Source: Iodobacter sp. (GTDB lineage Bacteria > Pseudomonadota > Gammaproteobacteria > Burkholderiales > Chitinibacteraceae). Taken from it: 33,501 bases of DNA. Below the pieces are notes generated by a model, which ran no database searches, was not told where the DNA came from, and saw only the letters and a program-made list of their open reading frames with translations. The position numbers and the translations under genes are program-made. Every line of letters begins with the position of its first letter. The first letter of the stretch is position 1. The stretch is taken from positions 1-33,501 of the forward strand of contig NZ_JANXSO010000096.1 in the NCBI RefSeq assembly GCF_025352645.1, read 5' to 3'. Below are positions 1 to 33,501 of this stretch, piece after piece.

Positions 1-92
1 CCATGTTGCTTGGCGATCGTTTTAATACCTGCTTCGCCCGTTAACTATTGCTGAACGGCAGTAAGTTTGAATTGCATTGTGTACTTGGACAT
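1..92 (-). pseudogene. IS3-family orfA remnant with an early stop
   Basis: The start codon is at 92-90, in the position equivalent to the orfA start of the intact element. The reading frame matches the intact OrfA except that codon 16 is TAG (plus-strand 45-47), where the intact copy has TAT for Tyr. Beyond the stop the same frame continues to align (LTGEAGIKTIxxQHG), so this is a point mutation in a once-functional transposase gene. It runs off the left edge. Confidence 0.85.
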
Positions 93-141
93 AAAAACAC
101 CCCAAAAATGGACGGGTGTCCAACTTTTGGGGTGCAGTTCA
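1..141 (-). mobile_element. End of a second, decayed IS3-family (IS150-like) element
   Basis: The reverse complement of this segment matches the left end of the intact element at 23766 almost base for base. It has the same terminal TGAACTGCACCCC, the same internal hairpin and the same start of orfA. The outer end is at 141 and the element continues off the left edge. It differs from the intact copy by a two-base gap next to the T-run of the hairpin and about ten substitutions, mostly in the orfA part. The two are therefore related but not recent duplicates. The rest of the element cannot be seen. Confidence 0.93.
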
Positions 142-237
142 TCTTCAAGGCTAATTTTATTTAAATTTAAACGCGGTGTAGTCATGATTTGCATTGTTTA
201 AATCCATATGAAATAGCAGTGTTTTGATACTAACTAT

Positions 238-585
238 TTACACTAAAACTTGGCGTGTTTCTTTGAAAAACTGATAAATTTGTTGCTCAATTTTCTCATC
301 AATCATCAACTGTGGCCGTTTGCCGTGTGGGCAGGCAAGCACTGGCGTGGTGCCAAATAGCCGGCAAATCAGTGGGCGCTCCATATAAACCGTACAGCCT
401 TGCTCGCCAAGATGCGGGCAGCTCAGATTTTCCAGTGCTTTTTCCTGTTCTGCGGCACTTTTGCGTGGCAGCCTTGCCATTTCTTCGCTTGAGGTTGTAA
501 CGGGGCCACAGCAGTCATGGCAGCCTGGGATACATTCGAATGAGGGAATACGCTGGCGGAAAAATCGGATTTTGCTGCTATTCAT
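238..585 (-). CDS. YkgJ-type cysteine-cluster (CxxxCxxCC) protein
   Basis: A 115-residue soluble protein of the YkgJ/UPF0153 family (PF03692), thought to bind a metal, zinc or an Fe-S cluster; its biochemical role is not established. The signature is C18-x3-C22-x2-C25-C26 (GCHDCCGP), followed by Cys56, Cys64, Cys74 and Cys85, giving eight cysteines placed as in the family. There is no signal peptide or membrane segment. No clear Shine-Dalgarno sequence precedes the ATG at 585. The gene stands alone, between the IS end and the divergent ppiC, and no operon partner gives a hint of its job. Confidence 0.85.
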   Translation of the reverse strand: MNSSKIRFFRQRIPSFECIPGCHDCCGPVTTSSEEMARLPRKSAAEQEKALENLSCPHLGEQGCTVYMERPLICRLFGTTPVLACPHGKRPQLMIDEKIEQQIYQFFKETRQVLV

Positions 586-811
586 GAAGATATATCGATT
601 TGGGATGCAGGACCGCGCTATTTTAAGGCAATTTGGATCTTGGTATATGGGAGAGCACCACCATTGGTCTTAAGCTAAGGCTGTGAAGGATGTTTTTTTT
701 CGAGGTTTACTTGAAATTTGTGGCAAAGGCATCATCTGTGGCTTTATAGCATACGCACATATTGTGTTTTTTAATGATGCATTTTTAGCATCATACTTTG
801 GAGTTTTAGAA

Positions 812-1090
812 ATGGTACAAGCTACAGCAAGCCACCTTTTAGTAAGCAGCGAAGCCAAATGTGAAGAACTGAAGCAGGAAATCTTGGCCGGTGCTGATTT
901 TGCTGCCGTTGCTAAGAAGCATTCTAGCTGCCCTTCTTCTGCTCAAGGCGGTGATTTGGGCTCGTTCGGCCCAGGCATGATGGTGCCAGAATTTGATAAA
1001 GTTGTTTTCAGCGCGCCGTTGAACGAAGTTCAAGGCCCTGTAAAAACTCAATTCGGCTATCACTTGCTGATCGTAAATAGCCGCGGTTAG
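812..1090 (+). CDS. ppiC: Parvulin-type peptidyl-prolyl cis-trans isomerase
   Basis: A 92-residue single-domain parvulin that catalyses cis-trans isomerisation of Xaa-Pro bonds in the cytoplasm. The start is the ATG at 812, preceded by GGAG at 800-803. The longer open frame from 683 has no support and would add about 43 residues foreign to the family. The sequence has the complete rotamase domain: the ASHLL strand near the N-terminus, the GGDLGSFGPGMMVPEF segment, and the C-terminal QFGYHLLIV. The length equals E. coli PpiC (about 93 residues). It has no signal peptide, unlike SurA or PrsA. A strong terminator follows at 1117-1154. Confidence 0.95.
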   Translation: MVQATASHLLVSSEAKCEELKQEILAGADFAAVAKKHSSCPSSAQGGDLGSFGPGMMVPEFDKVVFSAPLNEVQGPVKTQFGYHLLIVNSRG

Positions 1091-1116
1091 TTAACGATTG
1101 CTTGTTTTTTGAGCAT

Positions 1117-1154
1117 AAAAAAGCGCATTTCATATTAGAATGCGCTTTTTTTTT
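1117..1154. terminator. Bidirectional intrinsic terminator between ppiC and the OMP gene
   Basis: A perfect 13-bp stem, AAAAAAGCGCATT (1117-1129) paired with 1139-1151, has a 9-base loop and runs into a T-tract to 1154. An A-tract sits on the other side, so it can stop the convergent genes in both directions. Confidence 0.92.
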
Positions 1155-1177
1155 GCTAAAAATAAATTAATCTATTT

Positions 1178-1726
1178 TTAGAAGCTGTAGTTTGCACCAA
1201 CAGTGAATGTTGATAATTTCAAATCTTCAATTTTTGCATATTGATTGTATTCTGCACGCAAGCTAAAGTTTTTATTGAATGCGTATTGAGCACCAATACC
1301 AAATAATGCTTTGGTTTGAGTTTCTTCTTTAGACTTAGAGTAGCCGAAGATGCGAGATTCTTCTTTTGCAGTTGTTTTAATGCTTGCAACACCTAGACGG
1401 CCAAATACGCTAAATGCATCGTTGAATGGATACGAAGCTAATACGGATGCTTGTACTGCTTTTGCTTTAAGAGATGCACTAGCAATAAAGTAATTTTCTT
1501 CAGCTTTACCAAAATCACGGTAACCTAATTCAGCCGCCAGATATGGAGAAAACTTATAACCACCGTTAATACCCCAGGCCGCATTGTTTTTGTTGAAATT
1601 TTGATCGTTGATATCTGCGGACATGTTACTGCTACCTAAGTCTGCACCAATGTAAAAGCCTTCAGCAAATACTGGTGAAGCAATCAAAGTGGATAAAACT
1701 AAGGAAGCAAGAATATTTTTTTTCAT
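1178..1726 (-). CDS. Small outer-membrane beta-barrel protein
   Basis: A 182-residue protein with a clear Sec signal peptide (MKKN, hydrophobic core, cleavage after SPVFA near residue 21). The mature part has alternating strands rich in Gly, Tyr and Phe (GFYIGADLG, AAWGINGGYKF, LAAELGYRDFG, FGIGAQYAF) and ends in Phe (GANYSF), the recognition signal for the BAM complex. This matches the eight-stranded OMP_b-brl/opacity-like family (PF13505). The substrate or adhesive function cannot be told from sequence. There is no C-terminal peptidoglycan-binding OmpA domain. No strong ribosome-binding site is seen before the ATG. It is monocistronic and ends at the shared terminator with ppiC. Confidence 0.85.
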   Translation of the reverse strand: MKKNILASLVLSTLIASPVFAEGFYIGADLGSSNMSADINDQNFNKNNAAWGINGGYKFSPYLAAELGYRDFGKAEENYFIASASLKAKAVQASVLASYPFNDAFSVFGRLGVASIKTTAKEESRIFGYSKSKEETQTKALFGIGAQYAFNKNFSLRAEYNQYAKIEDLKLSTFTVGANYSF

Positions 1727-1850
1727 TTATTTTTCTACAAAGGAATATTAAAAGAGATAAATCATGATGTAAGTAAAGCTACTTATGCAATGGGAATTTC
1801 ATTACAAACTGGATGCGAATACTAGCATCAACTTTTATCACTTAAGCCGT

Positions 1851-1880
1851 AAATATTTCCGCGTATTGGCGGGAATATTT
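1851..1880 (+). terminator. Hairpin with T-run, possible end of an unidentified transcript
   Basis: AAATATTTCCGC (1851-1862) pairs with 1869-1880 over 12 positions with one G-T pair and a 6-base loop, and TTTT follows on the plus strand. No convincing gene upstream on the plus strand would need it; the short open frame there resembles no protein. It could end a small RNA or be a decayed terminator. Confidence 0.4.
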
Positions 1881-1925
1881 TTTGTGATGAATTGCTTAAT
1901 TAGGCTTGCAATATTGCATTGGAAT

Positions 1926-1966
1926 AAATATAAACGCCACTTCATTTTAAAGTGGCGTTTATATTT
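1926..1966. terminator. Terminator downstream of argS
   Basis: A perfect 17-bp inverted repeat (1926-1942 with 1950-1966) with a 7-base loop has a GC core (ACGCCACTT) and AT-rich flanks that give U-rich tails both ways. It lies 22 bases past the argS stop codon. Confidence 0.88.
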
Positions 1967-1988
1967 TACGGGCTTAGAAATAGAGATT

Positions 1989-3704
1989 TTACATCTCTTG
2001 CAGCACTTCAATTCCCAATAAATCTAAACCCGTTTGCATGGTCTTCGCTGCGGCTTGGCAAAGGGCTAAACGGCTGCTGCGAATCTCACCTTCGGCTTTT
2101 AGCACTGGGCAGGCGTCGTAAAAGCGTGAAAAGCGGGTAGCCAGTTGGTAAAGGTAGCTGCATAAAATATGCGGACAAGTGTCGTTTGCCGCTTGTTGTA
2201 GCGTATCTGGGAACTGTATTAGGGTGAGGGCGAGTGCGTGCTCTGCTGGCTCGATTAATTCGATTTTGGCCTTGGAGTCTACATCGCCAGCCTGACGGAA
2301 GATGCTGGCGATACGGGTGTAGGCGTATTGCAGATACGGCGCGGTATTGCCTTCAAAGCTAAGCATGCTATCCCAGTCGAATACATAATCGCTAGTGCGA
2401 TGCTTGGATAGATCTGAGTATTTTACCGCAGCAATACCTACTGCATGGGCGATATGCTTGCGGGTGGCTTCGTCCATATTTGGATTTTTGCTGCTGACTA
2501 AATCAAAGGCACGGCTTTCTGCTTCAGAGAGTAAATCGACCAGCTTGATCAGCTCGCCACTGCGGGTTTTGAATGGTTTGCCATCATCGCCCATCATCGT
2601 GCCAAAGGCGACGTGTTCTAGGTGCGTGTCAGCAGGCACAAAGCCTGCTTTGCGAGCAAGGGTAAACAACTGCTGAAAGTGCAGCCCCTGACGGGCATCA
2701 ACTACATACAGAATGCGGCTTGCACCCAGTACACCGGTGCGATAGCGGGCTGTGGCTAAATCGGATGTGGAATAAAGAAAACCACCGCCTTGCTTTTGTA
2801 CAATAAAGGCGGCCGCATCACCGTCTTTATTACGGAATTCTTCAAGAAATACCACTTGTGCACCTTGGCTCTCAGTGAGCAAACCTTGGGCACGCAGATC
2901 ATCAATGACGACGGGTAAATCATCGTTATAAGAGGATTCGCCTTTCACATCATCACGGGTCAGTAATAGACCTAGCTTTTGGTAAACATCTTCGCAATGC
3001 TTCATTGAGATATTCAGGAAGCGTTGCCACAGCGCGCGCACTTCAGCATCGCCCGATTGCAGCTTAACTACATATTCGCGGGATAAATCAGCAAAAGCTG
3101 GGTCAGCATCAAAGCGTACTTTGGCAGCGCGGTAGAAGCCTTCTAAATCGCCCAGTTCTAATTCTGTATTTTGATTTTTGTTTTCCAGCATATAGGCGGT
3201 TAGCATGCCAAATTGCGTGCCCCAATCGCCTACATGATTCTGGCGGATTACTTTATGGCCTAGATAGCCGTAAATACGGGTTAGCGAATCGCCAATAATA
3301 CTGGAGCGCAAATGGCCCACGTGCATTTCTTTGGCGAGATTTGGTGAGGAATAATCGATGACAACGGTTTCAGCTAGGGCGACACCGGTGCCTAATTTTG
3401 CATCTGTGTGTTGCTCAGCTAGTGTCTTGCTTAAGTACTCATTACTTAAAGTAATATTAATAAAGCCAGGGCCAGCAATTTCAAGCTTATCGGCAATGCC
3501 TGCCAGATCAACACAGGCCACAACTTGCTCTGCCAGCTGGCGTGGATTCATTTTAAGTGCTTTGGCCGCCCCCATAATGCCATTGGCTTGATAGTCGCCA
3601 AATTCAGGCTTTGATGCCATTTGAATATTTGGAGTGGCATCCGGTGCGCCAACTTGGGCTAGCGCAGCGGCAAAACGGGATGAGATTAGGTGGTGAACGG
3701 CCAT
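1989..3704 (-). CDS. argS: Arginine--tRNA ligase
   Basis: A 571-residue class I aminoacyl-tRNA synthetase that charges tRNA-Arg with arginine using ATP. The N-terminal additional domain covers roughly residues 1-105. The HIGH signature appears as HVGH at 128-131, inside SSPNLAKEMHVGHLRS. GKPFKTRSG occupies the place of the KMSKS loop, as in other bacterial ArgRS. The C-terminal DALR anticodon-binding domain includes TAPYLQYAYTRIASI, and the protein ends in QEM. The length is normal for the bacterial enzyme. It is monocistronic with its own terminator; the ATG at 3704 is the natural family start. Confidence 0.97.
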   Translation of the reverse strand: MAVHHLISSRFAAALAQVGAPDATPNIQMASKPEFGDYQANGIMGAAKALKMNPRQLAEQVVACVDLAGIADKLEIAGPGFINITLSNEYLSKTLAEQHTDAKLGTGVALAETVVIDYSSPNLAKEMHVGHLRSSIIGDSLTRIYGYLGHKVIRQNHVGDWGTQFGMLTAYMLENKNQNTELELGDLEGFYRAAKVRFDADPAFADLSREYVVKLQSGDAEVRALWQRFLNISMKHCEDVYQKLGLLLTRDDVKGESSYNDDLPVVIDDLRAQGLLTESQGAQVVFLEEFRNKDGDAAAFIVQKQGGGFLYSTSDLATARYRTGVLGASRILYVVDARQGLHFQQLFTLARKAGFVPADTHLEHVAFGTMMGDDGKPFKTRSGELIKLVDLLSEAESRAFDLVSSKNPNMDEATRKHIAHAVGIAAVKYSDLSKHRTSDYVFDWDSMLSFEGNTAPYLQYAYTRIASIFRQAGDVDSKAKIELIEPAEHALALTLIQFPDTLQQAANDTCPHILCSYLYQLATRFSRFYDACPVLKAEGEIRSSRLALCQAAAKTMQTGLDLLGIEVLQEM

Positions 3705-4045
3705 AATGGATACTCGGTATGAATTTAGCCTCTATTGTAATCTCAATTAGCCGCTGGCGATCAGCTACTTAAGCAAAGCAATTTAGAATACTAAATGTCT
3801 ATGCCCGTGATAAATACCGATGATGAGATTCGATAATATTTTGTTTGTAGCTCGATGAGAAAGCTAATTTGCAAGGATAGCTTTGCTACAAAAGCTATTT
3901 ATAGAGGGGTTTATTTCACAGAATGGATTGATAAGCACGATCAAGGCTTGGCAATGCTTGCTAAGCACTCTATTCTTAAATGAAAAATAGCATGTTACTG
4001 GCAGGGTGCCGCTGTGAAGCATTTGTTTGAACTAGGGATACATTA
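3705..4045. other. 341-bp gap between divergent argS and the HD-GYP gene
   Basis: AT-rich, with no open frame resembling a gene. It should carry the promoters of both divergent genes, but I see no convincing -35/-10 pair. A short repeated AAGCTA/TAGCTTT pattern occurs at about 3860-3900. TAGGGA at 4033-4038 is the likely ribosome-binding site of the downstream gene. Confidence 0.5.
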
Positions 4046-5632
4046 ATGGCACTAGATCAAAATGAAGATTGGATGTTAGAGGATGACGAGGACGAGTCGT
4101 TAGCCTCAGGGCTAATTGTACGTCAGCCTTGGAAACTGCTGATTGTGGACGATGAGCCTGATGTTCATCGGGCTACGGTCTTGGCATTAAAAAACATTAC
4201 ATATAAAGGCCGTGGGCTAGAAATTTTGCATGCTTATTCTGGGCAGCAAGGTTTTGAGGTATTGGGCTCTAATACAGATATTGCTTTAACTATATTAGAT
4301 GTAGTGATGGAAACCGATGACGCCGGTCTGCGTTTAGTTAAGCGTATTCGTGATGAGCTAGGCAATCAATTAGTGCGTATTGTTTTGCGCACCGGGCAGC
4401 CTGGGCATGCGCCAGAGCAGCAGGTGGTGCTTGAATACGATATTAATGATTACAAAACTAAAACTGAACTCGTTGCTAATAAAATATTTACCACGGTCAT
4501 TGCCTCTTTACGTAGCTTTGAAAGCCTGCATGCCCTAGAAAAAAGTAGCCAAGGCTTAGCAAAGATATTGGAAGGGGCAACCAATCTTTATCAATTGCAT
4601 TCATTAAAAGAATTTGCCTCTGGAGTGTTAAAGCAAATTGGTGCAATTCTAAATTTAGGCGAGCATGGCATGCTATGTGCCCAGTCTAAAAGCGATCAGC
4701 AGTGTTTAGAGATTCTGGCCGCTACCGGCCCATTTAGCTCGCTATTAGATGGTGATATGTTGCCTGAGGATAGCCATTTATTATTGGCCTTAAATACAGC
4801 ATTAAAAACTAAATGCAGCCAATCTAATTATCCCTATGAAATTTTATATATTGCAGGCCGTAATAGTTATGATTTTGTTGTGCATTTTTCTCCGCCTTGG
4901 CCATTAGAACTGGTAGACAGAAATTTATTAGATATTTTCTGTGAACGTATTTCTGCGGCAATGGATAATCTTTATCTTTACCAGCAATTACGCCGTTCTC
5001 AAGAGGCCACGGTGATGGCTTTGGCCGATTTAGGCGAGTTTCGGGATCAAACTACTGGGGACCACGTATTGCGGGTGCAAAGGCTGACCGATGCAATTGC
5101 TGGGCGTTTAAAAGCCAAAAATGCTTTTCCTGATGAAATGGATAATGCGTTTATGGAAATGGTGGGTATGGCAAGTATTTTGCATGATGTGGGCAAGGTG
5201 GGAACGCCAGATCATATTTTGTTTAAGCCTGGCCGCTTGACCCCAGAAGAGCGCGAAATCATGAATCAGCACGCACCGATGGGGGCACAAATTTTAGCTA
5301 GAACGGTGGCGCTGGTTGAGGGTACAACTTATTTATCTTTAGGTGCGGAAATAGCGGCAGGGCACCATGAGCATTTCGATGGCAATGGCTACCCCTTGGG
5401 CGCTAAGGATTACGAGATTCCGCTTTCGGCCCGCATTGTTGCTTTAGTGGATGTGTTTGATGCTTTGCTGCATAAGCGCCCGTACAAAGAGCCTTGGCCT
5501 TTAGAAGAAACAATGGCTTATATTCGCGAGCGCTCTGGCACCCAGTTTGATCCGCAGGTGGTGTCGGCTTTGGATGAGGTAGTGGCGGAAGGCTTGTTGC
5601 CTTTGGATTTGTTGCAGGACCCTGCTGATTGA
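4046..5632 (+). CDS. Response regulator with DUF3369 and HD-GYP cyclic-di-GMP phosphodiesterase domains
   Basis: A 528-residue cytoplasmic protein that should hydrolyse cyclic di-GMP under phosphorylation control. An acidic N-terminal tail precedes a receiver domain (about 29-160) with the Asp pair in LLIVDDEPD and the phospho-acceptor Asp85 (LTILDVVMETDD). DUF3369, a GAF-like sensory module, covers about 170-320. The HD-GYP domain (about 325-515) has H380-D381 (LHDVGK), the conserved HH/HFDGNGYP segment with GYP at 448-450, and the DVFDAL helix. All metal ligands expected of an active HD-GYP protein appear present. This is the RpfG-like family with DUF3369. No cognate kinase lies next to it, so its phosphate donor is unknown; the ABC genes downstream are on the opposite strand. 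Confidence 0.93.
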   Translation: MALDQNEDWMLEDDEDESLASGLIVRQPWKLLIVDDEPDVHRATVLALKNITYKGRGLEILHAYSGQQGFEVLGSNTDIALTILDVVMETDDAGLRLVKRIRDELGNQLVRIVLRTGQPGHAPEQQVVLEYDINDYKTKTELVANKIFTTVIASLRSFESLHALEKSSQGLAKILEGATNLYQLHSLKEFASGVLKQIGAILNLGEHGMLCAQSKSDQQCLEILAATGPFSSLLDGDMLPEDSHLLLALNTALKTKCSQSNYPYEILYIAGRNSYDFVVHFSPPWPLELVDRNLLDIFCERISAAMDNLYLYQQLRRSQEATVMALADLGEFRDQTTGDHVLRVQRLTDAIAGRLKAKNAFPDEMDNAFMEMVGMASILHDVGKVGTPDHILFKPGRLTPEEREIMNQHAPMGAQILARTVALVEGTTYLSLGAEIAAGHHEHFDGNGYPLGAKDYEIPLSARIVALVDVFDALLHKRPYKEPWPLEETMAYIRERSGTQFDPQVVSALDEVVAEGLLPLDLLQDPAD

Positions 5633-5634
5633 GA

Positions 5635-5654
5635 GGGCACGGCATGCCGTGCCC
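5635..5654. repeat. 20-bp perfect palindrome, REP-like repeat copy 1
   Basis: GGGCACGGCATGCCGTGCCC is a perfect palindrome followed by CTAC. It starts two bases after the HD-GYP stop codon and ends eight bases before the stop codon of the convergent ATPase gene. The same 20 bases recur at 8927-8946, and related units lie at 7755-7860. As RNA it forms a GC-rich hairpin from either strand and may help stop or stabilise both transcripts. Confidence 0.85.
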
Positions 5655-5662
5655 CTACAATC

Positions 5663-6787
5663 TTATTTGGTTTTAGACGTACTCATATTGCCGGGCTTTA
5701 GCCGTGGCAGGGCTTGCCCATCTTGATTGAACACATGGAAGGCAGCCGCAGGCGCGGATACTTCTAGTGTATCGCCCAGATTTACTTCTCTATCCCCATC
5801 ACCACGCACCACAATATCTTGCCCATTTGCTAGGGTGATATACACGTAATTGGCCTCGCCTAAGTGCTCAACAATACTCACCGTGCCACTAAAGCGCTCA
5901 TTGTGGCGAGCATCTTCGGCGAGATGCTCGGCGCGAATGCCCACTTTAACCAAGTCTCCGGGCTTGGCGCTGCTGCCATTCACTTCGGCAATGATTTTAT
6001 CGCCTGTTGCCAGCTCGATTTCTACATTTTGGCTGGATGCCTGCAGCACCGTGCCATCGATCAGATTCATTTTGGGCGAGCCAATAAAAGTGGCCACAAA
6101 CAAATTGGCCGGCTGTTGGTATAGCTCGAGCGGGGTACCAGCTTGCTGGATTTTGCAATCGCTCATCACCACAATTTTATCCCCCAGCGTCATTGCTTCG
6201 ACCTGATCGTGGGTTACGTAAACAATAGTGGCATTCAGGCTGCGATGCAGTTTGGCGATTTCTAAACGGGTTTGTACCCTGAGTGACGCATCCAGATTAG
6301 AAAGCGGCTCATCAAATAAAAATAGCTTAGGCTCACGCACAATCGCTCGGCCAATTGCCACGCGCTGGCGCTGCCCGCCGGATAGCTCACGCGGTAGGCG
6401 CTCTAGCAGATGGTCAATTTTTAAAATACCGGCGGCGTGGTGGATACGCTTTTCAATAGCGGCTTTGTCTTCACCGGCCACACGCAGGCCAAACGCCATG
6501 TTTTTATACACATTCATATGTGGATACAGCGCGTAGCTTTGGAAAACCATGGCAATGCCACGCTCGGCGGGCGGTAGATCGTTAACCACTTTATCGTCGA
6601 TCAGCATTTCGCCGCCACTGATGCTTTCTAGGCCGGAGAGCATGCGTAGCAGGGTGGATTTGCCACAGCCCGAAGGGCCGACCAAAACCACAAATTCACC
6701 GTGTTGAATATCCAGATTAATATCGGTCAGAATCTGAGTTTTCTTGTCGTAAGACTTGCTTAAATGATTAAGTTTTACAGTTGCCAT
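5663..6787 (-). CDS. Sugar ABC transporter ATP-binding protein (UgpC/MsmK type)
   Basis: A 374-residue ATPase that powers the importer encoded upstream. Walker A is GPSGCGKST (37-45). The Q-loop lies in VFQSYALYPHMN, the signature motif is LSGGQRQR (135-142), Walker B is LFLFDEP, the D-loop is SNLDA, and the H-loop is His193 (VTHDQ). The C-terminal third is an OB-fold/TOBE domain (IGSPKMNLIDG onward), typical of carbohydrate CUT1 ATPases, which may serve several transporters. It is the last gene of the binding protein - permease - permease - ATPase operon, 90 bp after the second permease. The start ATG at 6787 gives the usual MATVKLNHLSKSY opening. Confidence 0.94.
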   Translation of the reverse strand: MATVKLNHLSKSYDKKTQILTDINLDIQHGEFVVLVGPSGCGKSTLLRMLSGLESISGGEMLIDDKVVNDLPPAERGIAMVFQSYALYPHMNVYKNMAFGLRVAGEDKAAIEKRIHHAAGILKIDHLLERLPRELSGGQRQRVAIGRAIVREPKLFLFDEPLSNLDASLRVQTRLEIAKLHRSLNATIVYVTHDQVEAMTLGDKIVVMSDCKIQQAGTPLELYQQPANLFVATFIGSPKMNLIDGTVLQASSQNVEIELATGDKIIAEVNGSSAKPGDLVKVGIRAEHLAEDARHNERFSGTVSIVEHLGEANYVYITLANGQDIVVRGDGDREVNLGDTLEVSAPAAAFHVFNQDGQALPRLKPGNMSTSKTK

Positions 6788-6825
6788 TACATGCTCGCTT
6801 GGAATTAGGTTTTAGGAGTTAGTTC

Positions 6826-6867
6826 TTAGGTTTAAGGGATTGGATTTTGCTGATTCCTGAAACCTAA
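6826..6867. repeat. Inverted repeat in the permease-ATPase gap
   Basis: TTAGGTTT (6826-6833) and AAACCTAA (6860-6867) are complementary. A competing pair, AGGGATT/AATCCCT, overlaps them at 6836-6842 and 6866-6872. The 90-bp gap is thus mostly repetitive TTAGG-like sequence. It may be a dispersed repeat relic or an mRNA structure; the function is unknown. Confidence 0.45.
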
Positions 6868-6877
6868 TCCCTGACGC

Positions 6878-7708
6878 CTATTTCACCGCACCGGAAGTCA
6901 GGCCACGGATCAGTTGTCTTGAGAAAATCACATACATAATCAGCACTGGAATCACTGCTAGGCTTAGTGCTGCCAGTACCGAATTCCAATCGGTGACGTA
7001 CTGTCCAATAAACTGCTGCACGCCCAGCGTGACGGTTTTGGTGGCATCGCCTGGGGCTAAAATCAGCGGAAACCAGAGGTCATTCCAGACTGGGATCATG
7101 GTAAACACCGCCACGGTGGCCACTGCAGGGCGAATCAGTGGCAGGATAATCTGGAAGAAAATTTTGAACTCTCCCACGCCATCGCAGCGGGCCGCTTCTT
7201 TTAGCTCTTTGGGTACTTGGGCGATAAATTCGCTCAAAATCATTACCGCCAGTGGCAGGCCTTGGGCGGTGTAAACCAGCACCAGTGCGGTGAGGGTGTT
7301 GATTAGATCTAGCTTTACGATCAGCTCTAAGATTGAAACGGTGCCAAGGCGGATTGGCACCATAATGCCAATGGCCAGAAACAGTGCCAGCAGGCGGTTG
7401 CCGCGAAACTTGTATTCAGATAAGGCCCATGCGGCCATCGCACCAAACAGCAAAATCAGCGCCAGCGAAATCAGCGTTACCGACAGGCTGTTGCCAAAAT
7501 AAAGCAAGAAATCAGACTTGGCTAAAACCTTTTGAAAGCCGATCAGGGAGAAGGTGTCGCTATTGGGCAGCGCCAGCGGATCATCAAAAATGGCCGCGCG
7601 GCTTTTAACCGAGTTAATTAGGATCAGCAGAATAGGAAACAGCGCCAGCAGCGTGTAGCAGAGCAAAGTCAGCTGCACCACCAGGCCCCCAGTTTTGAGT
7701 TTTTTCAT
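6878..7708 (-). CDS. Sugar ABC transporter permease, MalG-type
   Basis: A 276-residue inner-membrane protein with six predicted membrane helices. The first is VQLTLLCYTLLALFPILLIL and the last VLIMYVIFSRQLI. The conserved EAA loop, which docks onto the ATPase, reads EAARCDGVGEFKIFFQIILPLIRPA. It ends in the typical LTSGAVK. This is the second permease of the CUT1 importer and forms a heterodimer with the product of 7906-8820. It follows that gene after a gap containing a repeat doublet. The start is the ATG at 7708. Confidence 0.93.
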   Translation of the reverse strand: MKKLKTGGLVVQLTLLCYTLLALFPILLILINSVKSRAAIFDDPLALPNSDTFSLIGFQKVLAKSDFLLYFGNSLSVTLISLALILLFGAMAAWALSEYKFRGNRLLALFLAIGIMVPIRLGTVSILELIVKLDLINTLTALVLVYTAQGLPLAVMILSEFIAQVPKELKEAARCDGVGEFKIFFQIILPLIRPAVATVAVFTMIPVWNDLWFPLILAPGDATKTVTLGVQQFIGQYVTDWNSVLAALSLAVIPVLIMYVIFSRQLIRGLTSGAVK

Positions 7709-7754
7709 CGTGTTCTCACTTTAATAGCTAACAAAGCATCGTAGGATCGTAGAT

Positions 7755-7860
7755 CGTAGGGTGGGCACAGTTTCATCGTGCCCACGCGGCAGCCAGCATT
7801 CACCTAGTGCGCTAGCGACTTCTACCCCACGCGTGGGCACAAAATCGTGCCCCCCCTACG
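7755..7860. repeat. Inverted doublet of palindromic repeat units (REPIN-like)
   Basis: Two short hairpin units face each other. The left unit (about 7755-7788) contains GTGGGCAC (7761-7768) paired with GTGCCCAC (7778-7785). The right unit (about 7830-7860) contains GTGGGCAC (7833-7840) and GTGCCCC. The outer edges are CGTAGGG on the left and CCCCTACG on the right, so the whole 106-bp block is itself an inverted repeat. The organisation, two REP-type hairpins head to head around a short spacer, is that of REPINs or BIMEs. It fills most of the gap between the two permease genes. Confidence 0.82.
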
Positions 7861-7905
7861 ACTCTGTACGCACAGAATTTTTAGGTATTTTTTTTACATA
7901 AAAAC

Positions 7906-8820
7906 TTACAACTCAAACCTTTGCAGTTTGCGTTGTACCAAGAAGAAATAAGCGCCTACGCCGCTCAGAATCACTAAGAACATCATGGTGGCGACGGCTG
8001 CGCCCATGGTGGGGCTGCCAATCTGGCTTTGGTAGCCAAAAAAGGTGCGGTAAAACAGCGTGCCCAAGATATCCGTGCTGTAGTTGGGGCCAGCAATCGC
8101 GCCTTTCACCGAGTAAATCAGATCAAACGCATTAAAGTTGCCAACAAAGGTCAGAATGGTGACAAGCCCTAGCGTGGGCAGAATCAGCGGCAGCTTGATT
8201 TCCCAGAAAATACGTAAGCTGCTTGCGCCTTCAACGTGGGCGGCTTCAACAATATCTTCAGGCACGGCAAGCAGCGCGGCATAAATCAGCATCATTGGAA
8301 TGCCAACAAACTGCCAGACTGAGATCATGGCTAGCGTAATTAGCGCCGATCCTTGATCACCTAAAAATGGCGCAAAGTAATCTGCTAAGCCAGCAAAGCC
8401 CATCAGTTTTTCACCCACTCCCCACAGCGGCGAGAGAATCAGTTGCCAGATAAAACCAATAATCACTACAGATAGCAGGGTGGGTAAGAAAATCAGCGTG
8501 CGGTAGGTTTTTGCGCCTTTTAAGCTTTTTAGACTGAGCAGCGTGGCCAGCAATAAGCCAATCGGGTTTTGGATGAGTAGGTGCAGTAAAAAGAATTTAC
8601 AGTTATTCCACATCGCGTTCCAAAACGCGTGTGACCATTCTGGATCAAACAAAATGGTGTAATAGTTGGCAAGGCCAGCAAAGCTTTGCTGGCCAGTTTC
8701 ACTGGTGGTGAAAAAGCCGAGGCGTAAGGTATCGAGCAGGGGTAGGGCGCTAAATACGGAATAGATCAGCACTGCGGGGGCAAGGAACACCACGATATGC
8801 CAGGGAAAATGACGCCGCAT
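7906..8820 (-). CDS. Sugar ABC transporter permease, MalF-type
   Basis: A 304-residue inner-membrane permease with about six helices, starting with WHIVVFLAPAVLIYSVFSALPLL. The EAA loop is EAAHVEGASSLRIFWEIKLPLILPT. I chose the ATG at 8820, because GGAG lies just upstream (about 8828-8831). The longer frame from 8937 would add 39 residues that read through the palindromic repeat and do not resemble the family. It partners the MalG-type permease and takes substrate from the binding protein encoded 134 bp upstream. The transported sugar cannot be named from sequence. Confidence 0.92.
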   Translation of the reverse strand: MRRHFPWHIVVFLAPAVLIYSVFSALPLLDTLRLGFFTTSETGQQSFAGLANYYTILFDPEWSHAFWNAMWNNCKFFLLHLLIQNPIGLLLATLLSLKSLKGAKTYRTLIFLPTLLSVVIIGFIWQLILSPLWGVGEKLMGFAGLADYFAPFLGDQGSALITLAMISVWQFVGIPMMLIYAALLAVPEDIVEAAHVEGASSLRIFWEIKLPLILPTLGLVTILTFVGNFNAFDLIYSVKGAIAGPNYSTDILGTLFYRTFFGYQSQIGSPTMGAAVATMMFLVILSGVGAYFFLVQRKLQRFEL

Positions 8821-8926
8821 GACGTGTCTCCAAAAAAATGTCGGCAGCGATGTCGCCGCCGACCAAGATTCACAGTCGAGTGTGAAGAGGAAGAACAAAA
8901 ATATTGTGGCTCTGCGGGTATTGCGT

Positions 8927-8946
8927 GGGCACGGCATGCCGTGCCC
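8927..8946. repeat. 20-bp perfect palindrome, REP-like repeat copy 2
   Basis: Identical in 20 bases to 5635-5654, and also followed by CTAC. It lies eight bases beyond the stop codon of the sugar-binding protein and before the first permease. A strong hairpin at exactly this point could protect the binding-protein mRNA from 3' decay, as REP elements do between malE and malF in E. coli. That function is an inference here. Confidence 0.87.
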
Positions 8947-8954
8947 CTACAGCA

Positions 8955-10202
8955 TTATTTCTGTTGTGGTTTGTACCATTTAGCAAAGCCAGCTTGCACT
9001 TGGGCTGCGGCTTCTTTTGGTGCGAGTTTTCCGTTCAATACTTGGCTGTTTACGTTCCACAGCTGGTTTTCCATCGAAGGCTCGCCACGGTTGAGTACTT
9101 GTGCGTTGAGGCGAATGGTTGAGCCGCAGCTCTTACGCCATTCCAGCATTTGCTTAGCCACTGGGTCTTTCACCGTGATCAGGTGGTTAGACAGGCTAAA
9201 GAAGCCGGTTACTTTATTGGTGTAAAGATCCGCAAATTCTTGCGAAGCCAGCCAAGACAAAAATTTATAAGCGTCTTCTTTGTTCTTAGATTTGCTGTTT
9301 ACGCCCATGCCGATATCGGTATGGTCAGAGATCTCGCACTTGTCGCCAGCCTTAGGTACAGGTGGTGGGAATGCGCCAAACTCAAAACCGGCTTCTTTAT
9401 TAAAGTAAGCGATGTCCCATGAGCCGGTTGGGTAAATGGCGGCTTTACCCATAGCAAATAAATTTTGGCTGTCGGCATAAGTTTGTGCCGATGCGCCTTT
9501 CGATAGGTATGGAGCCCATTTGCTCATCGCATCCCAAGCCGCTACAAACTGTGGATCTGTAAATTTGGATTTGCCCGAGATCAACGCCTTGCGGCCTACT
9601 TCGCCCTTCCAGTAAGGCGCGCCTACGCTGGTAAAGACAATTTGATTAGATTCCCACTGATCTGCCGTGCCTAGGGCGATAGGGGTGTATTTACCACCTT
9701 TTTTAATAGCTTCGTTCACCTTTAAAAATTCATCGGTGGTTTTGGGTGGGTTAAGGCCTAATTCTTTGAAAATCTTTTTATTGTAGAAAAAACCATGAAT
9801 CACAGACGCCATCGGCATACAAAATGCATCTTTACCATCATCGGTTTGCCACGCTACTTTGGCTGAAGCAGGAAAGCTTTCCATGCCTGCCTTGCCGTCG
9901 AGCTTATCTAAGCTGCCTTTTTTGTAATTGGCGAGCGACACATCAAACGGGCGGCAAGTAATCAGATCACCCGCAGTGCCACCGGCCAGACGCGCTGTTA
10001 GGCTAGAGTCATATTCGGTAGGGGTGGTTGGGGCAAACTTGACTTGAATCGCTGGGAATTTTTTATTGAAGGCGGGAAGCAATACTTCTTCCCACAGTGC
10101 TTTATCATCTACGCGCCAAGATTCAATGGTTAATGTGCCTGCTTGGGCGGTGCCTGCAGCAAGTAATGCGGCCATGATTGCGCTTCGAGCAAATGTGTTC
10201 AT
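8955..10202 (-). CDS. Periplasmic sugar-binding protein of the ABC importer
   Basis: A 415-residue solute-binding protein (family 1, COG1653). The signal peptide is MNTFARSAIMAALLAAGTAQA, cleaved before GTLTIESW. The mature part has the usual bilobed pattern: an N-terminal strand ending in ESWR, NKKIFKELGL in the hinge region, and FAMGKAAIYPTGSWD, the typical GxAAMxxxGxW segment. It captures a sugar in the periplasm and delivers it to the two permeases encoded downstream. Purines GGAGAG precede the ATG at 10202. It is the first gene of the operon. It is only distantly similar to the divergently encoded binding protein at 10550, so the two probably bind different ligands or have different roles. 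Confidence 0.93.
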   Translation of the reverse strand: MNTFARSAIMAALLAAGTAQAGTLTIESWRVDDKALWEEVLLPAFNKKFPAIQVKFAPTTPTEYDSSLTARLAGGTAGDLITCRPFDVSLANYKKGSLDKLDGKAGMESFPASAKVAWQTDDGKDAFCMPMASVIHGFFYNKKIFKELGLNPPKTTDEFLKVNEAIKKGGKYTPIALGTADQWESNQIVFTSVGAPYWKGEVGRKALISGKSKFTDPQFVAAWDAMSKWAPYLSKGASAQTYADSQNLFAMGKAAIYPTGSWDIAYFNKEAGFEFGAFPPPVPKAGDKCEISDHTDIGMGVNSKSKNKEDAYKFLSWLASQEFADLYTNKVTGFFSLSNHLITVKDPVAKQMLEWRKSCGSTIRLNAQVLNRGEPSMENQLWNVNSQVLNGKLAPKEAAAQVQAGFAKWYKPQQK

Positions 10203-10549
10203 GTAGTGACTCTCCTCAGGGTTGGCCGCAGTAGCTGTTATTTATACGCTTTGTGCGCGGCGAAATGACAATAGCACCCTTGAAAATGTGACACCAAATG
10301 GCATTTTTTGGCTATTGTTTTTATTGTAACTATTTGATATAAAACAATATTTTGTTTTTTGTGGTAGATGGAGCGTTACATTTCTTTACGTAGCTTGTTG
10401 CGAGCATGCTTATTAAAGTCGCCCTGATGTTCGCTTTGCTGTATTTCTAAGTAAGATCAATTCAATATTGCATGCAACATTTTTTTACAAATCAGCATGA
10501 TTGCTTACGTTATAGTCCGCTGCGCACATCTAACCTGAAAGAGATTCTG
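10203..10549. other. Divergent control region between two binding-protein genes
   Basis: A 347-bp AT-rich region from which the ABC operon (minus) and the sensor unit (plus) are transcribed. It holds CAATAGC (10269-10275) and its complement GCTATTG (10311-10317), the first overlapping the predicted -35 of the ABC operon. Further on is a palindrome, TTGCATGCAA (10468-10477), extendable to 16 matches out of 18 positions. Both are candidate sites for the OmpR-type regulator encoded at 11902, or for another regulator; no site is proven. Confidence 0.5.
10242..10271 (-). promoter_or_regulatory. Predicted sigma70 promoter of the sugar ABC operon
   Basis: On the minus strand, TTGTCA (complement of 10266-10271) and GTATAA (complement of 10242-10247) are separated by 18 bases. 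This leaves a leader of roughly 35 bases to the start codon. The match is fair, not strong. Confidence 0.45.
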
Positions 10550-11806
10550 GTGATTGAATTCTACAAAATGTTGATATCTATCTGCTTACTGCTGGCTATG
10601 AATGCCCATGCAGAAAGCCTAGAGGTATTGCATTGGTGGACTTCTGTTTCAGAGAGGCGAGCAGCGGATATATTGGTGGAGCGATTAAGCAAAGAGTCTT
10701 GGGAGTGGAAAGACGCCGCCGTTCCGGGGGGATCTGGTCTTGGGGCCATGAAGGTTTTAAAAAGCCGTGTGTTATCAGATAAAGCGCCACAAGCCGCCCA
10801 ACTCATTGGCCCTGCGATTGCAGAGTGGGGGGACTTAGGCTTGTTATTAGAGCTGGATGAGGTAGCCAAGCAAGGCGGTTGGGCCAAGTCGATTTGGCCT
10901 GCTCCCTATGCTTCGATCCGCTTACGGGGGCATGTGATTGCTGCACCGCTGGGTATTCATCGCATTAATACATTGTTTTACAATCGTAAGATTTTTAAGC
11001 AGCTTGGGCTGGCAGCTCCGCAAAGCTGGCCAGAGTTTGAGCGCGCTGCAGAAAAAATTAAACGCGCGGGATTTATTCCATTAGCGCAAAGCAGCGAGCC
11101 TTGGCAGGTGGCCACCCTTTTTGAAGCGCTGGTGCTAAGCGAGGGCGGCCCTGCTTATTATCGAGATTTATTTGTGCGCCGCCGAGCCAATGCTTTTTTT
11201 GACCCACGTTTAGGCCGCGCCTTAGAGCGGCTAAGGGCTTTGCGCCGCTATATGCCTGATCCGCTCACTGAAAAAACGTGGACACAGATGGCAAAGATGC
11301 TGGCAAAAGATGAAGCCGCGATGCTGATTATGGGCGATTGGGTAAAGGGAGAATTAAACGCTTCTGGCCTACTCACCGATGAGGCCTTTAGCTGTGTGCC
11401 CGTACCCGGTACCAATGAGATGCACCTCTATAGCATCGATACGCTGGTGATGTTTGCGGGTAATTATATGAAGCAAGCGGGCCAAGAAAAGCTCGCCCAA
11501 TTATTGCTTACCCCAGCGGTGCAGGCCAATTACAACAAAATCAAAGGATCGGTGCCGGTGCGGCGCGATGCTAATGTTCGCTTAATGGATAGCTGCGCCC
11601 GATCCTCTTGGCAAACCTTTGCTAAAGGCAGCACGGTGCAAGCGCCTAGCCTGACACATCGAATGGCATCAGATGAAGCTTTAAAAGACGCGATTGTAGC
11701 GCAAGTACACCGCTTTTTTAGCGATAGCCAAATGCCAGTCAGCGAAGCCCAGCGCCGCATGGCCGGCATCGTACGAGCCCTAGGTGCAGAAGAAAAAGAG
11801 CCTTAG
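10550..11806 (+). CDS. GtsA-like sugar-binding protein linked to a two-component system
   Basis: A periplasmic binding protein of about 418 residues (COG1653). I prefer the GTG at 10550: AAAGAG lies at 10538-10543, and the start gives a short signal peptide ending MLISICLLLAMNAHA. An ATG at 10568 is the alternative; the frame open from 10472 would put 26 extra residues before the signal. The mature start LEVLHWWTSVSE, then WKDAAVPGGSGLGAMKVLKSR and LGIHRINTLFYN, follow the pattern I recall for the Pseudomonas glucose/mannose-binding protein GtsA. No permease or ATPase gene accompanies it. Instead a response regulator and a kinase follow on the same strand. It may present bound sugar to the kinase, or serve the neighbouring importer as a second receptor. 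Confidence 0.85.
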   Translation: MIEFYKMLISICLLLAMNAHAESLEVLHWWTSVSERRAADILVERLSKESWEWKDAAVPGGSGLGAMKVLKSRVLSDKAPQAAQLIGPAIAEWGDLGLLLELDEVAKQGGWAKSIWPAPYASIRLRGHVIAAPLGIHRINTLFYNRKIFKQLGLAAPQSWPEFERAAEKIKRAGFIPLAQSSEPWQVATLFEALVLSEGGPAYYRDLFVRRRANAFFDPRLGRALERLRALRRYMPDPLTEKTWTQMAKMLAKDEAAMLIMGDWVKGELNASGLLTDEAFSCVPVPGTNEMHLYSIDTLVMFAGNYMKQAGQEKLAQLLLTPAVQANYNKIKGSVPVRRDANVRLMDSCARSSWQTFAKGSTVQAPSLTHRMASDEALKDAIVAQVHRFFSDSQMPVSEAQRRMAGIVRALGAEEKEP

Positions 11807-11901
11807 GCTGAAAAGGAATGCTGAGAATAAAACGATTTTTTATCCACTAAAGACACGAAACTAAATGCATAAGTAGTCAATTACAACCATAAAGGCCAGC
11901 T

Positions 11902-12633
11902 ATGAGCCGTAAAATTTTAGTGGTCGATGACGATCAAAAAACCCGTACTTTATTAAAAGCCTACCTAGAAAAAAACCAGTACGAGGTGTATCTGGCGCAT
12001 GACGGGGCAAGCTTTCTGGCTGAATTTGAGCGCTATCAGAGTGAGCTGAGCTTGGTGATTTTAGACGTGATGCTGCCGGATACCGATGGCTTTGCGCTTT
12101 GCCAAGCGGTGCGGCGGCAATCGAATGTGGCGATTATTATGCTGACCGCTAATTCGGATGAAACGGATCGGATCGTTGGCCTAGAGCTGGGCGCTGATGA
12201 TTATATTGCCAAGCCCTATAACCCCAGAGAATTGCTGGCGCGGATTAAGGCGATTCATCGGCGCAGTGGCATTGATAGCTTGGTAACGCCGCGCTATTAC
12301 CACTTTTTAGGCTTTTGCCTAGATACCGTAGAGCGCAATTTGATTGATCCTAGTGGGGCTTTAGTGGTGCTGACCGGCTTAGATTTTCAGTTGCTTAAAT
12401 ACTTTGCCGAGCATTCGGGGCAAATTTTGGATCGGAATGTCTTAGCCGAGCAAACCCGTGGCCGCGATGTGGGGCCCTTGGATAGATCGCTGGATGTGCA
12501 AATTAGCCGACTGCGGCAAAGACTGCACGACGATGGCAAGCAGCCAGAGCTGATCAAAACCGTGAGAGGTGCGGGCTATGTGTTTTCGGCAGAAGTGACG
12601 GCTAGCAGCACAGTAATACCACCCAAATCTTGA
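11902..12633 (+). CDS. OmpR-family response regulator (GltR-like)
   Basis: A 243-residue DNA-binding regulator. The receiver domain (1-120) has the acidic pocket VVDDD, phospho-acceptor Asp55 (LVILDVMLPDTDG), the Thr in IIMLTA and the Lys in YIAKPYNP. The C-terminal winged helix (about 145-232) includes LTGLDFQLLKYFAEHSGQILDRNVL and the recognition region SLDVQISRLRQRL, followed by IKTVRGAGYVF. It is presumably phosphorylated by the kinase encoded 121 bp downstream. Its resemblance to GltR and its place beside sugar-uptake genes suggest control of the divergent ABC operon. It lies 95 bp after the binding-protein gene. Confidence 0.92.
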   Translation: MSRKILVVDDDQKTRTLLKAYLEKNQYEVYLAHDGASFLAEFERYQSELSLVILDVMLPDTDGFALCQAVRRQSNVAIIMLTANSDETDRIVGLELGADDYIAKPYNPRELLARIKAIHRRSGIDSLVTPRYYHFLGFCLDTVERNLIDPSGALVVLTGLDFQLLKYFAEHSGQILDRNVLAEQTRGRDVGPLDRSLDVQISRLRQRLHDDGKQPELIKTVRGAGYVFSAEVTASSTVIPPKS

Positions 12634-12723
12634 AACACGGACTTACACGGAGAGCTCCTTTAGTGTGACTCTTTTGTTTTTATCCGTGGTCCTCTGAGCT
12701 CTCCTTTTCCTGCGTGTTTCAAG
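12629..12723. repeat. Nested inverted repeat between regulator and kinase genes
   Basis: The outer arms CTTGAAACACG (12629-12639) and its exact complement (12713-12723) enclose inner arms GGAGAGCTC (12649-12657) and GAGCTCTCC (12696-12704). A CACGG/CCGTG pair lies between. The block begins inside the last codons of the regulator gene and spans most of the 121-bp gap. It looks like a small non-coding repeat element or an mRNA structure that separates expression of regulator and kinase. Confidence 0.8.
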
Positions 12724-12754
12724 GTTTGGGTTTGGCTCTCTTCATAGGAACAGC

Positions 12755-14188
12755 ATGCGTTTTAGATTCTTACCTCCCTCTTTGCTTGGGCGTTTGTCTT
12801 TGGTGATGGTGCTTGGGGTGCTGACTACCATGCTGATTGGCAATTGGCTTTGGGCGAATCAGCTTAAAACCAAGACCGCGCGGGAGGTGAGTGTGGCGGC
12901 GCAGCATATTGGCTCGGCGGCGGCCAGTGCGGTGCGGTTTTTTCAGAGCTTGCCGCCTAATTACCGCCCTATTTTGATCGAGCAATTACGCGATATGGGC
13001 GGCACGCGGTTTTTTGTGGGCGTGAACCGCGCCCCTGTTGCCATCCAAGAAATCCCCGAATCGCTACTGTCTAAAACCGTGCTAGAAAAAGTGCGGCAAA
13101 CCTTGAGCGATGATTTGCCTCGGCTATCCGATACTCGCATCGGCTTTGCCATGCCGGATGGGCTAGTGGTCTCGGATGAAGGCATCACGGTGGCAGATTT
13201 GCCGGAAGAATGGGTGCAACACACCTTATTAATTAAGCCTCGTCCCGCACCTATCTTGGTGATTCAGGCCGAGATTGAGCCAGGTGGCTGGCTGTATTTG
13301 GCCACTTTAATGCCCGATCCTTATTTCTTAGATAATGGCAATCCACTTCCTTTAGATCGATTACTGCTACAAGGCTTAACGCTGGCCACAGTGCTGCTGA
13401 TGTCCATCTTGGTGGTGCGCTGGATTACTTTGCCACTGGCGGCTTTATCCGATGCGGCCGTGGCGTTTGGTAAGGGGGAATCGCCGCCGCTGCCTGAGTC
13501 GGGCAGCCGAGAGTTTATTCGTACAGCAAGGGCTTTTACCGCTATGCGAGAGCGGATTGCCCGTTATTTAGAGGACAGAGAGCGGCTATTTGCCTCTATC
13601 TCTCACGATTTACGCACCCCTATTACTCGGCTTAAATTACGTGCCGAATTACTCGACGATGAGGAGCTTAGCCAAGCCTTTCATGAGGATTTGGATGAGC
13701 TGGATATGATGGTCAAAGGCGCTTTGCAAAGCGTTAAAGACACGGATATTCATGAGAATCACACTGAGCTGGCCTTGGATCAATTGCTTGGCCGCATGGT
13801 CAGAGATGCCTCTTTGGCTGGCCACTATGTGGAATATCAGGCCTGTGGGCTGAAAGTGATGGGCAAGCCCTTGGCCTTACGCCGAGCCTTAGTTAATTTA
13901 CTAGATAACGCTTTGTTTTATGGCAAGGTGGCTAGGATTGCGGCACGGCAAGTAGAAGGTGGCGTGTGTATCAGTATTCATGATGATGGCCCGGGTGTGC
14001 CTGCTGAGGCACTCGCTACCCTGTTTCAGCCCTATGTGCGTTTAGAGCACGGCAGAAGTAGTAATCAGCAGGGCATGGGGTTGGGCTTGGGGATTGCACA
14101 GAATATTGTGCAGGCACACGGTGGTGTGTTGGAGCTATTTAATCATCCCGATGGGGGCCTGCTTGTCAGTGTGACCTTACCAGCCTAA
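12755..14188 (+). CDS. Membrane sensor histidine kinase (GtrS-like)
   Basis: A 477-residue inner-membrane kinase. Membrane helices lie near 14-33 and 205-226 and flank a periplasmic domain of about 170 residues, the expected place to sense a sugar or a sugar-loaded binding protein. A HAMP linker follows. The dimerisation/phosphoacceptor motif is FASISHDLRTPITRLKLR with His284. The ATPase domain has the N-box (RRALVNLLDNALFYG), G1 (DDGPGVP) and G2 (GMGLGLGIAQNIV). The start is the ATG at 12755, behind AGGAA. It is the partner of the regulator at 11902. Domain order and surroundings resemble GtrS, the glucose sensor of Pseudomonas; the actual ligand is not known. Confidence 0.91.
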   Translation: MRFRFLPPSLLGRLSLVMVLGVLTTMLIGNWLWANQLKTKTAREVSVAAQHIGSAAASAVRFFQSLPPNYRPILIEQLRDMGGTRFFVGVNRAPVAIQEIPESLLSKTVLEKVRQTLSDDLPRLSDTRIGFAMPDGLVVSDEGITVADLPEEWVQHTLLIKPRPAPILVIQAEIEPGGWLYLATLMPDPYFLDNGNPLPLDRLLLQGLTLATVLLMSILVVRWITLPLAALSDAAVAFGKGESPPLPESGSREFIRTARAFTAMRERIARYLEDRERLFASISHDLRTPITRLKLRAELLDDEELSQAFHEDLDELDMMVKGALQSVKDTDIHENHTELALDQLLGRMVRDASLAGHYVEYQACGLKVMGKPLALRRALVNLLDNALFYGKVARIAARQVEGGVCISIHDDGPGVPAEALATLFQPYVRLEHGRSSNQQGMGLGLGIAQNIVQAHGGVLELFNHPDGGLLVSVTLPA

Positions 14189-14203
14189 GGCGTGGTGCGT
14201 TAT

Positions 14204-16348
14204 TTAAGTTTTTAAATGTCTAAAGATTAAGGCTAGGCCAACCAGCGTGCCCTTGCTGTTTTTTAAATGAATTACCGATTCTTTAATGGGCATGGATTGT
14301 CGGTGTGTGCTTAATAGTAAGACCTCTCTTGGAGGAGGGGATGTTTCTATGGCACTGAGTGTAAGGTGGATGAGTGAAACTAATGGGCTGTGTTCTTCTA
14401 AAGAAATCACACGATAAATACGGTCAATATGTTTGCCAAGGACGGCCGTAGTACGGCAATTAAGTAAATGAATTGCGGCTGGATTCATATATTCCACCTC
14501 TCCATTTAAAGCCACTGCAATTACGCCATCGGCCATGCTGTTTAATATTGAGGCAATTTGCTCTTGCAGCGCGGCATGCTCATTATTGCTAGCGATCTCC
14601 TTGCTTATGCCTCGATAGCCTAAAAATTCATTCTTCTCATTAAAATAGGCTTGCCCCGAGCTGCAGATAATAATCCGGTGCTCATTGACATTTAGGGTAT
14701 AAATAAAATTATAAAAATTTTGCTGTGCATCTAATTGAGCTTTGTGTGCCCGCCAATTTTCTGTAGATAATTGATCATCACCCATTTCCCAGCGGCAGCG
14801 GCCAAGTAGTAATGATCGATCTATGGGGTGAGTTTTAAAAAAACCAGCAGAAATTTGTGTAAAACGAAAGTGTGTATCCTGCTCCCAATACCAATCTGTT
14901 GCCAGCTCCAGCAAGCTAGTAAAACGCTCACGGCTATTTTGCAACTCGACTAATAGCTCTTTATGCTGGCTAATATCATGCGCAAACATGGCCGAGCCTT
15001 CATGCAGCCCTTCTTGATTATAAAGTGGGAATAGGGTGAGTTCGAAATAGTGTAATTCGCCATCCGCATTACGATGCTGACATTCTTGCCGAATCGGGAT
15101 TGAATTGATTGCTAGTTCCGCAGAAAGTAAAAGTGGCTTGTTTTGGCCTAATAAAATAGGGGAGTGATCAGAAAAATAAATCCGCGCTGCTTGATTGGCA
15201 TAGACGATATTACCTTGCAGATCACGGCTAATAATGAGATCCCGTGATTGCTCCGCTAATTGTGCCATTTGTTGAAAGTGTTGTTCGTGTTTACGTAAAT
15301 CTTGGGTGATCTGTTCGGCTAAATCTAATGCAGATTCATGACTATTACGCTGGCGTTGCAGCAAAACGGCAAAAGCGGTAGATAAAATAAGGCCTAAGAC
15401 CCAAATTAAATATTTAAATATATTTTGTTGTGGAAATGCGCTTTGGTGAGCAAATAGGCGAACGCTCCATTGGCGGCCAGGGAATTGAATAAGCGCGTGA
15501 GCACTGAGCTCATTAAATGCTTGGGGCTGTAATTGACCTGGCTTGGGATAAAAAATAGATATTTTTTTTGCTTCAATTAGGCCAGAGGTCGATCCTGTGT
15601 CTTGTAGCTGTATTCGAACGTTTTTATTGAGATCTTTGCCTAGCCAATTAATGATATTTTCTATGGATAAAATTGCATTAATTGAGCCTATAAATGCCGC
15701 CCGCCGCTCTATTTGATTTGTAGCGCCTTTATTGGGCATATAAATTGGTAAATTTATAATAAAGCCTAGCGGTGATTTTTCAGCATTTTTTAGGGGGGCA
15801 ATCGCCGAAGTGACTGCTCTACCCTGATCACGAGAATATTCAATTGCAATTAGATTGAGCGTTTGGTCGCTGATATCCAAGCCAATTTGTACATGCGTAT
15901 TTGGGCCATCTGGATAAAGAAAGTCAATAATTTGATATACAGGGCGAGGGCTGGTGGTTTTTACCGTAAAACTAGGATTTTCTAATTGGCGGGAGCGGGT
16001 ATAGCTTTCTAAATTTATAGATTGAATTTCGCGAATAAACTGAATAGAAACAAAATTAGGGAAGTGCCCTTGAATATTTTGTTGCTTTAAAATTTGTGTG
16101 AAGGCTTGATTCGTAAGATTGGTATTTGCAATGAAGGCGCTTTGTAAGCCCTGTAGAATGTGGTTTTCTTCTTCTAACTGATATTGAACGCGTTCTGCGT
16201 AGCTGAGAGCGAGCTGATTGAGCTGGGTTTGTGCGTAATGCTTGTGCTGAATATTGAGCCAAATTTGCAAGCCAACCGTAATCCCAAGCCCAATTGCGAA
16301 TGTTCGCAGAGCAACACGGTAGTAACGCCAGAGCAATAAAATACTCAT
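14204..16348 (-). CDS. Membrane sensor with CHASE and three PAS domains, no output domain
   Basis: A 714-residue protein. One membrane helix (about 12-31) leads to a periplasmic CHASE domain (about 70-300), and a second helix (about 309-330) is followed by a short coiled region. Three PAS domains come next: about 360-475 (DLIISRDLQGNIVYANQAA), 480-600 (with the WYWEQD start and the PAC-type FLGYRGISKEI end), and 605-710 (MADGVIAVALNGEVEYMNPAAIHLL, closing in GLALIFRHLKT). It stops right there. Related proteins go on into a GGDEF, EAL or kinase domain; here no such domain follows, and the downstream DNA belongs to the convergent kinase gene. The protein may signal through a partner or be a truncated diguanylate cyclase. 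Confidence 0.85.
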   Translation of the reverse strand: MSILLLWRYYRVALRTFAIGLGITVGLQIWLNIQHKHYAQTQLNQLALSYAERVQYQLEEENHILQGLQSAFIANTNLTNQAFTQILKQQNIQGHFPNFVSIQFIREIQSINLESYTRSRQLENPSFTVKTTSPRPVYQIIDFLYPDGPNTHVQIGLDISDQTLNLIAIEYSRDQGRAVTSAIAPLKNAEKSPLGFIINLPIYMPNKGATNQIERRAAFIGSINAILSIENIINWLGKDLNKNVRIQLQDTGSTSGLIEAKKISIFYPKPGQLQPQAFNELSAHALIQFPGRQWSVRLFAHQSAFPQQNIFKYLIWVLGLILSTAFAVLLQRQRNSHESALDLAEQITQDLRKHEQHFQQMAQLAEQSRDLIISRDLQGNIVYANQAARIYFSDHSPILLGQNKPLLLSAELAINSIPIRQECQHRNADGELHYFELTLFPLYNQEGLHEGSAMFAHDISQHKELLVELQNSRERFTSLLELATDWYWEQDTHFRFTQISAGFFKTHPIDRSLLLGRCRWEMGDDQLSTENWRAHKAQLDAQQNFYNFIYTLNVNEHRIIICSSGQAYFNEKNEFLGYRGISKEIASNNEHAALQEQIASILNSMADGVIAVALNGEVEYMNPAAIHLLNCRTTAVLGKHIDRIYRVISLEEHSPLVSLIHLTLSAIETSPPPREVLLLSTHRQSMPIKESVIHLKNSKGTLVGLALIFRHLKT

Positions 16349-16380
16349 TAGGGCGAGTCCTTGCTTTTATGGTAGGGGGC

Positions 16381-16400
16381 GCTCTAACGGTGGTTAGAGC
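16381..16400. terminator. Hairpin after rsfS
   Basis: GCTCTAAC (16381-16388) and GTTAGAGC (16393-16400) form a perfect 8-bp stem with a 4-base loop, extended by partial GG/CC pairing outside. It lies between rsfS and the CHASE-PAS gene on the minus strand. There is no good U-tract, so termination would be inefficient or Rho-assisted. Confidence 0.45.
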
Positions 16401-16435
16401 CTCCCTTTCTTATCGCAGCCTCAAGAAAAATGCGA

Positions 16436-16813
16436 TTACACTGCACTCCAAGGCTTACCCAATGGGCTGAATGTTGGTTTTTGGCCACCCCAAAGTTGTT
16501 CTAGATCGTAGTAATCACGCACTGGCGGTAACATCACGTGTACCACCAATGAGCCTGCATCAACTAATACCCATTCGCCTGATTCATGGCCTTCAGTGCT
16601 CATGATGTCATAGCCTTTTGATTTCAAATCAACGGCAACATTGTTAGCAAGCGCTCGAACTTGGCGGTTTGAGTCACCAGTACAAACAATCATGCAGTCA
16701 AATAGATCGGTCAGTTCGGTGGTATCAAGATCAATAATATCTTTACCCTTGATGTCTTCTAGTGCAGTCATTGCTATTGCACGCATCTGCATTGTGTATT
16801 CGTTCATTGCCAT
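16436..16813 (-). CDS. rsfS: Ribosomal silencing factor RsfS
   Basis: A 125-residue protein that binds ribosomal protein uL14 on the 50S subunit and blocks subunit joining when nutrients are scarce. The family features are visible: LEDIKGKDIIDLDTTELTDLFDCMIVCTGDSNRQVRALANNV and EGHESGEWVLVDAGSLVVHVM, with the DYYDLEQLW tail. GGAAAC precedes the ATG at 16813. It follows nadD at 45 bp, the classic bacterial pairing. The gene that often comes next, rlmH, is not in this window. Confidence 0.96.
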   Translation of the reverse strand: MAMNEYTMQMRAIAMTALEDIKGKDIIDLDTTELTDLFDCMIVCTGDSNRQVRALANNVAVDLKSKGYDIMSTEGHESGEWVLVDAGSLVVHVMLPPVRDYYDLEQLWGGQKPTFSPLGKPWSAV

Positions 16814-16858
16814 TGTTATCTGTTTCCAAAGTAATAGATTTAAAACTGTAAGGCAGTT

Positions 16859-17485
16859 CTAGGTGTTTCTAGAATAGACGCCCGACTGCTGCAAGGTTGC
16901 TGCAATTGGGCTAAGTTCGCTTATATCTTCACCGCGTGCAAGTTTCTCACGCAGTTGCGTGGAAGAGACCGACATCAGCGGGAGAGGTAAAACGCTGATT
17001 TTACCCCGAGCCAAGGTCTCTGGGGACGCTGGTTCATATCGTTTGGCCAATTCACTGCTTATGACTTCAGGAAATTGACTAAATCCGGGGCGGTTGGCCA
17101 CGACCATATGCCCTAGTTCTAACAGTTCTTGCCATCGATACCAGCTTGGCAGATGGGCAAATGAATCGCCACCTATCAGCCAGACTAATAGGCTATGCGG
17201 TTGTTCCTGTTGTATCTCTGTCAGGGTATCAAAGGTATAGCTGACACCCTTCCCCCTTACTTCCCTATCGTCACTCAGCAGGTTTTGCTCAGTGGCTAAA
17301 GCAAGGTTGAGCCATTCCAAACGCTGGGTGGGCGTGGCTTGGGGGGAGGTTCGGTGTGGTGGTACGCCAGTTGGAATCAAGCGTACTTCGCTTAAGGCAA
17401 AGGTATCTCGCAGTGAGCGGGCGAGTGCCAGATGCCCAAAATGCACAGGGTTAAATGTGCCACCATAAATCCCTAGTGCCTGCAT
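16859..17485 (-). CDS. nadD: Nicotinate-nucleotide adenylyltransferase
   Basis: A 208-residue enzyme that makes nicotinate adenine dinucleotide from nicotinate mononucleotide and ATP in NAD synthesis. It opens with LGIYGGTFNPVHFGHL, containing the GGTFNPxHxGH nucleotide-binding motif. Further on come WLIGGDSFAHLPSWYRW and the C-terminal SVSSTQLREKL, the ISSTxxR motif. Its ATG shares one base with the stop codon of proA (TAATG), which suggests translational coupling. Length is normal. Confidence 0.96.
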   Translation of the reverse strand: MQALGIYGGTFNPVHFGHLALARSLRDTFALSEVRLIPTGVPPHRTSPQATPTQRLEWLNLALATEQNLLSDDREVRGKGVSYTFDTLTEIQQEQPHSLLVWLIGGDSFAHLPSWYRWQELLELGHMVVANRPGFSQFPEVISSELAKRYEPASPETLARGKISVLPLPLMSVSSTQLREKLARGEDISELSPIAATLQQSGVYSRNT

Positions 17486-18735
17486 TAGCTACGGATTTCG
17501 CCATTGCCAAATACAATCCATTTTTCGCTGGTTAAACCATTAAGCCCAACGGGGCCACGGGCATGGATTTTATCGGTAGAGATGCCAATTTCTGCACCTA
17601 AACCATATTCAAAGCCATCAGCAAAGCGGGTAGAGGCATTAATCATCACGCTGGATGAATCCACTTCACGTAAAAACTGCCGTGATTTGCTGTAGTTTTC
17701 GGTGACAATCGCATCGGTATGATGGCTGCCCCAGGTATTGATATGCTCAATCGCTTCGTCTAAATCGCTGACAATTTTGATTGCCAGAATTGGGGCCAAG
17801 TATTCAGTGGCCCAGTCTTCTTCTGTGGCGGCATTAATATGCGGCAGCACGGCTAGGGTTTTGGCGCAGCCACGCAGCTCGACGCCTTTGGCGGCGTAGA
17901 TGTCGGCCAACGGTGGCAAAATCAGCTCGGCGACAGTATCGTGCACTAGCAGTGTTTCCATGGTGTTGCACGTACCGTAACGATGCGTTTTTGCGTTATC
18001 GCTAATGGCAATCGCTTTTACTGGATCTGCTTCGTCGTCGATATAAACGTGGCAAATACCGTCTAAGTGTTTGATGACGGGCACACGGGCGTCTGCGGCA
18101 ATTCTGGCGGTCAGGCTTTTGCCGCCACGCGGTACAATCACATCTACAAACTCGCTCATGGTAATCAGTTCGCCCACGGCGGCGCGATCGGGTGTTTCAA
18201 TAATTTGTACGGCGGTGGCGGGTAGGCCTGCAATTTTTAGCCCTTCGCTTACACAGAGTGCAATGGCTTGGTTGCAATAAAAGGCTTCGCGGCCGCCACG
18301 TAAAATGGTGGCGTTGCCAGATTTAATACAAAGGCCAGCTGCGTCTGCGGTGACATTGGGGCGGGCTTCGTAAATAATGCCAATCACACCTAAAGGCACA
18401 CGCATTTTGCCGAGCTGAATGCCGGATGGGCGAAATTTGAAATCACCCATCTCACCTACTGGGTCTGGCAGGCTGGCTATCTGACGCAGGCCATCGGCCA
18501 TGCTTTCAATTGTTTGGGATGTGATCAGTAGGCGATCCAGCATGGCTGGCTCTAGCTCATGTGCTTGATCCATATCGCGCTTATTTGCGGCGAGCAGCGT
18601 ATCCGCATCGCGCAGCAGGGCATCGGCAATTGCATTTAATGCCTGATTTTTGGTCTGCGTGTCCGCTTTTGCCATCAGTCTGCTGGCTGCACGGGCTTGG
18701 CGGCCCACTTGCTGCATATAAGCTTTGATATCCAT
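17485..18735 (-). CDS. proA: Gamma-glutamyl phosphate reductase
   Basis: A 416-residue NADPH-dependent dehydrogenase that makes glutamate 5-semialdehyde in proline synthesis. The start at 18735 ([11 protein letters not shown]) is supported by an AAAGG ribosome-binding sequence and by the family's usual length of about 417; an in-frame ATG at 18765 would add ten atypical residues. The catalytic Cys lies in [12 protein letters not shown] near residue 256, and the family segments [16 protein letters not shown] and [13 protein letters not shown] (C-terminal) are intact. proB is not in the window. The gene ends one base into nadD. Confidence 0.96.
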
Positions 18736-18768
18736 TTTTCTACCTTTGGGCCTCTTAAGCTGCAATTA

Positions 18769-19536
18769 TCAGGGTTTAGGCGGTAGTTGCAAGACTGTTA
18801 CACCGACATTATCGGCTTTTTTACGATTAAACCAGTCTGGTGCAGAGCTTTGTACCGCAATAATCTGCGGGCCGCTGCTCGTATTTAGCCAGATTGGCGA
18901 GCCTGAGTCACCAGCAAGCGTATCGCAGCGATGATAAATCGTATTGTTTGGGCGTAAGCGGGTAATTTTGCAGTCTTTATGCGCTGTTAGCTCTGTATCG
19001 TGGTCTTCGGCAAAGCCCGCCTGTGTTGCTCGTGATTTTGCGCTGGCAATAACAGCTTTTAATTGGTCTTTTTTGCCATTAAATAGCGGTAGCGGCTCTG
19101 GCGCTTTGCCATCAACTAATTTTAGCTTCAACCAAGCGATATCGTAGGCGGCAGCGGAGTCTTGGATGTAAACGTCATCCCCTTTATAAACCAAGCCCTT
19201 TTTAAAGCTAGGGTGAAAATATTGCCCGACTACTTGATAGCGCGCCTGATACTCACCTTTATGAAAGCCCGCTTTAAACCAGCGTCCTGCATCCAGCTTT
19301 TTTGCATCCATTAAGAAACAATGTGCGGCAGTAATGGCTAAATCAGGCGCGACTAGCGTGGCGGTACAGGTACTTGCTGCCACCGTTTCTAGCTGGCCAA
19401 TCGCTGCAAATGGCGGTGCATAAGGGGCGGCAATAAATACCCTATCATCCTGGCCAAAAAACAAAATTTTGTTTTCTTTACTGGTTTGGGCAAAAACGCT
19501 GGAGCTGAGGGCAAGAAGAAGGATGGCGTATTTCAT
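18769..19536 (-). CDS. Secreted trypsin-like serine protease
   Basis: A 255-residue exported protease of the S1 (chymotrypsin) fold. A signal peptide (MKYAILLLALSSSVFA) is followed by the triad His72 (AITAAHCF), Asp132 (AAYDIAWLKL) and Ser211 (LAGDSGSPIW), all with proper context. Cysteines 57 and 73, and 189 and 204, are placed to form two disulfides. There is no PDZ domain and no membrane anchor, so it should be periplasmic or secreted; the substrate is unknown. It ends 33 bp before proA on the same strand, yet nothing links the functions, and co-transcription may be incidental. Confidence 0.88.
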   Translation of the reverse strand: MKYAILLLALSSSVFAQTSKENKILFFGQDDRVFIAAPYAPPFAAIGQLETVAASTCTATLVAPDLAITAAHCFLMDAKKLDAGRWFKAGFHKGEYQARYQVVGQYFHPSFKKGLVYKGDDVYIQDSAAAYDIAWLKLKLVDGKAPEPLPLFNGKKDQLKAVIASAKSRATQAGFAEDHDTELTAHKDCKITRLRPNNTIYHRCDTLAGDSGSPIWLNTSSGPQIIAVQSSAPDWFNRKKADNVGVTVLQLPPKP

Positions 19537-19678
19537 ATCTTATTTATAAGTTTTGATCGTGCTAAATATTGCGGCTTTGGGCTGCAAAATGTATGCACAA
19601 AAAGAGGGTGAAGAGTGATTAGGATAAGTTGATGACGTTTAGTTCATTCACTTATGCAAATCGTTCTTTTAAAACAAC

Positions 19679-19706
19679 AAAAACGGGGACCGAGGTCCCC
19701 GTTTTT
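19679..19706. terminator. Strong intrinsic terminator of the asr-like gene
   Basis: AAAAACGGGGAC (19679-19690) pairs perfectly with 19695-19706 around a 4-base loop, with a T-tract on either strand. It lies 17 bases past the asr-like stop codon. Confidence 0.93.
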
Positions 19707-19722
19707 GATACAGCGTTTGGTA

Positions 19723-20166
19723 TTACTTAGCAGCAGAAGCGGCAGAAGCAGCAGATGCGTGCTTTTTAGCTTGAGCTTTTTGTACTGTAGAAGCAGCAGA
19801 AGCAGCGGCTTTCTTAGCTTGAGCTTTTTGTACTGTAGAAGCAGCAGAAGCAGCAGCTTTCTTAGCTTGAGCTTTTTGTACTGTAGAAGCAGCAGAAGCA
19901 GCTACTTTCTTAGCTTGAGCTTTTTGTACTGTAGAAGCAGCAGAAGCAGCTACTTTTTTAGCTTGAGCTTTTTGTACTGTAGAAGCAGCAGAAGCAGCTA
20001 CTTTCTTAGATTGAGCTTTTTGTACTGTAGAAGCTGCTGGAGCAGCTTTCTTAGCGTGCTTTTCAACTTTAACTGTTTTAACAGTAGAAGCTGTCGATGC
20101 GTCAGCAGCGAATGAAGTAGCTGAAACGAAAACTGTAGCGAGCAATACGGCAAGAAGCTTGTTCAT
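19723..20166 (-). CDS. asr: Exported alanine/lysine-rich repeat protein, Asr (acid-shock) type
   Basis: A 147-residue protein with a signal peptide (MNKLLAVLLATVFVSATSFA) and a low-complexity mature part made of 16-residue repeats of the form STVQKAQAKKVAASAA. It is very rich in Ala, Lys, Ser and Gln, and strongly basic. The E. coli acid-shock protein Asr has the same build: signal peptide, then Ala/Lys repeats containing AQKAQAAKK. In E. coli asr is activated by RstA; here the gene sits 158 bp behind rstB, with an RstA-box-like site upstream. AGGAT at 20176-20180 is the ribosome-binding site, and GATAAT (complement of 20216-20221) is a possible -10. In E. coli the protein helps survival in acid, probably by binding protons or shielding periplasmic proteins. 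Low complexity makes strict homology hard to prove; a histone-like repeat protein is excluded by the signal peptide. Confidence 0.72.
   Translation of the reverse strand: MNKLLAVLLATVFVSATSFAADASTASTVKTVKVEKHAKKAAPAASTVQKAQSKKVAASAASTVQKAQAKKVAASAASTVQKAQAKKVAASAASTVQKAQAKKAAASAASTVQKAQAKKAAASAASTVQKAQAKKHASAASAASAAK
19766..20039. repeat. 48-bp tandem repeats inside the asr-like gene
   Basis: The anchor GAGCTTTTTGTACTGTAGAAG recurs with its first base at 19773, 19821, 19869, 19917, 19965 and 20013, exactly 48 bases apart each time (the anchor is described from its start only). There are therefore six near-identical units, each coding 16 residues, differing mainly at the Val/Ala codon after the KK pair. 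Such a tract can gain or lose units by slippage without breaking the frame. Confidence 0.92.
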
Positions 20167-20263
20167 TTGATTTAGATCCTGAATGATTTATTGGGTTGGT
20201 CATGCTATGGGATGGATTATCAACACTTCCTTGCCGAAGTTCGATAAGCACTTGGTAGCAGTC

Positions 20264-20277
20264 TGTAACGCTATGTA
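20264..20277 (-). promoter_or_regulatory. RstA-box-like site upstream of the asr-like gene
   Basis: The minus strand reads TACATAGCGTTACA. The E. coli RstA box, as I recall it, is TACATNTNGTTACA, so 11 of 12 defined positions match (only the T at position 7 differs). It lies 98 bp upstream of the asr-like ATG and about 43 bp upstream of a GATAAT -10 candidate, a suitable place for an activator. Confidence 0.65.
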
Positions 20278-20324
20278 CGTTGGCTACGATAAAGGTAGGC
20301 GATGAGCGTAGTTACCACGGTTGC

Positions 20325-21635
20325 CTATAGCACGGAGCGACCCGCATCTTTTAATGGAGTTGGCCAACTCAGGGTAACGCGTGCGCCGCCTAATGGTGCA
20401 TCGCTAATTGCTGCCGATCCCCCGTGCCCGCGCATAATCATTGAAACGATGGCGAGGCCAAGCCCAAAGCCGCCGGTTTGGCGATTACGGCTGACTTCTA
20501 AACGCTCAAAGGGTTGCAGCAGGCGTTGGCGCTCAGATTCAGGAATCCCTTGGCCATTATCATCAATATGTATTTGCGCCCTGCCGTTTTCCCATTGCAC
20601 CGTTAGTGCAATTTGAGTGCCGCCATAGCGCCGAGAGTTGCTCATTAAATTAGCTAAGGCACGGGTTAGGTAATGACTATCTGCTTCCAAATAAGGTGTT
20701 TGGCCTGGTAGTAGATTGATAAGCTCGGGGGTAATGGAGCTTTGGCTACTAAACTCGCTGATTTGTCGCCGTAGCCACGGCAGAATTTCTATGGGCTGGG
20801 TTTCTAAATTGAGTTGGGGCTTATCTAAAGTCGACATGGTGAGCCATTCTTCGATTAACTCGTCGATTTGGCCTAGATCGCGCTCAATGGCAATAATTTG
20901 CTCGCTGGTAGACGCTCCGCTTTTTATGGCTTCTAAACGATAACGTAGCCTAGCTAAGGGGGTGCGTAAATCATGCGACACCGCATCAATCAGCGCCTTG
21001 CGGCTGGCGGTGAGTTCTTCTACATCGTGGGCCATGCGATTAAAGGTGACGCCTAGCGAATTCAGCGTTGAGCTTTCATTAAGGGTTACCCGAACACTGA
21101 AATCCCCTTCGCCCAGTTGGCGGCTTTGCCGTGCCATATGTTGTAAATCTCGCCAAAGCGGGCGCATCCACAGCCAAGTAGGCAATCCAAGCGCTGCACA
21201 CATGAGTAACAGCGCCACCATGTCAGGCCAAGAAAAATTGTCCAGCCGCTGCAAATAAGGCACCGGCCCCAGTACCACCATCAGCTCGGTATGGGGAATG
21301 CGGTGTAAATAAACGTCCTGATTTTCTAGGAAAATAATGTCGCCATTGATCAGTGCCTGCTGATTACTTTTGCTGAGTGTGTAGGCGTTGAGTGTTTCAA
21401 TTTCTACTGGTAGAGGCAGTTTGTTTTTAAGGCGCTTAACTTCATCATGCCAAATTGAAGGGGGTAAATCGCCAAGGGTGGACTCGATCACGCTGATGGT
21501 GGTTTTGAAAATATCCGATAAATAATGTTGATTACTGCTTTCAAATAGATTTTGATAGAGCTCATCAATCACAAAGGATGACGCCAAAAAACAGACCACC
21601 ACGGTAAGATAAAAGCGTAGAAAGAGTTGGCGCAT
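20325..21635 (-). CDS. rstB: Sensor histidine kinase RstB
   Basis: A 436-residue inner-membrane kinase. I take the ATG at 21635 (MRQLFLRFYLTVVVCFLASSFVI), which starts directly with the first membrane helix as in E. coli RstB. The open frame from 21776 runs through a large hairpin and adds 47 unlikely residues. A periplasmic domain of about 100 residues (26-134) precedes the second helix (MVALLLMCAALGLPTWLWM). After HAMP comes the phosphoacceptor motif DAVSHDLRTPLARLRYRLEAI with His221. The ATPase domain has LMSNSRRYGG, DDNGQGIP and GGFGLGLAIV. It is the partner of RstA encoded upstream. No strong ribosome-binding site is visible. Confidence 0.9.
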   Translation of the reverse strand: MRQLFLRFYLTVVVCFLASSFVIDELYQNLFESSNQHYLSDIFKTTISVIESTLGDLPPSIWHDEVKRLKNKLPLPVEIETLNAYTLSKSNQQALINGDIIFLENQDVYLHRIPHTELMVVLGPVPYLQRLDNFSWPDMVALLLMCAALGLPTWLWMRPLWRDLQHMARQSRQLGEGDFSVRVTLNESSTLNSLGVTFNRMAHDVEELTASRKALIDAVSHDLRTPLARLRYRLEAIKSGASTSEQIIAIERDLGQIDELIEEWLTMSTLDKPQLNLETQPIEILPWLRRQISEFSSQSSITPELINLLPGQTPYLEADSHYLTRALANLMSNSRRYGGTQIALTVQWENGRAQIHIDDNGQGIPESERQRLLQPFERLEVSRNRQTGGFGLGLAIVSMIMRGHGGSAAISDAPLGGARVTLSWPTPLKDAGRSVL

Positions 21636-21728
21636 AGGGGACCGCTTGTTGGGGATGGGGAGACTGTTATTTGTTAGTAGGTAGATATGAGGTAAAACTA
21701 TTTTTTGCCCGTAAAAATCACTACGGTT

Positions 21729-21778
21729 TGTTGACGCTGCATTCACAATTACGCTGAGCCGTGAATTCAGCGTCAACA
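21729..21778. promoter_or_regulatory. Large switchable hairpin in the rstA-rstB gap
   Basis: TGTTGACGCTGCATTCAC (21729-21746) pairs with 21761-21778 at 17 of 18 positions. The right arm contains TCAGCGT (21767-21773), which can instead pair with ACGCTGA (21751-21757) in the loop, so two mutually exclusive hairpins are possible. There is no T-tract after it on the minus strand. It may tune the rstB level relative to rstA by RNA processing or attenuation, or be a dispersed repeat. Confidence 0.6.
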
Positions 21779-21890
21779 GACTTTAAAGGCGCTATAGCTT
21801 ATAGTTTTTGTAGAGCGAGCTTAGCTTTTTGGCTAGGCCTATTCGTGATTTTTTGTGAGCTATGCAGTAATTTTGATTCCCGACGCTCGC

Positions 21891-22616
21891 TTACTCTTGC
21901 CACCAGATGTCCGTGGCAAATAAATAACCTTTATGGCGGATGGTTTTTATTTTGCGTGGCTCATGTGGATCATCATCCAGCTTTTTGCGCAGACGTGAGA
22001 TCGCCACATCGATGCTGCGATCCATTCCGTCGTACTCAATGCCGCGTAATACTTTTAATAAGTGATCGCGCGATAAAATATCGCCGGCTTGGCTGGCTAA
22101 TGCCCACAGTAAATCAAAATCACCCGTGGATAAGCCTAGCGCTTCGCCGCGATAACTGGCGGTGCGGTTGCGTAAATCAACCAAAAGCTGGCCAAAATTT
22201 AGCGTAGAGCGATCGGCCGCAGGTGCTGGGCTGGATACAAGCGGCGTGCCGCTGGCCGTTTTGCGTAGATGGGCACGAATTCGGGCCAGCAACACCGAGG
22301 GCGGTGTGGTTTTAACCACGTAGTCGGTTGCGCCGATTTCAAAGCCTAGAATCTGATTCATATCGCTATTGAGCGAAGTGAGCAAAATCACTGGGCCAGT
22401 CCAAAATTCGCGGATTTCGCGGCATAGCGTTAGGCCATCTTTGCCGGGCAACATAATATCGAGCAAGACCAGCGATGGTGGGTTATTGCGCACCGCTTCA
22501 ATGAGGCCGCTGCCATCGGGTAAGACTTCAACAGTAAATTCAAACGAGCGTAAAAAACTTCCAACCAGCTCCGCCAGTTCTGCATCATCTTCAACAAAAA
22601 GAATGCGATGGTTCAT
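21891..22616 (-). CDS. rstA: Response regulator RstA
   Basis: A 241-residue OmpR-family regulator. The receiver domain has FVEDDAELAELV, phospho-acceptor Asp53 (LVLLDIMLPGKDGLTLCREIR), LLTSLNSDMNQILGFEIGATDYVVKTTPPSVLLARIRAHLR, and the winged helix LSTGDFDLLWALASQAGDILSRDHLLKVLRG...SIDVAISRLRKKL...IKTIRHKGYLFA. These long stretches match what I recall of E. coli RstA closely, including the unusual KTTPP in place of KPF. In E. coli it works under PhoPQ and activates asr among others. It is first in the order rstA-rstB-asr on the minus strand; 255 bp separate it from rstB. Confidence 0.93.
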   Translation of the reverse strand: MNHRILFVEDDAELAELVGSFLRSFEFTVEVLPDGSGLIEAVRNNPPSLVLLDIMLPGKDGLTLCREIREFWTGPVILLTSLNSDMNQILGFEIGATDYVVKTTPPSVLLARIRAHLRKTASGTPLVSSPAPAADRSTLNFGQLLVDLRNRTASYRGEALGLSTGDFDLLWALASQAGDILSRDHLLKVLRGIEYDGMDRSIDVAISRLRKKLDDDPHEPRKIKTIRHKGYLFATDIWWQE

Positions 22617-22815
22617 TATTATTCTCGTGGATTGGATTTGTTACGAAGGGAAAAGCGCTTTGCAGGGTAAAACCAGTCAGTAGCGCAGTATAAGTAGCGT
22701 TGATTAAAAGCCAGCGTAACTCGCTTCGCGAGTAATGAGACAAAGGTTTTTCAGCATGCTACGCCATGGTGGGAGCGCTTTGCTGGAGCAGTTTTGTCTC
22801 TCTACTTACGGATGT

Positions 22816-23112
<297 letters not shown>

Positions 23113-23327
23113 CTATGCCACGACAACGCTACTGTTAAAAAGCTGACGAGGCGTAGAGTGTCTGTCTGATTTTTGTTAAATAAAATCGATGTAATGGGCC
23201 AGAATAATGGGCGATAGCTGGGGGCCTGCGGTAGTTCAGGTTAACAATTATCTTGGTCTAGTCTAAGTCAGTAGCGCCCTTTTAGGGCAGAATGGTCTTT
23301 CCTTCATCTTTGCTTGGAGTACACCGT

Positions 23328-23729
23328 ATGGGACTTATTGATCAATTAGCTGGGCAGTTGTTGGGCGGAAAAGAATTACCAGATGGTTTAGTTCAGTCTT
23401 TATCTGGCTTATTGGAGCAACAAGGCGGTATTTCGGGCTTGGTTGAAAAATTTCAAAACGGTGGCCTAGCCGATATCGTGCAGTCTTGGGTGGGGACAGG
23501 GGATAACTTACCGGTTAGCAGCGAGCAAATTGAAGCTGTTTTAGGTGGCGATGCTATTGGTTCTGTGGCAGAAAAACTGGGTGTTAATCCTGGTGATGCC
23601 GCAGCCAAAATTTCTGAATACTTACCGCAAATTATTAATCAACTCACTCCAAATGGTGAAGTGCCAGAAGGAAGCGGGAATTTGCTTTCAGCTGGGCTAG
23701 ATATGCTGAAAGGCAAGTTGTTTGGTTGA
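23328..23729 (+). CDS. DUF937 / YidB-like protein
   Basis: A 133-residue protein of the DUF937 family, to which E. coli YidB belongs; its function is not established. The ATG at 23328 is preceded by GGAG at 23316-23319, which decides the start against 23292. Features are MGLIDQLAGQLLGG, GLVEKFQNGGLADIVQSWVGTGDNLPVSSEQIEAVLG, and NPGDAAAKISEYLPQIINQLTPNGEVP, all family hallmarks. There is no signal peptide or membrane helix. Its terminator has been split by the IS element that begins 37 bp after the stop codon. Confidence 0.9.
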   Translation: MGLIDQLAGQLLGGKELPDGLVQSLSGLLEQQGGISGLVEKFQNGGLADIVQSWVGTGDNLPVSSEQIEAVLGGDAIGSVAEKLGVNPGDAAAKISEYLPQIINQLTPNGEVPEGSGNLLSAGLDMLKGKLFG

Positions 23730-23752
23730 GATTTGCGGATAAAGCGATTAGG

Positions 23753-23759
23753 AAAGCCC
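23753..23759 (+). terminator. Left half of a terminator split by the IS (right half 25226-25235)
   Basis: AAAGCCC at 23753-23759 is complementary to GGGCTTT at 25226-25232, which is followed by TTT. Removing the IS at 23766-25217 restores a 7-bp GC-rich stem with a 14-base loop and T-run, 23 bases after the DUF937 stop codon. Confidence 0.7.
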
Positions 23760-23772
23760 CTTGCGTGAACTG

Positions 23773-23811
23773 CACCCCAAAAGTTGGACACCCGTCCATA
23801 TTTTTGGGGTG
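23773..23811 (+). terminator. Hairpin at the IS left end, before orfA
   Basis: CACCCCAAAA (23773-23782) pairs with TTTTGGGGTG (23802-23811). Inside it GGAC (23786-23789) pairs with GTCC (23794-23797). Five T bases follow, then the orfA ATG. Transcripts entering from outside would fold this hairpin, stop, and hide the GGGG sequence that could serve as ribosome-binding site. Several IS families protect themselves this way. Confidence 0.72.
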
Positions 23812-23816
23812 TTTTT

Positions 23817-24347
23817 ATGTCCAAGTACACAACGCAATTCAAGCTTTCTGTCGTTCAGCAATATTTAACGGGCGAAGCAGGCATCAAAACGATCACCAAC
23901 CAACATGGTATCGAGCAGGCCATGTTTCGTCGCTGGGTGAGGTCGTTTCGCCAGCATGGCGAATCGGGGTTAGCGCCTAAATACAGTCATTACAATGCCG
24001 CATTCAAGCTCTCCGTGCTCCAGCACATGTGGGACAATCATCTTTCCCAGCAGGAAACGAACGCTTATTTTGATATACGTAGCCCCGCTTGCTTGAGCCA
24101 ATGGAGCGCACAGTATGATGCTGGTGGAGTTGCTGCCCTTGAACCCGCGCCTAAAGGTCGAAAGAAATCACCCATGCCCATCGCCGAAAATAACACTGCT
24201 CCCACGCTGGTTGATGATGAAACCCGTAGCCGTGAAGAACTCATTGCAGAAAACAAACGCCTCCGTTTAGAGGTGGCCTACATAAAAAAGTACAATGCCT
24301 TAGTTCAAGCCAAAGCCCAATTGGCGCAGCAGAAACAGCGCAAATAG
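23817..24347 (+). CDS. IS3-family transposase OrfA
   Basis: A 176-residue DNA-binding protein of the IS150 group. Two helix-turn-helix units are visible: about 8-45 (LSVVQQYLTGEAGIKTITNQHGIEQAMFRRWVRSF) and about 60-105. A C-terminal coiled coil (SREELIAENKRLRLEVAYIKKYNALV) mediates oligomerisation. The start is the ATG at 23817, where the decayed copy also starts; an upstream in-frame ATG at 23784 lies within the terminal hairpin. The stop TAG shares one base with the GTG of orfB. Alone it would act as a repressor or binding subunit. Confidence 0.93.
   Translation: MSKYTTQFKLSVVQQYLTGEAGIKTITNQHGIEQAMFRRWVRSFRQHGESGLAPKYSHYNAAFKLSVLQHMWDNHLSQQETNAYFDIRSPACLSQWSAQYDAGGVAALEPAPKGRKKSPMPIAENNTAPTLVDDETRSREELIAENKRLRLEVAYIKKYNALVQAKAQLAQQKQRK
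24284..24290 (+). promoter_or_regulatory. A6G slippery heptamer for -1 frameshifting
   Basis: A AAA AAG sits in the orfA frame with exactly the X XXY YYZ phasing (AAA at 24285-24287, AAG at 24288-24290). The -1 frame entered here is open from 24290 through to the orfB stop, giving an OrfAB fusion of about 455 residues. Confidence 0.9.
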
Positions 24348-25183
24348 TGCTTGAATTAAGGTCACAGTTTCCATTGGCTGATTTGCTGAAACACGCTGAT
24401 TTGCCGCGTAGCACCTTCTATTATCAGAAGCAGGCTTTGGCGGTGAGCGACAAGTATCAAAATGTCAAAACGCAGCTTAAATCACTATTTGCTGAACATA
24501 AAGGCCGCTATGGTTATCGGCGGCTCATGCTGGCGCTCAGAAAAAAAGGCGAATGGCTGAATCACAAAACGGTTCAGCGTTTAATGCAAGAGCTGGGTTT
24601 GAAGTCGTGCGTTCGGCCTAAAAAGTACCGTTCATACAAGGGTGAATGCGGCAAAGTCGCGCCAAATATATTGCAGCGGCAATTTAGTGCGGACAAACCG
24701 AATCAGAAATGGGTGACGGATGTGACTGAGTTTAATGTGCAGGGAGAAAAGCTCTATCTGTCACCGGTGCTGGATTTATACAATGGAGAAATTATCGCTT
24801 TTGAAATGGCGCGCCGCCCGGTATTTGCGCTGGTCAGTCAAATGCTAAAGAAAGCTTTAGCCAAACTGAGCGCGGATGAAAAGCCGCTGCTGCATTCAGA
24901 TCAAGGTTGGCAGTATCAAATGGCAGGGTATCGGCAGCAATTGGCCGAAAAAGGCATGGTGCAAAGTATGTCAAGAAAAGGGAATTGCCACGATAATGCA
25001 ACGATGGAAAGCTTCTTCGGCACGTTGAAGTCAGAGTTCTTCTACTTAGAAAAATTCACTAGTCTTGAGCAACTAGAGCAAGGCATCGTGGATTACATTC
25101 ATTACTATAACCACGACCGAATCAAGCTGAAATTAAAAGGGCTGAGTCCTGTGCAATACAGAACCCAGACCTTGAGTACCTAG
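24347..25183 (+). CDS. IS3-family transposase OrfB (DDE integrase domain)
   Basis: A 278-residue catalytic part. A helix-turn-helix (HTH_21-like) region (YGYRRLMLALRKKGEWLNHKTVQRLMQELGL) is followed by the rve integrase core. The catalytic residues are Asp in WVTDVTEF, Asp in LHSDQGWQY and Glu in NATMESFFGTLKSE, the complete D-D-35-E triad. The C-terminal YIHYYNHDRIKLKLKGLSPVQYR is the usual end. It can start at a GTG overlapping the orfA stop, but the functional transposase is most likely the frameshifted OrfAB fusion. Confidence 0.94.
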   Translation: MLELRSQFPLADLLKHADLPRSTFYYQKQALAVSDKYQNVKTQLKSLFAEHKGRYGYRRLMLALRKKGEWLNHKTVQRLMQELGLKSCVRPKKYRSYKGECGKVAPNILQRQFSADKPNQKWVTDVTEFNVQGEKLYLSPVLDLYNGEIIAFEMARRPVFALVSQMLKKALAKLSADEKPLLHSDQGWQYQMAGYRQQLAEKGMVQSMSRKGNCHDNATMESFFGTLKSEFFYLEKFTSLEQLEQGIVDYIHYYNHDRIKLKLKGLSPVQYRTQTLST

Positions 25184-25266
25184 CTTTTATACTGTCCAAC
25201 TAATTGGGGTCAGTTCAGAAATCGTGGGCTTTTTTATAATGCAAGGCAAAAATCCGCCATTAAAAT

Positions 25267-26469
25267 TTACAGCACTTTAGCAATCGCATCGGCTACATAA
25301 TCAATATTTTTAGTATTCAGCGCAGCCAAGCAAATGCGGCCAGTCGATACAGCGTAAATGCCGTATTCGTCTTTCAGCACTTCAACTTGCGCCGCTGTCA
25401 GGCCGGTATAGGAGAACATACCGCGCTGAGCCGCTACAAAGCTAAAGTCTTGCGCTACACCGCGCTCAGCCAGCTTGGCAACCAAGCTGGTACGCATGGC
25501 ACGGATACGATCACGCATACCTGCTAATTCGTCTTCCCACTGCTGACGCAGTTCTGGGCTAGACAATACCGCCGCCACTACCGCGCCACCATGGATCGGT
25601 GGGTTGGAATAATTAGTACGAATCACACGTTTCAGTTGGCTCAGCACACGACCGGCCTCTTCACGGTTTTCTGTCACGATAGACAAAGCACCTACGCGCT
25701 CGCCATACATCGAGAAGCTTTTAGAGAAAGAGCTAGAAACAAAGAATTGCAAACCAGAGGCAGAGAACAAACGCACCGCAATGGCATCTTCCTCAATGCC
25801 ATCGGCAAAACCTTGGTAAGCCATATCTAGGAACGGCACTAAATGACGTTCGCGGCAGGCGTCTACGACTTCAGCCCACTGCGCATCACTCATGTCCGCG
25901 CCAGTTGGATTGTGGCAGCAAGCATGCAGCACCACGATAGAGCCTGCAGGCATACTTAACAGAGCGGCCTTCATGCCCACAAAATTAACGCCACGAGTCG
26001 CTACATCGTAATACGCGTAGTTTTCAACTTTAAAACCAGCCGATTCAAACAAAGCACGATGGTTTTCCCAGCTTGGATCACTGATATACACGCTGGCATT
26101 GGCATCAAGGCGTTTGAGCAAATCAGCGCCAATTTTCAGAGCGCCAGTGCCGCCCAAAGCTTCTGCGGTGACTACACGGCCCGATGTGACTAACTCACTT
26201 GTCGCACCAAATACCAAATCCTGGACCGCTTTATTGTATAAACCAAGGCCTTCAATTGCTTGGTAGCCACGTGGTGGCTGTGCATCCATACGAGTTTTTT
26301 CTGCCGCTTTTACCGCAGCCAGCAATGGGATTTTGCCATTGTCATCGTAATACACACCCACACCCAAATTAACCTTACCAGCGCGTGTATCGGCATTAAA
26401 GGCTTCATTCAGACCCAAAATAGGATCGCGGGGGGCCATTTCTACTGCGGCAAAAATCGAGGATGTCAT
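25267..26469 (-). CDS. tyrB: Aromatic amino acid aminotransferase
   Basis: A 400-residue class I PLP-dependent transaminase for the last step of Tyr/Phe synthesis and for aspartate. The start at 26469 (MTSSIFAAVEMAPRDPILGLNEAFNAD) has GGAG six to nine bases upstream. An ATG four codons earlier is less likely. The PLP lysine is Lys250 in SSSFSKSFSMYGERVGAL, the cofactor-binding stretch is LHACCHNPTGADM, and the N-terminal VNLGVGVYYDDNGKIP is intact. The length fits TyrB/AspC. I call TyrB rather than AspC from overall similarity to betaproteobacterial aromatic aminotransferases; the two are hard to separate by sequence. Confidence 0.88.
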   Translation of the reverse strand: MTSSIFAAVEMAPRDPILGLNEAFNADTRAGKVNLGVGVYYDDNGKIPLLAAVKAAEKTRMDAQPPRGYQAIEGLGLYNKAVQDLVFGATSELVTSGRVVTAEALGGTGALKIGADLLKRLDANASVYISDPSWENHRALFESAGFKVENYAYYDVATRGVNFVGMKAALLSMPAGSIVVLHACCHNPTGADMSDAQWAEVVDACRERHLVPFLDMAYQGFADGIEEDAIAVRLFSASGLQFFVSSSFSKSFSMYGERVGALSIVTENREEAGRVLSQLKRVIRTNYSNPPIHGGAVVAAVLSSPELRQQWEDELAGMRDRIRAMRTSLVAKLAERGVAQDFSFVAAQRGMFSYTGLTAAQVEVLKDEYGIYAVSTGRICLAALNTKNIDYVADAIAKVL

Positions 26470-26665
26470 CCGAGGCTCCAAAAAGTAATAGGGGAAGGCA
26501 GACTTGTAATCGGCTTAAAGGCGCAAATTCACAGAGGCTAATTTTAGCATGCTGAGCTTAAACACGGCCCTTTCCTTGTAAGCTAAACGCATAAACAAGC
26601 AAAAGAGCCATGATCCAGCCGACTATCGGTAATCGAGGCCTGATAGCACGCGCCTTAGCGCAGGC

Positions 26666-28177
<1,512 letters not shown>

Positions 28178-28181
<4 letters not shown>

Positions 28182-29380
28182 GGAGCTGGATTGGCTGCGG
28201 GGCGATCATCGCCACTATTAAAGCTATTCAGCGTGAGCTCCCGCTCTACTAATCCTCCACTTCCCATGCTGATATGCCCGCTTAAACCATCAAAATTAAT
28301 TTCTGCTTTATTGCTTAATAAAATAGCCAGCTTCCAAGCATCCACGCCCAAAGCAAATAATCTCTCTACATCGTTAGATTGGGATCGAGTGCGATTCAAC
28401 AAGGCATACTCACTATTACTAGGCTGCAAAATCCACGGTGTTTCTAGATAACGAATGCCACTCATATCCACTACAGCCGTTCTACTTAAGTGACCAGGAT
28501 TAATTTGGCTAGTGGCAAAAACGGGGCGCTCATTCCCTATAAAAGGCCGAGACAGCCGTGTTTGCCGTGCATTGGCGGCAAAAAACACTGAATCATGTTC
28601 ACCATCTTTTAATTGATTACGCAAATCCTGCGCTTGGCTGCGTGCGTCTTTCAGCATAAAGACCTTAGGTGGCACACCATTAGCTTCTTTCCATGCATCC
28701 CCAAAACCTTGCACCATTCGAGTAGACAGCGGGCTATCGCCTTGCAATACCAAGGGCATGCGCAAACCCTCATCAAACATCTGCCTTGCTGCCTGCTGTG
28801 CTTCTTGCTCTATAGATAAAGAAAAACTATAAAGCTGGGCGCGACGTAAGGTGCGTTCATCAAAGGAATTTAAAGCAATCACCGGAATATCAAAATCACC
28901 AATATCCGCTAAATAGTTAATTGAAGGCTTGGTTAAAGGCCCAATCACCGCTATCGCCCCTTGATCGCGCAAGCGCTGAAACTGCTCAAACACTTCAACC
29001 GGCACATCCTCAGTATCAAAAATTTTAACCGCAGGCAGATCAGCATTTGCATTTGCTCTTTCAGCGGCCAATACCCCCGCCTTAATCGCATCCACGGCTG
29101 GACGCATCGCCTTACTCTTGCCTGGTAATAAAACCGCGATAAAACCAGCGCCCACTACAGGTTTTATTTGCACAACTGGATTTACAACAACAGCAGCTCC
29201 TTTTTGCTCAACCGCGCTCGTCACTGGCGCGGCAATCGAATACGCAGGCTTACTCTCTGAATGAGCCACAACAGGGGCCGCAGCGCAGCCAGCTATGGCA
29301 GTTAAGAGTAGAGCACCGTATAGTACGGCTCCTAGCGCACTGCGCCGTTCCGAAGCAAAAAGGAGAGCCTTGGCGTGCAT
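28178..29380 (-). CDS. lpoA: Outer-membrane lipoprotein LpoA, activator of PBP1a
   Basis: A 400-residue lipoprotein. The lipobox is LTAIAGC with Cys32, after a basic N-terminus and hydrophobic core. The rest is a periplasmic-binding-like fold: IAVLLPGKSKAMRPAVDAIKAGVLAAE, AVIGPLTKPSINYLADI and a C-terminal ALGVDAWKLAILL...GLSGHISMGSGG. In gammaproteobacteria LpoA crosses the periplasm and stimulates peptidoglycan polymerase PBP1a. E. coli LpoA is about 680 residues with an N-terminal TPR domain; that domain is missing here, as in shorter relatives. It is the first gene of the operon. Its start overlaps the divergent rsmI start by six bases. Confidence 0.88.
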
Positions 29381-30259
29381 ACCGAATCCATTCCTATTAT
29401 TAAGTCCGCATTATATGTGGTCGCAACCCCTATCGGTAACCTTAACGACATGACGCCTCGCGCCATTGCCGCCCTAAAAGGTGCCGATGTGATCGCGGCG
29501 GAAGATACCCGTGTCACTGGGCAGTTACTTAAACACTTTAATATTTCAACGCCGATGGTGTCTTTGCGTGAGCACAATGAACACAGCATGGCTGAAAAAC
29601 TCGTTGCCCGCATGCTTGCTGGCGAAACAATTGCGCAAGTCTCTGATGCAGGAACACCCGCAGTCTCAGATCCTGGTGCATTACTCGCAGCCGCAGCCCA
29701 TGCCGCGGGCTGCAAGATTATCCCAGTACCCGGTGCGTCGGCACTGACTACAGCTCTTTCTGCCAGCGGCTTTGTATCCCCACATGCACTGTTTTATGGC
29801 TTCTTACCGCCTAAAACCAAACAGCGTTGTGATGCACTGGCGGAGCTTAAAGAACAAAGCTTTATTTGTGTATTCTACGAAGCACCACACCGTATCGTTG
29901 ATTGCCTCGCCGATATGGCGGCGGTATTTGGCCCAGAGCGTGAAGCAGTGCTTTGCCGTGAAATCACCAAAACCTTTGAAACCATCCGCCGCCTACCGCT
30001 GGGCGAACTCGCGGCATGGGTTGCCAGCGATAGTAATCAAGAGCGTGGCGAATCTGTAGTCGTAGTGAACGCTGCCCCAAAAGCAGAAAAAGCCGATGGC
30101 GCAGATTACGACAAAATTTTACTCCCCCTCATTGCCGAACTACCGCTCAAACAAGCAGTAGCCCTAGCCGTATCCATTAGCGGCGCACCTAAAAATGCCC
30201 TTTATGAACGCGCACTAGAGCTAAAAAACAGCGCAAAAGGCAAGGAACCTTCAGCTTAA
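29375..30259 (+). CDS. rsmI: 16S rRNA (cytidine-1402-2'-O) methyltransferase
   Basis: A 294-residue SAM-dependent enzyme of the tetrapyrrole-methylase fold that 2'-O-methylates C1402 in the decoding centre. The N-terminal ALYVVATPIGNLNDMTPRAIAALKGADVIAAEDTRVTGQLL, SDAGTPAVSDPGALL and VPGASALTTALSASGF are hallmark segments. The start is GTG at 29375, with AGGAGA at 29361-29366 in good distance. The promoter must lie inside the lpoA coding sequence, because the two divergent start codons overlap. Length is normal. Confidence 0.95.
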   Translation: MHTESIPIIKSALYVVATPIGNLNDMTPRAIAALKGADVIAAEDTRVTGQLLKHFNISTPMVSLREHNEHSMAEKLVARMLAGETIAQVSDAGTPAVSDPGALLAAAAHAAGCKIIPVPGASALTTALSASGFVSPHALFYGFLPPKTKQRCDALAELKEQSFICVFYEAPHRIVDCLADMAAVFGPEREAVLCREITKTFETIRRLPLGELAAWVASDSNQERGESVVVVNAAPKAEKADGADYDKILLPLIAELPLKQAVALAVSISGAPKNALYERALELKNSAKGKEPSA

Positions 30260-30330
30260 ACACAAGGCTTGCTGACTCATTCGCCTCTTTACCGCCTTTT
30301 TTGTTCAGCTTGGCGAATGCAGCAGCAAGA

Positions 30331-30360
30331 TTGATATAAAAAAATAATCTTTTATATCAA
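30331..30360. terminator. AT-only hairpin after rsmI
   Basis: TTGATATAAAA (30331-30341) and TTTTATATCAA (30350-30360) form an 11-bp stem with an 8-base loop. It has no GC core, so it would be a weak terminator. It lies 71 bp beyond the rsmI stop codon and before the tRNA promoter. Confidence 0.4.
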
Positions 30361-30410
30361 TACACTATGTAATGCCCTAGAAAACAAAGCCTATTTTTTG
30401 TAAATAACGC

Positions 30411-30439
30411 TTGCCAACAGAAAAGTGTTCCTACATAAT
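30411..30439 (+). promoter_or_regulatory. Promoter of tRNA-Leu
   Basis: -35 TTGCCA (30411-30416) and -10 CATAAT (30434-30439) are separated by 17 bases. The discriminator (CCGACTCC) is fairly GC-rich, as in stringently controlled tRNA promoters. The -10 ends 20 bases before the mature tRNA. Confidence 0.75.
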
Positions 30440-30459
30440 CCGACTCCTGCACTGAACGA

Positions 30460-30544
30460 GCCCGGGTGGCGAAATTGGTAGACGCAAGGGACTCAAAATC
30501 CCTCGCCGCAAGGTGTGTCGGTTCGAGTCCGACCCCGGGCACCA
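30460..30544 (+). tRNA. tRNA-Leu (anticodon CAA)
   Basis: An 85-base class II tRNA. The acceptor stem GCCCGGG pairs with CCCGGGC, followed by the discriminator A and an encoded CCA (30542-30544). The anticodon loop is CTCAAAA with anticodon CAA at 30494-30496, which reads UUG. There is a long variable arm (CGCCGCAAGGTGTG region), and the T-loop is GGTTCGAGTCC. The A73 discriminator and long variable arm agree with leucine identity. Confidence 0.97.
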
Positions 30545-30565
30545 CTCGTAAAGTACAGATAAATT

Positions 30566-30601
30566 AAGGATTTCAAGGCTCAGCCTGAAATCCTTTTTTT
30601 T
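30566..30601 (+). terminator. Terminator of tRNA-Leu
   Basis: The left arm (30566-30580, AAGGATTTCAAGGCT) pairs with 30582-30595 with one bulged A, and a run of eight T bases ends at 30601. The predicted loop is a single base, so a few inner pairs will open. Confidence 0.9.
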
Positions 30602-30706
30602 CGTCTATCGCACCACTACGCTGCTGCCGCCTACTCATAACACTCAGCAAATCCACAAGACTCACAACACAATTCGCTATACTAGCCGTTTTGAAGGAGA
30701 GCTATT

Positions 30707-31174
30707 TTGCAACTCGAACACCTTGTCGCAGTTAACGATCCATCCAATGATTTAGTCCTAACTCGTGCCGAGCTTTGGAAAGGCCTATTGATCCGCGCCG
30801 AATGCCCCGATGTTTTTATGCCACACGTCGACCACGTTGAAATCATAGAGCGCAGCTCGCTACACCTGCTTCGCAAAATGATTATCGGCGCAATGCATAT
30901 TCAAGACCGCATCCACTTAGTGCACGAACAGCATCTACGCTACGATACCGAGCCAAGTGAGCAACATGGCGGCGGCACGCTACTCATGCAAATTGAAGAG
31001 CCTGAAACGGGCATGCTATTTGTACGCTTTCATTACCAGACACCTCAAGATGATCAAGGCGAAGAAGAGGAATATGCAAAGTTTTTGAAGGCCGCATGGC
31101 AGCAAAATGATGTAGAAACCATCAAGAAAATTCGCGAATTAGCGGCGGAAGGCTCGCTAGCAATCAAATCTTAA
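30707..31174 (+). CDS. DUF1857 / SRPBCC-type protein with TTG start
   Basis: A 155-residue soluble protein. The start is TTG at 30707, behind a near-perfect AAGGAGA (30694-30700) at six bases, with TATACT at 30678-30683 as a possible -10. The sequence MQLEHLVAVNDPSNDLVLTRAELWKGLLIRAECPDVFMP matches the DUF1857 (AtaL-like) group of the SRPBCC superfamily, whose members form a ligand-binding helix-grip fold. The middle (LLRKMIIGAMHIQDRIHLV...TLLMQIEEP) and EYAKFLKAAW near the end also fit. The ligand and role are unknown. Confidence 0.82.
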   Translation: MQLEHLVAVNDPSNDLVLTRAELWKGLLIRAECPDVFMPHVDHVEIIERSSLHLLRKMIIGAMHIQDRIHLVHEQHLRYDTEPSEQHGGGTLLMQIEEPETGMLFVRFHYQTPQDDQGEEEEYAKFLKAAWQQNDVETIKKIRELAAEGSLAIKS

Positions 31175-31194
31175 CGGCAGAAGATAACGCTACA

Positions 31195-31229
31195 GTACTG
31201 CCAAGACAAACCCAATGCCTTGGCAGTAC
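31195..31229. terminator. Hairpin between convergent genes
   Basis: GTACTGCCAAG (31195-31205) pairs perfectly with 31219-31229 around a 13-base loop. It lies between the DUF1857 gene and the convergent phosphatase gene. There is no T-tract, so it may act as an RNA 3'-end stabiliser or a Rho-assisted stop. Confidence 0.5.
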
Positions 31230-31268
31230 ACTTCTACACTTGCACGGCAATAAGCCAACCATCGGCTC

Positions 31269-32039
31269 TTAAAGGCTAGCGAAATCGATTTCACCCACAT
31301 GATTAAAGACATAATCTGGCTTATAAGGGAACTGCTCAATCATTTCCATGCTTGATACCCCTGAAAGCACCAAGGCGGTCTTCATCCCCGCCTCCATCCC
31401 ACCAACAATATCTGTGTCCATTCGATCACCCACCATTAAGGTGTCTTCAGGGTGCACGCCTAATTTACGCGTCGCTAGCGTCATCATCAGTGCATTAGGC
31501 TTGCCAACAATATATGGCTTCTTACCCGTAGCCGCCGAAATCGCCGCCAAGATAGTCCCAGCCGCAGGCTCACTCCCCCCTTCTACCGGATCAATCATAT
31601 CTGGATTGGTGCCAATAAATTTGGCACCTCCATCGATAAAGCGCACCGCTTTTTTCATTTGTTCAAAATTAAAACTACTTGATTTAGCCACCACCACATA
31701 ATCAGGCTTACTTTCTGAAATCGAAAACCCAACATTGTAAAGCTCATTAATCAAGCCGCCCCCACCAATAATAAATACCGTGGCACGCTCTTTTTGGCTA
31801 CGTAAAAACATGGCCGTCGCCATGGCACTGGTAATGAAATTCTCTTCAGTTAAACCATGAATACCCAGCGCTTCAAGTTTTAATTTTAAATCGAGAGGCG
31901 TTTGCTCTGCGTTATTCGTTAAAAATAAAAAGGGCAATTGAGTACTCAATAAACGCTGAACAAATTCATTCGCACCGGGTATGAGCTGCTTACCACGGTA
32001 AATCACACCATCCATATCAGAAATAATGCTCTTAATCAT
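31269..32039 (-). CDS. nagD: HAD-superfamily IIA phosphatase, NagD-like
   Basis: A 256-residue cytoplasmic phosphatase. HAD motif I is SDMDGVIYRG with Asp8 (nucleophile) and Asp10, motif II is FLTNNAEQ, and motif III/IV are IVGKPNALMM and MVGDRMDTDIVGGMEAGMKTALVLSG. This is the NagD subgroup with a C2-type cap (ribonucleotide monophosphatase; NagD prefers UMP). The length is that of the E. coli protein. No nag genes lie nearby, so a link to amino-sugar use is not supported here. Confidence 0.9.
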   Translation of the reverse strand: MIKSIISDMDGVIYRGKQLIPGANEFVQRLLSTQLPFLFLTNNAEQTPLDLKLKLEALGIHGLTEENFITSAMATAMFLRSQKERATVFIIGGGGLINELYNVGFSISESKPDYVVVAKSSSFNFEQMKKAVRFIDGGAKFIGTNPDMIDPVEGGSEPAAGTILAAISAATGKKPYIVGKPNALMMTLATRKLGVHPEDTLMVGDRMDTDIVGGMEAGMKTALVLSGVSSMEMIEQFPYKPDYVFNHVGEIDFASL

Positions 32040-32286
32040 CTTTGTCCCCTTATTTATCTACCACTTCATCGTAACAGCATCCAAGTTATAACTTACGCCC
32101 ATAACAAAATAGCGCAGTAATAACCATCAATTTTTCACCAAAAACACTAGTAAATAATGTTTCTGAGCAAAGCCCCCGTTAGTAATGCTGCTGTAATTTA
32201 CTCTGCATAAACAATAAGCTACATGCTTTTAACCCGTAAATACTGCCAAGTTAATCTAAGCCAACTTTTTCAGTCACAAGGCTAGG

Positions 32287-32292
32287 TATAAT
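32287..32292 (+). promoter_or_regulatory. Probable -10 element of satP
   Basis: A perfect TATAAT lies 33 bases before the satP start. No good -35 is seen 17 bases upstream, so an activator may be required, in keeping with catabolite control of acetate uptake in other bacteria. The remaining gap 32040-32324 shows nothing else I can name. Confidence 0.5.
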
Positions 32293-32324
32293 CGCGCCTC
32301 CTTAAAATTCAAACAGATATAAAT

Positions 32325-32906
32325 ATGCCCCAAAGCCTTCATCATATTCCAGACCAAACCGCCAACCCTGCACCATTAGGGCTACTCGGCTTTGGTATGA
32401 CTACGGTATTACTTAATTTGCACAACGCAGGCGCCATTGAGCTTAGCGCCATGATATTAGCCATGGGGATCTTCTATGGTGGCATTGCTCAGGTTATTGC
32501 AGGGATTTTAGAGTGGAAGAAAGGCAATACGTTTGGCACCGTTGCATTTACCTCTTACGGCATGTTCTGGCTCACGCTAGTTGCCCTACTAATACTTCCC
32601 AAGCTAGGGCTTGCAGAAGCAGCCTCAGTCAATAGCATGACCGCCTACCTAGCCATGTGGGGCATCTTTACCGCATTTCTATTTATTGGCACGTTAAAGC
32701 TAAATAAAGCCACACAGTTTATATTTGGCTCGCTCACCATTCTTTTCGCTCTATTAGCCATTAGTGACTACACAGGCAACGCCATCATTAAACAAATCGC
32801 CGGAATTGAAGGTGTTATTTGTGGCGCATCTGCTATTTATACTGCGATGGCCCAAATATTAAATGAAATATACGGAAAAACTGTTATGCCTCTAGGTAAT
32901 AAATAA
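32325..32906 (+). CDS. satP: Acetate/succinate transporter, SatP (YaaH) family
   Basis: A 193-residue inner-membrane protein with six helices, of the GPR1/FUN34/YaaH (AceTr) family. The diagnostic [23 protein letters not shown] (NPAPLGL motif) is at about 15-37. Further conserved pieces are [40 protein letters not shown] and the last helix [21 protein letters not shown]. It takes up acetate and succinate with protons. No clear ribosome-binding site precedes the ATG. A very strong terminator follows. Confidence 0.94.
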
Positions 32907-32930
32907 TCATAAACACATAAATCCTATACA

Positions 32931-32966
32931 AAAAACCCCCGATATCAAGGGATATCGGGGGTTTTT
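32931..32966. terminator. Bidirectional terminator between satP and the rRNA operon
   Basis: AAAAACCCCCGATATC (32931-32946) pairs perfectly with 32951-32966, a 16-bp stem with a 4-base loop and A/T tracts on both sides. It stops satP on the plus strand and the rRNA operon on the minus strand. Confidence 0.94.
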
Positions 32967-32985
32967 ATTTTTCACTACAATAAGG

Positions 32986-33101
32986 TGTCTGGTAATGACC
33001 TACTTTCACACAGGTAATCTGCACTATCATCGGCGCTAAGGTGTTTCACTGTCCTGTTCGGTATGGGAAGGAGTGGGCCCACCTTGCTATGGTCACCAGA
33101 C
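32986..33101 (-). rRNA. rrf: 5S rRNA, distal copy
   Basis: A 116-base 5S rRNA. The terminal helix GTCTGGTG pairs with the 3' end (TTACCAGAC). Conserved parts such as CCATAGC, the CCGAACAG loop C and the GAAAGTAGG-type 3' region are all present. It differs from the copy at 33235-33350 at six positions. Exact ends are set by the terminal pairing and may be off by a base or two. Confidence 0.95.
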
Positions 33102-33190
33102 TTTAACTTGTAAAAGCTGCTTATCTTACTCAGCAACTTATCTCATATTTTTTAAGCTATAAAAACTACTGCTTCACTAATATAGCAAAA

Positions 33191-33215
33191 CCCCCGCCTC
33201 TTTCGAGTACGGGGG
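33191..33215 (-). terminator. Terminator between the two 5S genes
   Basis: CCCCCG (33191-33196) and CGGGGG (33210-33215) form a stem, extended by an outer A-T pair, with a 13-base loop; TTTTG follows on the minus strand. It lies 19 bp past the 3' end of the upstream 5S gene and before the second one, so the second copy depends on read-through or on a promoter in the 133-bp spacer. Confidence 0.78.
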
Positions 33216-33234
33216 TTCTGTTTACTACATAAGG

Positions 33235-33350
33235 TGTCTGGCGATGACCTACTTTCACACAGGTAATCTGCACTATCATCGGCGCTAAGGTGTTTCACTG
33301 TCCTGTTCGGGATGGGAAGGAGTGGGACCACCTCGCTATGGTCGCCAGAC
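33235..33350 (-). rRNA. rrf: 5S rRNA, proximal copy
   Basis: A 116-base 5S rRNA with fully Watson-Crick terminal helix GTCTGGCG/CGCCAGAC. It is the first 5S after the 23S gene presumed to lie beyond the right edge. It is the copy with the more regular helix and probably the ancestral form. Confidence 0.95.
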
Positions 33351-33501
33351 TTTAACGGGTTAATACGCTGCACATCCTGCTCTGCAACGCATTCAATATA
33401 GAAGAAGTAAACTGGGCACTCATGCCCACATATTATGCGCTCGCAAACAATACTTCGTTCACTCTCGCCTAAACTCAAATTATCGATCTTGGGTAGATCA
33501 T
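33351..33501 (-). other. Spacer between 23S and 5S rRNA genes
   Basis: 151 bases without a gene. I see no recognisable 23S 3' end inside the window; the 23S gene most likely ends at or just past the right edge. This rests on the position of the 5S genes, not on seen 23S sequence. Confidence 0.6.

Follow-up and report, generated by a model that had tools for sequence, protein, structure and literature searches.

In Escherichia coli, asr is up-regulated about 1000-fold at pH 4.4, and its product is described as a disordered chaperone (PMC10746267). RstA binds the asr promoter of E. coli LF82, and deletion of the RstA box abolishes the binding (PMC11135836). The consensus of this box, TACATNTNGTTACA, has the form TACA-N6-TACA upstream of the target gene and is confirmed in PMC4117788, where the asr box of Klebsiella pneumoniae is stated to be imperfect. 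In E. coli K-12, the start of rstA is 10.5 kb away from asr on its downstream side, and the interval contains, beyond ydgD, the genes mdtIJ, tqsA, pntAB, ydgH, ydgI, folM and ydgC. In contrast, in the window (the whole stretch of 33,501 nucleotides from Iodobacter sp. that was analysed), rstAB directly precedes an asr-like gene, and rstA, rstB, an RstA box, the asr-like gene and a ydgD-like gene lie in a row on the minus strand. With a probability of roughly 0.8, this locus is an RstA-controlled envelope or periplasmic acid-stress module that is contiguous in Neisseriales and split in E. coli.

The first gene, rstA (21891-22616, minus strand), encodes an OmpR/PhoB-type response regulator of 241 amino acids. 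Its product scored 328.8 bits with the NCBIfam RstA model (NF007977), 1.2 bits short of the cut-off of 330, the next model being OmpR with 189 bits, and it is the best of 64 matches in its own genome. Orthology to RstA is assigned from this best match by far, from 52.5% identity to E. coli RstA over 242 columns and from its position before rstB. The latter gene (20325-21635, minus strand) encodes a sensor histidine kinase of 436 amino acids when read from an ATG, the listed reading frame beginning at a TTG at 21776. Residues 1-428 matched the NCBIfam RstB model (NF007898) with 466 bits (cut-off 478; next model 164.8), HAMP, HisKA and HATPase_c domains were detected, and identity to E. coli RstB was 34.7% over 429 columns. 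The open reading frames and the best NCBIfam models agree with the first-pass annotation, which had placed rstA, rstB and an Ala/Lys repeat gene in a row on one strand. The recognition helix of RstA reads YDGMDRSIDVAISRLR, and the DNA-contacting residues R200, S201, V204 and R208 (E. coli numbering) are retained; these were rejected as proof of specificity because at least one OmpR-type paralogue (L006) has the same residues, so that they do not discriminate.

The RstA box claimed for this locus, TACATAGCGTTACA (20264-20277, minus strand), is present as a predicted site with two TACA half-sites 10 bp apart and a single mismatch to the consensus, and 97 bases separate it from the ATG. A third half-site, TACC (20254-20257, minus strand), lies 10 bp beyond the box, and a probable -10 element, GATAAT (20216-20221, minus strand), is located 56 bp from the box start, although a sigma-70 scan that requires a -35 found no promoter at this GATAAT. 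The E. coli asr promoter has the same layout, with an RstA box, a third half-site (AACC), a -10 element (TATAGT) at the offset found in the window and a leader of similar length, the distance from box start to ATG being 117 bp in E. coli asr and 100-123 bp in 35 loci of the family. Taken on its own, the box of the window is weak, since matches with up to two mismatches occur in the window at chance level (four against 2.41 expected, one alone having a single mismatch) and exact TACATN3GTTACA sites occur three times in this genome; the other exact copies (C2 and C25) have no third half-site.

From one sequence, it was therefore plausible that the box was a chance match and the repeat a plain low-complexity reading frame, but comparison among relatives has already refuted this explanation, to which we give practically no weight. 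In 38 of 43 genomes of the family Chitinibacteraceae, rstB is followed by a gene for a secreted, Ala- and Lys-rich protein, and all 38 have the box, with up to two mismatches, and a third half-site (.AC[CT]A at +20); a -10 element is found at a fixed distance from the box in 37 of these 38 promoters. The other five genomes (G009, G011, G019, G021 and G029) keep rstAB and have no box there, no asr and no ydgD, and their rstB runs into proA within 56-136 bp. The check proposed in the first-pass annotation, for the same gene order and a conserved box in relatives, thus had a positive outcome, although the strict TACATN3GTTACA motif is not universal. In the first half-site, base 4 can be A or T (TACA/TACT), with TACT in Chitinibacter and Deefgea, and certain genera have C as base 5; the T missing from the box of the window is unconserved among relatives.

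A scan by YdgD homology covered 359 named relatives, of which the best 80 were kept, so that its enteric counts are no census. Within the 330-bp zones ahead of asr, the density of boxes with up to two mismatches was 3.08 per kb (64 zones, 65 matches), compared with 0.0185 per kb elsewhere in the 80 loci (56 in 3.03 million strand-bases), a 166-fold enrichment among loci fetched by YdgD homology. Such a box was found in 63 of the 64 zones, the sole exception being an Erwinia locus (L134) with rstB but no rstA, a single case in which the search for rstA covered the locus alone. The zones counted are those of the 64 loci in which asr was called by the filter. The 16 loci left out comprise four in which N runs interrupt the beginning of asr (L075, L079, L083, L101), three whose asr was missed by the filter (L087, L094, L122), six with less than 0.6 kb before ydgD (L077, L080, L081, L084, L086, L117), L136 (box kept, a ydgU-like reading frame alone), L147 (neither box nor asr) and L127 (2.7 kb before ydgD, box and asr both absent). 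As the boxes of these 16 loci were counted as elsewhere, the bias is against the present reading. The locus L164 had too little sequence ahead of ydgD to judge, and from genome G521 no region was taken in.

The gene order rstA-rstB-asr-ydgD is not confined to the family but is seen, together with the box, in other Neisseriales as well. The box adjoins rstAB in three families (f1, f13 and f27), and Serratia shows a looser form of this association. In a rearranged locus of another family (G054), asr-ydgD is divergent from rstAB, and a perfect box still stands before asr. This genome, Pseudogulbenkiania and Paludibacterium have no ACC third half-site (AAAC/AACA instead) and no clear ATAAT-like -10 element, and one locus of family f27 (L163) has asr with no box within two mismatches. 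Two Serratia loci show the same order and direction, as rstA-rstB-x-asr-ydgD, although they are not contiguous, 2.8-2.9 kb lying between rstB and asr; in two Erwinia loci, again with the same order and direction, this distance is 1.7 kb, and one of them is L134, without an rstA match in the locus. In three of these four loci, the upstream neighbours are ydgH and ydgI. On the question of vertical descent or transfer, both trees placed Enterobacterales in one supported group and Chitinibacteraceae in another, the remaining Neisseriales not being resolved; one MAG, whose tree row carries the label Janthinobacterium, fell with Iodobacter. The asr leader was also examined for a conserved hairpin at its 5' end, which was rejected as a general feature. 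For the five Enterobacterales that were folded, its energy ranged from -9.2 to -11.6 kcal/mol; many Chitinibacteraceae had a weaker hairpin, and the values for the window and its eight genus mates were as low as 0 to -3.9 kcal/mol.

The asr-like gene (19723-20166, minus strand) encodes 147 amino acids with a signal-peptide-like start, judged by eye and composition, and a very basic, Ala/Lys/Gln-rich mature part (pI about 10.8) containing 16-residue repeats, encoded by 6.4 copies of a 48-bp unit; E. coli Asr, in contrast, has 102 residues and few repeats. Among 30 complete copies in the family, length ranges from 116 to 402 amino acids. The Asr models PF06392 and NF033636 did not match the window protein, which is therefore called Asr-like and kept out of the Asr family. 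Its alignment with E. coli Asr did not rise above composition shuffles (Z 1.2), and other family copies gave Z values of 1.0, 0.4, -0.3 and -0.8; higher values were obtained for Pseudogulbenkiania (2.5), G054 (3.2), Craterilacuibacter (4.8) and Serratia (11.6).

These results could mean that the repeat protein is no descendant of Asr and that an unrelated low-complexity secreted protein has been under the asr promoter since the ancestor of Chitinibacteraceae, the regulatory link being homologous and the product an analogue. The lack of a match to the Asr models for the window and Chitinilyticum proteins, with Z values of 1.2 and 0.4 in SW comparisons with E. coli Asr, favours this alternative. 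However, the Asr-like protein occupies the same place between rstB with the promoter and ydgD and has the same signal-peptide and basic build, its Lys fraction (0.19 against 0.21) and pI (10.8 against 10.5) are close to those of Asr, and both share a QKAQ core. Furthermore, NF033636 scores are graded, from 102 bits in E. coli to 40.8 in G054, 33.1 in Craterilacuibacter and 28.6 in Pseudogulbenkiania; the copy of G054 and those of three further Neisseriales do not reach the Asr cut-off. We thus regard an unrelated product as unlikely, while keeping it as the most serious alternative. The extension of the RstA-Asr link to a betaproteobacterium, as first proposed, is supported as a prediction by the comparison; an Asr-type function, with a response to acid and to RstA, would follow from synteny, promoter and composition and not from sequence similarity.

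Use of the box by another OmpR-family regulator, with the proximity of RstA incidental, appears quite improbable. The genome encodes several OmpR-type paralogues, rstAB is retained in the five family genomes without asr, and boxes with a similar three-step arrangement precede LTXXQ/Spy-type genes in other genera. Those Spy/CpxP loci resemble the window in that a stress protein of the periplasm is encoded next to a response regulator, but the protein family is another one and RstA is not the best model of the regulators. On the other hand, the box is common to E. coli asr, for which RstA binding is reported (PMC11135836), and it lies beside rstAB in the three families named above and more loosely in Serratia.

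The ydgD-like gene (18769-19536, minus strand), missed in the first-pass annotation, is a fourth member of the module. Its product, a trypsin-type serine protease of 255 amino acids with a signal-peptide-like start, is 39.7% identical to E. coli YdgD over 234 columns (E 5e-50) and matched the Pfam families Trypsin and Trypsin_2 over their cut-offs; the H72, D132 and GDSGSP columns were invariant across eight aligned rows. NCBIfam contains no model that names either this protein or E. coli YdgD; the assignment was made from homology, the catalytic columns and the location after asr. The window gene was the one match to E. coli YdgD in this genome, and YdgD was found in 23 of 27 family genomes searched, just downstream on the rstB contig in 20 and on another contig in three. 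In all 64 named loci with asr called, ydgD lies downstream of it (within 0.4 kb in 56 and at 0.9-2.7 kb in eight), and two enteric loci (L136 and L147) have ydgD without a detected asr. In a survey of 369 genomes of the class with E. coli YdgD, four weak matches were obtained besides that of its own genome, and no strong enteric match; as this sample apparently includes no YdgD-bearing enterics, it is uninformative on Enterobacterales. A terminator-like hairpin with a 13-pair stem and a T-rich tail (19678-19707, minus strand) follows the asr-like gene, although it is not significant by count, one being found in the scanned region against 1.6 expected from shuffles. No ydgU-like reading frame was found in the asr-ydgD gap of the window; the acid-shock circuit of E. 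coli, which comprises RstA/RstB, asr, ydgU and ydgD, resembles that of the window in its orthologous regulator pair and in a secreted basic Asr followed by YdgD.

If the module works as its E. coli counterpart suggests, RstB in the inner membrane would sense an envelope or acid signal and phosphorylate RstA. Phosphorylated RstA would then bind the TACA-N6-TACA box head-to-tail, at sites predicted from conservation, and probably also the third half-site at the same 10-bp step, and would activate transcription from the -10 element 56 bp from the box start. The product, a secreted, very basic, low-complexity and presumably disordered protein, may act like E. coli Asr as a periplasmic chaperone in acid. 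The next gene would add a secreted YdgD-type protease to this pathway and would be transcribed either from a promoter of its own or by polymerases that read through the hairpin. That YdgD processes Asr is put forward as a hypothesis only. Still more tentatively, and with clear doubt about the combination, rstA-rstB-asr-ydgD could be a self-contained acid module that is ancestral to beta- and gammaproteobacteria and predates the E. coli arrangement, with YdgD as a dedicated protease processing or clearing periplasmic Asr and RstA on three head-to-tail half-sites of the asr promoter, as a dimer plus one protomer.

With these data, a motif match becomes a circuit that Neisseriales share with Enterobacterales, in which almost every base of the box is conserved while the length of the protein that it drives varies several-fold. 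The third half-site provides a testable prediction for the already studied E. coli promoter, and YdgD, little studied in the literature searched, gains a pathway. The locus further draws attention to repeat proteins at which assemblies break and which family models fail to recognise. As RstA/RstB, an Asr-like protein and a YdgD-like protease are encoded side by side in the window, with a promoter arranged as in E. coli asr, the RstA-Asr circuit seems to be older and wider than the enteric bacteria.

In line with the first-pass annotation, rstA, rstB and the Ala/Lys repeat protein gene (asr-like; 19723-20166) were found in a row on one strand, all three on the minus strand of the window. RstA and RstB had their own NCBIfam models as top matches by a wide margin, both slightly under the formal cut-off, and were 52.5% and 34.7% identical to their E. 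coli counterparts, respectively. The RstA box TACATAGCGTTACA, claimed at 20264-20277, was present there with one mismatch. Its significance was not demonstrable from a single sequence, because four matches with up to two mismatches were observed in the window vs 2.41 expected, and the exact TACATN3GTTACA occurred in three copies in the whole genome. About 1.2 kb upstream of rstA, two adjacent ORFs (23784-25183) resembled, by eye, an IS3-type transposase pair.

A fourth gene, ORF 18769-19536, encodes a trypsin-type protein 39.7% identical to E. coli YdgD. In E. coli K-12, the order is asr-ydgU-ydgD, and rstA lies 10.5 kb downstream of asr. YdgD was detected in 23 of the 27 family genomes searched (in 20 it lay next to the module, on the same contig as rstB, and in 3 on a different contig) and in 14 of 300 genomes sampled across the order (7 of this family, 5 of family f27 and 1 each of f13 and f231).

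Each of the 43 family genomes searched (Chitinibacteraceae; loci L009-L051) carried an RstB orthologue, with identities of 56-100%. Downstream of rstB, a signal-peptide-like, Ala/Lys-rich protein started in 38 of them: 35 were called by script, 30 complete (116-402 aa) and 5 running off the contig end (L025, L035, L040, L045, L046), and 3 were interrupted by N runs (L023, L042, L044). TAC[AT]N4GTTACA with at most two mismatches to the SELEX consensus and a third half-site,.AC[CT]A, preceded the gene in 38/38 of these loci, and an ATAAT-like -10 element stood at a fixed distance in 37/38. The repeat gene and the box, which the first-pass annotation had proposed to look for in relatives, occurred together in 38 of 43 genomes. 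In the other five, from two genera (G009, G011, G019, G021 and G029), both box and repeat gene were absent after rstB, and proA followed 56-136 bp later; genome searches found neither YdgD nor the exact three-half-site pattern in any of the five, and G029 had one two-half-site match elsewhere.

In a wider survey, one genome per species was scanned with a YdgD alignment, giving 359 relatives. The best 80 of the 359, which were kept, comprised Chitinibacteraceae including Iodobacter, Pseudogulbenkiania and Paludibacterium (labelled Chromobacteriaceae in the trees), Craterilacuibacter (Neisseriaceae) and Enterobacterales; in both trees, Iodobacter violaceini was among the named sequences closest to the window, whose genus is therefore probably Iodobacter. 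Neisseriales is the order name used here, and the genome taxonomy used puts these families in one larger order. Contiguous rstA-rstB-asr-ydgD was found in Pseudogulbenkiania, Paludibacterium, Craterilacuibacter and three f27 genomes, with perfect boxes in L161 and L162 and no box within two mismatches in L163. In contrast, rstB lay 2.8-2.9 kb before asr in Serratia and 1.7 kb in Erwinia (two loci each). In Erwinia phyllosphaerae (L134, 6172-9150), rstB was present and the best asr box had decayed to three mismatches, the sole such zone among 64; no rstA match was found within this 20.7-kb locus. In G054 (f13), asr-ydgD diverged from rstAB and a perfect box preceded asr. In L160 (f231), the gene between rstB and ydgD encodes a short, divergent protein that looks secreted, and a box with two mismatches precedes it.

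Among the named loci, asr and ydgD were 0.9-2.7 kb apart in 8 of 64, and L136 and L147 had ydgD with asr not found in the locus. In L136 (Franconibacter, 8053-8261), a ydgU-like small ORF directly followed a promoter of the asr type whose box was perfect; this promoter may now drive ydgU-ydgD.

Promoters of 26 hand-chosen representatives, roughly one for each genus or lineage, were compared. Information averaged 1.57 bits in the box, high by construction because representatives were selected by core match, and 1.50 at positions 20-25, 1.08 at the -10 and 0.11 just upstream; the third half-site and -10 are exempt from that selection. Both departed from this layout in G054, Pseudogulbenkiania and Paludibacterium. 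Across the 80 named loci, box density before asr was 166-fold that elsewhere, and.ACC at +20 accompanied 59/65 boxes before asr vs 6/56 outside. Four of ten non-own matches of the three-half-site pattern, in other genomes of the class (L059, L062, L066, L067), lay close to where an LTXXQ/Spy-type periplasmic gene begins, adjoined in the last three by an OmpR-type regulator whose best model was not RstA.

Asr models matched E. coli and Serratia Asr clearly and the G054, Pseudogulbenkiania and Craterilacuibacter copies weakly, with no match for the Chitinilyticum copy or the window protein, which scored Z 1.2 against equal-composition shuffles. The case for its being Asr is therefore one of position, promoter, composition and intermediates. 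Assemblies appear to be interrupted by the repeats, with N runs inside seven genes (L023, L042, L044, L075, L079, L083, L101) and five family contigs ending within the gene, so the gene is likely under-reported. Two Formivibrio loci (L085 10479, L080 8487, both minus) each encoded another Ala/Lys-rich protein (about 155 aa) that looks secreted, opposite in strand to ydgD and with no RstA box at two or fewer mismatches.

PMC4117788 describes the RstA box and structure and an imperfect K. pneumoniae asr box. RstA is reported to bind the asr promoter of E. coli LF82, an interaction lost on deletion of the box (PMC11135836). PMC10746267 reports about 1000-fold asr induction at pH 4.4, places ydgU in the asr transcription unit and describes Asr as a disordered chaperone. 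According to PMC13339887, YdgD plays a part in acid resistance, and deleting it had a larger effect at pH 8 than at pH 5.5. Among non-subscription papers judged by title or abstract opening, no report of the circuit outside enterics was found, so a published account may exist. The comparisons establish the gene order, the homology of rstA, rstB and ydgD, the conservation of the promoter and the joint absence of its box, the repeat gene and ydgD in the five family genomes. RstA is predicted to bind the box; the acid signal, the chaperone function of the Asr-like protein and the YdgD-Asr relation are putative. Overall, the finding of an rstA-rstB-asr module holds, with a somewhat stronger case than the first-pass annotation made for it, and the locus is a new, compact variant of the known RstA-Asr circuit.
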